Part shown: piece after piece, positions 1 to 64,000 of the stretch | Numbering within the stretch: the first letter of the stretch is position 1 | How the letters are laid out: the number at the start of each line of letters is the position of its first letter | Source: Cercospora beticola | Taxonomy: Eukaryota > Ascomycota > Dothideomycetes > Mycosphaerellales > Mycosphaerellaceae | Assembly: GCF_033473495.1 (NCBI RefSeq) | Contig: NC_088940.1 | Location: 372,001 to 436,000 of the forward strand | Length of the DNA stretch: 64,000 nucleotides | Direction of reading: 5' to 3' | Notes under the pieces: generated by a model | What the model was told of the DNA's origin: nothing | Seen by the model: the letters and a program-made list of their open reading frames with translations, nothing else | Databases searched by the model: none | Made by a program: the position numbers and the translations under genes

Positions 1-992
1 ACAGTGACATGTTTTTACGTCGTCAAATTGTCGCTCTGTATCCGATACCTTCGAATAGGTAAGTGTATCAGCTTTTCTGGTGCATGGAGACAATTACTGA
101 CATCTTGCAGCGGATAACGCTGATGACTGGTTCTGGCGACTTTCTATGCTCACGATCGTATTTGTAACTGCGCATTACATTAGTAGCGTAGTAGTGTGGG
201 GAGCACAATGCCTACCCGCGGCCAGATACTGGAACCTTTCCATACCAGGAAGGTGCATAGACCTTCAAACCTGGACTTTGTGTATGTTGACCCTCGCGGG
301 CACAGCGTCATCCTTGCTAACAGAGATACAGCGGTCAATGCCGTGAACCTCGCCACAGACGCGGTCGTCCTGATACTCCCTATTCGGCCCATCTGGAAGC
401 TGAGAATGCCTCTCAAGCAGCGTCTTGCCATCCTTAGCATATTCGGGCTCGGCAGCGTGTCGACAGTGGCTGGCTGCTTTCGCTTCCACTACATGTACCA
501 GTTTTACAAGGGTCCAACAGATCTGGGACAGACGACATTGTTGATCGAAGTATGGGCATATATTGAGATCTCACTGGGCATATTCTGCGGATGTGCTCCA
601 TGTAAGCAAATTCTGGCTCTGCGGAATCAGTTGCGTCTGTGCTGACCATGTGCACCACAGCATTCCGGACCTTGTGGACAGCACTACGAGACCGCATTGG
701 AGGAACAGATGCGTGGCAAACGATGAACAGTCACACATCCTCGGAGAACAGTACAGGTACAAGTTATGGACGTTCCGAGAAGAGTAAAGCAGCACAACGT
801 CTAAGTCGTGAGACAAGGTTTGAGATGGTTCAGTGGGGAGGGCAGCCGTCTACCAGCAACAGTGGCCAAGCTGCCAGCTACAGTTCACAGCACAGCATCA
901 TGGAAGCAACGAGAGAAGGGGTACAAGAGGATCACCAATCCGTTTACCGGGAAAGTAATCGGCATAGCAATCACGACAGAATTGGCGCATGA
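1..992 (+). CDS. Fungal rhodopsin-domain (SAT4-like) membrane protein, 3' part
   Basis: The 5' end lies outside the window. Four exons can be joined in one frame: 1-58, 111-281, 332-601 and 661-992. All three introns are GT..AG (GTAAGT, GTATGT, GTAAGC donors), and the second has a GCTAAC branch site just before its acceptor. The 277 residues that remain show the hallmarks of the fungal seven-helix rhodopsin-domain family: a KLSLCIRYLRI helix, a YWN...GRCID loop, an NLATDAVVLILPI helix followed by WKLRMPL, a QRLAILSIFGLGS helix and an IEISLGIFCGCAP helix. After the last helix comes a polar cytoplasmic tail of about 110 residues rich in Ser, Thr and Gln. Family members are integral membrane proteins; some act as G-protein-coupled receptor-like sensors, most are uncharacterised. 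A second family member lies at 38789-40073. The family call is firm; the ligand and role are unknown. Confidence 0.82.
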
Positions 993-1406
993 GCGGTTTA
1001 TGAAATGACACGAGTCGGCATTTAGCGAGCGAGCATATAGCCAGCGGGTTGTTCACAGTCAACCGCAGTTACAATGAGCATATAATGCACACAGAGATGG
1101 TAACAACAGTAACCGTGGATGCCTCTGGATGCAACTACCTCTGAGTGCCACTGCAGGTCGCTAAACCAATCAGCGAAGCTTTTCATGGATCGAGAGCCAA
1201 TCTAGTTAGGCGCTTGCACTCAGAGGTCGTTGCACTCAGCGGTACCCACGGTTACAACACTGTGATGGCTCGGTTACTTCGCAGTGAAAGTTGTTGCCTC
1301 AGGCTTCAAGGCCGTCTGTGCAGATCTTCCACAAAGTTCAACCTCACATGCCAAAAACTTTTGCTCCATCGCCAATTCCACGCGCGCCATCACCACAGCT
1401 TCCAAG
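993..1406. other. Intergenic, upstream of the Tpa1-like gene
   Basis: No coding signal is seen. The 10-mer TTGCACTCAG occurs twice (1213-1222 and 1230-1239), 17 bases apart, within 200 bases of the next start codon. A role as a binding site is only a guess. Confidence 0.4.
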
Positions 1407-3305
1407 ATGAAGCGCAAAGCAGACGATAATGCGACAAAAACCACCAATGGCTCTGCAAAGAAACAAGCGACCGAATCTGGCGGCATCCGAGGCCGCTTTC
1501 GCGAAGGACTCTTCGATCCCGCAACTGTGAAATCCTACGCCGACGACTATGCCAAGTCCGGACCATATTTACACACTGTCGTATCTGAACTCATGAACGA
1601 TGACCTCCTCCGTTCCGTACGAAGTGAGATCACAGAGAGCATCCATTTCACACCCAAGGAAACAGACATTTACAAGATCCACCAATCCGGAGATTTGGCG
1701 AACCTGGATGGCCTACCTGCCTCAGCATTGGAGAAATTACCTTCATTGTTGAAGTTACGAGATGCGCTGTATGGAGAAGATTTCCGGAAATGGGTCTCCC
1801 AAGTCTCTGGAGCTGGACCACTTTCGGGAAAGAAGACTGATATGGCAGTGAATGTCTATGTTCCGGGATGTCATTTGCTTTGTCATGACGATGTAATTGG
1901 CACAAGACGTGTCAGTTATATCTTGTACTTGACGGATCCGGATAAGCCTTGGAAAGCTGTTTGGGGTGGAGCGCTGAGGCTTTATCCTACTGATGAGGTG
2001 AAGGGTGAGGATGGGAAGAAGTATAAGTTGCCAAGGGCAAAGTGGAGTAAGGTCATTCCTCCGGCATGGAATCAACTTTCGTTCTTCACTGTGCAGCCTG
2101 GGGAGAGTTTTCACGATGTGGAGGAGGTGTACAAGCGGGTGGAAGGGGAGAGTGAAGATGATGGTGGGAGAGTGCGAATGGCGATCAGTGGGTGGTTCCA
2201 TATTCCGCAAGAGGGAGAAGAAGGGTTTGAGCCGGGACTGGAGGAGAAACTGGCAGAAAGGAGTTCCTTGCAGCAGTTGCAAGGCAAAGCTGATCAGTTT
2301 GACGAGCCTCAGCATCAATGGGCGTCATTGGAGGAAGCGGATGCGAAGGACGATGAAGATGCTGAACCGGAGCTGACCGAAGAAGATTTGGCTTTCTTGA
2401 TCAAGTTCATGACACCAAACTACCTCACACCGGACACTGTCGAGGAGCTGAACGAGTTGTTCACGGAAGAGTGTCTGCTTCAGCTCACAAATTTCTTGAG
2501 CGACAAGTTTTCAAAGAAGCTCAAAGAATCGCTGGAGAGTGGTCAAGCAGATGAGTTGACCTGGGCGACATCACGACCACCGCACAAGCATCGATACCAG
2601 TATCTGCAAGCACAGTCGCAGAATCTGGAGAGCAACGGCACAGAAATGTCGCCTCTGCAGCAAGTCCTTGACGAACTTCTTCCAAGCTCCGCGTTCCAAA
2701 AATGGCTGGCACTAGTCACAGGCTCTAAGCCAAAGCGCGCATCTGTGCTGGCCAGAAGATTCCGCAAGAGTCTCGACTACCAGCTTGCACAAGGCTATGG
2801 AGGCGATGAGCCGCAACTCGAATACACGTTGTGTGTCACGCCAACTTCCGGCTGGGGCGCAGAGGAAGAAGGCCCGGAGCAGGAAAACGGCGACAGCAGC
2901 AAGACGAAAAAGGAGAAGACTGAAGCAGAGGAAGAAGACAACGTCGGAGGCTACGAGCTCTACATGGCCGGCGAAGACGACGGCGATGACAACGAAGACG
3001 GAGGGTCCGATGATGGGGTCACTATCCCGCCGAGTGTGCAATCCGCCACAGGCGCCGGCCAACGTCGCTCGGCCAAAAAGAAGAAAGCGGATCCTGCTGT
3101 CTACCAAGCCGCAGGGGACGACGAAGACGATGGCATCTTGTTCAGCAACCCTGCGGGCTGGAATACGATGAGCATCGTGCTTCGTGATAAAGGAACGTTG
3201 AAGTTCGTTAAGTATGTCTCGCAGGCTGCGCCTGGAGATCGTTTTGACTTCACTGGATGTGTTGAGATAGAGCCTACTGAGGACGATGAGGATGACGAAG
3301 AGTAG
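1407..3305 (+). CDS. TPA1: Tpa1/Ofd1-type prolyl hydroxylase (2-oxoglutarate/Fe(II) dioxygenase)
   Basis: This single-exon gene encodes 632 residues. The family hydroxylates a proline of ribosomal protein uS12 (Rps23), and in fission yeast Ofd1 also controls oxygen-dependent SREBP turnover. The catalytic N-terminal half carries the iron ligands His160 and Asp162 (CHDD), His236 (SFHDV) and a 2-oxoglutarate-binding Arg near 257 (RVRMAISGW), all intact. A second, non-catalytic double-stranded beta-helix half runs from about 350 to the end and is interrupted by an acidic Glu/Asp/Lys linker at about 490-600. The N-terminus has a basic KRK patch that may be a nuclear signal. The start at 1407 is preferred over an in-frame ATG at 1284 because the extra 41 residues lack family similarity and the protein normally starts just before this basic stretch. 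The length fits Tpa1 orthologues (about 640). Confidence 0.93.
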   Translation: MKRKADDNATKTTNGSAKKQATESGGIRGRFREGLFDPATVKSYADDYAKSGPYLHTVVSELMNDDLLRSVRSEITESIHFTPKETDIYKIHQSGDLANLDGLPASALEKLPSLLKLRDALYGEDFRKWVSQVSGAGPLSGKKTDMAVNVYVPGCHLLCHDDVIGTRRVSYILYLTDPDKPWKAVWGGALRLYPTDEVKGEDGKKYKLPRAKWSKVIPPAWNQLSFFTVQPGESFHDVEEVYKRVEGESEDDGGRVRMAISGWFHIPQEGEEGFEPGLEEKLAERSSLQQLQGKADQFDEPQHQWASLEEADAKDDEDAEPELTEEDLAFLIKFMTPNYLTPDTVEELNELFTEECLLQLTNFLSDKFSKKLKESLESGQADELTWATSRPPHKHRYQYLQAQSQNLESNGTEMSPLQQVLDELLPSSAFQKWLALVTGSKPKRASVLARRFRKSLDYQLAQGYGGDEPQLEYTLCVTPTSGWGAEEEGPEQENGDSSKTKKEKTEAEEEDNVGGYELYMAGEDDGDDNEDGGSDDGVTIPPSVQSATGAGQRRSAKKKKADPAVYQAAGDDEDDGILFSNPAGWNTMSIVLRDKGTLKFVKYVSQAAPGDRFDFTGCVEIEPTEDDEDDEE

Positions 3306-3809
3306 GCATAGAACATGACTAAAAGAGTGCTGGAAGAATTTTCGATGGGCGTATGGACCGGGATAGAGGGAAAAGTCTCTTGTACAAGTAGATTCGGATA
3401 CTACACTAACGACTTAGGCGCACGGTCTTGCAATACCGCACGCCCGCCGCCACGAGCGATGTGAATGTCTGTCAGCGAGAACACCAATCACCGCTGTGCG
3501 TGACGTACTGGGCACGAAGAGCGATGCCCTATTGTTCCGGAGAGATTCACGAGGGAGCACAATGCATCGTTCTTTGTGGGCGTCACGCCTCTTCACTGTC
3601 TCTTTCAGGCTCTCCGGTGGCTTTATGAGTCTCGACAATGCATTCTATTCTCTCCCCTTCAAACTCCTCCATCCTACAATCTAAACTCTCTACTCAGAGC
3701 TCTCGACCCTCAATACAGCTGCTCGATCACCAAACAAAATCACCAGATCCGGAGCAAACTAATCGGTCCAAAAGCCAACTCCTCGAACTCCAACCCTTCC
3801 AACGGAATC
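3306..3809. other. Intergenic, promoter and leader of the next gene
   Basis: No gene is seen. The stretch 3638-3700 is pyrimidine-rich (CTCTCCCCTTC, CTCCTCCATCC), typical of a fungal promoter or transcription start just upstream of an ATG. Confidence 0.4.
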
Positions 3810-4367
3810 ATGTCTTCACGCAGCTCGATGCAGTACGACGACTTCCTCGACACCGACATCCCCTACAACGAAATCCCACCAGAGTATCTCCCTTCCTCCA
3901 GTCCCCCAACTAACCCCGATGCAGGCCATCAACTCCAGCAAGCCTTCACTGAAGCTATCCGGCGCGCCGCACGTCCTGAATACACCTCCTCTGACATCTC
4001 CAGAGCAGTCGAAGTCGCACACAACATCAGACTCGCTATCGAACAAGCTGCCGCAACCCACGAAACATTGTTCAATCGCTACAAGAAGCTTCCTCAGGCC
4101 GTAAATGATGCAGACACAGATGTGTTCACAGCCGAATTCCGTCAAGACGAATGCCATGCGTACTTCGAGTCAGAAGGTCATCGTCGATTCTCTGCTCTGC
4201 TCGAGAGAGTGCTTGACGTAGATCGGATGTTGGAGAATGGCAGGTATAAGGATGCCTTTGAGCGTGCGTGTACGTTTGAGGGAGAGATTGAGTCGGTGTA
4301 TCGCTTCAACGAGGAGCTGGAGAGAGTTGTGGCCGGTCTTGAGGAGAGGGCGGAGAGGTACAGATAA
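3810..4367 (+). CDS. Hypothetical helical protein, 185 aa
   Basis: The gene is a single exon. I do not recognise the family. The first 40 residues are disordered and rich in Ser and Pro, with YDDFLDTDIPYNEIPPEYLP near the start. The rest, about 40-185, looks entirely alpha-helical, with two amphipathic stretches (AVEVAHNIRLAIEQAA and RFNEELERVVAGLEERAERY) that could form coiled coils. No signal peptide, membrane helix or metal motif is visible. The start at 3810 is chosen because it follows the pyrimidine-rich leader and begins with MSSRSS; a downstream Met at 3828 is the alternative. Base composition and codon use resemble the neighbours, so the gene looks native. Confidence 0.7.
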   Translation: MSSRSSMQYDDFLDTDIPYNEIPPEYLPSSSPPTNPDAGHQLQQAFTEAIRRAARPEYTSSDISRAVEVAHNIRLAIEQAAATHETLFNRYKKLPQAVNDADTDVFTAEFRQDECHAYFESEGHRRFSALLERVLDVDRMLENGRYKDAFERACTFEGEIESVYRFNEELERVVAGLEERAERYR

Positions 4368-5776
4368 GTTTGAACGTTGGACATTCTGAGCGCAGGAGAT
4401 GTTGTCTTAGGCTGAGTGTGTTTCAGAACATCGCGAGCATAGCAAAAACGTTCTGCTAGTGAGAGAACTTTCATGATGCATATATCATTGATAAGCGGTA
4501 TCTTTTGCTTGGTCTCGGCACCGAATTGTTTTTCACTGACGGCGTCGTTAGTGAAAGTGGTGACGTTAAGATCTAAAAGTGGAACATGATTGACGGCCCG
4601 GGATAAATTTGACAGATTGTAACCATTGCGAAAGATAATATTGGTGCTTCTGAACGACGAAATCAGATTCTGTTTTGTTAGTAGGATCGAGTACTGTCAC
4701 TCGTACCCCTCGCATTCTCGCTGACCTGGCGTGACAGGTGTATCCCAGTACTACGGGGACAGGAGAGAAAGCTCCACTTTGCTTCGGTTGAGCTTGTTTA
4801 TTCCAATTCAACCAGACTCACTGTACGCATTCTTGCTGCCGCAATGTTTGGTGAAATTGTCTTGTAAAACCATAAATGGGCCAGCACATTATGCTCCTAA
4901 CAGCGCTCGTAACATTGACACTCCCGGTAAGCAGGTTCTATTAGTTTCGTCTGCCCTTGGTATATTGCTGACAGCATTCAGTCAGGGACGCTCGCCCAGC
5001 TGCCAGTTGAAGGAGGTTGCACACAGCAAAAGTGTGATGCGGCCTGCGTATCCAAGACCGATAGTACCAGTTCTTCCGTGAGACGCCCAAGACATCTAGT
5101 CGCTGACGCAGGCGAAGCTTTTGTCCCTAGGCACAGGTGGTGCACCAGACTCCTTCATCAATGCGTTGAGAATCTGTTACCACAGCTACTATAGTGCTGC
5201 ATGTGTTCCAGGTGGCTGGACCTGCGATATAAGTCGGTTATTGCCGACAATGCATCTCAGCCACTACTGACACTTTACCCCTGCCATCCCGACAACCAGC
5301 AGACAGCCCACGACTTCGCTCAATGCGTTATTTTGAATGCCAAAAAGAGCAAGACTGGTAGAAACTGGGGAGCTTCTGGAGTGGCGAATGCTGCAGTGAT
5401 TCGCGGGATTCGAGAGCTTGGAGTTGCAACAATGGATGTGAAGATGGGAAAGTGCCGTGTCCGTGGTGGAAAGAGGAGAACATTCCAGAGGCGCTGTCGA
5501 GTTACTGCTCGTGACTGGAGCGACTTGGGTAAGACACGAAGTCGAGTTGTGGTCTCGTTCTCATCGATGCTGCTCTTCGGGCGAAGCTGGCTCACTTGCT
5601 CACCAGTACGACGCAGGCGCCGTTTGATGCCAAGCTTGCCGTTTGTGACTTCACTTGGCCTGCATAAGGCTCCACCCTGCGCGGCTGTCCAGCCAAGTCC
5701 GCGCGCAAACATCGTCGCATTGCTCTACTCACGCATTTCAACTCTCTGGCACTACCAGAACAGTGGATCGAGGGAT
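4368..5776. other. Intergenic region of 1.4 kb with no supported gene
   Basis: Open frames exist on both strands (for example 5201-5854 on plus and 5320-5712 on minus), but they overlap one another, lack recognisable domains and have no codon bias. The plus frame runs into the first BTB exon only by chance continuity, since the BTB start at 5777 lies inside it. No repeat or tRNA is seen. Confidence 0.4.
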
Positions 5777-6680
5777 ATGGTTGAGTCGATTGGTGCCACA
5801 CCTGGCGAGATACCTGTCGCCTGCAAGCCCATGGTCAACAGAGTCATGCAGTGAGTGACTGTTCGCCGAGCAGCTCTTCCGATCTGAGCTAATTCCGCCG
5901 GACAGGCTCTTCCAATCAGCCAAGTACAGTGATCTCAAGGTCACCTGCAACGACTTCACCTGGGACGTCCATCGCGCAATTGTGTGCCCAGCAGCCGAAT
6001 ACTTCAGATCACGCTGCGAATACACGCCCGTAACTGATTCCGACCAGTGGTAACTTGCACGGGAGGTGCTAATGGTGACCCAGGTCGGGCAGCTCGATAC
6101 AATCAAGCTTCTAGATGACAACGTCAAAATAGTATACGCGATGTTCCAGTACATTTACACCGCCGACTACAACGACGACTTTGCGCCCGAGATTCCACCC
6201 GTTCTGTTCAATGTCCACGTTCATAACATGGGGAGCAAATATGGGGTTCTCCATCTCTGCAAGCTCGCTGAAGCAAAGTTCACAAAAGTCGCCATGAAAG
6301 AGTGGGAGTCAGAGGATTTTGTGAAGGCCATAGCCGAGATGTACACGACAGAGCCAGAGTCGAAACAAGTTCTTCAGAAGACAGCAGCCAAAATCGTGGC
6401 TAGGCGGGCCAAACTTCTGCTCAAGGCCGAAGACTCCATGTTCGCCGAGCTCTCGAGGGAGATAGGCCTTTTTGCTCACGACGTCGCTATGCAACTTATG
6501 GGCACAACTTTTCCGGAGCGGGACAACGAGCTTCGTTATGAGTGCCCGAGCTGCAAGAAGACTTTTGTTCGGGAGAAGCTTCCCGCGCACGGCAAGGATT
6601 CGGGAGAGGTTTACGGCTGGTGTCCGTTTGGTTGCGGCCATGACTACGTCGAGAACTTCAACGTGGTCGACGAATATTGA
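5777..6680 (+). CDS. BTB/POZ domain protein A with C-terminal Cys-rich motif
   Basis: Three exons (5777-5850, 5906-6029, 6084-6680) give 264 residues. BTB/POZ domains mediate dimerisation and often recruit substrates to Cullin-3 ubiquitin ligases; fungal short BTB proteins are mostly uncharacterised. The domain starts in exon 2 with YSDLKVTCNDFTWDVHR and continues in exon 3 with FQYIYTADY and the helix HNMGSKYGVLHLCKLAEAKF. The C-terminus carries a putative zinc site, CPSC at about 220 and CPFGC about 30 residues later. The donor at 6030 is chosen because it gives a phase-0 join that aligns gap-free with the tandem paralogue at 7178-8360. A competing donor at 6050 would shift the frame. Exon 2 is exactly 124 nt in both paralogues, which supports both models. 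Confidence 0.82.
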
Positions 6681-7177
6681 GATGTCCCCAACTATCTCCT
6701 ACGACAGGCTATCATTTTGATCAGTGGGGCGGCCAGCGACTCGCGAAGCATGTCGTAGACATCATTAACGTGCCCGAGCCAACTGAGCATCGATTATGTT
6801 GTGCTATTGTCCAGGTCTGCTTCAATGGGAGGCAACCTGGGTTACGAGGAAGCAGAGAAGGCGCAGAGTACCACTGTGGCATAGCCATGCTTGAACTCCA
6901 GCGCAGTGCACCAGAACGACACAAGCATTGCAATACAATGGTTGAACGACGGGTGTCTGCGCTTTCAGGTAACGTAGAGTGAATGGCATGCATTCACTTC
7001 CGGCCTTCATTGGTTCTTTATCAACTGCTCTGCGAAGTCACTCGTCCTTTCGTTCACCTGTTTCGCACAAGGTCCCAATCTGTTGTCTGTTTGACAAACC
7101 TAGCACCGGCAAGCTTGTTCATTCCTCCATTTGATTCCCATTCCACCACCTGCAAAAGCTCGACGGCGAGCCACAAC
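6681..7177. other. Intergenic between tandem BTB genes
   Basis: This is the downstream region of BTB gene A and the promoter of BTB gene B. Short open frames are present on both strands with no domain or conserved pattern. No repeat is seen. Confidence 0.4.
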
Positions 7178-8360
7178 ATGGCGGACTCGATCCGGCCAGG
7201 TGAGGTGCCTACTGACTACCAGCCGTTGCACGACAATATTCAACAGTAGGTCGTCCCTTTGCGCGCGCATTCTCTGTCGATCTACTAACGATGACCGTCC
7301 AGACTCTTCGCTTCGAGCGAATATAGCGATCTGAAGATCGTCTGCGAAGGCAAAATCTGGAACGTCCATCGCAACATCGTTTGCACAGCGTGTCCGTTTT
7401 TCAAACTACGCTGCCAGAACTTCCAGGTACTAAGCAGCAGTCCCTTCTTGGCTCGCGTGTTCGCCTCGGACTAATTGTCGCTCACAGGATGTCCGCACCG
7501 CGGTCATCGACCTCTCACACGATCGGAAATCTGCCGTGCAGGCACTCCTAAGTTATATCTATACAGCCGATTACAAGACCGACGACTCGATGGGCTCCGA
7601 CGCGATGGTGTTTCAAGTTCGAGTCCACACCATCGCCAACAAATACGGTCTTTCGAAGCTTTCAGCTCTCGCGGAGTCCAAGTTCCTCTCGATAGCCAAG
7701 GGCAGCTGGGCCAGCAGCGGTTTCGCTACAGCGATCGAAGAAATGTATACCGTCACACCAGGAACCAAGAAAGAATTGCAATATATTGCTATCAAGATCG
7801 CCGTTGAATATGCAGATATTCTGCTTGGGGACGAGTGGTCCTCGTTTGCTAGACTGTCTCGTCGACTGCCAGCCTTCGCGTTTGACTTGTCCAGGGAGCT
7901 TATGGCCCGAAAAGCGAAGAAGACCGAGAGTGCTGAGAAGAAGACTACCGAGAAGCACGAGAAGAGGACCGAGAAGAAGCCCAAGAGTACTGAAGCGAGG
8001 ACCGAGGACTATTTCAACAGTACTGAGATGAAGACCAAAAACAAGTCCAGGAGTACTGAGAGTCCTGAGAGTGCTGAGAAGGAGATCAACGAGAAGCACG
8101 AGAAGAGAACTGAGAAGAAGCCCGAGAGTACCAAGGCGAGGACCGAGGACTATTTCAACAGTACTCAGACGAACACAGAAGACAAGTCCGGGAGTTCTGA
8201 GTCCCGATCGAAGAAGCCCGAGAGTCCTGTAAAGAAGGCGTCGAGTGGTCGGAGATGCTCCAAATGCGGTTCTTCTAATCTTTACAGAGTCCGCAAGTCG
8301 CTGTTCCAGCGTGCCGGGATCTGGTGCAAGTCCTGTGGCAGATTTCGCTCTCGAGACTGA
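7178..8360 (+). CDS. BTB/POZ domain protein B with charged repeat tail and zinc ribbon
   Basis: Three exons (7178-7245, 7303-7426, 7488-8360) give 354 residues. Intron 1 has a TACTAAC branch site. The BTB core matches gene A segment by segment: YSDLKIVCEGKIWNVHR, SYIYTADY, HTIANKYGLSKLSALAESKF. From about residue 190 the proteins differ. Gene B has a Lys/Glu/Thr/Ser-rich tail of about 110 residues containing two copies of a 47-residue unit (see the repeat entry), then a compact zinc-ribbon-like end, CSKCGSSNLYRVRK followed by WCKSCGRF. The tail is probably disordered and highly charged. The family suggests dimerisation and possible Cullin-3 adaptor use, but no substrate can be inferred. Shared intron positions with gene A show an origin by tandem duplication. 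Confidence 0.85.
7929..8204 (+). repeat. Two imperfect 141-bp tandem units inside BTB gene B
   Basis: The unit begins GAGTGCTGAGAAG and recurs with a 141-bp (47-codon) period at 7929 and 8070. Each copy encodes a version of the sequence SAEK, EKHEKRTEKKP, ARTEDYFNST. The second copy is slightly shorter at its end. The units keep the frame, so copy number could change without breaking the gene. BTB gene A has no such segment. Confidence 0.8.
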
Positions 8361-8910
8361 ATCAAAAGTGGTAGAGGCGTATTGGTCGAAGGATGAATGG
8401 CTTGTATCGAGCTGAAGGCGGCCGCCGAGCGCATAGTACAGCCTGGAGAAGAGGCTGTGAATCCATCACGAACTTCAAGGTCAGCACAGAGGCTGCTCAG
8501 AGCGAAGACTTGGGCATTTGAAAGGATAGCTTGGCGCGTCCATCGTTTCGAGGTCTGCCTAAATCGGGTTTCTCCAGGTCTGCGAATAATTCAGGTGAAG
8601 CACTCATGAGAGCAGAGCAACTGCAAGGATGGAAGGTCAACGCTTGTAGTCTCAAAGCCGTTGCAAGCCGCGTACCTGCATCTTCACTTCAAGCAAGCGC
8701 GGAATCACGCCGCGTGCATTAGCTCCTCAAGCTCCCCAAGTTCCGTCATTGTACAACACCTCTCCGCACACGAGGAGTTCCAAGTACATGTACCATGCTC
8801 GTTCATAGCTCATAATTAGAAAGCTCGTGAACCTCAAACGTTCTCATATCCATTGCTGGTAGTCGTTCATTCTGCAGGCCCCAAACTCCGAACAAAAACC
8901 TCCACCCAAA
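8361..8910. other. Intergenic between BTB gene B and the isomerase
   Basis: No coding exon is recognised. A 70-codon frame at 8397-8609 has no domain or codon bias. The last 60 bases before 8911 are C/A-rich (CAAAAACCTCCACCCAAA), a usual fungal leader. Confidence 0.4.
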
Positions 8911-9621
8911 ATGTCCGACCCCAAAATCACCCATCCCTTCACAGGCACCTTAACACTGTACACCTACTTCCGCAGCTCCTGCTCCTGCCGCGTTCGCACA
9001 GCCTGCCACTTGAAGAATGTTCCTCTCAAATTCAAATACATCAGCCTCCTCAGCGCCGAGCAAACCAGCCCACCATACTCGTCAGAAATCAATCCGAACG
9101 GAACAGTACCAACCCTCCTAATCCATTCCTCCTCAGGTGAACTCCTCGGAAAAATAACCCAATCCATTTCAATCCTCGAATTCCTCGAAGAAACATTCCC
9201 TTCGCCAGACTTCCCAGCTCTGCTCCCACCACCATCCCAATGGCTTCAACGCGCAAAAGTCCGAGATCTCATCGCTTTAGTAGCATGTGATATGCAACCT
9301 CCCACGAACCTCCGGATACTGAAACAAGTCAATCCGTTAGGCATAACGAATCAAGCGTGGTTCGCTGCAAATATGGCGAAGCCGCTTGCAGCGTACGAGG
9401 AGATTCTGGTCCAGACGGCGGGGACATACTCGGTTGGAGATGAGATTTCTTTGGCGGATGTTTGTCTTGCGCCAGCGATTGAGAATGCGGTGAGGTGGGA
9501 GGTGGATTTGTCGAGTTATCCGAATGTTGTGAGGGTTTTTGAGAATTTGAGGAGGGTGGACGCGTTTGTGAAGGGGGATTGGAGGCATCAGGAGGATACG
9601 CCGGAGGGGTTGAGAGGGTGA
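8911..9621 (+). CDS. maiA: Maleylacetoacetate isomerase (zeta-class GST)
   Basis: This single exon encodes 236 residues, close to the usual 220-230. The enzyme uses glutathione to isomerise maleylacetoacetate to fumarylacetoacetate, the penultimate step of phenylalanine and tyrosine breakdown, in the cytosol. The thioredoxin-fold half shows the zeta-class active-site segment as SSCSCRVRTACH (about residues 21-32), where the usual motif is SSCSxRVR; the Ser and Cys are intact. It is followed by NPNGTVPTLLI and SISILEFLEETFP, the glutathione-binding loop and helix. The C-terminal helical half holds DEISLADVCLAPAIENA. The residue after the second Ser is Cys rather than the common Trp. The other genes of tyrosine catabolism are not in this window. 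Confidence 0.9.
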   Translation: MSDPKITHPFTGTLTLYTYFRSSCSCRVRTACHLKNVPLKFKYISLLSAEQTSPPYSSEINPNGTVPTLLIHSSSGELLGKITQSISILEFLEETFPSPDFPALLPPPSQWLQRAKVRDLIALVACDMQPPTNLRILKQVNPLGITNQAWFAANMAKPLAAYEEILVQTAGTYSVGDEISLADVCLAPAIENAVRWEVDLSSYPNVVRVFENLRRVDAFVKGDWRHQEDTPEGLRG

Positions 9622-10070
9622 AGGGTACGGCGTTCGGGGTCGGCGCTGCGAGGTGTTTGGGTGGTGTTCGCAATGGCAAAAGTATCGACTTCGAAGAAGA
9701 GTTCTAGCATGGCCACAATAAGACGTCAGGATGTCCATCCTTCTGTCGACCGTTCGCGGTGAAGAGCATCTTCTTTTAGCAGGCCGTGGCAACGAACGGC
9801 CAGGCGCAGATTGGAGAAAGCACATCTTTTGCCGACCATTGCCATACACTTGATGTACGTGACGCACTCTGATGCGCCCCCAAGATTTCCGAAATCATAG
9901 TATATCGGCATATCCACAAGGCACTATCCTCGATCGAGGTCTCGGCAAAGCTGAGTGTAAGTGAGCCCAACAGTCGTAAGAAATCGTCTCAGGACACCAG
10001 GCTTGTCATTCGTGCAATCAACACGCGCTCAACGCAGCAATTGTGCAAATTCAAATCGTCTCAATCGTCA
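9622..10070. other. Intergenic, convergent region
   Basis: This lies between the 3' ends of the plus-strand isomerase and the minus-strand gene at 10071. No gene, repeat or RNA is seen. Confidence 0.4.
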
Positions 10071-10748
10071 TCAGCTCTTGATTCGTTCCGCAGGTCGACT
10101 TCGACTCCGATCGTCTCTCAGATCCCTCACACTCTTCGGTCTCCCTCCAAAGCGGCTACGACTCCTCGCCGCAACGCTTGGAGCTCTCCGACGCTCATCT
10201 TCCCAGTCGTCGTCCGAATGTTCGTAATCGTAGTAATCATCCGGTGGGGCCTCAATTCGTCGAACCTGTCGATCCTGACTGTCGTCTCTCTCAGCGTTCG
10301 CATTCTCCGCAGGGACATACCCGATCCTTCTCCCTTCGCGAATGATGATTTCTCGTTCGTCCCACTCTCGCCCATCGCTCTCATCTTCTTCCCGCTGCCG
10401 CCGCTTCTCATATTCTTCTTCTTCTCGTCGTCGCTTCGCTTTCGCTTTCTCGAACGCTCTGCGCTTTTCATGTCGATAGTGTCGGTCATCCGCTTCCTGC
10501 TTGTCTTTCATCCAAGCGCTGAAACATGTTGCGACGATCTGCACTAATGCGACGCCGATTCCGAGTTTGACGAATGTGCCTGCTGTACTGCTGCCTTTCT
10601 TCTCGTCGCGGGATGGTGAGGCATAGCGGCGACTTCGGCGGGGCCGTCTGTTGTAGTCTGTAGGTGAAGAGCGGCGTCCGCGATGTCTGCTGCCGCGTGA
10701 GTAGAGGGTGGAGTCGTCGCTGGAGTAGCCTCCGTCGCGGTGGCCCAT
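10071..10748 (-). CDS. Hypothetical Arg-rich protein with one membrane helix, 225 aa
   Basis: The gene is a single exon. I do not recognise a named family. The first 55 residues are Ser/Arg/Tyr-rich (GSRHRGRRSSP, RRPRRSRRYASPSRD), then comes one hydrophobic segment (about 60-80, GTFVKLGIGVALVQIVATCF), followed directly by a long charged helix rich in Glu, Lys and Arg (about 95-135). The tail is acidic then basic, with RSRSR motifs. The layout suggests a single-pass membrane protein with a basic N-terminal side and a cytosolic charged coil; SR-like stretches could be phosphorylation targets. The ATG at 10748 sits in a suitable context and the frame has no internal alternative that keeps the N-terminal pattern. 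Confidence 0.68.
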   Translation of the reverse strand: MGHRDGGYSSDDSTLYSRGSRHRGRRSSPTDYNRRPRRSRRYASPSRDEKKGSSTAGTFVKLGIGVALVQIVATCFSAWMKDKQEADDRHYRHEKRRAFEKAKAKRRREEEEYEKRRQREEDESDGREWDEREIIIREGRRIGYVPAENANAERDDSQDRQVRRIEAPPDDYYDYEHSDDDWEDERRRAPSVAARSRSRFGGRPKSVRDLRDDRSRSRPAERIKS

Positions 10749-12922
10749 GGTGGATGTGGTGTCGGTGGTGGACTGGTGGTGTTAGTGGCGAGGAGATGTC
10801 ACATAGCGAGTACTTTCGTAGGTGTATTGGCGATGGCTGGCGAGCCTTTGCACAGCCCGACTACCGCCTTCGTTTGGGCATGAACCTGACCAGAGGGAGT
10901 ACCTGAGTCTCGCGCACTGCCCGGATGGCGAAACAGGCGACAACCATGCCGCTGATGTCACTTTGAAGAAGCATCATGTGACAGTGCTTGGCATGCCCCA
11001 CTCCTCCAGCTTCACCTCCCACTGACCTCAGTTCCCCGACAGCATCTGCATAGACCACAATCACATCGTTCGTGCATCGACACCCACAAAGAGATGTATC
11101 GCGTCGGGAAATTCAAGCTTGCGATCCTCGCTAAGTCTGAATTGAACACATGTCATTCGCATAGCGGTATGCAGCCAACCGACAGCTCCCTGGTCTGAAG
11201 GAATGACCTCCGAATTCGACGTGAGGCCTCGAAACCATCAATCATCCGACTCTGAAGGCTCCACGTGTTGGTGCGAAGGCGCCCGCAGATATGCCCGGCC
11301 GCTTCGGGACAGCTTCAACCCAACTGTTGCATCGGCTGGATGCCTCTGCTTATTGCCACGGTCGTTCCCGATATTCTAGTCACGACATCTAACCATTGGT
11401 GCCTTCAAAGTTCCTCCACAGCTTGTAGTAGCCTGGCAGGTATCTCAAAAATCGGACTTCGGAAGACGCGGGCGGACATGGGTTGAGAAAATCAGTTAAC
11501 GCGAATGTCATTTCGTGGTGGACTAGTTACTACTCGATAAGCCGTAAGGTACGAACATTCAGAAGAGCCTAGTCAGCATACGAGGACTGGCTTTGGTATC
11601 CAGTCTGGCATCGCTGAACACCGACAACAGTCTTTGCTTTCCGATTGCGCCTCGATCTTGGAGCTTGGTCACAGCCATCTTTCCTTTCCCATCTATCATT
11701 CCCCATCATTCTAGTCATGTCCCCAAACAACGCTTGTAGGCCTGATCGCACTGATTCGCAGTTGGACACGCTCGATGTGTCGGAATTACTCGAGCTCGAA
11801 AAAAGTGGTAGATATGGGCCGCCAACGTTCATGAGAAATCTGCAGTGAATTTGAAAGGTCGATGTTCGAACGTTGCAGCCAGGCGCAATCCGGAAATGAG
11901 GTGTATACATAAGACCAGCAACGCAACGACCCTTCGAAGGGATTGCCATGGCAGCACCCGACTACTCCACGGTTCGCCTATGCCGTCAACCACAATGCTG
12001 GCACATAATTCGTCTGGTCACTCCACCCCTTGCCATACTCACAGGGCTACTCGACAGCTACACGGCAATGCCCTTTGCAACTTCCGGTCTGGACCTTTAC
12101 GCATAGCTTGTGGACCTGGTAGTGGCGATCGGAGCGCGATGCTTCGTGAAGATGTACATGGCTATCAGAGTCGTTGATAGATTGCATGTCTGCAATCGTA
12201 TTCAGAAGGAGGCGCTGTTATAGAGGCGCCTAGCGTTGCATCGACAATATTCGTATGCCAAGGCGATCGTTGCTGCGTTGCCCGCGACAGCGAAGCTTTC
12301 ACGTTTCAGAGTAAGCACCATGTTCTGATCCTTTCCTCCTTTGGTGGTACTTTTGGCTAACAGCGAGAGCCCTGCGGGAGGGGGGACGCTGAGGGCTGCG
12401 AAGTATCTGCTGAGGCACATACCGTCAGCACGGGCGTCTTTCGTGGCCAGAATACTTCATGGTGTTCATGGTGACATTGACAGAGAGATCTCATTGGTTT
12501 TCTAAGCGGGCTCGCATTAACGAGGACGATATATTGGAATAACGGATTCGAGCCAATCAGTCTCGCGCGTGCAGCTGATTCCCTTTTTCCCCCAACTCGT
12601 CTTTCTCATCACGCGTCTAACCAAATACGTTCTAGTGCGCAATATTAATGCCCTTTGCTTCCACCATGGACAATCGGTAAAGACCACTGAGTACCAACGC
12701 CAACATCTAGCCCAAGTATCCTCCAGTCCTCAGAACGGCTGCTGTGGTGGAGTGGTGGCGTGTGCGAGAGCTAGCAGCTTGAGCTCCAATGGATATGCGC
12801 AACCCGCTGTAGTGCCAGACTCTTGCCGCACAACTTTCCTTGCACACAAAATCTACCTTGGACGCGGCTGGGTGACGATCAGGCTTATGACGGTACACTA
12901 CCGTGTCGGAGAAGCCAAGGAG
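10749..12922. other. Intergenic region of 2.2 kb without a convincing gene
   Basis: No domain-bearing frame is seen on either strand. The only candidate worth naming is a 43-codon plus-strand frame at 11717-11848, preceded by a pyrimidine-rich leader (CATCTTTCCTTTCCCATC). It encodes a hydrophilic acidic peptide ending GRYGPPTFMRNLQ. It may be a small gene, a first exon or chance. A plus frame at 12569-13054 overlaps the antisense membrane-protein gene and is rejected. Confidence 0.35.
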
Positions 12923-13492
12923 TCATGCCATCGAATTCAACTGATCTGCTTTCTCTTCGGAGGCAGTATTTTCCGCCGTTCCATCGGTGCGCTCAGCGCG
13001 GTAGTCTCCTATAAGAGCGCAGGTAAACGAGAAGAGTGCTATAGCGAGGACTAGTGCTACCGCCTTCATAATGTCGTGCCTCATTACGATAGCTAGGAAC
13101 TCGGAAAGACCCTTCTGCCTCCACGCAGTTGTAAATTCGTCTTTAAGACACAGGAGATGGCTTGCCCCGTTCCCGCTCTGCTTCCAGGCATCGCAAGTTG
13201 TAAAGGGGCTTTTCCAGATTAATTTCCCGAAGAGAACGATATCTGTCTGTACAATGATATCGGCCAAGAAAGGACCTGACATCGTGGTAACCAGCATAGG
13301 CAGTATGCCAAAAGTCCAGAATAGTAATAGCTTGTATTTCGAGCGGAGAAGGCTAGTCTTAGCCAAGATCGTTAAGCCTAACCAAGACCCGCCTAGGACG
13401 CCAGTAAGACAGAGTACTACGCAGCAGATGCTCCAGTAGAGGGACCAGGAGGGAGTGTCCGGGGTCGATAATAGTGCACTTGAGTTGTCCAT
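12923..13492 (-). CDS. Hypothetical membrane protein, 189 aa
   Basis: The gene is a single exon with no family I can name. At least three strong hydrophobic helices are visible: about 16-44 (WSICCVVLCLTGVLGG), 54-82 (LLLFWTFGILPMLVTTM) and 143-162 (AVALVLAIALFSFTCALIG), with a possible fourth near 80-95. The loop between helices two and three carries three cysteines (TTCDAW, HLLCLKDE). The C-terminus is short, hydrophilic and acidic. The start at 13492 gives MDNSSALLSTPDTPS, a normal hydrophilic lead-in. It could be a complete small membrane protein or the last exon of a larger one; I see no joining exon immediately upstream. Confidence 0.55.
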   Translation of the reverse strand: MDNSSALLSTPDTPSWSLYWSICCVVLCLTGVLGGSWLGLTILAKTSLLRSKYKLLLFWTFGILPMLVTTMSGPFLADIIVQTDIVLFGKLIWKSPFTTCDAWKQSGNGASHLLCLKDEFTTAWRQKGLSEFLAIVMRHDIMKAVALVLAIALFSFTCALIGDYRAERTDGTAENTASEEKADQLNSMA

Positions 13493-13938
13493 ATTGCATG
13501 TAGAGCCCGAGGGGTAATCGCTTGGATGCAGTCGTTGCTCCTGAAGATGTCAAGTGACGGTCAGAATATTCGGCTGCCCGTAGAATAGAGATGTAAGAGA
13601 AGAAGCAAGTTCTTGCAGAGTTTTTATTCTGTTGCCAAGGCTCGAGTTTTGGTTAACAGAAAGTAATTTGGCTTCACAGCGGTACCGATAAAGCTGGCCT
13701 ACAATTCTGTCCACAACTTAATACCTCAATCGCGTACTCCATCAAGACACTTATCCGCAACGCATGGTCATCAACACAAAACTGATCGCCTTCAGGAATC
13801 GATCTGGTCCCAGACGTCCACGAGGGCAACGACGATGGCGACAATGACACAAGCAAAGATGATGAACAAGAATAGCTTCCAGGTCCTCTCGTATGCGCCC
13901 GAATATCCGCTCCATAGATTGCCAGCAAGTCTTCTGAT
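13493..13938. other. Intergenic with an unexplained antisense membrane-helix frame
   Basis: On the minus strand a frame from about 14005 down to 13797 reads through to a stop and contains a strong transmembrane segment, WKLFLFIIFACVIVAIVVAL, preceded by GCDFLAVGVELNLHIRRLAG. It lacks an ATG and overlaps the start of the monooxygenase remnant, so it may be the last exon of an unrecognised minus-strand gene or its relic. Confidence 0.3.
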
Positions 13939-15757
13939 ATGCAAATTCAACTCGACACCGACTGCGAGGAAATCGCAGCCCCATTCATTACGAAGTTGCC
14001 TTCTCTTTCAGCTCAAGACTTCTCGGCAGAGCCCATCCGGTCAGACACGTTTGCCCTCACAGGCTGCTTGGGGACTTTCTACTCAGCACCTAGCATCATC
14101 AAGGCCTGGTCCGACCCCTGCACTCTGGGACAAGCAACGAGATTCAAGGCCGTGCCAGGCCCAGAAAAGCCGGTAAGACTAGATGAGAAGATGGGCTGGG
14201 GGGAAGATCATGTTCGAGTTCCAGTGTGCAGCGACTCCTGCAACCAGATGTATTGGGTTCCTCTGCTTGGTTCTAGAGGGTGGGTCATGGAAGATCTGGG
14301 TCTTGAGGACGGTTCTGGAGCAATTGGAAGGTTGTGAAAATGTGGACTTTCTATGGCCGAAGACCACCGTCAATGGAGAAAGTGAGATCCCCGATACTAA
14401 TACTAATCGGCTGGTCAAGATTGCCCGAGCTGGAGCAGAAACCGACTTAATCGACTGTGTCATCGTGGGCGCTGGAAATGCAGGACTCAGCTGCGGCGGT
14501 CGTCTCCAGGCATTGGGCGTCAACTACATCATCCTGGAGAAAGACTCACAGATAGGTGCCAGCTGGGTCAAGCGATATAAGTCAGCGCGATTGCACACTC
14601 AACGCGAAACGAACCACCTACCGTTCAATAGGACGTTTTCGGATACCTGCAGCGAGTACCCGACCAAAGATGAGCTGGTTGAGGGCCACAGAAGATGGGC
14701 TCACGAGTACGGGATTTATGAGCACATCTGGTTCGAAACAGCTCTTGGAAGAGGCTCATGGGATCCAGCAAAGCAGTCATGGACATTACGCATCAGTGCG
14801 TTTGGTGTGCCGGAAATGATCACCACTCGAGCTGTGATCATGGCAGTTGGCTCTGGAGGACAGATTCCGATCGTTCCTCAGTTCACAGGTCAAGCTGATG
14901 TCGAAGGAACCCTGATCCACTCAGCAGATCACTGGAGCGCAGAATCTTGGAAGGGCAAAGCCGGCGTTGTTATCTCGTCCTGCCCAGCAAAAAGCTTCGC
15001 AAAAGTGAACAGCAAGTCGTATAATGCCAATATCGAAACGCACGTGGCAGACCCAGCGGCCTATTCAATGCCAAATGCAGTAGCCCGGCTGATGTCTCGA
15101 AAAGTGCTGCACACTATGGCGGATGAGGAGCCGGAAAGATTCGATGCGCTGGAGCGTGCAGGGTTCAGATGCGAGCGCCACGGTGACATGCAGTGGCATT
15201 TGCTCGAATGATTCAAGGGCCGGTATGGCGATGTGGGCTGCGCGAAGCTGAGTGCTGATGGCAAGGTGAGCCCACTGAGAGCCATTGTTTGTAATGTCTC
15301 TCTCAAGCTGACGCTCTCCAGATCAAGATGAAATCTGGTCCCGCGATGACACGATTCACGCCTGACGGCCTCGCATTCAGCGATGGGTCTGAGCTCTCTG
15401 CTGACATTGTCGTCCTCTGTACCGGGTTCGTCGGCAACATGCGCGTGACTATAGAGCAGATCTTTGGCAAAGAGGTCGCTGGTGAAGTTGGCGACATCTG
15501 GGGCGTAAACGAGGGAGGAGAGGTCAGAGGCGCATACAGACGAACTGGAGGTAAGTGCATTCACTCCCCCTTGAACTGCAGAAGTTCTTCGCTCAACCCC
15601 ACCACAACCAACGTTCGCTGACAAGATGTCAGATCCTGCAATGTGGTGTATGTCTGGCGGGCTCGCTATGACGAGGTACTTCTCACGACACGTCGCTCTG
15701 CAGATCAAAGTTCTCGTGATGGGCTCTCCGCTGGCCAGATATACACGGGGCCAGTAG
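13939..15757 (+). pseudogene. Broken FAD-dependent (flavin-containing) monooxygenase
   Basis: Several segments match fungal flavin monooxygenases. An N-terminal NTF2-like part (FALTGCLGTFYSAPSIIKAW) is followed by GSWKIWVLRTVLEQLEG, the FAD motif CVIVGAGNAGLSCGGRLQ (about 14459), then AVIMAVGSGGQIPIVPQF, ATGF-like VVLCTGFVGNMR (15412) and the C-terminal MWCMSGGLAMTRYFSRH. Introns at about 15265-15321 and 15551-15632 still look functional. Three lesions are visible. The reading frame shifts near a run of six G at about 14198. The NADPH-binding Rossmann motif expected after GKAGVVI is missing, replaced by a short join into SKSYNANI. A TGA at 15209-15211 stands where the family has Arg (LLE, stop, FKGRYGDVG), consistent with CGA to TGA. 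The true N-terminus also seems lost. No functional enzyme can be made. Confidence 0.82.
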
Positions 15758-16108
15758 ACAGAGCGTGCATCGGTGTTGATTTGCTTGATCCCGACTCACG
15801 TTTCTGCAAGCGTAGCAGTCCTGGCATACAAGCACAACTCTATTGCCGGCAGGGATGCAGAAAAGCCGATCCAGATCCGATCCAACGATGTCTCCAGCAG
15901 CACTCGAAGATATCCTTGATCGACTGAATTCTTCCAGGTAGTAACCCTGGACTCTTTTGCCGTCATATCAACGGTCTCCATACCAGTCTTTGCAGTCCGC
16001 CGCGAGCAATCAGAAGTCACAATGCCCCCGGCTGCGATCGACGCAGTGAGTGACAAGCTGACATATGCCATCCTGAAAGGCAATGATTCGTCGTCCCACC
16101 AGCACTAG
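15758..16108. other. Intergenic, convergent region
   Basis: This is the short space between the monooxygenase remnant and the 3' end of the HET gene. Nothing else is seen. Confidence 0.4.
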
Positions 16109-18259
16109 TCATACAAGTACAATCCGTCTCTTCCCAAGCACTCGCTTGATATTCTGGTAGTCCGAGTTTGCATTGAACGGGAAAACACCAACATGACCGC
16201 CGGAATCTTCGTCCGTCTGGTCAGCGGATCCCAAATCTAAAGGCACGACTTCGTCCTCGGATGTAGATATGTATTTCGATTTGTACTCTTCAATCAGATT
16301 CCAGGCCCGCCCTCTCATCATGCGATGCATGTAGCACGGTCCAAGAAGTTCATAGTATTGGCCATCCTCGGGTCCGACTTTTCTCAACGCTACTGGATAG
16401 CGGCAACCATTCAGAATGGCGACATAATCGCCTTCACGTGTCATTGCAGGGACGATGCACATGAGACCATGATTGCTCACAACGAACAAGTGCTTGTTCC
16501 ATAGCTCAGTATTGACCACGGCTTGATGGTATTCAGGGATATTATTTGGAAAGTCGCTGGACTCCAGCCACGCTCTCCACTCAGCAAACCCCTTCCTCTC
16601 GTAGTCTGCAGTTGCCAATTCGTCCCGCGGCGTGGTGTTGACCATAATCGTTCCCGCGTATGCGTCTGATCCGGACTCCCCAGTGAAATATCGAGGCATC
16701 TTCTCGTTGATAAAGGTAAGGTCGGCGGCCAGCTTGGAAGAGATTTCCGGGAGGAGAGCAGCCAAATGCATCGAAGGAAGTGTGGGCTGCGGACTACAGT
16801 ACACTATCTTGTCTTGTAGGATTGCTCCTATCTCCAAGGCCTCTGCTACCAAGTTCTTCTTCTTGCCTTTGGCATTGAAGAAGTAGTACTCGGGGATTGG
16901 GCGAGAACCTATTCGACAGGAGGGAAGACTTACGAACTGCACGCTAGGCTGATATGCCATCCCGCCAGCAGCCCAGCTGCTTTCGTGATCGGCGAAAAAG
17001 ACTCCAATATCTTCATTTCGCAGGTCCGGGACCCATGAGGGTAGACTCGCATCACTATACTGCTGTGAGCGGCCCGCTAAGCTCAAGGTCCTATCGACAT
17101 GGGTGGAGTGAGTGTACTTCGCAATGCGGATGAAGACTGCTTGCCAAGGTATGGAATAGTCGACTTTGGGACGTGGAGGGGCCGCCCTTGGTGGAAAGCG
17201 GAAGCTTTTGTCGAGGTTGTAAAGGGCGTACACCTTGTCTCGAGGATCTGTTGCCTCGAGTACAGAACCATGTTTGAGCTTCGTAATCAACGGTCTGCTA
17301 GTTGCACTTGAACCTTGGAGAGCGTCAGTGAAAAAGCCGAAAGCGAGCACGGAACTCTTGTGCCCAGCATAGTAGTCAATAGAGGATTCTGTTGCCGATC
17401 TCTGGCGGATTTCATCCTGCCACGGAGTCGGAATGGCGAACTCGACCACCCGGTGGTGATTGATTTCTCGTAAAGCTACTATGCTCCTCCACTCCGGGAG
17501 ATGCTCGGAGGTATTCCAAGGCTCTGGCCAGCCAGAGGAGTCTCGAGGTTGCAGGAGGCACCCAAGCGCGATCAATCGCTCCAAATCCACCTCTTGGGAA
17601 CCACAAAGCACTCTGGTGTTTTGGTTGACGGCCATTTCCTGCTGTATCCAGATCCTGCGAAACCATGGGCGGCAAAACAGTCTCATCACGGCGGAAACAA
17701 GCCTCTGATCTTGCTCGGTTCGGGTTATGGTATCGAATAGATACGGTCTTTCCTCGATCTGGACATCTGGCGCACCCCACACGTCGAGCAGCGCATGTCT
17801 CAATACAGACGTTATATCTAGCTGAGCTATGTAATTCATAGCAATCAGGCTAGATTCGTCCTGTAGACCAATCCACGCGATCACTGCCATGGCATTTCGA
17901 TAAATCACATGCATCATTTCCACCTGCTTTGCGCGTTCGACCGCATCTGTCTGGTTGATGCAGATGCAATCAATCCAGAGCATGCGAGACCGATCCGGCA
18001 ATCGAAGCTGGTGGAGGAAATCACATGCATTCTGCCGTAGTTCGAACTCGATGCCATCGCATAGGATGGTCCTGGTTGGAATTGGATCGCCCCAAGTGTA
18101 CGAGGTGGCTTCAAACATTGGCGGAGGCTTCATAAGCAGAGTATCGTAGACGAAATTGACGACAATGGTGTCCGAACCTGTGCCTGGGAGCAATTCGATG
18201 AACCGTATAGCTTCAAGGCCTTCCAGTGGCCGGTAGAGAGCAGCATGTTTAGCACTCAT
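16109..18259 (-). CDS. HET-domain (heterokaryon incompatibility) protein
   Basis: This single exon encodes 716 residues. The HET domain occupies about 49-200, with FEATSYTWGD, LWIDCICINQ and ERAKQVEMMHVIYRNAMAVIAWIG. These are the three classic blocks of the family, which triggers regulated cell death on recognition of non-self in filamentous fungi. Domain blocks continue with FCRPWFRRIWIQQE (about 230) and DPRDKVYAL (about 380), as usual for stand-alone HET proteins. The C-terminal 300 residues have no recognised domain, but FVVSNHGLMCIVP near 610 is a common fungal HET tail pattern. The Met at 18259 is preferred over 18430 because family similarity starts right after it (LYRPLEGLEAIRFIELLPG) and the upstream 57 residues are low in bias. 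No partner NLR gene is adjacent. Confidence 0.92.
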   Translation of the reverse strand: MSAKHAALYRPLEGLEAIRFIELLPGTGSDTIVVNFVYDTLLMKPPPMFEATSYTWGDPIPTRTILCDGIEFELRQNACDFLHQLRLPDRSRMLWIDCICINQTDAVERAKQVEMMHVIYRNAMAVIAWIGLQDESSLIAMNYIAQLDITSVLRHALLDVWGAPDVQIEERPYLFDTITRTEQDQRLVSAVMRLFCRPWFRRIWIQQEMAVNQNTRVLCGSQEVDLERLIALGCLLQPRDSSGWPEPWNTSEHLPEWRSIVALREINHHRVVEFAIPTPWQDEIRQRSATESSIDYYAGHKSSVLAFGFFTDALQGSSATSRPLITKLKHGSVLEATDPRDKVYALYNLDKSFRFPPRAAPPRPKVDYSIPWQAVFIRIAKYTHSTHVDRTLSLAGRSQQYSDASLPSWVPDLRNEDIGVFFADHESSWAAGGMAYQPSVQFVSLPSCRIGSRPIPEYYFFNAKGKKKNLVAEALEIGAILQDKIVYCSPQPTLPSMHLAALLPEISSKLAADLTFINEKMPRYFTGESGSDAYAGTIMVNTTPRDELATADYERKGFAEWRAWLESSDFPNNIPEYHQAVVNTELWNKHLFVVSNHGLMCIVPAMTREGDYVAILNGCRYPVALRKVGPEDGQYYELLGPCYMHRMMRGRAWNLIEEYKSKYISTSEDEVVPLDLGSADQTDEDSGGHVGVFPFNANSDYQNIKRVLGKRRIVLV

Positions 18260-18724
18260 TTTGGTGTGTCCGGCACAAAGCCTCTGAACCGAATGTGAGA
18301 CCCTCATCAGTGAGGGAATTCTGTGAAGTTTGAATAAGTGTAGCCTCAGCCCTGCGAGGCTGAGTCGGCTTTGAGTGAGGCATTGAGGTGGCGCTGCGAG
18401 CTTGGCGTTGCTCGGCGGGGCGTCCCGCACGTCTCACAGTCCATGCTGTGATACACAAGTCTCGGGCACCTAAGACTTGTACGAAAGCAAATGATCGATC
18501 TGTTGAAGCCGAATCATGAGTGGAGGTAGTGGCCGAATTGGGCGTTGGACAAAGCCGACTTGTGGCAGTCACAGCTCTGACTTTGGCAACTAAGGAAGAA
18601 AGAGGGTAAGAACGCCAATAGTCGCGATATGAAGGATGTGTGGCACGCTCCTGTTCACATCCACAGTCAATCGCATCCGTTCTGAATACTTTGACTTACT
18701 TTGATTTCACAACTTCCGCTAGTC
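18260..18724. other. Intergenic between two minus-strand genes
   Basis: This is the promoter region of the HET gene and the terminator side of the thioesterase. No gene or repeat is recognised. Confidence 0.4.
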
Positions 18725-19894
18725 TCAGATCTTGCTCTTCCCACCATTCCCAGTCCCCTCTCCATACTGCCTCCTAATCCCCTTCTTCTCCGCCTCCACA
18801 ACCCTCTTCCCCGTCCCCTGCAAAGCCCTCAGATCAACCACAAACCACAAACTCTGCCCCAACGCCACCAGGTTTCCTTCAGGATCCCAAATTTCAGCTT
18901 CAATATCGAACCTCCCATCCACGCACTCCTTGATTGCCCACCTCAGACACAACCACTTGACTCCCTCATCTGGTAGCTGCCTCTTCACCTCGATCGTCAT
19001 TGACACAGTCGGATAATATCTCGGTGAACTCCAAGGTGGATGGTCGTATGATGTTAAACCTTGTTCTTCATTCTGTAGAGCGCGGACAGGCATAGAGAAG
19101 GCGTTATGCGGTGCGTCTGGGAAGAAGTTTTCCAGTGGAGGGACTGAATGGTCCATGAGCAGGCCTAGCATCGGAGTCGTCCACTTCTCTTCTGGAATCC
19201 GAGGAGTAATCCATTGGGTCGTGAAGCGTCGATTTCGGGGATCGAGGGATGGGGAAGGAGGATGTCTTGGCATGACGAATATCACATTGCAAAGGGTGTG
19301 GTTCGGGGTCTGAGGATCGCGGCCAACGTCGTAGCGGGTCCAGTTCGCATCTTTCTGAGATAGTACAGCGTCAAAATCTATAGGCGGAAGGGATTGTTGG
19401 CCACGGTAGCCGGTGTTCTGCGAAATTGTGTTCCGTATTGCGAGGGGGCCGGAGTTTGTGGCGTAGCATGCGCAGCACTCGGACTTGGCTTGTGAGAGAG
19501 TAATGTGGATTGTACTTGTTGTCTTCCCAATTCGTACATCTCGAATCTTGAGCTCGATGGGGCCGGTGCTACAGGGTCGAAGGAATTCGTTGTGGAGGGA
19601 GAAAGTATTGGGTTGGTTGAGACGAGACAGTGATGTCGAGAAGTGTAGTGTTATTGTCTTCCAGATGAGAGCGAGGAGGAATCCGCCATGAGCAGCTGTG
19701 CATGATTCAGTACTTATTGAAAGTCTTGATAATGTGGCAAACTTACATGTCCCATAACTGAACTCCGGATGAACGTTCGCTTGGTATGTATGACTGTCAA
19801 TGGCATCGATCTTCGAAACTTCTTCAAACGTGAAAAGCTCTTTCCCTCGCTCGCCATCCCGACGGACATACTTCAACGACGTCTTCTGCGACAT
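18725..19894 (-). CDS. Acyl-CoA thioesterase-like protein (double hot-dog)
   Basis: The frame is open for 389 codons, but it contains a well-formed intron of about 51 nt near 19696-19746 (GTAAGT donor, CACAG acceptor). Removing it joins SYGT to SAHGGFLL and restores the family block at the start of the first hot-dog helix, giving 372 residues. The family hydrolyses acyl-CoA or related thioesters. Family-like segments are TRYDVGRDPQTPNHTLCNVIF, then IPEEKWTTPMLGLLMDHS (start of the second hot-dog) and WLCLRWAIKECVDGRFDIEAE. The extreme C-terminus is KSKI, whose last three residues resemble a peroxisomal PTS1 variant. Since the intron is a multiple of three, a retained form would still be translated. 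The substrate is unknown. Confidence 0.8.
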   Translation of the reverse strand: MSQKTSLKYVRRDGERGKELFTFEEVSKIDAIDSHTYQANVHPEFSYGTCKFATLSRLSISTESCTAAHGGFLLALIWKTITLHFSTSLSRLNQPNTFSLHNEFLRPCSTGPIELKIRDVRIGKTTSTIHITLSQAKSECCACYATNSGPLAIRNTISQNTGYRGQQSLPPIDFDAVLSQKDANWTRYDVGRDPQTPNHTLCNVIFVMPRHPPSPSLDPRNRRFTTQWITPRIPEEKWTTPMLGLLMDHSVPPLENFFPDAPHNAFSMPVRALQNEEQGLTSYDHPPWSSPRYYPTVSMTIEVKRQLPDEGVKWLCLRWAIKECVDGRFDIEAEIWDPEGNLVALGQSLWFVVDLRALQGTGKRVVEAEKKGIRRQYGEGTGNGGKSKI

Positions 19895-20658
19895 CTCTGT
19901 GATCTCCTGATCTCTCCAATCACAATTCTATCAGAAGTCGCTTCTCGCTTCTCGGCCTGTCGAAAGATTCGACGCAAACAGCTCTCATCAAACAAAGAAC
20001 TCTTCCCAATGCTTCTCACGCCGAAGCCTTGTATTCCCAGGAGCAACGCATCGCGGAAGTAACGTGAAGATAAAATCCGACGACATGGCTACCATGTGTC
20101 GTTCGATGCATGTGGTGGACGCCTCGGCTTACTGTGTAAGTTTGTTAGGTCTTCAGATGGAAGAGGAGTAGTGGTGTTGTAAGCGAGCCAAGAAAGTCAA
20201 TGTTTCGTTCATCTCGCTCGCGTGGGGCGGCTGTCGGCGAGTCGGGAATGGCCGCTTTGTGTGAAAGGAGGAAGGAGCTATATTCCATGCAAAGTCCGAT
20301 GCTTTGCCCTATACCGTGCTTTGCATACAGGATGAATTAGGTCCTTTCGCAGGGATTCGTGCTTCATGGTTCCTGTTGGATCCCGATGTTGATTCAGAGG
20401 AGTCGCCTTGCTGATGCATGCAATGTCCGCATTGTGCCGACAGCAAAGAAGCGTTGATACCAGCAAGCCGGTTTATGAGCATGTAATTGTACACTTTCAT
20501 GACTGCCTCTGGATTAGGGAAACGTCACTCATATACACACAACAGGACTTTACGCCCTGTTCTCCTTCATACTTTTTTTGCTTCGGTTGCCGCTTCACCA
20601 AAGTACCTCACCCACATGCATCTCCAGCTCGTCGTTCAGAACCAATATTTCCCTTCGC
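19895..20658. other. Intergenic, promoter of the thioesterase
   Basis: The region lies between the start of the thioesterase gene and the stop of the DUF3429 gene, both on minus. Small frames are present but none shows a domain or bias. No RNA gene is seen. Confidence 0.4.
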
Positions 20659-21803
20659 TTACTCGTCATCCTCCTCATCCTTCGATGCGAGGTACTTCCT
20701 TCGCTGCTCCTCCTCGTTCTCGGCCTCAGCTGCCTGGTGATCCCTCAATTGCTTGACGCGGTCAGCTGGACCTGGAAGACGTCCAATGCGGTCGGAGACT
20801 TGGCCACGTCCAATGAGAGACAGGACAATGGCTGCGCCGACGATGAAAGTGAGGGCGAAACGGTAGACACCATACCACGCCGGTGCCCAGCCAGCTCGGC
20901 ATGCGCGGGAGTCCTTGTAGTACATGTAGTTGAAGATGAGGAATTGCGAGATCAGAGCGTATTCGACGGGAAGGAGGATGGTAGGCCAGGCGAGAGCGGT
21001 GCCAATGACACCGATGGAGTAGCGGGACCAGCCTGCCTCACCGCCGAACTTGGCCCATTCGAGGCCCCAGTGGATGGCTCCGAGGAAGGAGATGATCTGG
21101 GGATTTGTTAGTCGGTCATTCGTCTATACGTGCACGCTGCAAACGTACAGTAGCGCCATATCCGATCTGCAGTGGCTCGAGGACGTGCAACATAAGCTCG
21201 GCTGTCTTCTCGCTCAAGATGAGTCCTGATCCAGACTCGTGAGCGGCGTGGATTTCGTATGCGCAGAAGACTGTGCTGAGCGAGGTTGCAACATAGGGGA
21301 GGACACCAGCCAGACCGATGTAGAGGGCTGGCTTAGGGACTTCAGACATGTCGAAGGTGTCCTTGATGGTTTGCTGTCACTTCATCAGCGCTTGCTCTCA
21401 CGTCCGATGCTTCTCATGCACTCACGATATCCTGGTTCACACCAGCCATCATCTTGTCCTCCTCCTTCTTTTCTGCGGGCGCAGCGACCTCTCCAAATAC
21501 AGGGTGGACAGATGAGTCCATCGACACTCTCTCTGGGTCGGCTTCGAGAACATGCTTGGCCAACTCCTTCTCATGCTTCGTATCAATCTTGTCCATTGGC
21601 GGGCCGTCCTTGCTGGCAGCACCGCGAGCGAACTGCAGAGCCAATGGCCTCACAGCCGCCGCTGTTTGTGGTCTCCTGGCAAGTGTGCATAGTTGCGAGG
21701 TGATTGTGGTCTGCAGGCGAGCATTGACGTTGGCGCGAAAGGTCGGCTGAGTTGCGGCATTGAAGCTTCGCAGGATGGACCGCGACGCGCCCGTGCGGAA
21801 CAT
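20659..21803 (-). CDS. Mitochondrial inner-membrane DUF3429/TMEM69-like protein
   Basis: Three exons on minus (21803-21426, 21373-21149, 21096-20659) are all joined in phase 0 with GTGAGT and GTACGT donors, giving 346 residues. The first exon encodes a long Arg/Ala/Thr-rich presequence without acidic residues until about 65 (MFRTGASRSILRSFNAA), a typical mitochondrial targeting signal. The DUF3429 domain starts with PKPALYIGLAGVLPYVATSLSTVF and continues with ISFLGAIHWGLEWAKFGG, WPTILLPVEYALISQFLIFN and YGVYRFALTFIVGAAIVLSLIG, making about five membrane helices. The tail is charged and hydrophilic (EEEQRRKYLASKDEEDDE). The family is widespread in fungi and animals; its molecular role is not established. 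The gene is divergent from VPS13. Confidence 0.88.
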
Positions 21804-22624
21804 GGTGGTGTGATATATCTCGCGACTGGGTTGATGGGGTCCGTGTGTACAGTGCTCAGCTGCTCGCACAGCTCTGGGGTCGGAGAGGGTGGAGTGGAGA
21901 GTGATGGCGGTGGTGAGGAGTGGCTGGCTTTGGGTGAAGAGGACTGCTCAGCTCACCAAGTCGAGGAGCTCTGGCAGGTGAAAAGCTTGGCTGCTGGGAG
22001 AGCTTTCGGTGTTCCATCATCGTCGACAGGGAACATGTCGGCTTGTCACGTCACCAGCACGTGTATACCACGACGCGGACCACAATTTCTGAGACTAGAC
22101 TACACTCCCACTCATGTGCCTCAGTTGAAGTGAATATTACATTGTGTGCCTGAGGTTGTGTTCATTCATCCTACTCTGCCCATTTTCCACATACTCGGCT
22201 GTGGAATGACGTAGCTTGCCTATTCGTGGGGAAAGCAGAAAGGGCAAAAGGCAACGCGGTGTTGACGCCGTGTTCTGTTTCCTGTTTGGCGGCCACTCCT
22301 GCACGTGTTGGATACGTCGACAGCTCGACAACTTCTTCTCCGCGCGTGTGTGTCACAAGCAGGATTCCGCTCCTTTGGCCTCGACGACGACGACGACCAC
22401 GGCACGCTCCCTTTCATTCCTGCCCACGAGCAGCGTCTGCATTGCATCACCACTAATTCACCTCGCCCACCTGCACGCTGCCGCCTACGCCTCGACCTCG
22501 CCCTACGACCGCTACGATTCCATGTCTGCATGAGCAACGACGACACATGACGGCCGATCTATCATAATAATCCCTCCCCGAACACCTCTCTCCCAGGCCC
22601 GGGTGACGGCCACCAACCGCCACC
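21804..22624. other. Divergent promoter region of the DUF3429 gene and VPS13
   Basis: This is an 820-bp intergenic space between two starts pointing apart. It contains a (CGA)5 tract at 22382-22396 and a pyrimidine-rich stretch up to the VPS13 ATG. No gene is recognised; small frames at 22216-22550 are CG-rich and overlap one another on both strands. Confidence 0.45.
22382..22396. repeat. (CGA)5 microsatellite
   Basis: Five uninterrupted CGA units lie in the presumed 5' leader or promoter of VPS13. Confidence 0.7.
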
Positions 22625-25600
22625 ATGGTGTTGGAAAGTCTGGTCGCCAACCTGCTCAACAGGTTCTTGGGCATGTATGTTAAGAACTTCGACCCAAAAC
22701 AGCTGAATGTTGGCATTTGGTCGGGCGACGTCAAGCTCAAGGATCTGGAACTGAAGCGGGAAGCCCTTGACCAGTTCCACTTGCCACTGAACGTGGTGGA
22801 AGGGCATATCAGTTCGCTGGTCCTGAAAATTCCCTGGTCCAACCTGCGAGGCCAACCCGTACGCATCAATATCGAGGATGTTTTCCTGTTGGCCGCGCCC
22901 AAGGAGGATCAAGAGTATGATGCAGCAGAGGAGGAGAGACGAGCACATGCAGTCAAGATGGAGAAGCTGGACAGCGCCGAGCTGCTGAAGGAACGCAACA
23001 CTGAGGGCATGTCTCAAGAGGAGCAACAGAAGCAGCAGTCCTTTACCGCAGCACTGACGACGACTATTGTGGACAATGTACAGATTCAGGTCAAGAACGT
23101 GCATATCCGCTACGAGGATGCCCTCTCAGACCCAGGTCATCCTTTTGCGGCAGGTATCACATTGCAAGAGCTGAGCGCGGTATCGACAGACGAGCATTGG
23201 AAGCCCACGTGGGTGGCGGGAACGAGCACTACCACTCACAAGCTGGCCACTCTCGGCTCTCTAGCCGTCTACTGGGACACCGATGCAACACTGTTGGGCA
23301 CGGGAACGGGCGAGCAACAAGATATCGACCACAATGCGACAATGGAGAAATTCCGCGAAATGATTGTAAAGAGCGGCGATAGCGAGGCCGTGAAGGACCA
23401 CCAGTTCATTCTCAAACCAGTGTCTGGCCGGGCTGGTCTGGAAATGGACAAGACAGGCAAGTACGATCGTCCGAAGATGAAGGCACGTCTCCTGTTCAAT
23501 GAGCTGGGATTCTTGCTGGATGATACTCAGTACCGAGATGCACTCATGCTAGTGGATCTATTCCATTACTTCATCCGGCATCAGGAATACCGGAAGCTGC
23601 AACCTGCCAAAGCACCAAAGGAGGACCCACGTGCCTGGCTGCAGTTCGCTGGAAAAGCAGTGCTCGATCGTATACACGACAAGAACAGGCGTTGGTCGTG
23701 GGCATACTTTGCAGAGCGACGAGATGATCGTCTCCGATACATTGAGCTCTTCAAAAAGAAGAAGAAGGAAGAGAAACTCACACCAGAGGAGACTTCCGAT
23801 CTGGATCGCCTCGAACACAAGTTGACGTACGAAGACCTTCGGTTCTGGCGTTCGCTTGCTCGCAATCAGCTGCGAAAGGAGGGCTGGAAAAAGCCACAGC
23901 CCCAGAAATCAACGTGGACTTCCTGGATCTGGGGTAGCGGTGGCGGCCAGGAGCAGAACCAAGCCTCGGATGATAGTCAAATGAACGAAGAGCAGAGAAA
24001 AGAGTTGTATCAGGCTATCGACTTCGAAGAGAAACAGAGTATTGCTCAGGCTGTTGATGCGCCCCGTGAGGCGATCAAAATGCAAGTCGACATGAGCCTC
24101 AAGACTGGCAGCTTCACACTACGACGCGATCCGCATGGGAAGAAACAAGACATGCTGAAACTACTCTTTGAGGATTTCAGTACCGAGTTCATACAAAGGA
24201 CCGACTCAACACTCGTCGATCTCAGTCTCGGCGGGATGCGTCTCTATGATGGCTCAACAGAGGGCAATCTCTTCGAGCAAATGTTGACAGTCAAGGACGC
24301 CCCTAAAATACCCGACAGCCAACGAGTCAAAGAAATTGAGGATGATGAGGATACCAGCTTCAGCGACGCCAAGAGTGTTCAGGGCGACGATGAAGATGAA
24401 GCAGATCCATTCTTCGCGCTGCAGTTCGAGAACAATCCGCTCGACAACCGTGCCGACACCGCGCTCACCGTCAAGCTTAAGGCCCTTGAAGTCGTGTATA
24501 ATCCAAATTTCGTTGTTCAGGTCACTAAATTCTTCAAACCTCCAGAAAAACACATGGAGTCAATATCTGCCTTGATGGAATCTGCAGGCTCTACAGTGGA
24601 AGGCCTGCGGCAGCAAACAAGAGCCGGTCTCGAATTTGCACTCCAGGAGCACAAAACAGTCGACGTGCAGCTGGATCTGCAAGCGCCTCTCATAATTGTG
24701 CCAGACACCGTTACCGAGAAGAGCAATATCTGCTTAATTGTTGATGCAGGTCACATTAGCGTGCGCAGTGACTTGATTGACAAGGAGACACTGCATGACA
24801 TCCAAACCAAGCAAAAGCAACAGTACTCGGACCAGGACTTCAAGAAGCTCGAATCACTCATGTACGACAAATTCAATCTACAGCTGGAGGCAACACAAGT
24901 GCTCATGGGCACGAATATCGAGGACACAAAGAAACAGCTCGCACATGATGCGCCGTCTCAGAGCTTTCATCTGATTGATAGAATCAATATGGACTTCCGG
25001 CTCGATACATGCATCGTCCCCAAGGCTTCAGACTTGACCAAGTTCCGCATCAATGGACATCTGCCGCTCTTGCACGCCAAGTTCTCGGATGCCAAATACA
25101 AGGCGTTGATGAAGCTCCTGGACTTTGCGATCCCAAAATTTGACAAGGACGAGCCGGGTAACAGCACCGAACAGCAACATCTTTCTCCAGAAGCTGCCAA
25201 CGAGAAGAAGCTGCGAAGGAAGAGCGATGCTAATAAGACTCGCTCCAAATCTACACAAGTCGCAAGGGACGAGCTTGCAAACGAGATTGAGCAAGGCGCA
25301 GAGGCCAAGCAACGCGACATTGAACGTGGTGGGAGTGCGGCTATTCGCAAACAGATGGAGGCCAACCCAGAGCAACGCAACTTCGAGTTCCGGTTCACTG
25401 TCGACAAGCTTCAAGCGTCACTGTACAAGGCAGATCCTCAAGGAAAGAAGGACGATCAACTGTTGGTCGAGCTGATCGCCGAGACTTTCCATCTTGAGTT
25501 CTACCAACGTCCATTCGACATGGTTGCAGATGTCAAGCTCAGCTCGCTTGTTGTTGAAGACCATGTGGAAGAAGCGCCAACAGAAGAGTTTAAGAATCTC

Positions 25601-28600
25601 ATTTCCAGCGAAGATCTGGTCACGAAGAAGAAGCAGGACTTGCTCACGATCCATTTTCAGATGGTCAACAAAAATCATCCCGAGTTTCAAAGCAAGTACG
25701 ACGGCATCAAGACGAATCTTGACGCCTCAGTGTCCACCATCAATCTGATGGTGACGCGCAAAACACTCCTCACGCTCCTCGACTTTGCCATGACGACTTT
25801 TGTTCCTCCGCCAAGCGATAGTCCTCAACAGCCCACCGAGATTGAGGATAGCGACAGCGAAGATGATGATGAAGTTGAAGAAAAGAAAGATCAAGGCGAC
25901 AAGATCCGAATCAAGGCCAAGCTCAATCGCATTGCGGTCATTCTGAACAATGACGGGATCCGTCTCGCTACTTTGAGTTTGACATCGGCTGATGCGAAAA
26001 TCTTCCTCGCGGGCGGTGCCATGGATATCGAAGCTCGTCTGGGTGCATTGGAACTGGTCGACGACATCAACACAGGTGTTTCGGAAGACTCGTCGTTACG
26101 CAAGCTGATCGAGATTCAAGGAGACGATTTGCTTGACTTTCGCTATCAGACGTTCAATCCTGAGGCACAGGACTATCCTGGCTATGATAATACTGTGTAT
26201 CTGCGCTCTGGCTCCATCAAGATCAATTTCCTCACGGAGCCACTGCGCAAGATTATGGAATTTGGCGTCAAGTTCGGCAAAATGCAGGCAATATTCAATG
26301 CCGCGCGTCAAGCTGCTGCCAATCAGGCTACAAAGGTGCAGGAGTCTGCAGGCAAAATGCACTTTGATGTGTTGATCAAAACGCCAATCGTGTCGTTCCC
26401 ACGCATGGTCATCACGGACAGTCCCGAGCGAGACACGGTCACCGCCTACCTGGGAGAAATCTATGCCAACAACAAATTTGTGCCTCTGGATGGCGAGGCT
26501 GGCAACGAGACTGCGAACAAATTGTCGGCTGGCATCCACAACATCCGATTGACGTCCACTTTCAACTATGCGGAGTCGAAGTCTGAAGAGCTCGAGATGA
26601 TCGACAAAGTGAACCTTGACTTGAACATCACTCAGACAGAGCACAAAGCAGGGCGTAATCGACCAGACACGGAGATCGAAGGGTCAATGTCCAACATCAA
26701 CCTGCGCCTGACAGAGGGACAGATGAAGTTCTTAATGGAACTGTCACGAAACATACCTCAAGCTTTCGCATTGGAAGATAGCGAGGCCCTCGAGGAGGAG
26801 GCCGAGGAAGAGCTTCCATCGAATGTAGTTCAGCCTGCTCAGGCAGCACAGCCGGTGGGCCAGAAGAAGTCGGAGAAGACCGAGGACGTCAACCACAAAC
26901 CATCACGGCAGTCGCCTGAGCTCGGCACCGACGACGATACCTGGACCAAGCTCGATCTCATTTTCAAAATAGGCGCAATCGGCCTGGAACTCGTGCAAGG
27001 CGCGCCAGATCAACCCATTGGCGACTTGGAGGCAGCCAGTCTGTCCAAGTTCTCACTCAATGAGACCAGCATTAAACTTCGCATGATTAGTGACGGCGCA
27101 ATGGAAAGCGAGTTGTTGGTGCAGTCTTTCACGGTCACGGATACGCGACAGCACGAGAAGAACAAATTCCGCAAGATCATGTCGCTGATCAACAACGACG
27201 TGAAGCAGCAATTCATGGCCAGCGTCTCCATCTCTGGTGGCGAGGAGAAGAACCTCATTGCACTGCTCACGATTGACAGCCCCAGGATCGTACTTGCGCT
27301 GGATTACATCTTTGCAGTGCTCAACTTTGTTCAGAACGGTCTGAAGCAAGATGACGCACTGGTCGTGGAAGAGGAAAGCGAAGAATCCGAATCTGGGGGT
27401 AGTCCAGATGATGCCAGCATTTCTACACAGGAACTTGTCGAACGGAAGAACTCACAAGCACCCGGCGCTCCCCAACAACAAGGTGGCGGCATGAACATCT
27501 CCTACCGTGTCAACATGGTTGACGCGCAAGTCATGCTGATTGCGAATCCTGCTATTAGCAGCTCTGAAGCTATCGTACTGGGTACCAAGCAAGTACTCGT
27601 GTCGCAACAACATGCAATGGCTTTACAAGTTGAAAAAGTTGGCATGTTCCTGTGTCGCATGGATCAATTTGAGACAACGAGGCTGCGAATTCTGGACGAC
27701 TTTAGTATACAGACATCGCTTGATATGCGCTCTCAAGGCGCCGACTCCTCTCTCACCAGCATCGCTGTTGACATCGAGCCCCTCGTGCTTCGCTTGTCAT
27801 TGCGCGACATAATGCTAGCCATGCAGATTGTTAACCGTGCTTCAGCGCTGAACACCAGTCCCGACAAGAAAATGTCAGACGAGGAACCAAAGAAATTGCA
27901 GCAAGTCAAAAAACAATCTGCGAAGTCGAAGAAGGCTGCACTATCGACCAAGAACGCGGCCGCGTCGACGTCGAGGATGCGAGCTACTAGCATCAGCACC
28001 AAGAAGACGGGCAGCAAGCAGACCGACGTGCAGGCACCTGGTCCGGGCTCAGCTGTTCTGAAGCGTGAAGAGATGACGCTTTCGATGGAAGGCATCCGTG
28101 TCGTACTCATCGGTGATCTCCACGAGTTGCCAATGCTCGATTGGAGCGTCAAGAAATTCATTGTCGATGTGAAGGACTGGACCGCGAATATGACCGCTGA
28201 TACCCAGATCGACACTTTCTTCAACGTATACAACTTCTCCAAATCAGCATGGGAACCACTGATTGAGCCTTGGCAAGTTGGTTTCCACATGGCCAAGGAG
28301 ACCAATCCTGACAAGTTAGCCGTCGAGCTGTATTCAAGAAAGACTTTGGAGTTGACTGTCACGAGCGCCACAATCGCACTGGCAAGCAAGTCTGCACAAT
28401 TCTTGAGCAGCGACGAAGACGTGCTCTCCAAGCCACGTGGCAACGACGCGCCATACAAGATCCGCAACTGGACTGGCTTTGATGTAGATGTCTGGGCGAG
28501 TGGAGAGCAATCTGGCGACGATGAAGGCCAGGCAGCTCGCCTGGCAGATGGCGAAGAGCAGCCTTGGCGCTTCGAGGATCCATCCACCACACGTGAGACG

Positions 28601-31600
28601 CTCAGTCCAGAGGGCCAGACAGGTGTCATTGGCGTTCGGCTCGAAGGCAGTGGCTTCGACAGCGTGGACCGTATTCATGTCAATCGCGAAGGCGAGGAGT
28701 TGTACAACCTCAAGCCAAGAAAGGATAAGATCCAGCACCGCATGCTTGTTGAAGTCAGACTTGGCCCTGACAATGTCAAGTACATCACTCTTCGGAGCCC
28801 GCTTCTTGTTGAGAACCATACTCAGATCCCGATCGAATTGGGAGTGTTCTCGCCCGAAGAGGGGCATTTGCTCAAGATTGAAAAGATTGCGCCCGGCGAG
28901 TCAAGGCCCAGTCCGGTCGGCGCTGCGTTCATGCATTCTCTGGTTGTGCGACCTGATCAAGGCTTTGGGTACACTTGGTCGAATGAACGACTGTTCTGGA
29001 AGGACTTGCTCAAGCGGCCAATCAACACTTTGACATGCCGAGGCGAGTCTGATGACAATAGCCCGCCGTTCTACTTCCAGATGCAGTCGGTGTTCGACAA
29101 GAATAATCCTCTGACATCTGTATACCCATATCAGCGTTTGAAGCTGTCTGCGCCCATTGAGGTGCAAAATCTGCTTCCATTCGACTTCAAGTACCGCATC
29201 TACGACAAGAACACCAAGAAAGACTGGACGAACTTCTTGCGCAAAGGTGGAGTGTCGCCGGTTCACGTTGTCGAATTGTCGCATCTGTTGCTGCTCAGCA
29301 TCGATATGCAAGATACTCCTTTCAAGGCCAGCGAGTTTGCCATCATCAACACGAACGACAAGAACGACTTCCAACGCGAGAAAACCTTGACAGTCAAGGA
29401 CAACAACAACATTGACCTGCGACTGAAGATTCACTACTACAACGTACCAGACAGTGGTGGAGCCTTCAAGATCACAATCTACAGTCCTTACGTTGTGCTT
29501 AACAGGACAGGGCTGGAGCTGGACATCAGAAGCAAGGCTTACTTTGGCTCCACCAGTCGGGCGGCTGGTCAGTCTGCACTGATCAACGCCGAGGACGATG
29601 GGAGGAAGGCCACCCCGTTCATGTTTTCGTTCCCGACTGATGATCGCAAGAATCGTGCTGTGCTGAAGGTTGGCGATTCGTCTTGGAGTCAGCCTGTCAG
29701 TTTTGATGCCATTGGAGCCAATGTGGATGTCAAGCTGCCTGCAGAATCTGGCCGAGCGGAGATGCACTGTGGTCTGACAGTGACTGAGGGTGAGGGCAAG
29801 TACAAACTCACCAAGGTTGTCAGCATCCTGCCGCGATTCATCGTAAAGAACAAGTTGAGCGAGGCGATCCAGATTCGGGAACCGGGGTCGAGCGATTTCA
29901 CGACCCTGCAAGCTGGTGAACTTCATCCATTGAGGTTCTTGAAGCAGACGACCGGCCAGCAGCTCAGTCTATGCTTCCCCGGTGTCAATAATTCCTGGTC
30001 TTCGCCTTTTGACATTGCAAACATGGGTTCAGTACATGTCAAGCTTGCGAAGGCTGGCGAGCGACAGCGATTGGTCCGGGTCGAGATCTTGATGGAGAAC
30101 GCATCGATCTACCTACATCTGAGTTTGGAGACCAAACACTGGCCATTCTCGATGCGCAATGAGTCGGACCAGGAATTCCTCTTCTGGCAGGCCAATCCTA
30201 ACGTCGATGAAGATGAAGAGGACCGGTCGTCTGGTTGGAAACCGATTCGCTACAGACTCCCTGGCAGAAGCATTATGCCTTACGCTTGGGATTATCCTTC
30301 GACCAAGAACAAGAATCTCATACTCAGTGCCAATGGCAAAGAGAGACACATCAAGCTTGCCGAGATTGGTAACCTGATACCGATGCGCATTCCAGCAAAG
30401 GGTCAGGCAGGACCCAAGATCGTGGACTTGAACGTCGTGGCTGATGGACCTACTCAAACACTGGTCATGAGCAATTACAAGCCGAACACAAGTCTGTACA
30501 AGCAGAAGTCCGCCAGCGCCAGTGCGAGCACAAGCACCGGATTCGAAGTCAAGGAGCAGGATACTGGTGTCACAATGCGAGCGACGCTTCGATTCGCAGG
30601 CATTGGCATCTCACTGGTCAACTCGCAGCTACGAGAGCTTGTCTATGCCACTTGGCGAGACATCGAGCTCAAGTACACTGACTCCGAACTGTACCAGACT
30701 GTCGGTCTCACCATCAAATGGATCCAGATTGATAATCAGTTGTATGGCGGTATTTTCCCACTCATCTTCTATCCTTCTGTAGTCCCGAAGACTGGCAAAG
30801 AGATGGAGAGTCATCCGATCTTCCGGACAGCCATCACCAGGGTCAAAGACGACTCGTACGGTGTGCTGTACATCAAGTACTTCACCTTCTTGATGCAACA
30901 GATGACCATCGAGATCGATGAGGACTTCATCTTTGCTCTTCTCGACTTCACAAAGGTCCCTGGCGCAAGCTGGACTGAGGAGAAGGAAGGCCAACTCGCT
31001 CCTGAGACTCTCGATGTGCCAGAGCCCACACAAACCCAAAGTGGGCAGGACATCTACTTCGAGCTGTTACATCTGCAGCCGATGCAATTCGATTTGTCCT
31101 TCGTGCGGACGGAGAGAATCAATGCCGAGGATACTGGAAGCAGCTCGAGCAACCCATTCATGTTCGCAGTCAATGTGCTGACGATGAGTATTGGCAATGT
31201 CAACGACGCACCGATCCGATACAATGCGCTCATGCTTGAAAACGCAAGATTGAGCACTGGCGCCCTCATCAGCAGTATCCAGAGCCACTACGTGCAGGAG
31301 TCCTTGCGACAGGTCCACATAGTAATTGGATCTGCAGATTTCCTTGGCAACCCTGTTGGCTTGTTCACGAACATCGCTTCTGGTGTTGGCGACATCTTCT
31401 ACGAGCCATACCAAGGGCTTGTGACTGATCGTCCACAAGACTTGGGTGTTGGTATCGCAAAGGGTGCTAGTAGCTTTGTCAAGAAGAGTGTGTTTGGTAT
31501 CTCTGACAGCGTGAGCAAGTTCACTGGATCCATCTCCAAGGGCTTGGCTGCTGCGAGTATGGACAAGGAATTCCAAGATTCGAGACGCATGTCCAGAAGC

Positions 31601-32335
31601 AGGAACCGACCGAAGCATGCTCTGTACGGAATCACTTCGGGTGGCAATGCTTTTGCCAGCTCACTCGCCAGTGGGATTGGCGGTCTTGCCAGGCAGCCAT
31701 TACAGGGAGCCGAGCGTGAAGGTGCTGCTGGTTTCGTGAAAGGCGTCGGAAAGGGTCTGCTTGGCCTACCGACCAAAGCACTCATTGGCGGTTTCGATCT
31801 CGCTTCTTCCATGGCAGAAGGTGTACGCAACACAACGACTGTCTTCGATCAAGAAGGTCTCGATCGCGTCCGACTCGCCCGCTTTATCGGCACCGACGGC
31901 ATCGTCCGCCCTTACAGCCAGCGCGAAGCCCTCGGACAATTTTGGCTGAAGACCCTCGACAACGGAAAATACTTCAACGAATCCTACATCGCCCACCTCG
32001 AACTTAACTCCGGCAGCCAGGGTGACCGCTCTGGCGCCATGTCTCCTACTTCGCCTCGCAGCCCTACTGCATCATCCGAAGCTAGCATGCTCGTCATGAT
32101 CACCTACAACTCTATCATGCTTGTCCGCGCGAAGAAGTTGACATCGGAATGGGAGGTTCCATTGAAGGATATTCAGACGATCTCCAAGGAACGCACGGGT
32201 ATGAGCATTGTGCTGAAGGGCGGGACGAATGGGCCTTTCGTTCCGATTGCAGATGAGATGAGTCGCAATTGGCTGTATCGACAGGTTGCGGTTGCGGTTA
32301 ATGCGTATAATGATAAGTGGAATGCGAAAGGGTGA
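22625..32335 (+). CDS. VPS13: Vps13 bridge-like lipid transfer protein
   Basis: One uninterrupted frame encodes 3236 residues, the usual size for Vps13 (about 3100-3200). The protein forms a long hydrophobic groove that moves phospholipids in bulk between membranes at contact sites (mitochondria, vacuole, endosome, ER, prospore membrane). The chorein N-terminal module is at 1-115 (VLESLVANLLNRFLGMYVKN, DPKQLNVGIWSGDVKLKDLEL). Repeating-beta-groove segments follow to about 1900, broken by acidic loops (for example EDSDSEDDDEVEEKK near 1080). The Vps13 adaptor-binding (VAB/SHR-BD) region runs from about 2030 to 2600 (YITLRSPLLVENHTQIPIELG, PYQRLKLSAPIEVQNLLPF). The ATG2_C-like segment (near 2930-3080, FTNIASGVGDIFYEPYQGL) and a C-terminal PH-like domain (about 3120-3236) complete the protein. 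The start is the first ATG, followed by the canonical N-terminal helix. No damage is seen. Confidence 0.97.
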   Translation: MVLESLVANLLNRFLGMYVKNFDPKQLNVGIWSGDVKLKDLELKREALDQFHLPLNVVEGHISSLVLKIPWSNLRGQPVRINIEDVFLLAAPKEDQEYDAAEEERRAHAVKMEKLDSAELLKERNTEGMSQEEQQKQQSFTAALTTTIVDNVQIQVKNVHIRYEDALSDPGHPFAAGITLQELSAVSTDEHWKPTWVAGTSTTTHKLATLGSLAVYWDTDATLLGTGTGEQQDIDHNATMEKFREMIVKSGDSEAVKDHQFILKPVSGRAGLEMDKTGKYDRPKMKARLLFNELGFLLDDTQYRDALMLVDLFHYFIRHQEYRKLQPAKAPKEDPRAWLQFAGKAVLDRIHDKNRRWSWAYFAERRDDRLRYIELFKKKKKEEKLTPEETSDLDRLEHKLTYEDLRFWRSLARNQLRKEGWKKPQPQKSTWTSWIWGSGGGQEQNQASDDSQMNEEQRKELYQAIDFEEKQSIAQAVDAPREAIKMQVDMSLKTGSFTLRRDPHGKKQDMLKLLFEDFSTEFIQRTDSTLVDLSLGGMRLYDGSTEGNLFEQMLTVKDAPKIPDSQRVKEIEDDEDTSFSDAKSVQGDDEDEADPFFALQFENNPLDNRADTALTVKLKALEVVYNPNFVVQVTKFFKPPEKHMESISALMESAGSTVEGLRQQTRAGLEFALQEHKTVDVQLDLQAPLIIVPDTVTEKSNICLIVDAGHISVRSDLIDKETLHDIQTKQKQQYSDQDFKKLESLMYDKFNLQLEATQVLMGTNIEDTKKQLAHDAPSQSFHLIDRINMDFRLDTCIVPKASDLTKFRINGHLPLLHAKFSDAKYKALMKLLDFAIPKFDKDEPGNSTEQQHLSPEAANEKKLRRKSDANKTRSKSTQVARDELANEIEQGAEAKQRDIERGGSAAIRKQMEANPEQRNFEFRFTVDKLQASLYKADPQGKKDDQLLVELIAETFHLEFYQRPFDMVADVKLSSLVVEDHVEEAPTEEFKNLISSEDLVTKKKQDLLTIHFQMVNKNHPEFQSKYDGIKTNLDASVSTINLMVTRKTLLTLLDFAMTTFVPPPSDSPQQPTEIEDSDSEDDDEVEEKKDQGDKIRIKAKLNRIAVILNNDGIRLATLSLTSADAKIFLAGGAMDIEARLGALELVDDINTGVSEDSSLRKLIEIQGDDLLDFRYQTFNPEAQDYPGYDNTVYLRSGSIKINFLTEPLRKIMEFGVKFGKMQAIFNAARQAAANQATKVQESAGKMHFDVLIKTPIVSFPRMVITDSPERDTVTAYLGEIYANNKFVPLDGEAGNETANKLSAGIHNIRLTSTFNYAESKSEELEMIDKVNLDLNITQTEHKAGRNRPDTEIEGSMSNINLRLTEGQMKFLMELSRNIPQAFALEDSEALEEEAEEELPSNVVQPAQAAQPVGQKKSEKTEDVNHKPSRQSPELGTDDDTWTKLDLIFKIGAIGLELVQGAPDQPIGDLEAASLSKFSLNETSIKLRMISDGAMESELLVQSFTVTDTRQHEKNKFRKIMSLINNDVKQQFMASVSISGGEEKNLIALLTIDSPRIVLALDYIFAVLNFVQNGLKQDDALVVEEESEESESGGSPDDASISTQELVERKNSQAPGAPQQQGGGMNISYRVNMVDAQVMLIANPAISSSEAIVLGTKQVLVSQQHAMALQVEKVGMFLCRMDQFETTRLRILDDFSIQTSLDMRSQGADSSLTSIAVDIEPLVLRLSLRDIMLAMQIVNRASALNTSPDKKMSDEEPKKLQQVKKQSAKSKKAALSTKNAAASTSRMRATSISTKKTGSKQTDVQAPGPGSAVLKREEMTLSMEGIRVVLIGDLHELPMLDWSVKKFIVDVKDWTANMTADTQIDTFFNVYNFSKSAWEPLIEPWQVGFHMAKETNPDKLAVELYSRKTLELTVTSATIALASKSAQFLSSDEDVLSKPRGNDAPYKIRNWTGFDVDVWASGEQSGDDEGQAARLADGEEQPWRFEDPSTTRETLSPEGQTGVIGVRLEGSGFDSVDRIHVNREGEELYNLKPRKDKIQHRMLVEVRLGPDNVKYITLRSPLLVENHTQIPIELGVFSPEEGHLLKIEKIAPGESRPSPVGAAFMHSLVVRPDQGFGYTWSNERLFWKDLLKRPINTLTCRGESDDNSPPFYFQMQSVFDKNNPLTSVYPYQRLKLSAPIEVQNLLPFDFKYRIYDKNTKKDWTNFLRKGGVSPVHVVELSHLLLLSIDMQDTPFKASEFAIINTNDKNDFQREKTLTVKDNNNIDLRLKIHYYNVPDSGGAFKITIYSPYVVLNRTGLELDIRSKAYFGSTSRAAGQSALINAEDDGRKATPFMFSFPTDDRKNRAVLKVGDSSWSQPVSFDAIGANVDVKLPAESGRAEMHCGLTVTEGEGKYKLTKVVSILPRFIVKNKLSEAIQIREPGSSDFTTLQAGELHPLRFLKQTTGQQLSLCFPGVNNSWSSPFDIANMGSVHVKLAKAGERQRLVRVEILMENASIYLHLSLETKHWPFSMRNESDQEFLFWQANPNVDEDEEDRSSGWKPIRYRLPGRSIMPYAWDYPSTKNKNLILSANGKERHIKLAEIGNLIPMRIPAKGQAGPKIVDLNVVADGPTQTLVMSNYKPNTSLYKQKSASASASTSTGFEVKEQDTGVTMRATLRFAGIGISLVNSQLRELVYATWRDIELKYTDSELYQTVGLTIKWIQIDNQLYGGIFPLIFYPSVVPKTGKEMESHPIFRTAITRVKDDSYGVLYIKYFTFLMQQMTIEIDEDFIFALLDFTKVPGASWTEEKEGQLAPETLDVPEPTQTQSGQDIYFELLHLQPMQFDLSFVRTERINAEDTGSSSSNPFMFAVNVLTMSIGNVNDAPIRYNALMLENARLSTGALISSIQSHYVQESLRQVHIVIGSADFLGNPVGLFTNIASGVGDIFYEPYQGLVTDRPQDLGVGIAKGASSFVKKSVFGISDSVSKFTGSISKGLAAASMDKEFQDSRRMSRSRNRPKHALYGITSGGNAFASSLASGIGGLARQPLQGAEREGAAGFVKGVGKGLLGLPTKALIGGFDLASSMAEGVRNTTTVFDQEGLDRVRLARFIGTDGIVRPYSQREALGQFWLKTLDNGKYFNESYIAHLELNSGSQGDRSGAMSPTSPRSPTASSEASMLVMITYNSIMLVRAKKLTSEWEVPLKDIQTISKERTGMSIVLKGGTNGPFVPIADEMSRNWLYRQVAVAVNAYNDKWNAKG

Positions 32336-33711
32336 GATTGTGGGATGATTGACAGGACCTGGGAACGTTTGAGGGGCGAGGAAAGTGAAAATTGCATTGA
32401 CTGGGTTTGAAGAGCTTCGTGGCGCGTACGTAGTTTGCACATATTCTATTTATTTACCTGATTTTTCCTGTGAGCTTTTTTGCTTCGGTGCGGATTCTCT
32501 TCCTCTCGGACGTGTGGCCTCTGTTGCGTATGAGAGCTTTGACGGCACAGGCTTCTTTGTGAGACAGCAGTTTGCCCGTGGAGTGTATCACCGCGTTAAC
32601 AAAACAGTTCTTTTCGCTCAAGCATGCTAAAGTCGAGAGTACTTGACAGTGTTGAGCTTCTCGCAGCTCGCTGCTGCGCCCTCACTTCTCCCCCCAAGGC
32701 CGAGGACCCAAGAACTCTTTGCACTTAGGAAGATGCAGTCACCCTCTTGCTATGGCTTTTGCGATAGACCGCTGGATTTCAGACAGTATTCAAGGCCATG
32801 AGTTTGGCCGCAGATGAATTTGCTAGGCGAGGATTTATATGCAAGATTGTCCTGTTAGATATCGAATTCTACTGCCAGCACAGCTCTGTATCTTGGACAC
32901 TATTCTGTATGACGACTGGACGGAAGAGTACATGTTTCCTACTAATTTCGCAGGAATGTATGTCGACTTATTGGGTCGTGGTGCATTCTTTTGTGGAATG
33001 TTTCGTCCATTCATTACTATGGATGTAGCGAGCCTAGAGAATTGCATTTCGCGAGGTCATATTTTGTGTCTGTGATCAACTTTGTTGAGAGAGCAGTGGG
33101 CGTGATTCCAGCGTAATGTCCTTCGAAAGTCCTCGTTGCTAGAGATTTTTAGTATGGACAAGGACCCGGCGCAGGGCTACGACCTCGACAAGAACAAATT
33201 CGCTGTTTTTGCAACTTCAAAGATACTGCTTGATAGAAGTCATATCAATTCTCCAACAGACTTGATCTCCTCAGAAGTGGTATTTAGCACCCACGATGCC
33301 GGTCAGCGAGTCTTGTATTTGGAGAACATCAACACAGAGGAGAGAGGACTCATGGGAGAACCGGGATGTCAATAGTTGATACCTTGCTGTATTCGCGAAA
33401 TCCACTTTACTACGCGGGATTACTCATTCTCCAACTCTCCGGCGCCTTCGGTCTACACAATGGGTATTCAGAGTCTTGCGCAGGAGCCTTTAGTATCTCT
33501 CATGGTAGGGTTGAGTCGTGGACGAAGATACGACTGTAGGTATCGTATACTGATTGAAGCGACGTGAGAAAAGTCACAGCCCAGTTCTCCAATGAATTCT
33601 ATTCATACACTCAGAGCCAGGCGTATCCCGTATTGGCACTAGATGGTCGCTGCTTCCAGAATTACACAACAAGTGCAATTGAAACTTACATCCAAGCCGC
33701 TCATCTCTCAA
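32336..33711. other. Intergenic, convergent region of 1.4 kb
   Basis: This lies between the stops of VPS13 (plus) and the next minus-strand gene. Short frames on both strands are A/T-richer than the coding neighbours and show no domain. It may be transcript ends only. Confidence 0.4.
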
Positions 33712-34899
33712 TCAATTGTCTGGTCGGACGTCCTCCAATTCCATAATGATGGACGGCTGGTAGAACAGGTTTTTATCCGGATAGCCGTTCCACACCCTGA
33801 TAGACTTGACCTGCTTCCTGCCCAAGATCCCAGATCTCTGCACCAACAGATACGCAGTGCCCCAGATGCTCGGCGTACCTATCAGCGCGACAAAACCCTC
33901 CATGTCCTTCGTAACGAGCTTCCCTGGCCATGCTGGTGCTTGTCCCCGATCGACTGCCGCCTCGCCTTTCCAGTGGATCTGAAGGACTCGTGCGAGCACT
34001 TGTTCCGTTGGATGGTTAACGACGTTATGGCTGACAATATAGTGAAGACCGGATGGAGAAACGTTCTGCTGAGAGCAGATCTTGGCCCAGCAAAGCCACA
34101 TGACGTCGGACAGTTGACGTAGATCTGGCAGGAGATCTGTCTTGGAGTTCCAACCCGGGACAGCATCTTCGGCGACTTGGGCGGCAGGACCTGTAGGCAA
34201 AACAATTGATTAGCTATGGGTTCAGTGCATATACAGTGGAGAGAGATGGCGCATACTCCAGTTAAATTCACCCACAATCACGCCCTTCTCCGTGTTGAAG
34301 ACATTCTCGTAGGTAGCTTCTGTTGCCTATAAGCACGTCAGCTCCGCCTTATTTTCTGAGTGATTTGCTGTACGTACCGGGTATTTGTAGACCTTGCCGT
34401 CGATCGTAACTGGTCCACGGGGTTCCATATGCTGGAGAAGGATATTGTGTCCCTTGGATTGTGCGTCACCCTCAGGGCCCAGCAACGAGATCAGACCTGG
34501 GTCGCGGAAGCCTGCAATGTATTGTTCAATGTGAACTGGCTGTCCGTCCTGGCCTGTCCATCCCCACTGTTGGAGTTGTTCGAAGCGAGTGAAGGTGCTG
34601 ATAGCCTGGGAGCCTGCCATTGCGGGATTGCGCATCCAGCACATTAGGGCGTAGCCTTTGATCTTCGCCTTGTTGAAGTCTTCGTTGCTTGCCGGCTTGA
34701 CTTCGATGACTCGAGACTCCAAGATGTGCGAGCCATTGGTAGGTACGTTGAGATCGAGTTCAGGCGATTTTGGAAGAACTCGCGAGATCAGACTCACTTC
34801 GGGTGGGGAAGCCGTGAAGATGATAGTAGCTGCAATGATTGAGAGCAGGAGTAGTAGTAAAGGCAGAAGCCCATGGAAGAATGAGCTGGAGGTCCGCAT
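33712..34899 (-). CDS. Hypothetical signal-anchored protein, 356 aa
   Basis: Three exons on minus (34899-34378, 34326-34257, 34190-33712) join in one frame. The donors are GTACGT and GTATGC and the acceptors TATAG and TACAG; the middle exon is only 70 nt. Residues 8-30 form a strong hydrophobic segment (GLLPLLLLLLSIIAATIIF) after MRTSSSFFH, a signal anchor or uncleaved signal peptide, so the protein probably enters the secretory pathway. The rest is globular, with Trp-rich segments (CWMRNP, QQWGWTGQDGQPVHIEQYI, WLCWAKICSQQNVSPSGLHYIVSHNV). I do not recognise a family. The exon joins are supported by continuous hydropathy and by stops in every unspliced alternative. N-glycosylation sequons are present (NGS near 54, NWS near 196). 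Confidence 0.72.
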
Positions 34900-35951
34900 A
34901 CTTGTATTTGTTGGTTGTCGCAGTTGGTTGTTGGAGGTGAGAGGTGCAAGAGTTCCAAGCGAGGTGGGAGCTGTGCTGTTTTGTGGTACGGGTCACAGCT
35001 GTCCAAAGAGGCACATGTGATACGGGTAGCAGATAGCTCGTGCATATGTCAATATCAGGTGCAATTGGAGGTAGTGTCATGTGTAGGGCTCCGCAAAATC
35101 TCGTTCTGTGCAACATGAGTCTACCATGTGGTTTCAGACTTGACATGATCGATCGTGTTCTGATGTGCAAATGGGCGTGTCCACTTCTGTTTCGTTACCA
35201 AGTACGGACGCTGTACTTATGGCTACAGTGCAGCGTCCGCAGAACGCTATCACACTGGTACGACTGCTGGGATTCGGCGTGGAACTTGGACTGCGAGGTT
35301 CATCAGCAGAGAATTTACAGGGTGCATGTCCTGGCATTGTGCGAACACCTATGCCTGGTTGTTGAGGCGAAGAATCGATCAGCAATTAAACAAACAGCGC
35401 TCATCAAAGAAATGTCGAATATCATCAAGAAGTCACCAAATGGAGAAGTTCACTCAGGAGATCGATTGCAAGGCTGACCGGACGTCCTTCAAATAATGTT
35501 GTGACGATTCAAACGATCTGCCTATGGTTCGGGCTCAGAGCTTGGGCAAGAAATTATATCATCCCCAGATATCCCATTGCTGCTCGAACTCTTGGGTACC
35601 ATGAGGCGGAATCGTGGATGATTCGGCTGCTTCTGCGCGTCGAGGCCATAGTCTTTGGTAGAATTCCCAGGTAGATGGCGTGCCAGGCTGAAACTGGCGA
35701 CAGGGCATTGAGCGTACCTTGAGAATCGCCCAGCAGTAAATATCGGGAGGGAATTGGATGACATTCACTGCCAGCGGATGGAGAGATTTGTGTGTGTTGG
35801 AGGAAAGAGGTGGAAGGCAGAAGGCCGCGAAGAGAACAACGCTGGGAGACTCTCGGACACTCGGCCGAGGTTTCACCGGAACTCAAAAAAGTCTCCCGTC
35901 AAATCTACAACTACAAATTGACACACAACCCGAGGGCAACCCTTTGACAAG
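34900..35951. other. Divergent promoter region
   Basis: This is a 1.05-kb space between two starts pointing apart. Frames at 35040-35477 (plus) and 35554-35886 (minus) lack domains and codon bias. The last 80 bases before 35952 are A/C-rich, a usual leader. No repeat is seen. Confidence 0.4.
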
Positions 35952-36764
35952 ATGTCTTCCAATACTCGACCCTTTCAAGTCAAGTCTGATGCCCAGGGAA
36001 ACACGGTCGACGTTCAGATTGGTGAGCTTCCTGGAATTGTAGCAGAAAACCTCGGCTTGGCAACTTGGGGTGCTGCAGTGGTATTGGCAGATGTGCTTTA
36101 TCGCTGGACCGAGGACATCAAGAGAACAAGAGCAGAAGTGGAGGATCTGAAAAGAAAGGACATATCCAAGCATATCCCGATACTGGAATTGGGCGCCGGA
36201 ACCGGACTGGCAGGCTTGACCGCATCTGCACTTTGGAATCTTCCGGCAATACTCACGGATCTTTCACCTGTGGTGCCAGGTATTGCACATAACATAAGTC
36301 TGAATCCATCTCTAGAGGCCTATGCTGGGACACTAGACTGGACGTCTCCTTCGACCTTGAACATTCCCTCCTCGTCTCCTGGCAACGATGCGATAACACT
36401 CTCTTGCGAAGCCACAAAGACCTCTATCCTGCTCGCGGCGGACACAATATATACTTCTGCTCATGCAAAACTCATCTCTTCTACGACTTTACATTGGCTC
36501 GCACGTACTCCATATGCAAGGGCGATATTCTGTTATCCCCTGCGATCATCGTATATCGAGCACGCGAGAGACCTCTGGAAAGAGATGCAGGCCTCTGGCT
36601 TCGTCTGTGTTGAAGAAGGGCGAGAACAGGCCAAAGAACTGTGGGGCGAGATAGCTCCTGTGCCATATGAGTGGTGCGTGTGGGGCTGGAGAGTTTTCCA
36701 TCCAGAGGCTGTGGCGAGAGAAGAGGCAGAGAAGGTGGATGGCGAAGGATGGTTGGCGATGTGA
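35952..36764 (+). CDS. Family-16 lysine methyltransferase-like protein
   Basis: A single exon gives 270 residues. The Rossmann motif I is ILELGAGTGLAG at 77-88, followed by the acidic end of strand 2 (ILTDLS, Asp103), NISLNP, and the family block LLAADTIYT near 157-165 that corresponds to the D-x-x-Y motif of the METTL21/EFM group. WGAAVVLADVL at 39-49 precedes motif I, as usual. Members methylate lysines of translation elongation factors, chaperones and other cytosolic proteins with S-adenosylmethionine. The particular substrate cannot be read from sequence. The length agrees with yeast EFM-type enzymes (250-300). The start at 35952 is the first ATG after the leader. Confidence 0.85.
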   Translation: MSSNTRPFQVKSDAQGNTVDVQIGELPGIVAENLGLATWGAAVVLADVLYRWTEDIKRTRAEVEDLKRKDISKHIPILELGAGTGLAGLTASALWNLPAILTDLSPVVPGIAHNISLNPSLEAYAGTLDWTSPSTLNIPSSSPGNDAITLSCEATKTSILLAADTIYTSAHAKLISSTTLHWLARTPYARAIFCYPLRSSYIEHARDLWKEMQASGFVCVEEGREQAKELWGEIAPVPYEWCVWGWRVFHPEAVAREEAEKVDGEGWLAM

Positions 36765-37433
36765 TTGAACAGCATTCAACACAACGAGTTGTGCTGGGGG
36801 GACCTGCGACTGCCGTTGATACACAAGGGCCGGCAGATCTGATTCGAGATTCTCATCGATCGCATCGCTACTGACAACACATCCACAATTTCCACCCGCG
36901 AGCGACGTTCAAATCCGTCCAACTCGCACGAGAGAGCATTATCGCTCGAGTCGTGGAGAGCAGACTTGCACAAGAGCCACATATAACGGCTAATTCACGT
37001 CCACATCTCAGCTTTCTGAACGAATATGGGTCCATCGCCGACATTGGGCATGAGAACATGAAGTCGAAGTACGAAGCAGATCAGTAATCTCGCATCATGT
37101 CGCTTAGCAGTCACACAACGACTAATGTGAGATAGGAAGATTGTCACACCAAACATTCACTCGGCGTACCCATGAGCATGTGATTCTCCGTTGAACTCAA
37201 GCAAATTATTCGCTCGTTTGCTGACTCTTGGAATCTTTCTCCTGAGAACCAGAGCGAGGGCGGCGACCCAACGTTTTGGTCGCCCAGAAACAACAAGGAT
37301 ATTTGTCTTACTGCCAAAGCTGGGGTTGCTGATCCTGGTTGACTGACATGGCGTGCCATATCGCACAGGCCGCCTAGCCAAGCTGGACATTGCATGTGAA
37401 AGTTTGGATGGCAGATATGTTCATCGACTTCAT
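36765..37433. other. Intergenic, convergent region
   Basis: This is the space between the stops of the methyltransferase (plus) and the iminopeptidase (minus). No gene or repeat is recognised. Confidence 0.4.
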
Positions 37434-38483
37434 CTACTTTGCCTGCAAGAAGTCTCCGAGCACTTTCATATACGACTCAGTCTCCTCCAAGAACGGCGTG
37501 TGAGAGCTCAACGGGAAAGTAACCCATTTCGTCCTCGCGGCAATATTGTTGAAATAAGGCCAAACAACCTCATCCTGCGCCTCATCAAAATACCCATTGA
37601 TGAGAAGCACGCCTCCTGGCACAGTCTCACTTGTAATCAACTTCAATTTCTCCGTGTAATCCCAGTCCTTCACTGTGCCCACGACAGTAAACTCACTAGG
37701 TCCATTCATGGTTGCATAGACAGTATTGTCTTCCGCAACGCCAGCAAGACTTGCCTCGATCTCCGGAGGGAAGGGATCAACGCGACACAGATGTCTCTTG
37801 TAGAATGCAATCGTAGCATCTTCATACTCCTTGGAGTCTGTCGTGCCTTCTTTCTCATGCTTGTCTAATGCGTCTTGGACACTTTTTGGAAGCGCAGCTC
37901 GAAGTCCATTGCAGACTTTGGACCATGTTGGCATTGCAGCGGGCGAGTTGGACACGATGAGCTTTTGTAAGCCGGCTGGTTGGTGGTCGACCGCGTATTG
38001 GATGGCTTCCATTCCGCCGCATGATTGACCAAGGAGATAGAAGTTCTTGATCTGGAGATGCTGTTTAAGATTCTCGAGCTCGCCGATGTGCAGGTCAAAC
38101 GTGAAGAACGATGTGTCGCCCTTGTGGTGCTGGAGATGAGTATTATCGCCACAGCCGAGTTGATCGTACATTATGACAGGAATGCCATAGTCGGTGGCGA
38201 TGAGGCTGATGGGGAGAATGTAGTCTATATTTGGACATTAGTTCTCTGTTCCCGAATTCAAGTCTGCATTCGACTGACTATGCAGCATGCCAGGGCCGCC
38301 ATGAAGGCAGATCAATGGTGTAGCACTTGGCGACAGTTGACCCCATATCCGATATATGGTCGTTCCTTTTTCACCAGTGGATGGTATAGTGAACTCGACT
38401 TTGCCCGTCGAGGTCGGAGGCGGATAGGACCGGATCTGTCCGGGCGGCTTGGGTGTGTTCTCGTCTGGAATGTTGTAAGCCAT
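37434..38483 (-). CDS. Proline iminopeptidase-like alpha/beta hydrolase (S33)
   Basis: Two exons on minus (38483-38279 and 38224-37434) give about 331 residues. The donor is the less common GTCAGT and the acceptor ATATAG; the phase-1 join yields GGPGMLHNYILP, matching the family. S33 iminopeptidases cleave the N-terminal residue, often proline, from peptides; fungal homologues also include amidases and esterases. The oxyanion motif HGGPG is at 61-65, the nucleophile elbow GQSCGG has Ser136, followed by the acid loop INGYFDEAQDEVVWP and the catalytic His in LSSHTPFLEE near the C-terminus. MYDQLGCG and WSSHTP-like blocks are typical. There is no signal peptide, so it is cytosolic. The start at 38483 begins right at the family N-terminus, whereas an upstream Met at 38525 adds 14 residues without similarity. 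Confidence 0.87.
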
Positions 38484-38788
38484 GATCGATTCGCCACTAT
38501 CAGTCTCAGACAACGATAGCCACAAGCGCGTCGGAGCGATATCTACTATTCAAGCAAGTCAGCTGTTGTTACACATAGATTAGGCAAAGCTATATGGAGC
38601 TCCACTCGTGCACTGCCCCGCACCTGATGAATCCGAAGTTTACCAATAGACTGGTCTGCACCCCTAGCGTGAGCAGGATTGAAGTTACTTGATCCTGGTC
38701 AAAAGGTTTGGAGCTTTCGGCTCAATTAGGAAGGAGATCTTTGTGGCTTTTGCCTGTGTTGTCTGTGTCTTGCCGTTTGCTCTATTCA
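38484..38788. other. Intergenic between two minus-strand genes
   Basis: This 305-bp spacer holds the promoter of the iminopeptidase. Nothing else is seen. Confidence 0.4.
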
Positions 38789-40073
38789 TCATCGTTCGTA
38801 AGTCACATCATAGTCAACCTGCTTTCGAATGATGGGATCCTCGGAACGCATACTCCCGTTACTCGCCTTGCGATTCGCGTGGTAAATCTCCGCAACATAG
38901 TTCTGATCTTCTGGTGTGAATACCGTGCTCTCTGCCGGACTCGATGCCGCAATTATGTCTTCTGTATTCCCACCTTTCTGATCTCTGGTTCCTTCTGGTG
39001 ACATGTTCTGCATCTTGAAACTCTCTTTCGTAATCTTTCTGCTCCCACTGCCATAATCTGCTGCGTGGCCCAGATCCATGCCCATACCTGTATGGAAATC
39101 CTTGAGAAATGGTCGAAGAGCGATTGCCATGGCGGAGAACAGCGAGTATGTCAGGCCTAAGGTTTGCCAAGTCAAAGGCCGGATGACTATCGTGGATGGG
39201 CGACTGCTGTTCACAAATTGTTCGACTCTGTCGGCATGCATGGCGGCGAAGATGATGCAGCTGTAAACATGGTCAGTGTGCTGCAAAAAGGCATACCGAT
39301 TCAACACTCACAGCAGCCGCAAGCCGACCATAGCTGATGCTGTAATTTTGTACGAGGATCGCATCTGCAAAGACCATACGACCCAGCAGAACAAGGCGAA
39401 ACCCCACAGCTCGCTCAGCGCATCCATGATGGCAACGGCGATCCATCTTGTCTCCTATGAGAATGTTAGCAGATGAGTTTTCACGCAGCCTAGATTCTGC
39501 TTACGCGGTTGCAGTTGTCGCCACCGCCAGTGAGCAGATCGTGCCCATCACATCCGACGAGGACAGTCAAGAGTGAAGCAAAACCAAGAACTGTTACTGC
39601 CCCAAGAGTGCAGTGGAAGACTATGCGCACTGCCATGTCTCTTGCCAGCAAGCTCTGCACAGTCAAGAGTACTGCAAGCTTGGCTGCGTAAAGGCCCACC
39701 ACGTACAGTGCTTCGCTTGCAAGGAAAAGCTATGCTGTTGTCAATGGTGCGGAGCTCCAGAACGCAAGCCGAACAGTCAACTCACATGCCATGCGATCGA
39801 CGCTCTCGACTCATCCTCGCCGCCATCAGCCGAGCCGAGATGCAGAGCGACTGCGCCAAAAGCCACACCCGTCTGCGCCAGGAAGAGGATGCAGCCTGCC
39901 ACGACAGCGTAGTCATCTATCTGGAATCTTCGCCATCGCACCATAAGCCGGAGGAACAACGTCAAGAGAATATGACAGACGCAGATGACGCCAATAATCC
40001 AGTAGATGCCTCTCCGGTCGGTAGGCGTGATAGTCGACAGCGGCGGGTAGAGAAACTCATGTTGTGTCGCCAT
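38789..40073 (-). CDS. Fungal rhodopsin-domain (SAT4-like) seven-helix protein
   Basis: Four exons on minus (40073-39786, 39729-39505, 39454-39312, 39260-38789) join to 375 residues. All introns are GT..AG and all phases agree. Seven hydrophobic helices can be placed: GIYWIIGVICVCHILLTLFL, YAVVAGCILFLAQTGVAFG, ALYVVGLYAAKLAVLLTVQ, IVFHCTLGAVTVLGFASLL, WIAVAIMDALSELWGFALF, ASAMVGLRLLCIIFAA and LTWQTLGLTYSLFSAMAIAL. A RRFQIDDY motif after helix 1 and a KLAVLL helix 3 are characteristic of the fungal rhodopsin-domain group. The tail of about 110 residues is cytosolic and polar. The family contains receptor-like and uncharacterised membrane proteins. It is a distant relative of the gene cut by the left edge of the window. 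Confidence 0.85.
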
Positions 40074-40901
40074 CCTGTGGACTGGAGATGCTCATAGTAG
40101 CGCTCTGAGCCAGCGGAGTGTGGAAGAGTGGGCTATTCTGACATGACTTCGTGAAGAAGTGTCGAGCCTCGACTTCGTTGAGCTCGATACCCGACGCGCA
40201 TCTCGTGGCAAAGAAGAACAGGGAGGCCGAAATTTAGGACGTACACCCATGGAGGCTATGGTGAACGGAGGGCCGTAGCAGCGAGATCCGTTGTCGAGCA
40301 CTAGGAGACTTACCTCGAGTAGGCAGAGCTGCCATTCTTAGCGGACGTCCCGGCATGCCGCAAGCGTGCGTCAACAGTGTCGATCTTCGGGTGTCAGAGG
40401 AGGTGAAGTGTAGGGTGCCTCGCTTGCAGGCTTGGCGAAAAATCAAGCCATCTGGGGTCTTCCGGGTGGAGGAGTTGTGGAGCTTCTCTTGATCCTTATT
40501 CACGACTTCACCTTCTGCCCAACATCGCATTTGGTGGCATACCGTGCTTCTAGCGATAATGTGGCAGTCCGCGCGACATTGTCGTCGCGCATTCCGAAGC
40601 CCGGGCAGCCCTGCGCTGATGATTCGCAATGGCGCGCTGGCGTGATCACAGCTGTGCCGACAAAAATCTATACCCTGCCACCGGCATATTACCGGAGTAG
40701 TCTTTGGGCATGACACAAGACGAATGAGACACTACCGTCTAAGGACTGTACAGATTAGTCTCCGCTGGCACCTCCCACCATGACCCTTAACCATGTGCTA
40801 CATCCGTATCCGTGCCACGGCGGATTTGCAGAGAGGCCGCGGTACATACGAATTGTCGAGAGCAACAAGGCTGCCGACGACAATTTGTACGCCACTACAA
40901 C
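40074..40901. other. Divergent promoter region
   Basis: This 828-bp space lies between the starts of the rhodopsin-domain gene (minus) and the permease (plus). Frames at 40234-40716 have no domain. No repeat is seen. Confidence 0.4.
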
Positions 40902-42975
40902 ATGCCGCAGGAGTGGGAGCCCACGCTGGGTAGCAAGTCGACAGTCGTTCCCAGAGTCGACCCAGCCGACATCGATGGCTCAGCATACCGCGCCACGCGT
41001 GGTGGCAATGCCCAAGATCTGCGAGATATGGCGAGAATGGGGAAGAGTCAAGAGTTGCAGCGCAACTTCAAGCTGGTGACCATGTTTGGCTTTTCCGCGA
41101 TTCTCATGTGCTCGTGGGAATCGTTGTTGAGCAGTATGAGCATCGCTTTGACGAATGGTGGAGCAGCGGGCTTGATCTGGACTTGGTTTGCCTCCTGGAT
41201 GGGGTTCACCTTTGTGTATTTGTCTATGGCAGAGGTAATTGAGGACTTGCAATCATGAATTGTGGCAGGAGACGCTGACAGATTGCTCTTGCCGCATAGA
41301 TGGGCAGCATGGCTCCAACAACAGGAGGTAAGTGCCAAGCGCGGCTCTTTCGACACTCAATGCTTATTCCGTGGCCAGGTCAATATCACTGGGTCAGTGA
41401 GTTCTCGCCGCGAAAATATCAACGAGTGTTGAGCTACATCGTTGGTGAGTTTGGGAGCAAATGCTTAAGCGAGAAGGATTCAACTAATGTACGGCAAAGG
41501 CTGGCTTGGTGTTCTTGGATGGCAAGCTCTGGAAGCTTCAATCGGCTTTCAGGCAGGCACAATCATCCAGGCACTTCTCGTATTGAACTATCCCGACACC
41601 TATGAGCCTCAGCGATGGCACGGGACGATGCTGGTCATCGCCGTTCTCGTGTTCGGCGCCATCTTCAACATCTTCCTGGCAACTCGACTTCATTTGGTCG
41701 AGGGCACGATCTTGATCGTGCACATATATGGCATTTTCTGCGTGCTGGTACCTCTATGGATTCTTTCTCCACGATCGACCTCCGAATTTGCTTGGACACA
41801 ATTCCATGATCCAGGATGGGGCAGCACCGGGCTATCTGCTTTGATCGGCATGCAGGCTTGTATTGTTCCCCTTTTGGGTGCCGATGCATCAGTACACATG
41901 TGAGCAGATTCCGGGACAAACTGTGGGAGTTCAGGTTTTGACAGTCAACAGGTCCGAAGAACTCAAGGATGCTGCTTATACGTTGCCTCGCTCAATGATG
42001 TGGGCAACTACGATCAACGGTGTCATGGGTTTGATCACTGCTATCACCACTGCTTACTGCCTCGGTGATGTAGCGTCTCGTGAGACATATCAAGAAGAAA
42101 GTCCACAGCCTGATCTCGCTAATTGTTTCGACAGTACTCGACACTTCGACCGGATACCCGTTTGTTCAGATGTTTTACAACTCAACACAGTCTCTAGGCG
42201 CAACGAATGCCATGGCCGGAGTGAGTTACAACCACCTCCGGAGGACTGTCTTCACTCGATACTGACGCTCAACGGATTATCATATTCATGGACGCATTCA
42301 GTGCAGTCTCTATCATGGCTTCCGCGTCTCGTCAGATGGTGAGTCAATTTACGTCTTTATGGTTCTTTGGCTGACATCGATCAAGTATGCATTCGCTCGT
42401 GACCAAGGCACGCCTTTCGCTGGATGGTTGTCTAAGGTATGTCTTTGTTCAATGACGGCACAGCATGCACTGATGCTCGTCTCAGGTTGACTCAAGACTT
42501 GATGTTCCTGTCAATGCCGTGGTCATGTCAACGATTATTGCTTGTCTCCTTTCACTGATCAATATCGGGAGCACCGTTGCATTCAACAACTTGGTCTCAA
42601 TCACGAACGGAGTGCTGGTCACATCGTATACAGTCTGTATCGGCTGCTTCATCTGGAGACGTCTGTCCAGGCAAGAAATGCTGCCCTCACGATTCGACCT
42701 CGGGCATTTCGGACTACTGGTCAACGTGCTTGCGATCTGCTTCCTGATCATCATATTTGTGATGGTACGTATCAGATTCGAAGTGCTATCTCTTCGAAGC
42801 CAAAAGCTGACAACAATAGTCGTTCTTCCCACCAACTCCATTACCAGAGCTCGCATCAATGAACTGGTCTTCATTAATCTTCTCAGCAGTTGCAATTTGG
42901 GGCATCGTATTCTATTACGTCTGGGCTCGACATAGATACGTGGGACCAGTCGAGTATGTCCGAAAACTAGATTAA
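40902..42975 (+). CDS. Amino-acid/GABA/choline-type permease (APC superfamily), splice site suspect
   Basis: Ten exons can be assembled: 40902-41234, 41300-41327, 41379-41444, 41500-41899, 41952-42079, 42135-42220, 42276-42338, 42386-42436, 42486-42764 and 42820-42975. They total 529 residues with all phases consistent. Segments typical of the fungal ACT family (Hnm1, Uga4, Dal5-like names in annotation) appear in order: FGFSAILMCSWESLLSS, MGSMAPTTGGQYHWVSEFSP, GWLGVLGWQALEASIGF, DAAYTLPRSMMWATTING, DTSTGYPFVQMFYNSTQS, MASASRQMYAFARDQGTPF, and the C-terminal HRYVGPVEY. The protein imports amino acids, GABA or choline across the plasma membrane by proton symport. One flaw exists: the intron 42221-42275 ends AACGG rather than AACAG, so exon 7 lacks a canonical acceptor. 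Without splicing there, translation stops at 42263. The gene may be a very recent pseudogene. Confidence 0.8.
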
Positions 42976-43572
42976 ACAGAACATCAACCGAGCGGTCTGG
43001 AACTCTCGTACAGTAGCAACGAGAAAAAAACCTTTACCAGCATCACACCAGCCACCGAACTTGTCTCTCATCCACGCGAGAAGCACGGAGCGACATTGTC
43101 CCAAATTATTGTGACAAATATCGGTCGTGCCTAAGACCTTCGAGGCAGAACCGGAGCAGACCGCACGTGGGAATGAGATCCTTGTGGATTTCGTGGATGA
43201 CGGAATCTTGGCTCAATCGAGTTTAGTTGATGTGCATGGGACAGGAATGGGAGGGATGCCACTTTTCTCCGTAGCCAAAGGACCCTTGTTGGACTCAATC
43301 GTCCAACGCGCGCGAGCGCACCCGCATTCGTGAGTTGTTCGTCCACGAAGTTCAGCCGTAGAAGAGCCCAGCAAGGCCCCCCTTCATAGTTCGTGCCACA
43401 ACCCCTCCCATGCCACGTTCTAATCTAGGTTGATTTTCCGATCTTCCAGAAAAGAAAAGCTTCCCTATCAACTACTGCGACGACGACCTGTGTCAGACAG
43501 GCGCAGCAGGAGGAGTGCGCGTCTAACAAAACAGCAGCATCTAATCGCCTGCAGGGCGAAGGCGGCTTCAAG
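42976..43572. other. Intergenic between the two transporter genes
   Basis: Both flanking genes are on plus. A frame at 43127-43333 has no recognisable feature. The stretch just before 43573 may be translated leader, as no ATG lies close upstream in frame. Confidence 0.4.
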
Positions 43573-45034
43573 ATGAAACAAGAAGGCTTGTCGTCGAACA
43601 GCTACGATGCTGGTGTTGGCTCTCCCATCGACGACGACTACCACGACCGCGATGTTTTCGGCCACGAACAAGGACACGATATCAAATACAAGACTTTGAC
43701 ATGGCAAATGGTTGCTGTTCTGATGGTTGCAGAGATCGTCTCCAATGGAATGCTTTCGCTCCCATCCTCGTTGGCGACAGTCGGCATGGTCCCGGGTATC
43801 ATATTGATTGTTTTCTTGGGTGTCTTTGCAGCTTATACATCGGTCCTGTTGGTCAATTTCAAGCTTCGCCACCCGGAAGTACACAATATGGGCGATGCGG
43901 GAAAGATTATGTTTGGACCTATTGGACGCGAGGTTTTCGCGTTTGGAACTCTGTGCTTCGCGATTCTGCTGGGCGGAGGACAGATCCTGTCGGGACAAAT
44001 TGCTTTGTCGTTCTTGAGCAACAACGGAGTGTGCAACTTGGGCTTTGCTGGAATCTTTGCTGTTGCGACACTGGTTTGTGCTCTGCCAAGGACGTACGAT
44101 TACTTGAGTGTGATCTCGGTGGGAAGTGTGCTTTGCATCGTGGTTGCTGGTTTCTTAGGCATGGGAGCTGCAGGAGCCAACCCCGTTGAGGGTAGAGTTG
44201 TGGTTGCTGGCCGTTCGAGCGATTTCTTCACTGCGTTCTTTTCCATCACCAACCCAGTCTTTGCGTACTGCGGTCATTTCATGTGAGTGCACCTCTGCCT
44301 TTGCTCAACTGAAATTACCACTGACGCAAACAATCAGGTTCTTCGCTTTAATGTCCGAAATGAAGAAGCCGCGGGATGCCATCAAAGCCGCGTACACTCT
44401 CCAGAGCTTCGCCACAACATACTACGTGATCTTCGCCGCCGTCACCTATGGCTATATCGGCAGCGAAGTCCTATCTCCTTCCTTCTCCTCTCTGCCGACG
44501 AAATGGGGTAAGGCAGCCTATGGAATTGCGATTCCTAACCTTCTTATTGCCGGATCGCTCTACGTCCACACCGCCAGCAAGATCATCTTCGTTCGGATCT
44601 TCCGCAACTCACGCCACTTGCACAGCAACACGATTGTGGGATGGGGAGCTTGGATTGGACTTTGCACATTCATTACCGGCCTCGCTTTCCTGCTTGCTGT
44701 TGGCGTACCGATTTTCAACTACTTGCTCGGTATTGCTTCGTCTGCTTTCGGTGCCTGGTTCACCTATGGAATGTAGGTTGACAAACTGCTCTACCTCCTC
44801 GATCTGCATTTGCTAATATTATCCAGCGCTGGCATGTTCTGGCTCCACTACACCTACTACGACGGTAATGGAGGTGGCTTCCAAGCCTGGAAGAGGAAGC
44901 CCACAGGAACGCTAGCGGCAGTCTTGACCATCCTCGCAGGTGCTTTCATCTGCATCGCAGGTCTGTACGTGTCTATCAAGGCTATCATCGATGCCTATGC
45001 AGACGGTACCATAGCAGAGGCATTCAGCTGTTGA
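43573..45034 (+). CDS. Neutral amino-acid transporter, AAAP family (Mtr-like)
   Basis: Three exons (43573-44282, 44338-44772, 44827-45034) give 450 residues with eleven membrane helices. Both introns split an ATG or ATC codon in phase 2. Family blocks in order are WQMVAVLMVAEIVSNGMLSLP (helix 1 with the conserved unwound segment), GDAGKIMFGPIGREVFAFGT, NPVFAYCGHFMFFALMSEMK, ATTYYVIFAAVTYGYIG and GKAAYGIAIPNLLIAGSLYVH. AAAP members such as Neurospora Mtr import neutral aliphatic and aromatic amino acids with protons at the plasma membrane. The N-terminal 45 residues are acidic and hydrophilic, as in other fungal Mtr-type carriers, and probably hold regulatory lysines. The gene sits 600 bp downstream of an unrelated APC permease in the same direction. 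The reading is complete and intact. Confidence 0.92.
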
Positions 45035-46951
45035 GCTGAGTGCCACAAATTCTTGTCAAGAACAAAAAAGAAATTCGCATCTAGGACAACGCCTTCCGCA
45101 AAGGCTTCTTCTCTCCTTCAACAGCCAGCAGCATTGAAGCTGGCATACTTTTATATGTTCTTTCGTTTCTATATTGCCCAAGTTTTATCCGTTTCTTTTA
45201 TCTTTCTTCACCTCCCGAAAGACACCGACTGCCAACTCATACTGCTTCTTTGGTGAAGATTTCGTGAACGACGATGTTTGTGTCTCCACCATCGCTGCAC
45301 AGCAACATCGTTCCTCTTCGCCAAGCTTAGGAGCAGGGACATGCGTGTTCTGGCAGAGATCAGACATATCTCACGGATGTCCCGCGGTGTCTCAGAACCA
45401 TCTCTGCACCACCATCTTCGGCAAGGCGAAGCGCAGAGGTAGGGAACCCTTCATCGGTATAGAGAAAGGTGATAACTTGCAGTGGTTCTTTGCAATTTTT
45501 CTCAGTGACAGCAGCTGACAGACTTCGTTTTCAGAAATACTTCTGCGGCATACCTGTGTCCTGGGTCTACGCTGATGAGCTGCGAATTTCTTCTCGGTAT
45601 AGAGGAAGCGATCTCAGTAGGACATCTCCCGGGACTATCCTAGCTACTATCTGTCCTGCGGTGCTAACGCTTGGCTGAGAGATACTCCGATCTTGAGAAA
45701 GGACGGCGTACGGCGATTTATCCTCGTCAAGCTCTGCGTGAATATTCAATCGGGGTGTTATCGTAACTTACTCCTAAGGAAGATCACTTTCCATACCAGA
45801 CTCCACACACCCCTATTACTCTCTTTATTCCCTAGCAAGACACTTCTCATTCCGCTCTCACAAATTCCCACAATCTTCATTTTTTAACATAGTCCAAGAG
45901 TCAACAGGCTATGCCTACCTCTCAACGGCTTCCCTTGGATTCTCGGCCCATTCAATCTCCTCACCTCTCCTTCGATCGCGCGCTTCAGCTGTTCCAGCCC
46001 TGAAAACCCGAAGTCTTTTCTTGTCCCTCAAATCCGGCGAGGTAAAATTTCTCCCGCAACACGAGTACCCTTTTTGCAACCCCTGATCTGCGAACAGATT
46101 TCGGTTGCTCATGCAGCGGTACTCTGATTCACGATGCGATCCATGGTCAGCGACACCCCTCAAGAGCAAGATCCTGAACTGTCGAAACTGCCACTTTCCT
46201 AGAGCCGTTTTCCTTCGAGCACATCAAATTATTCCGTCCTTCGAATCCCGAACCAGAGTCAAGTTCTGCGGTAACTATGTTGCGACGAAAATCAGACCAA
46301 TGAATCCCCCAGAAGTACTCGCCAAAGAACACAAATCGCACGAATTCAAGGCACCAAGCGTGTCAAGCGCTGTGCTTCTAAGACCGAGATACAATCGATA
46401 CACAGCAGTGAGAAGACATAGCCTAGCAGAAGAGCAGCTATGTTCCTTTGCTGCTTCGTGCACCGGTGTTCGACTCACTCCCCGTGTGTGTAGTTCCCCG
46501 GCCCGCACGAAAAGCATGCAGAGATCCGCACCAGTCCACGCTTCAACCCAAATGTGTGTTCTTTGGCGTACTCCCCAGATATCCGCGGAATCGTTCGACA
46601 AGCTCCGCTTGCATAGAACACTAGGAAAGGACCGTTCCTTCTGGATGTCAGTGTATGCAGCTTGCATGCCCATTGAAGTTCGTTGTCTTTTAGGCAGAAA
46701 TTCAAGCAACCCTTTTTCAAAGATTCGCATAAGGTGGCCTCACGCGGCCTCATCTCTGGACACCACTTGACAAATTGACCATTTGGATTCCTGATAAGTT
46801 GGCAGTTGGCTTCTCCGATCAATCGACATATTTGACTTGATCAGCATTCCCAATTCCTTGGTTGCTTACCCTTTTCTCTCAGCTGTTCATCATTCTTCGT
46901 TACTCGCCCTTAGAGAGCCTTGCCAAGCCACCACCTCTGCACACCCTGACC
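45035..46951. other. Intergenic region of 1.9 kb
   Basis: No gene is supported. A 10-mer direct repeat, CGGTATAGAG, occurs at 45455-45464 and 45595-45604. Overlapping frames at 46105-46770 (plus) and 46275-46822 (minus) have no domain and no bias. Bases 45781-45890 are T/C-rich, perhaps a promoter or an old leader. Confidence 0.4.
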
Positions 46952-47785
46952 ATGGCGTACTCAAGCAATACTCAGAAACCATCGATGCCGATGATTGACT
47001 CTATGTCATCGATCGAAGTGGACGAAGGCCTTTTCGCATCGTCGAAGACATTAGAGGACATCAAGAGCTACTCAACTCTGCTAGCCAAATGCGGCGAGCT
47101 CAAAATTCCTCCCCTGGATAAAGGCGCAGCGCTAAAAATCACGAGCGAAGGGCAAAAGTCAGGATCAAACCGAGCACTCAATGCGAATGTGGACAAGCTC
47201 AACCTCTGCATTCGTAACCATGAAATTCCTGCTTCCATTATCACAGCCAGCTTCGAAGACAACGTATCTGGGGACCACGAAGTTGTGATACTCAACCACG
47301 AGAATGTAGTATTTGCGAGCAACCCACCAGAAGACGAAGCGTGGCCACTGAAGATTGTGATCGAAGCAGACGTCTCGCTTGCGACTGAGCTCACTGCCGA
47401 AGCTGATCCTGTGGAGTTCCTTGTTCAAAGACTTGTAAAAGTTCACGAAGACTCCAACGCTCATCCCGAGTCCAAGCCAAAGAAAGGCGATATGCCGTTC
47501 GCCGAGCATCTGGCAATTCTCCTAAGTCTGCTACGACAATGCAACGACTCAACTACGACAGCAGAGCTTGAGCAACGACAACAACGTCCGAGGTCGTACG
47601 TGATGGCTGCCAGTTGTCGTAAAATGAGTCGAAGAGCGAATCTGGGCAAAATTGGCAAGCGCAAATACTTCGATGTCCCCCGTCCCCTCAGTCATCTGAC
47701 AATTCTATTACTTATGATGAGCTGCCCGGATCATCGCAGCAGACTCGTTCAGGTTTCGTTGCCCAAGGGATCTTGCAACCATTAA
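46952..47785 (+). CDS. Truncated paralogue of the 48248-51052 gene, probably decaying
   Basis: An open frame of 277 codons starts at an ATG with the same context as its paralogue (ACC ATG GCG). Blocks align with the paralogue in order: LEDIKSYSTLLAKCGEL with LEDIKSYSSLLARREEL, DKLNLCIRNHE with EKVDLCVRGNE, and MPFAEHLAILLSLLRQCNDS with IPLAEHLGNILKLLRLCNSS. KRKYFDV then matches KRDFFDI, after which the frame loses similarity. A shift within the C-run near 47681 would continue with PSPQSSD against LSPQDTK. Beyond the stop, the frame at 47882-48151 keeps a faint match (ERWAMGSILLQVLGLHM) to WQFWNLGYFVRKFEGVLGWHL of the paralogue. A copy that is about one third of the original length and has frame shifts suggests a pseudogene, but the present 277-aa frame could still be expressed. 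Its function is unknown. Confidence 0.55.
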   Translation: MAYSSNTQKPSMPMIDSMSSIEVDEGLFASSKTLEDIKSYSTLLAKCGELKIPPLDKGAALKITSEGQKSGSNRALNANVDKLNLCIRNHEIPASIITASFEDNVSGDHEVVILNHENVVFASNPPEDEAWPLKIVIEADVSLATELTAEADPVEFLVQRLVKVHEDSNAHPESKPKKGDMPFAEHLAILLSLLRQCNDSTTTAELEQRQQRPRSYVMAASCRKMSRRANLGKIGKRKYFDVPRPLSHLTILLLMMSCPDHRSRLVQVSLPKGSCNH

Positions 47786-48247
47786 ACTCAACTTGAGCGC
47801 GTTGGTCGCCACGATGAGAACGAAGATAACGATCTCTCACTCACATGGGCGGCATGTCAGCCACCGAGTACTGAGATTCAATTGCATGGGAGAGATTCTC
47901 TTCACCGAGATGCTCACTTTCCGGCGTTGAGTGGCGACCCGGCACATGGTAGCATGGCAGTTCTGATGAGCGCTTCTGGTTTGGGCGAAAGGGATCGAGG
48001 CAGGGACAGCAAAGATCGAAGACGAAAATCAAGTCTTGGCTGGTCAGAGCGATGGGCAATGGGATCAATCTTACTACAAGTGCTTGGTCTCCACATGGAT
48101 GTCTCTCGGGATTGGAAGGAAAGGATGGCGCAAGCCGGAGTCACTAAGTGATGGTAGGGAAATAGAAGTACAGACAGAGCTATCTTCTTCTACAGCCACA
48201 TCGCGTTCTGTGTCTACTATCATTTCTTCCCTTCACCAACTTCATCT

Positions 48248-51052
48248 TTATCCTCGTTGATCTCCATTTTCCTTCCCAACACAACCGTCACCACTACTCT
48301 CTGACCGCCCCTGAACAGTATCACTCGCTGATAAGCGAGGTCCCGGTAGCTCCAACTCCGGCACCGAAGCAGAGTCATATAACAAGTGTTCATCGAATGG
48401 AGATTTCGACGGAGCAGGAGGGGTCAACTCAGGAGACGAAACGTAATTCAGCTCCCTCAGCTCACGATCACGTCTTTCAATCTCCGCTTCCGCATCGGCC
48501 GCCCGTTTTCGTTCCAGAACCTCAGCAAACCAGTCCTTCAGGACAGTCTTGAGATCTGCGAGCACGGTCTCAGCGATGCGTTGTGGGGTGAAAGGCGGGA
48601 GGGCTACTGCTTTGTATGGGGGTGAGGAAGTGTCACTGGCGGAGCTGCTTTGCACATTCGCTTGCGCTGGAGCGCTTTGCGGGACAGATTCTTGCGACAT
48701 GCTGGGACCGGGAAGACTGAGCTCGGGCGGTGCAGTAGGGACGGAGCTCAGATCCGTGAGTATTTTTATCGGGCTGACTGGACGAGTAGGCTTGGTGTAT
48801 ACGGCGAATTCTCTAGGCGGATCCTCATCGTCGTCCGGCCGGTCGCTGAAAACTGGGTGGGAACTTACACTCTCTGCAATATCCTGTGCTACTTGGGCGT
48901 TGTGCAGGAGCTTGTTCAACTCATCTTTTGCGGCATTTTGCAAGTTGCCAAGGGACGCTTCAGCCACTTCTGTTGATGTAAAGGGCGGGAGAGCTACTGC
49001 CTTGTGCCTTGCTGCGGGAAGGAAGCTCTGCGGCTCGCTTCGCTTTCCTGAGTTCCGTCTTGAGGACCGATGTGCAGCTGCAGCAGCTTTGCAGGCTTCA
49101 TCGCAGGCAGAACAACACTTCTGTTTCTTCAAAGCGATCGCATCGACATAGAGCCCCAGATCCTTCAACACTCGCCGTACTTCAGCTTTCGTGTTCGCAG
49201 AGATTCCAAGCTTCTTGAGTTTTCCGAGCGTCATCTTCTCCCAAAGATCCTTCCTACTCACCAGCATGAACAGCGATCCCATAACAGCGTCATAGTGCAC
49301 CCTCCCACTAAACTTCTTATCCTTGCCCAGTTGTGGAGAGATCTCGCAGAACCCCTTCTCACAAGTGCGAGAGAAAATCTTCTGCAGATTAGACTGGATG
49401 TCGGCCAGCCCAGTATCGTCCTTGACAAGCTCGTCCAGACAATCATTGAACGATTTAGTTCTCTCCTGGTGGACCTTCGGTTGACGGATATCGACCAACG
49501 CAAACGTAGCCGTGTGGATAAAGTCCCTTTCACGCTTCTTCATCCCCCGCGAACGCTTCCCCGGATGCCAATTCGTCTCCCCAACAATAGCAAACTCATG
49601 CCGACAGATATTCCGAAGGTACTCCAAAGCCCCATCAACCCAAGCCATCTCATCCAGCTCTTTTCCCTCCTCATCATCCTCATCAACAGAACAATCACCA
49701 GCAGCAACTCCATTTCCACCTCCACCCTTCCTCCTCTTCCTAAACCCCTCCAACCACTTCAAATGCCACCCCAAAACCCCCTCAAACTTCCTAACAAAAT
49801 ACCCCAAATTCCAAAACTGCCACTCCGCATCCCCCACAACTCTCCTCATACTCTTCAAATCCAACATTCCTCTTCTTCCCTCTTTCCACAAATCCATCTC
49901 CGTCTCTAAAGTCTTCAAACTCTTCACCAAATCCCCCAAATACAGCGATAACATGATATGCAAAATTTTCCGTCCTCTTCGGTCATACACTGGATGCTTT
50001 TCGATGTTTCTATCAACGAGGTGGCTTTGTCCTGTGTATTTTGCGAGAGATTGGACGCATTTGATTTGGGATTTTGTGTAGAGTTTTTGCAGGGTTGGTT
50101 CGTTGGGGATTGTGGAGGTGTTGAGCCATTCTTCTTCTGAGATGTCTTTGGTGTCTTGAGGACTTAGTGTTAAGATGTCGAAGAAATCTCTCTTGCCGCG
50201 AGTGAAATGTTGCCTCCCGAGATTGATGCGGTGGAGGATTTTTCGATGGCTAGTGGCAACGACGTATGTTCGTAGACGGTCTCGTGCGATGTCGAGTTCG
50301 GAGGTGGTGGTGGACGAATTACACAGGCGAAGCAGTTTCAGGATGTTGCCTAGGTGTTCGGCGAGGGGGATATCGACCTTCGTTGGCTTAGAATCGCGTC
50401 GGCCAGCAGAGTTAGTGGGGGTGAATTCCTTCCTCATCGGCTCAGACTCGCTCTCGCTGGCATTATCAGCGAGAGGGAATTCCAAGTTCATAGGCTTCGA
50501 GTCGCGTCGGTCAGCAGAGTCATCTTCGCGGATCTCCCTAAACCTCCTCCACAAATACCCCACCACATTCTCTTTATCCCCCTTCCCCAACTTCCTCCTC
50601 TTTCTGATATCCTCCTCAATGAAGACCTCCGCCCCTCCCCTACCCTTTTCCCTTTCTCCTCCATCCTCACAAGCAAAATTAACAACCACCACCCTCCCCC
50701 CATCCCTCACCCCCAAATCCCTCGTCTTAACAACCCTCAACTCCCCTTCCTCCTCATTCCCTCTAACACACAAATCAACCTTCTCCTGAAACTTCCCCTT
50801 CTTATTCAACCTCTTCTTCGGATAATTCCTTTTCACCCACAAGTCCCAACCCGTCGGACTTCGATTGCGATCAAAATCACCCCGATGAAATCGATCGAGT
50901 TCCTCGCGACGAGCGAGGAGGGAGGAGTAGGATTTGATATCTTCGAGAATTTCAACCGTCGCGAACGATAGGTGATTACTACTCTCATCCTGCTTCTGCT
51001 TCTGCTTCTGAGACTGCGTCTGACTCGATCCAGAACAAAAGGGTGACGCCAT
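48248..51052 (-). CDS. Lineage-restricted protein of unknown function, 934 aa
   Basis: The gene is a single exon on minus with no domain I can name. The start at 51052 (MASPF) is preferred over 51130 because the paralogue also starts with ATG GCG at the same alignment point. Residues 10-25 hold a QKQKQKQ microsatellite-encoded run, followed by a conserved LEDIKSYSSLLARREEL helix. RRDSKP followed by PLA(D/E) occurs twice near 200-245. The centre (about 330-620) is helical with many Trp (WHLKWLEGF, WNLGYFVRKFEG). A Cys cluster, CCSACDEAC, lies near 645. The C-terminal 250 residues are Ser/Pro-rich and hold two copies of a segment starting KAVALPPFT. Highly charged stretches suggest a nuclear or cytosolic scaffold. 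It is convergent with its damaged paralogue 460 bp away. Confidence 0.72.
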   Translation of the reverse strand: MASPFCSGSSQTQSQKQKQKQDESSNHLSFATVEILEDIKSYSSLLARREELDRFHRGDFDRNRSPTGWDLWVKRNYPKKRLNKKGKFQEKVDLCVRGNEEEGELRVVKTRDLGVRDGGRVVVVNFACEDGGEREKGRGGAEVFIEEDIRKRRKLGKGDKENVVGYLWRRFREIREDDSADRRDSKPMNLEFPLADNASESESEPMRKEFTPTNSAGRRDSKPTKVDIPLAEHLGNILKLLRLCNSSTTTSELDIARDRLRTYVVATSHRKILHRINLGRQHFTRGKRDFFDILTLSPQDTKDISEEEWLNTSTIPNEPTLQKLYTKSQIKCVQSLAKYTGQSHLVDRNIEKHPVYDRRGRKILHIMLSLYLGDLVKSLKTLETEMDLWKEGRRGMLDLKSMRRVVGDAEWQFWNLGYFVRKFEGVLGWHLKWLEGFRKRRKGGGGNGVAAGDCSVDEDDEEGKELDEMAWVDGALEYLRNICRHEFAIVGETNWHPGKRSRGMKKRERDFIHTATFALVDIRQPKVHQERTKSFNDCLDELVKDDTGLADIQSNLQKIFSRTCEKGFCEISPQLGKDKKFSGRVHYDAVMGSLFMLVSRKDLWEKMTLGKLKKLGISANTKAEVRRVLKDLGLYVDAIALKKQKCCSACDEACKAAAAAHRSSRRNSGKRSEPQSFLPAARHKAVALPPFTSTEVAEASLGNLQNAAKDELNKLLHNAQVAQDIAESVSSHPVFSDRPDDDEDPPREFAVYTKPTRPVSPIKILTDLSSVPTAPPELSLPGPSMSQESVPQSAPAQANVQSSSASDTSSPPYKAVALPPFTPQRIAETVLADLKTVLKDWFAEVLERKRAADAEAEIERRDRELRELNYVSSPELTPPAPSKSPFDEHLLYDSASVPELELPGPRLSASDTVQGRSESSGDGCVGKENGDQRG
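48500..49008 (-). repeat. Internal duplicated segment (KAVALPPFT) within the 48248-51052 gene
   Basis: Two copies of a 35-40 residue helix-forming segment begin with KAVALPPFT and continue with EVAEASLGNLQNAAKDELNKLLH (first copy, near 49007) and RIAETVLADLKTVLKDWFAEVLE (second copy, near 48618). Their spacing is about 390 bp. The proline-rich linker motif LPGP also recurs after each copy. Confidence 0.7.
50991..51008. repeat. (TGCTTC)3 microsatellite, coding
   Basis: Three hexanucleotide units encode alternating Gln and Lys (QKQKQK) on the minus strand near the N-terminus of the 934-aa protein. Confidence 0.7.
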
Positions 51053-52178
51053 GGTTGGGCTAGCGGGCGAATTTTCAGAGATGATAGTCGAGTGAACGAG
51101 GGTTGGATTCGGCGTGAGCGTATGTATCATGTAGAAGTCCGCTCACAAGAATCATGTGAAAGGATGTCAAACTTGCCTCGATGGGGAAAATTAAAATCAG
51201 AAGCACTTAAACTTCAGAGTTTAGGGAATTTTTGGCTTGACTCACTGATATTTAATGGTACGAGGCCGCGGGAAGCCGCCACGAGACAGTCAACGCCCAT
51301 GCCAAGCAAATGGAGAGAAAAGAGAAGCGGGCATAAAAGATGCAATGTCTGGTTCCCAAAGAGTGCATTTTGTCTTCTGTCTGCGCAGTGTCTCTACAGC
51401 GTGACACAGAAGCAGACTCTCCTTTTACGCTGTTGAGTCCAACAGTGGTAGTCCCTCTTCTCCAATTTCCGATTCTGGGCATCCTTTTCCCTCCTGCCCA
51501 ATCCATCTTTTCCCAAAAATGCTCGCGAGGTATTCAACCCGTTCATACGCCGTCGCTAATGCATGTATACGCCCTCGACACCGCTTCTCCCTCTGTTAGA
51601 GACAAGCTATGTCTCGGGCCTCCGAAGCAAAAAATCAGAGTTTTCGCTGGCTGGCGCTATTCAGCACTTGAATAGCGGCTATGATAAATGGTTGATGGTA
51701 CAAGTCGTGCGTAAAAGAACAAAAAAATCCAGACAGCACTTGCGAGAACGATGTGCTTGACTGAAGCAACAATCGTTCGTCGGCGTCATGTTGATGTTGT
51801 CATCTCCGGCCGAGGTCTCTGCGCGGCGCGGGTTGGCTCGATGTGGTGTTGTTGTACAAGTATCGCAAATTCCGAGGCGACGTGGTGAGCCCCGGTGAAT
51901 CCATGTCAAGTCGTACAGCAGCGCGTAGCCGCCATGTCCTCGTTGAGGGGAGCTAGTAAAATCTCCGATGCTCAGCGATAGTGCATGCATATTATGTAGT
52001 TTCTGGTGCGTCCTCGGAATGTGTTATCGCACGTGGATGGTTCTGTTGCATGCCTTTGGATGTGCGCGCACGCCCGCGGCGCCAATTTCGGCAAGGTTGG
52101 TGTCGGTCGTCATCATGTTCAGATTATGGCGAAGATTATGCGATAATCCTGGTCATCACGTTGCGACGCGGTCGCTGC
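51053..52178. other. Intergenic, upstream of the unknown gene and downstream of OCH1
   Basis: No supported gene. Overlapping short frames at 51340-51675 (plus) and 51679-51990 (minus) show nothing recognisable. Confidence 0.4.
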
Positions 52179-53444
52179 TTATTCCTTGTCTTTGTCCCCG
52201 ATATGGCGTTCACTCTCGGGCTTCCAAGTGCCTAGAGACTCGTTAGTACAACTGCAAGTCCGGGGAAACTAAACGATAGGGGAAAATGACATACCCTCGA
52301 AAGTGTGATGCACAAATGCCATGGGGTCATCGATGTCGCCAGCGCCCATCTGACCCACACCGGGGGAAAAGGAGGTGATGGGTAGCACCACCACATCTCC
52401 GACCTTCTTTGCTGCAGTGATGCCGGTGAACTGTTTCCATGTGATGTTGCCCTTGCTCGTGCTCATGTCGAAGTAGTCGGGATTGTTGAAGAACTTGAAG
52501 ATGGCATCAGTCCAGAGCGCCGGTCCAGTGTATTCGACCACACTGCCAGCTCCCTTGATTGTGGTGTGCAGCTCGCCAGACTTCTTTCTTCGGTGCACTT
52601 CCTCAGTAATGGTGGCTACAATGTCGACCAAGACTGGGTGACCTGGTTTGGCCTGGATGGTCCATTGGCAGAACTGAATGCGGCGCGAGTACCAATCTTT
52701 CCAATCTTCGCGATCTGGGTCCGCCTCGATTCCAATCACCAATCCGTAAGTGGTGCGAGGAACATCCGGTGGAACCCACTCGACAGCAGACTTGAGTGCC
52801 GTTGTGTCGATGTCGGTGTAAATTCCTCCTCTTGCAAGTAAGATCAGGTAGCGGAAAAAGTCGGCCTTGAGCACTGGCTCGGGCAGGGCTTCGTAGGCCT
52901 GTACGACTTCGGGTATGCTGGCGTAAAAGTGCTTGATCAAGTGCACGGCAACAGAATCGGTGATGACCTCGTGGACGAAGCTGGGATGCAGTTCTGTCCA
53001 TGACGCCTCCGCCGGCCTCCACTCCTCAGGGAACTCGCCCGAAGCAGGAGTGTGTCTCCACGTCTGCCAAATGTATGCTGGGAATTTGCCCTCGGAGTCG
53101 TAGGGGAATGTGTAGGCCAATTGTTGTCGAAGTGGCTTGAGCTTCAAGTCAGCCATGGCGATCTGCGGCTTGGGCTTTCTCGACAGTGCCACATGGCCGC
53201 CATCCTCGCTCTTTGATTTCGGGATTGCTGAAGGAGCGGCGGTGGTGGCGCTCTTGACATCTGCTTTCTGTGGCTCTGCAACAGCCTCGACGATCTTCCT
53301 ATTGTCGGCGTGACTGCCGGTGGGTTTGGGGGAGTTGTTGAGTTTGAGTGGCTTGGCGCGCTCGCCAGGGTGGGTGGTCCGCAGGAGGAAGAAGAAGGCG
53401 AGTATGATGGCGGCCACGGCGAGGGCGCGTCTGAAGGAGAGCAT
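52179..53444 (-). CDS. OCH1: Och1 initiation-specific alpha-1,6-mannosyltransferase (GT32)
   Basis: Two exons on minus (53444-52295 and 52231-52179) give 400 residues. The intron has a GTATGT donor and a TACTAACGAG branch just before CTCTAG. The second exon adds only TWKPESERHIGDKDKE, after the join restores FEGT(W). Och1 is a cis-Golgi type II membrane enzyme that adds the first alpha-1,6-mannose to N-glycan cores, starting the outer chain. A short cytosolic tail precedes a membrane anchor at about 7-22 (ALAVAAIILAFFFLL), then a disordered stem to about 115. The catalytic domain holds IWQTWRHTP (125-133), PVLKADFFRYLILLARGG (190-207) and the metal-binding DID at 211-213. WGPALWTDAIF-like and FSPGVGQMG blocks near 320-370 also match. 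The length fits fungal Och1 (380-480). Confidence 0.92.
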
Positions 53445-56038
53445 GGTCGCGAGAGAGCGGCCTCGGGCTCGCAGCTCGAGTCGGGTGTTACAAGTGCGGC
53501 GATGGCGGTAGGAGGGAGAAGTTTATTATGTGGGAGACGCAGGTCGGAAATGTAGCCAGCACACCCCTGTCTGCCAGAAGCTTGGGGAGTTGTGTGGCAG
53601 GTGGAGCTGGCGCGCGGAATCCCAGCTGGATTATCTCATTAGCGGCTGACGTCGTCGATGGGCGGCTGGTGCGTGCGTAGGCGTGAGGCTGGCAGTCGAG
53701 GGACAATGGAGTGAGTGAGACGAGAGGGTGGTGGAGGGTGCAGCAGCGCGTCGGTATTCGTATGCACGACCACGTACCTACTTTTTCTGGTGTGGCGGCA
53801 GTCCGGGAGTGGTCAGCGGGAGCCGGGGATGGCGAAGGATGGCTCAGGCCGGAAGTCCCAGGTTAGCAGCAGGCGGGCGATGCGATAGCTGAGAGCCTCG
53901 CGTGTAACGTCAGGCCTGCGCGACTCGCTATCGCAGTGGGGCGAGAGGCTAGTTTGGTGAATGCGGGAAAGGAACAACATAGAAAACGTGTCAGGTTTGG
54001 TGGACGAATGCGAATGGTGGTGGGAGTGGTGGAAAAAGAGCAGACGTTTCAGCGTGCAGTGCCAGGGGTTCGGTGGTCAAGCTGCGACGGCGGGAGCGCA
54101 GATCTCTGTCCGTCTGCCCGTCATTTGGTGCTGCCACCACACGCTGCTGGGGCAGAAGTGCGATTGCGCGGTCGTCCACTCGCGGCCTCTGCGCCATCCT
54201 GAAACAAGCTGCATCGCGCTATCTTTCGCCCTTCGCACCATTCAGCGCCCGCCCACGCAAATGCTGGACGAGGACACGCGGCTCACATGTACGATTACGA
54301 TGGGACACACCGTCGACATGGAGCACCAGTACAACTGTCTTCATTCACGCTCGAAGACAGAGAGTCAGAGACACATGCACATGCACCACGCAAGGAGACA
54401 GCCACCTGCCGCTTTGAGCATTCCTTGCTCGTCCATGTGCTCGACGACCTCTGGAGTGGAGCAGCCCAGCGGCATGCAAGTGGATGCAAGGAAGCTCCAA
54501 ACCTGTTCCACTGCCAAGGGCGAAGCTTCTCACCATCCTCGTTCGTGTTCGCAACCAAACGGACACCAGGCGACCAGCACTGGTCCGACACTTCCACGTA
54601 ACATCCGCGTATGAAGTCCCGCCTTCCATCAAACGTTCTGTGTACATTCCACCCGCACAGAGCTGAAACGAGAGGCTTCCGGCAACATGGTAATGTCACA
54701 TGTACGCCTTTCATCGCTTGGAAGGGAGAAAGATAAGCTCTTTCCCGTGGATGGCGCCATCGTGCGCCGTGTTGCACCGTGCACAGTGCACCCGCTCATC
54801 ACCTAACTTCAGTAACATGTCCGTATCTGATCTTGCGATATTCGTCACCAACGTCAGCACTTGACACGATCGTGAACCAGAAGTCACAATCAGCTAATAT
54901 ACAGCAACTGCTACAACCGGTCAACGTTACATTGCATCAGCGTCTCACTCAACACCAGACATTCACCAAGTCCAGCTCCGGCAAATCCCTTCACCATCCG
55001 TACTCATCCACCAGAGCTACCATATATGGTGTGGAGAGCTATCCGCTCGCTTCCACGTCAAAGACAAAAAAGACAGCTTGCAAGCTTGCTCATCGAACAC
55101 GAGATGCAACTAGGAGGTCCCCCCGCTGGAAACTTGGTTCTTCAGCCGTTCTAACTAACGCTCTCTCCCTCAACGTACTGTCACCCAAGCAACTGCCCAC
55201 TGGCCTTTTGCTGGGCGCTAGCAACACGAGCTACCCTCACCAAGTCTATTTATTACAAGGCACCAGGTTCCTTGATACAGAGCTACATAGGCGTAGGCTA
55301 TTCTTGACCTGTGTCGCTCAACGGCATGAGCAGTTGCTTGCTTGGCTGGCAAATCGCTCACACGCATCGCGATGCGAAAATCTAATATAGTGCTCTTCGT
55401 CATCACTCAACAATCATATCCGACTCTGCATGCAGTGAAAGTGGTCACGTCCGGTAGCATAGCCGCTGCGCAGCACAGTTCTCGCGGTCTTCCGAACGCG
55501 TCGATCGATGCAAGTGTTGTATGCGACTTGCATGAAGCATTGACAGTGAATCTTTTGAACCTGGCTGAGTTTCTCTTTCTACACTCTGCAACGGAGTGTC
55601 CTCCGTCTATCGTGCATCTTACCCTGATGACAATGGCAGATAACTAACGATGACTCGTGCTATATGCTGCCAATGCTTTCAGCCGAATGCAGGGCAATGG
55701 ATGCTGCATATTATATGACCCACTCCGGATATGGGTCTTCGGATCTATCCTGGGTGGGAAGGTCAGTTGTCACAGCGAGCAGTGTCGAATGGTGTCTGGG
55801 ATATATGGTGAGGGCATCCACCGCTCGTTGGCGCGCAGCTGTCTGTTGGTCTGTACTATCCACGACAGGTCCGGATGCCCATATGGTCTGGCTACACATC
55901 TAACACGCATACTTCGCAGCACTTGCTCTGCCGCTCCAGATTTCAACCAGAATCTACTATCAGGTAGGAGATCATCACCATACCACTTGAAGCTCAATTT
56001 TGATCATATAGCTCTCTTCCTCCTTGAACTCGAAAATA
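53445..56038. other. Intergenic region of 2.6 kb without a supported gene
   Basis: This is the upstream region of OCH1 plus the downstream region of the CCDC97-like gene. Several frames of 60-217 codons overlap on both strands (for example 53961-54614 plus, 54295-54777 minus); none has a domain, membrane segment or plausible splice partner. An intron-rich or RNA gene cannot be excluded. Confidence 0.35.
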
Positions 56039-56836
56039 TTAAAAATCCTGCACACCCGTCTCCCCCTTCAACTCCCTCCTCCCATCATCGCCGCTCGGCA
56101 GAAATTCCTCTTCCTCCTCCTCCAACCACTCCTCCAATTTCCCTCTCTCCTCCTCTTCCCAATCATCCAACTCCTCATTCCCATCAACCAAAACCCCATA
56201 CTCAAAATCCCCATCCTCCCCCGCCAAAAACCTCTGCGTCATAATATCTTTCCACAAACCCCAAGCAGTCTCCTTATCTAACCCCTCGTACTCATCATCT
56301 TCCTCTTCCTCACCCTCCTCTCCATTCCCATCCCCACACTCCCCCTCCACCCTCCCCGTCCTCTCCACCTCCTCCCTCTGCCTCCTAACTCTCTCTTGCT
56401 CCCTAACTCTCCTCCTCTCATCTTCCCTCTCCTTCTTCTCTCGTTTCTGCGCCAAAGCGTTTAGCTTCGCTTCACTCCTCATCAAATCCGCTTCTAGCAC
56501 ACCTGTGAACCCTCTTTCGCGGCCTTGAATTTCACGTTCTTGCGCTGAGAGATGTTGTCGTACGAGCCGGTCGTAGATGATGGGATCTGCGAGTTCGAGA
56601 TCTGAGGTGTGGAAATATGAAGGGTGGAGGTCTAGGTAGCGTTTTCGGCGGTTTTTGATGAGGATGCGGGAGGGGATTTGAGTTGAGGTTTGCGGGTGCT
56701 CTCGGTTTTGACGCCTTCTGTTTGACGATTGTGAAGGTCTTGATAACGCGCTCTCATCTGCTTTCTGCGTTGCTGAGCGTATGGCTAGAGAGTGATGTGG
56801 CGAGCGCTGCCTTTCTTCTTCGGGGAAATGGGGCAT
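56039..56836 (-). CDS. CCDC97-like (CCD97/DUF2052 domain) protein
   Basis: A single exon gives 265 residues. The N-terminal 55 residues are disordered and Arg/Ser/Gln-rich. The CCD97-type C-terminal domain begins with KNRRKRYLDLHPSYFHTSDLELADPIIYDRLVRQ (about 61-95), includes GFTGVLEADLMRSEAKL, then a Lys/Arg/Glu coil, an acidic run (EGEEEEDDEYEG) and the hallmark block KETAWGLWKDIMTQRFLAGEDGDFEY (about 187-212). The tail is strongly acidic. In animals CCDC97 is associated with the U2/SF3B spliceosome and with PRMT-linked factors; the fungal role is assumed similar and nuclear. The gene is divergent from the lactate dehydrogenase, 468 bp apart. Confidence 0.85.
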   Translation of the reverse strand: MPHFPEEERQRSPHHSLAIRSATQKADESALSRPSQSSNRRRQNREHPQTSTQIPSRILIKNRRKRYLDLHPSYFHTSDLELADPIIYDRLVRQHLSAQEREIQGRERGFTGVLEADLMRSEAKLNALAQKREKKEREDERRRVREQERVRRQREEVERTGRVEGECGDGNGEEGEEEEDDEYEGLDKETAWGLWKDIMTQRFLAGEDGDFEYGVLVDGNEELDDWEEEERGKLEEWLEEEEEEFLPSGDDGRRELKGETGVQDF

Positions 56837-57304
56837 CGTCCGGGATCTGGTGCTTGGTTTTCGCTCTCGGAATTCTTGCGTCTTCTCCTAAATCTTCTTG
56901 AGCTCCTCGGTCGTACGTTTTTTTGAAGGCTTCGCAAATTGTTTTTGATGTTCTTGCCTCAAGCTTGAGTGAAGCTGACGCTGCGGTGGCGAGTGAATGC
57001 TGACTAATCGTTTTCGTCTCATCTCCACTGCCAAGACGATGCATGTGCAAGCATTCTCCAACAACAGCTCCGCAGCTTCTCCAGTCCCATTTTGCCTTGG
57101 TCGGACAGTATTTGTACATACGCGATCGGCATATCCTTTTTTAAGCCCAAATACCTTGGTCGTCGATACCCTTCGGCTCAAGCAATGCCGTAGAGTCGAC
57201 CGATATCCGAGCAAGACGTCCGGCAGTAGCAAGCTTTGAAAGTCTCCTTAATCAAAAGAGAATCTCTCAACCGACAGCAACTTTCTCAGGAAGTAACATT
57301 CAGA
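56837..57304. other. Divergent promoter between the CCDC97-like gene and DLD
   Basis: This 468-bp region lies between two starts pointing apart. It contains no recognisable element; the leader before 57305 is A/C-rich. Confidence 0.4.
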
Positions 57305-59077
57305 ATGCCACCAAGATTCTCAATTCCACGACTATCATCCGTGCGACCACGTCCATTTCAAGTCTTTGGCAGGCTGAACACAAGATGCATGCCTGCAGCT
57401 AGCGCACGAAGATATGCTTCCTCCTCGCCAGAAACGGCAAAAAGCCAACCGACTTGGTTCGGAGGTGTAGTCTTCGGCATTGGCCTTGCAGCGACCATCT
57501 TTGCAGGATCTTTTGTGTATAGAGCTTCTGCGAATAAAATCAGTTATGCAAGTCATGCACAGATGCTCAAGGTCAGTGGAGTTGGTAATAGGTCTTGTTG
57601 AAGAAGTGCGCTTACAGAAATAGGCTGCTAATGAGATTGTAACAATACTGGGAGAAGACGCTGTCAGCTTTGACGAAGATGTGATTGAGCATCACGGACG
57701 CTCTGACTGGTCTACTTCCAACACGGCAGTACGTCCCGTCGCCGTAGTCTACCCCAAGACCACAGAAGATGTTGTCGCAATTGCTCGTGCATGTAACAAG
57801 CACAACGTGCCTATCGTACCTTTCGGTGCAGGATCTAGTGTCGAAGGAAACTTCTCTTCACCGCACTCTGGTATCTGCGTGGACTTTACACATATGGATC
57901 AAGTCATTGCTTTCCGACCCGAGGATATGGACATCACAGTCCAGCCTGGTGTGAATTGGGTTGATCTGAACAACAAGATTGCAGAAAGTGGCCTCTTCTT
58001 ACCTCTTGATCCATCGCCTACGGCACAGATCGGAGGCATGGTCGCGACGAATTGCTCGGGCACGAATGCAATGCGTTATGGGACAATGAAGGATTGGGTG
58101 GTGAATCTGACTGTCGTCTTGGCAGACGGACAAGTCATCAAGACGCGCCGCAGACCCCGGAAGACCTCAGCAGGCTACAACCTTACCTCTCTCTTCGTTG
58201 GAGCTGAGGGAACGCTCGGCATGGTTACAGAAGCGACACTGAAACTCGCGCCAATCCCACAAGACACCAGTGTCGCAATCGTGAGCTTCCCTACCATCAA
58301 GGAAGCAGCGATCGCAGCAAGCAGTATCATTCGATCAGGCATCCAGCTTGCCGCATTGGAGATGATGGATGACCTACAAATGCAAGTTGTGAATCGACAT
58401 GGGAGTGCCGCTGTAAGGAAGCGAAAGTGGCTCGAAGAACCAACGCTATTTCTCAAATTCTCCGGTACGACGGACGCGATCAAAAGCGATGTCAAGCGCG
58501 TCGGTCAACTCATCAAGCCTCACAACCCCAGAGAATTCATCTTCGCCAAAAGCGAGCAAGAGAAGCAAGATCTCTGGGCTGCGAGGAAAGAAGCACTATT
58601 CACGATGGTCAACACTCGTCCTGAAGGTACCGAGATTTGGTCCACAGACGTCGCTGTCCCGCTCTCCCGATTGACAGATATCATTGAAGTGACCAAGCAG
58701 GATTGTAGCAGTTTGGGCTTGTTCGCTTCTGTTATTGGTCATGTCGGAGATGCAAATTTCCACACGGCAATGTTCTTCGACCCTAAGAACCCGGAACAGA
58801 AAGCTGCGGTGAGCAAGGTCGTACACGATATGATGGACCGGGCGTTGGAGATGGAGGGCACTGTTTCCGGTGAACATGCTATCGGGATCGGCAAGAAGGA
58901 GAGTTTGCTTGATGAGCTAGGAATTGAGACGATCGATTTTATGCGGTCGCTGAAAAGAGCGGTTGATCCTAAATGGTAAGGACTTGTTGCATTCTTCGTT
59001 CCAACTGAAGGCTCTCGCTGATCATGAACAGGATCATGAATCCAGGCAAGGTGTTCGACCTGCCCAAGAACAAATAG
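57305..59077 (+). CDS. DLD1: Mitochondrial D-lactate dehydrogenase (cytochrome), FAD-linked
   Basis: Three exons (57305-57571, 57624-58975, 59032-59077) give 554 residues. The donor of intron 1 is the uncommon GTCAGT; the last exon adds IMNPGKVFDLPKNK after KW, completing the family C-terminus. The enzyme oxidises D-lactate to pyruvate and passes electrons to cytochrome c in the intermembrane space. Residues 1-45 form an Arg/Ser-rich presequence and 50-75 an inner-membrane anchor (WFGGVVFGIGLAATIFAG). The PCMH-type FAD domain starts with RPVAVVYPKTTEDVVAIARAC and holds VPFGAGSSVEGNFSSP, LDPSPTAQIGGMVATNCSGTNAMRYG and GTLGMVTEATLKLAPIP. The C-terminal substrate domain includes VIGHVGDANFHTAMF (with the conserved HVGDGNFH-like motif carrying Ala for the usual Gly) and GTVSGEHAIGIGKK. 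It is complete and intact. Confidence 0.95.
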
Positions 59078-59297
59078 TCACGCTGGACTCATCAACGACA
59101 TGCCATCTCATTATAACAACACCTCCAGCTCGTGGCTCTCGTGATCCGAAGCAAATCCGTCATCTACAAAAGCTCAAAGCACTCGAATGCCGCTGAAGGA
59201 TCCGACGCCACGCTACCATAGAGGGTGCTGCATGAAGAACCCCGCAGCAAATCAACCTGGATTGCACAAGCTCGACTGACTTCACATTGGGCGCAAT

Positions 59298-60290
59298 ATG
59301 GCCTCTAACCACGCAGAAAAGAGCCCACCATCCTATGCAGAAGAATGGCTCGCAGCCGAAGCTATGGCTGGAGGCCGCAACGTGGTCACCGGCTCAATAT
59401 CAGAAATGGCCGAAGCATTCAACGCGGTTTTCGCCGCCGCCAAATCACTCCTGCCTCCACCAGACGATAGTGTCACCACTGCAGACCACAAAACTGCCGA
59501 AGGAGTTCTGATTCGAGAGTACACTCCCTTCAACCTTCCCGCCAACGCCCCAACAGGTCTCTACATCCACTCCGGAGGCTGATGTCTCGGATACATTGAC
59601 CACGAAGACCACCTTACACGCGCCCTAGCCAAAGACATTCCCGCTCGACTCATCTCAGTAGAATACCGCCTCGCACCTCAACATCCCTTTCCAGCAGCCC
59701 TCGAAGACTGTCTCTCCGCCTGGCGCTGGATAACCCAACAACCACACATTCCTCCAACCTCACCCTTCTTCATTCTCGGCGGGTCCGCAGGCGGGAATCT
59801 CGCCCTAACAACAACTCTCAGCATCCTCCAACAATCCAACCTCCGACCGCCCACGGCAATTCTCCCTCTCTGTCCTTCAGTCTGCTTCCCCCAAGCCTGG
59901 TCCCCCCTCCCACCAACTCTCTCAAAATGCATCAAACCAAACGCCTTCTACGCCGATGCAGCAGCAATCAATCGCACTTCGCTCCAGATTTGCACTGAAG
60001 CCTATCTTGGCGAAAAGAACGACCCTTTGAACCCTTCCATCTCCCCGATCTTCGACTCGTACTTGTCCAAATTACCTCCAGTATATCTCACGACCAGCGA
60101 TAAAGATCCCTTGCACGATGATGCGGAGATGTTGGAGTATCAGCTGAAAGAATTGGGCAAAGATATCGAAGTGAAAGACTATAAAGGCTATCCGCACTTC
60201 TTCCACGCCGTACCAGTTTTGGAAGCGATGAAGCAGTTTCATGAGGACTTAGTAGCAGCTGTGAGGAAGAGGTGTGGTCCTCCATCATAA
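59298..60290 (+). pseudogene. Alpha/beta hydrolase (HSL-like esterase) with one in-frame TGA
   Basis: A 331-codon reading frame is interrupted once, by TGA at 59580-59582, directly after the HSGG oxyanion motif. Homologues usually have Trp at this point (HSGGWCLG), so a TGG to TGA transition is the likely cause. Everything downstream is intact and in frame: CLGYIDHEDH, SVEYRLAPQHPFPAALEDC, the nucleophile elbow GGSAGG near residue 170, the acid in TTSDKDPLHDDAE and the His in YPHFFHAVP. The family hydrolyses short esters or lipids. No donor or acceptor pair around 59560-59600 could remove the stop. It could be a strain-specific null allele, a recent pseudogene, a sequencing error or, less likely, a readthrough product. 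It follows DLD on the same strand by 220 bp. Confidence 0.85.
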
Positions 60291-60498
60291 CAATCATGGA
60301 CAAGAGCAGAGAGAAGTCCGATGCAATCTGTCATATGCATAGTGTTACATGTAATCATGATACTACTACATGCTAACATCTACTCTATATTTCATTCCAA
60401 TCTCTTCTCCGCCTTCATATCTGCGATCCAAAAATTCAAATGGGGTATCTTTTTCGTTCTCAATCTCATGTTCTAACATATCCTGTCAAACACGTAGT

Positions 60499-63400
60499 TC
60501 AAACAGGCTCAACAGTTCTATTGCCCGTGCCCGCACGCACAGGACTCTCAGGAATGGCGACGCCACCCTCCGCTTCAGCAAGTCGAAGCTTATTCAAAGC
60601 TTCCGACATACACATTTCCGTCGGTGAGCCTCTACTACTCGCAGGACGGCTGCTGATAGGTTCAGTCAAGACAGGAAGTGAGACCTCGGTAGCACCTAGC
60701 GTAGCTCGAATGTCCTCAAGAAGGAGATCCATAGGACAGATGTAAGTTCGACCAGCCCGAGAGGCAAGGACGTGGCCGCAGACTCTGCCGTCATCGTTGC
60801 CAATCACCCACGCGCCAGAGTCACCGCCAATGCCAAAGTTGCCAGCGACTGTCCAACTCGCAGAGAAAGTGCTTCGACCATGGATCTTTACAAGCTCCAT
60901 AGTGCTCGAGATGGTGCCGTGACCGAGGCCACTTGTGCGGCCTAGACAGTGCACTTTGGTGCAAGCCAAGTCATCGCTCTTACGAATCGAAGTGGGAAAT
61001 GAGTTACCCTTACGATCGCTGCGGCCTCTGCAATAGCGTCGTCCCCCTTTAATAATGTTGTAAGGCTGAACGCGAGGCGGGACGAGCTCGAATAGTGCCC
61101 AATCAATCTCTTGTGGCAATGATTGACTGATACTTTTGAAACCGCCCTCCAGAGACTGCGCGGTGCGTCGCAGTCCAGAAGAGGCATGTACTTGGCCAAG
61201 GCGATAGGAGAGTAGATGATCTTCGTCAATGCCGCAGTCGGCGTCGTCCTCGTCATCCTCTTCGGCATGAAGGTCAAGATCAATGGCATCGTCCAGTGCT
61301 GGCTGAGTGATAGCAATCTCTTCCATGTCACCGGGAACGATGCCCGGACAGTCACCAGCATCATCGTGAAGAGGCAATGGCATCTCGTCGGAGGAGTGCG
61401 CAGAAGGCGGGCGGACAGTACTGAGATCGTCCTCCTCGTCTGACCCTTCTGAACTACCAAGGCTCGAGGTTTCAGACTCGTCGTCGTCAACATCATCGGC
61501 ATCATTGGCCTCGCCCGCTTCATCATCCGGGTCGTCCTCTGGCTCTAGCATGTGGTGAACACTCATGCCATAAGGGTGGCCGTCGACAAGCACGACACCG
61601 CCGAAAGACACGGGTGGCAGGTGTTCGTCATATCGGTATGCACCGATTGAAGCACCGCACATGGGTTGCTCTTGGTAGTCCGGGTTGGCCGCTTTCTCGA
61701 CATTTGGATCTCGCCAAGGTGCCATGCTTCGGCGAGTATGATTCGCGTCAGATGCTGCGCGCTCCCTCCTCGACCTTCGGCATCGCTTGATGACTTCCTT
61801 CTTGACGCGGATATCGTAAATGCTGGGATCATACTTGAGATGACGCTTGAGACAATGCTTGACCTTCGCTGTCGAACTGCAGCCGACAATGATGGTTGGT
61901 CGCGCGGTCTCTCTTGACTCACCATAAGGTGCCAGACGTATCGAGCTTGACTCAGCCAGACCTTTCAATGCCTTTTCTGCCAGTGTGAGAACCTGGTAGC
62001 ACATAGTGCTCTGCCAGTGGTCCAGAATATGTTGCGGAAGTGTCACATCCAGGAACTCTTCGCGCTTGGACTTGCTGCGCCGCTCGGTCGACCGTTCAGC
62101 CTCTTGCTGTGCAGCTTCTCGTGCTCTCTGCGCAGCCTTGCATTCTCTCCAACGCTTCTGGATCAAGGTGACCCGTCGCTTGAAGTCGTTCAACGAAGGC
62201 TGTGCCTTTGATTGCAAGCGGTCCTTGAAGAGCTCGATCTGCTCACGAGCTTCGGCCACACTGTGGCGAGGTGAGGCATGTAGTGCCCTAGCAGAGGCTT
62301 GTCGCGCCACATTTGGTTCTCTCATGGACGGCATGCCCATGCTGTGATGCCGGTATGGCCCCGCAACAGATTTATTCGAAAGGGATGGTGTGCGAGAGAG
62401 CTCAACCGGTTCTGACATTTGTCTTGTAAGAGAGCCGACTTGCGATGGTTGCCTGACAGCCTTCCTTTGGATTGGAATATAAGGCTGCACTGGCGAGGAT
62501 GGTTCGGAAATGAGCTCAGAGGCAGGAATGAGTTCTGTAGACGTGCCGACATCGTCCAACAGGCAGCATCTTTTGAGAAATTGTAGAAGTATCCCATAGG
62601 TGCCCTCGGGAGTGAGTCTTGCGGTGTCTGTATCGTCAGACAGTCGTAGACACGTCTCAACAGCTCGCATATATGCCGAGCCACACTTTGATGCCAGCTT
62701 GGGTATCCAGATCTTTTCGATGCGGAGCTTGAAGTCGGCAAGGGTGTACTTGGGTTTGTAAAGGTCGCCAATTGGTGTCCATAAGCCGATCTCGAGGAGG
62801 ATCAAGCCGAGCCCATACAGATCATACTTCATGTCGAAAGGGAACTCTCTGTTCGCACTGCTTGGCTCATCGAGTGGATGTCTGTAGACGTTGAAGTCGG
62901 TCGCTCGGCGGACACCTTCAATGTTGCATTTGGAGAAAAGGTCGAATGACGCCCAAAGAGGCTTCCTAAGCTGCTCTAAGCGGTTTGCTTCTGTCTCGTC
63001 CGCAGTGGTGGTGAAAATGACGCTACTGCTGTTGATGTTGCCGTGGGCCAACTGGCGGGCATGCAATGCATGTAACTGCTCGGTCAGACGTAGGGCCATG
63101 CGGAATCTGTGCTCGAGTGCTGGAGCTGCCATTTCAGTTGCGGAGCTTTGCGCCTTATTGCCTTTCTGGACAAGCTTGAGCAAACTGAGCGGTGCAAGTG
63201 CTTGAGCAGAGCTGGTGATATGCAACTTGTTGTGTATGGAATACGGCAAGTCATAGACAAGGCCGATCCGTGGCTGGTCAGCATCTTCGAAGTAGCCAAG
63301 CAAGCTGAGGTTCGTCTGAGATTCTGCACGCATCGGCTGAAAGCTCGCCGCAAGAGCCTCGAGGCGCTGTAAGGGCGGCGGTACACCTGTCTGCCGATAC

Positions 63401-64000
63401 GTAGCATCGTAGTTGGCGTATTCCACCAGCACAGGAACTTCCGCGGCGGAACTGGCAAGCGCAGTCTGTACACTCTCGGATACATTATTGCGGATCAACA
63501 TTGCCACCATCCGGGTTGTTGATGGCACACCGACGGCCTCGTACGGAGGTGGACCTTCAGCAGGCAACTTCAGAGCTGAAGTCTCGATTCGTGACGGTAA
63601 TCCAGCATAGGGGGAGAGGAACGGTTTCGAGAAGGCCGGATTCACGAGCGTAGTCTCTGAAGAGGCAAACGACTGCGTGGGGTAAATGCCTTTACCGCTG
63701 CGTCTGCTCTTTTTCGAGGCAAGAGGGTCAAATGATGTCGGCCCAGAATCGAATTGAGGATGCTCGCCCCTCGCGAGCGCCCTTCGGGACTGGGTCAGAT
63801 CGTACAGCGTGTCGATGGAGGTCGTCAAATCGTGCAGAAGGTCTTCATAACGGGCTTCATCAAAGACGGCCGCTTTTTGTGGATGGGCCTCGCCCTCCTT
63901 GGCCAGTGGCTGACTCGCCTTTTGGATCCTCTCGGCTTCCTCTGTCACTTCGTGGATATTCGTGAGTACGCTCTCAACCGTCTCCGTAAGGCCTGCCTTG
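60499..64000 (-). CDS. Pseudokinase-trypsin-like protease fusion, HeLo-kinase type, 5' end cut
   Basis: The frame is open from the stop at 60499 to the window edge, with no ATG near the visible start; the GTG at 63948 is not a real start. Over 1165 residues are visible. The first 65 are helical and contain ARYEDLLHDLTTSIDTLYDL, similar to the segment between a HeLo domain and its kinase in fungal cell-death proteins. A kinase fold spans about 145-465 (numbered from 63948). PVLVEYANYD has no lysine in strand 3, HGNINSSS stands for HRDxxxxN, SFDLF for DFG, while the structural YDLYGLGLILLEIGLW is kept. It is therefore a pseudokinase. An IQ-like basic helix (LIQKRWRECKAAQ) follows near 620. The C-terminal third has a chymotrypsin-order triad: His near 796 (GMSVHHML), Asp near 948 (EIDWALFEL) and Ser near 1044 (GGDSGAWVIG). 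An acidic insert lies between His and Asp. Confidence 0.82.
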   Translation of the reverse strand, partial: KAGLTETVESVLTNIHEVTEEAERIQKASQPLAKEGEAHPQKAAVFDEARYEDLLHDLTTSIDTLYDLTQSRRALARGEHPQFDSGPTSFDPLASKKSRRSGKGIYPTQSFASSETTLVNPAFSKPFLSPYAGLPSRIETSALKLPAEGPPPYEAVGVPSTTRMVAMLIRNNVSESVQTALASSAAEVPVLVEYANYDATYRQTGVPPPLQRLEALAASFQPMRAESQTNLSLLGYFEDADQPRIGLVYDLPYSIHNKLHITSSAQALAPLSLLKLVQKGNKAQSSATEMAAPALEHRFRMALRLTEQLHALHARQLAHGNINSSSVIFTTTADETEANRLEQLRKPLWASFDLFSKCNIEGVRRATDFNVYRHPLDEPSSANREFPFDMKYDLYGLGLILLEIGLWTPIGDLYKPKYTLADFKLRIEKIWIPKLASKCGSAYMRAVETCLRLSDDTDTARLTPEGTYGILLQFLKRCCLLDDVGTSTELIPASELISEPSSPVQPYIPIQRKAVRQPSQVGSLTRQMSEPVELSRTPSLSNKSVAGPYRHHSMGMPSMREPNVARQASARALHASPRHSVAEAREQIELFKDRLQSKAQPSLNDFKRRVTLIQKRWRECKAAQRAREAAQQEAERSTERRSKSKREEFLDVTLPQHILDHWQSTMCYQVLTLAEKALKGLAESSSIRLAPYGESRETARPTIIVGCSSTAKVKHCLKRHLKYDPSIYDIRVKKEVIKRCRRSRRERAASDANHTRRSMAPWRDPNVEKAANPDYQEQPMCGASIGAYRYDEHLPPVSFGGVVLVDGHPYGMSVHHMLEPEDDPDDEAGEANDADDVDDDESETSSLGSSEGSDEEDDLSTVRPPSAHSSDEMPLPLHDDAGDCPGIVPGDMEEIAITQPALDDAIDLDLHAEEDDEDDADCGIDEDHLLSYRLGQVHASSGLRRTAQSLEGGFKSISQSLPQEIDWALFELVPPRVQPYNIIKGGRRYCRGRSDRKGNSFPTSIRKSDDLACTKVHCLGRTSGLGHGTISSTMELVKIHGRSTFSASWTVAGNFGIGGDSGAWVIGNDDGRVCGHVLASRAGRTYICPMDLLLEDIRATLGATEVSLPVLTEPISSRPASSRGSPTEMCMSEALNKLRLAEAEGGVAIPESPVRAGTGNRTVEPV

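Follow-up and report, generated by a model that had tools for sequence, protein, structure and literature searches.

A probable SltB orthologue in Cercospora beticola with a HeLo-like N-terminus and a chymotrypsin-like protease half

A minus-strand reading frame at one end of the window (the whole 64,000-nt stretch of DNA analysed here, G000:C6:372001-436000) encodes a degenerate kinase followed by a trypsin-like protease. The question is whether such a protein is a cell-death switch, as the first-pass annotation guessed, or belongs to some other pathway. The gene (60499..64000, minus strand) is very probably the Dothideomycete orthologue of SltB, an intracellular stress-signalling protease, and a known stress pathway replaces the death switch. 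Proteins of this kind have been described before; the apparent novelties lie in a prodomain of HeLo origin and a NAL1-like protease half.

Extent of the gene

The ORF reading shows a frame open from the window edge to a stop at 60499. In the contig (L006) it continues beyond the edge to an ATG at L006 4233, 233 nt outside, so that residues 79-1244 are encoded in the window and residues 1-78 at L006 4001-4233. Read from the contig, the complete gene has 1244 codons in one exon, with no stop and no apparent intron, and the start Met is the same in aligned relatives. The single uninterrupted frame first described from the window alone stands, and the upstream contig gives one in-frame gene of 1244 codons where two genes and an intergenic region had been considered. 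Plain residue numbers below refer to the 1244-aa protein, and "frame residues" to the 1166-residue part encoded in the window.

Likeness to SltB and distribution of relatives

SltB of Aspergillus nidulans (AN6132, 1272 residues) combines a pseudokinase with a trypsin-like protease (Mellado et al., 2015, PMC4557415). Loss of SltB has much the same effects as loss of SltA, namely sensitivity to cations and alkalinity and enlarged vacuoles, and slt mutations suppress certain vps nulls (PMC4557415). By self-cleavage SltB sheds its pseudokinase prodomain, and it then cuts SltA from 78 to 32 kDa; SltA drives sltB and binds AGGCA (PMC11011638, PMC5541321).

The window protein likewise has a pseudokinase and then a trypsin-like protease in one chain (1244 aa vs. 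1272 in SltB), lacks VAIK, HRD and DFG, and conserves the His and Ser. The likeness is drawn from the published description and from residue offsets. Two published SltB mutations affect Phe1126 and Gly1156, at -16 and +14 from Ser1142, and the same offsets from Ser1139 here lead to Phe1123 and Gly1153. This agreement is weak evidence, since 144 of 333 proteins have the Phe and 295 of 333 have the Gly.

Protein searches at E <= 0.001 returned 767, 285 and 381 proteins (about 8000 candidates scored and the best 120 listed each time; the three totals may overlap). Among the matches listed, the named ones come from genera of Dothideomycetes in the first search, from Trichophyton of the Eurotiomycetes in the second, and from Leotiomycetes and Sordariomycetes, with Neurospora crassa, in the third. 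This distribution agrees with the reported restriction of SltB, for which 69 homologues were found in Pezizomycotina only, genomes with one Slt gene always having the other (PMC4557415). Hundreds of proteins share the architecture of pseudokinase and protease, which a 2015 paper had already reported under the name SltB (PMC4557415); the earlier impression of an unusual combination is wrong. Literature searches found no paper on DUF7580, and none joining HeLo, a trypsin-like protease and a fungal NLR.

A few relatives have other arrangements. In P0164 and P0172, automatic gene models from Pleosporales, an SltB protease half follows unrelated N-termini; the 2015 survey reported no gene consisting of the C-terminal part alone (PMC4557415). 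In P0209 one gene model combines the protease half with an N-terminal domain of Bud6 (PF23153, E 1e-13), possibly two merged genes. P0275, an SltB-like fungal protein, is recorded as belonging to a metagenome assembly of a Rickettsiales bacterium, a label that probably reflects contamination.

Protease halves with other N-termini, as in the two Pleosporales models, would also fit a reading in which the window gene is not an orthologue but a lineage-specific SltB paralogue with another role. The genome, however, has one full-length copy, its five other matches spanning the kinase region only, and the full architecture is kept; the paralogue reading is very unlikely.

HeLo-like region and pseudokinase

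The first-pass annotation had suggested that a HeLo bundle might lie beyond the window edge, and the N-terminus does match the domain. PF14479, whose cut-off is 23.2 bits, matches residues 32-115 with 33.3 bits (E 5.6e-8) when the 211-residue N-terminal piece is searched, and with 20.5 bits, below the cut-off, when the whole protein is. Among the best 120 of the 381 relatives in the third search, 96 have the domain. Helices predicted by AlphaFold2, and those of the relative P0092, extend the helical region to about residue 154, and the C-terminal part of this region occupies 63772..64000 (minus strand) of the window.

The domain differs from canonical ones at its start. In the cytotoxic HeLo domain of HET-S, a hydrophobic N-terminal helix is the membrane-inserting element. 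No such helix was found in a 19-residue hydropathy scan of the N-terminus of the SltB-like protein: N-terminal to the anchor motif the highest mean reaches 0.21, and the medians of the same measure are 0.09 in 109 relatives and -0.09 in 110 (relatives with fewer than 30 residues before the anchor left out). Four other HeLo frames of the same genome, which do have the helix, reach 1.01-1.66; these come from five other HeLo loci, of which L017, with an unclear start, was omitted and L016 was given a hand-chosen start. As the PF14479 match also begins only at profile position 23-24 of 205, the membrane-disrupting bundle that had been envisaged is not borne out, and by its sequence the prodomain looks HeLo-derived, a remnant of the domain. 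The word HeLo is not found in the available text of two Slt papers searched for it (PMC4557415, PMC11011638). One of the five other loci, L015 (G000:C5:2288300-2291200), is a frame of 591 codons in which a canonical HeLo domain and a pseudokinase stand with no protease attached.

The pseudokinase fold occupies 62548..63618 (minus strand; frame residues 128-484) by AlphaFold2 and motif alignment. The model is confident over about this range, where a kinase fold had been expected at 145-465. Glu271 occupies the position of the strand-3 Lys, HGN replaces HRD (63037-63045) and SFD replaces DFG (62941-62949), all placed by eye, so the degenerate kinase described earlier, without the strand-3 Lys and the HRD and DFG Asp residues, is confirmed. 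In two aligned sets of 121 and 112 proteins, no row has Lys at the strand-3 position (Glu in 114/121 and 109/112, the rest gaps or Asp) and none has Asp at the DFG Asp position. The HRD Asp is replaced by Asn in 114/121 and 102/112 and retained in six and one, respectively. The kinase motifs are thus broken throughout both sets, while the protease residues described below are retained. In P0116-P0120, of Pleosporales type, the catalytic loop is HKD with the following Asn kept, but these relatives too have neither the Lys of strand 3 nor the Asp of DFG.

A profile of the whole-protein family gave weak kinase matches among PDB sequences. The best is a plant receptor kinase (E 0.0078), and the MLKL pseudokinase is second and third (E 0.013 and 0.028, also weak). 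MLKL and fungal HeLo-pseudokinase proteins such as L015 resemble the window protein in having a pseudokinase behind a HeLo or four-helix bundle; unlike it, they are without a protease. Together with the PF14479 match, the predicted pseudokinase fold and the name 'het-s domain protein' carried by several relatives, these MLKL matches are what a cell-death protein might be expected to show, with the HeLo domain perforating membranes, an MLKL-like pseudokinase as gate and the protease serving as the arm that releases or executes. Such a function is nevertheless highly improbable here: the hydrophobic helix is lacking in this protein and in both groups of relatives, unlike the four other HeLo frames of the genome, and the same architecture is reported for stress signalling (PMC4557415).

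Between the pseudokinase and the protease half lies a poorly conserved linker (62200..62547, minus strand), mostly with pLDDT below 50, which may be the region of self-cleavage.

Protease half

The AlphaFold2 run on the 1166 window residues had a mean pLDDT of 70.1 and a pTM of 0.46. Besides the kinase region, it is confident over an alpha/beta domain (61798..62034, minus strand; frame residues 656-734) and over the second barrel (about frame residues 930-1110) of the chymotrypsin-like region that follows (60661..61665, minus strand; frame residues 779-1113). Confidence in the first barrel is mixed, with 10-residue means that range from 51 to 89 near the His and from 43 to 68 in the direction of the Asp.

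The three motifs pointed out in the first reading were located on the minus strand in chymotrypsin order: VHHML at 61546-61560 (His893 and His894 at 61552..61557), DWALFEL at 61084-61104, and GGDSGAW at 60808-60828. The presumed triad Asp is Asp1044, within EIDW (61102..61104), and the presumed nucleophile Ser1139 (60817..60819). His894 is the likelier catalytic residue of the His pair, going by trypsin motifs. The His motif is followed by an acidic insert (61354..61545, minus strand; residues 897-960) that is 41% Asp plus Glu.

All four positions (His, His, Asp and Ser) are kept in 337 of 349 aligned proteins, these being the SltB-like protein and 348 search matches, fragments and near-duplicates included. 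Of the remaining 12, ten have gaps only, one has Asn at the Asp position and a gap at the Ser, and one has Thr for Ser. Conservation of these residues in the alignment is beyond chance. The Thr belongs to P0164, which reads GGDTGAW.

That the C-terminal half is a pseudoprotease, binding partners without cutting them, is very unlikely. The Thr of P0164, the mixed confidence of the first barrel (the His-Asp-Ser geometry resting on sequence positions) and the lack of a match to any curated protease family would suit such a reading. The 337 proteins with all four positions argue against it, as do the reported cleavages of SltB itself and of SltA (PMC11011638, PMC5541321).

The aligned family also bears on SltB, whose triad Asp was left undecided among residues 1037, 1046 and 1049 (PMC4557415). 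The near-invariant Asp is that of EIDW/EVDW, corresponding to Asp1044 here. A second Asp is found nine residues after it in 79 of 332 proteins and nine before it in 21, and at -3, +3, -12 or +12 in none of the 332. Spacing between Asp and Ser is 105, as Asp1037 would need, in none of 332, 96 in 12 and 93 in two. With no relative having a second Asp three or twelve residues away, the alignment disfavours Asp1049; Asp1037 and Asp1046 stay as candidates.

No Pfam protease family matched the protease half at E <= 10; PF00089, searched over the whole genome, had five matches, none at this gene. The single protein had two chance-like ribosomal matches among PDB sequences, and a protease profile searched against PDB chains at E <= 10 gave three low-complexity matches only, with no NAL1. 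A possible fold match of the predicted structure is NAL1, the rice serine protease NARROW LEAF 1. For a second structure model, the Foldseek and VIA rows listed are kinases only, and NAL1 is not among the best 50. NAL1 is not known to have a HeLo or pseudokinase region. A literature search found no paper on NAL1 structure, and no catalytic triad for comparison appears in the available text of two NAL1 papers (PMC12915138, PMC10970654) or of two papers on HeLo and NLR effectors (PMC12881547, PMC9815663).

The published comparison is a different one: the papers liken the protease of SltB to Ssy5 of Saccharomyces (peptidase S64), with a low similarity of 25% over 68 aa (PMC4557415), whereas the possible fold match here is NAL1. 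PF08192, the Ssy5 family, had no match in the window protein at E <= 10. Ssy5 is a fungal signalling protease with a prodomain that acts on transcription factors, a plan probably shared by the SltB-like protein.

Proposed mechanism

By analogy with A. nidulans SltB, the window protein presumably cleaves itself and processes SltA. The HeLo remnant and pseudokinase would form the prodomain and sensor platform, and the alpha/beta domain and chymotrypsin-like region the enzyme. At rest, the HeLo-pseudokinase half would most likely hold the protein in check and restrain the protease. Cation or alkaline stress would then lead the protease to cut itself free of the prodomain, the freed protease would trim SltA, a zinc-finger factor, to the short form that is active, and short SltA would in turn drive sltB. 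The acidic insert after the catalytic His could, speculatively, respond to cations or cover the site. Control of the protease by a pseudokinase in cis, first proposed from the window sequence, agrees with the published release of the SltB prodomain by self-cleavage (PMC11011638).

As to origin, SltB may be a tamed death-type protein, in which an ancestral, MLKL-like HeLo-pseudokinase lost its membrane helix and joined a NAL1-like protease, the old death gate becoming a removable sensor and brake. This is a tentative proposal, somewhat less likely to be right than wrong. Were it true, the HeLo-pseudokinase pair would be a general switch module gating either pores or proteases, and how the Slt system arose and is gated, as a converted death module, would become directly testable. 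For the Slt pathway itself, the analysis adds a prodomain that looks HeLo-derived, a possible structural relative of the protease half, and a likely triad Asp from family-wide conservation.

Upstream region and neighbouring genes

Within 693 bp upstream of the SltB-like gene are six AGGCA/TGCCT words, two of which form the palindrome TGCCTAGGCA, spotted by eye after the literature motif was known and before the words were counted. Across the window, a stretch of 693 bp has 1.5 of these words on average, and six are reached in 0.16% of stretches. When the region itself is shuffled with dinucleotides preserved, p is 0.018; of 512 pentamer pairs, 7 occur six times. The words are compatible with SltA feedback on the gene, as a modest sequence signal.

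Immediately upstream and in the same orientation lies a gene (L006 about 4927-5660) that looks by eye like a V-ATPase proteolipid subunit. Three relatives from other genera, P0034, P0037 and P0088, carry the name V-type proton ATPase 16 kDa proteolipid subunit, which they seem to owe to the gene next to them. At about 1250-1300 aa they are of SltB length, which suggests that the neighbourhood is kept in those genera. On the other side of the gene, two plus-strand frames resemble, on inspection by eye, a D-lactate dehydrogenase-type FAD enzyme (57624-58979) and an alpha/beta hydrolase with GGSAGG (59280-60290).
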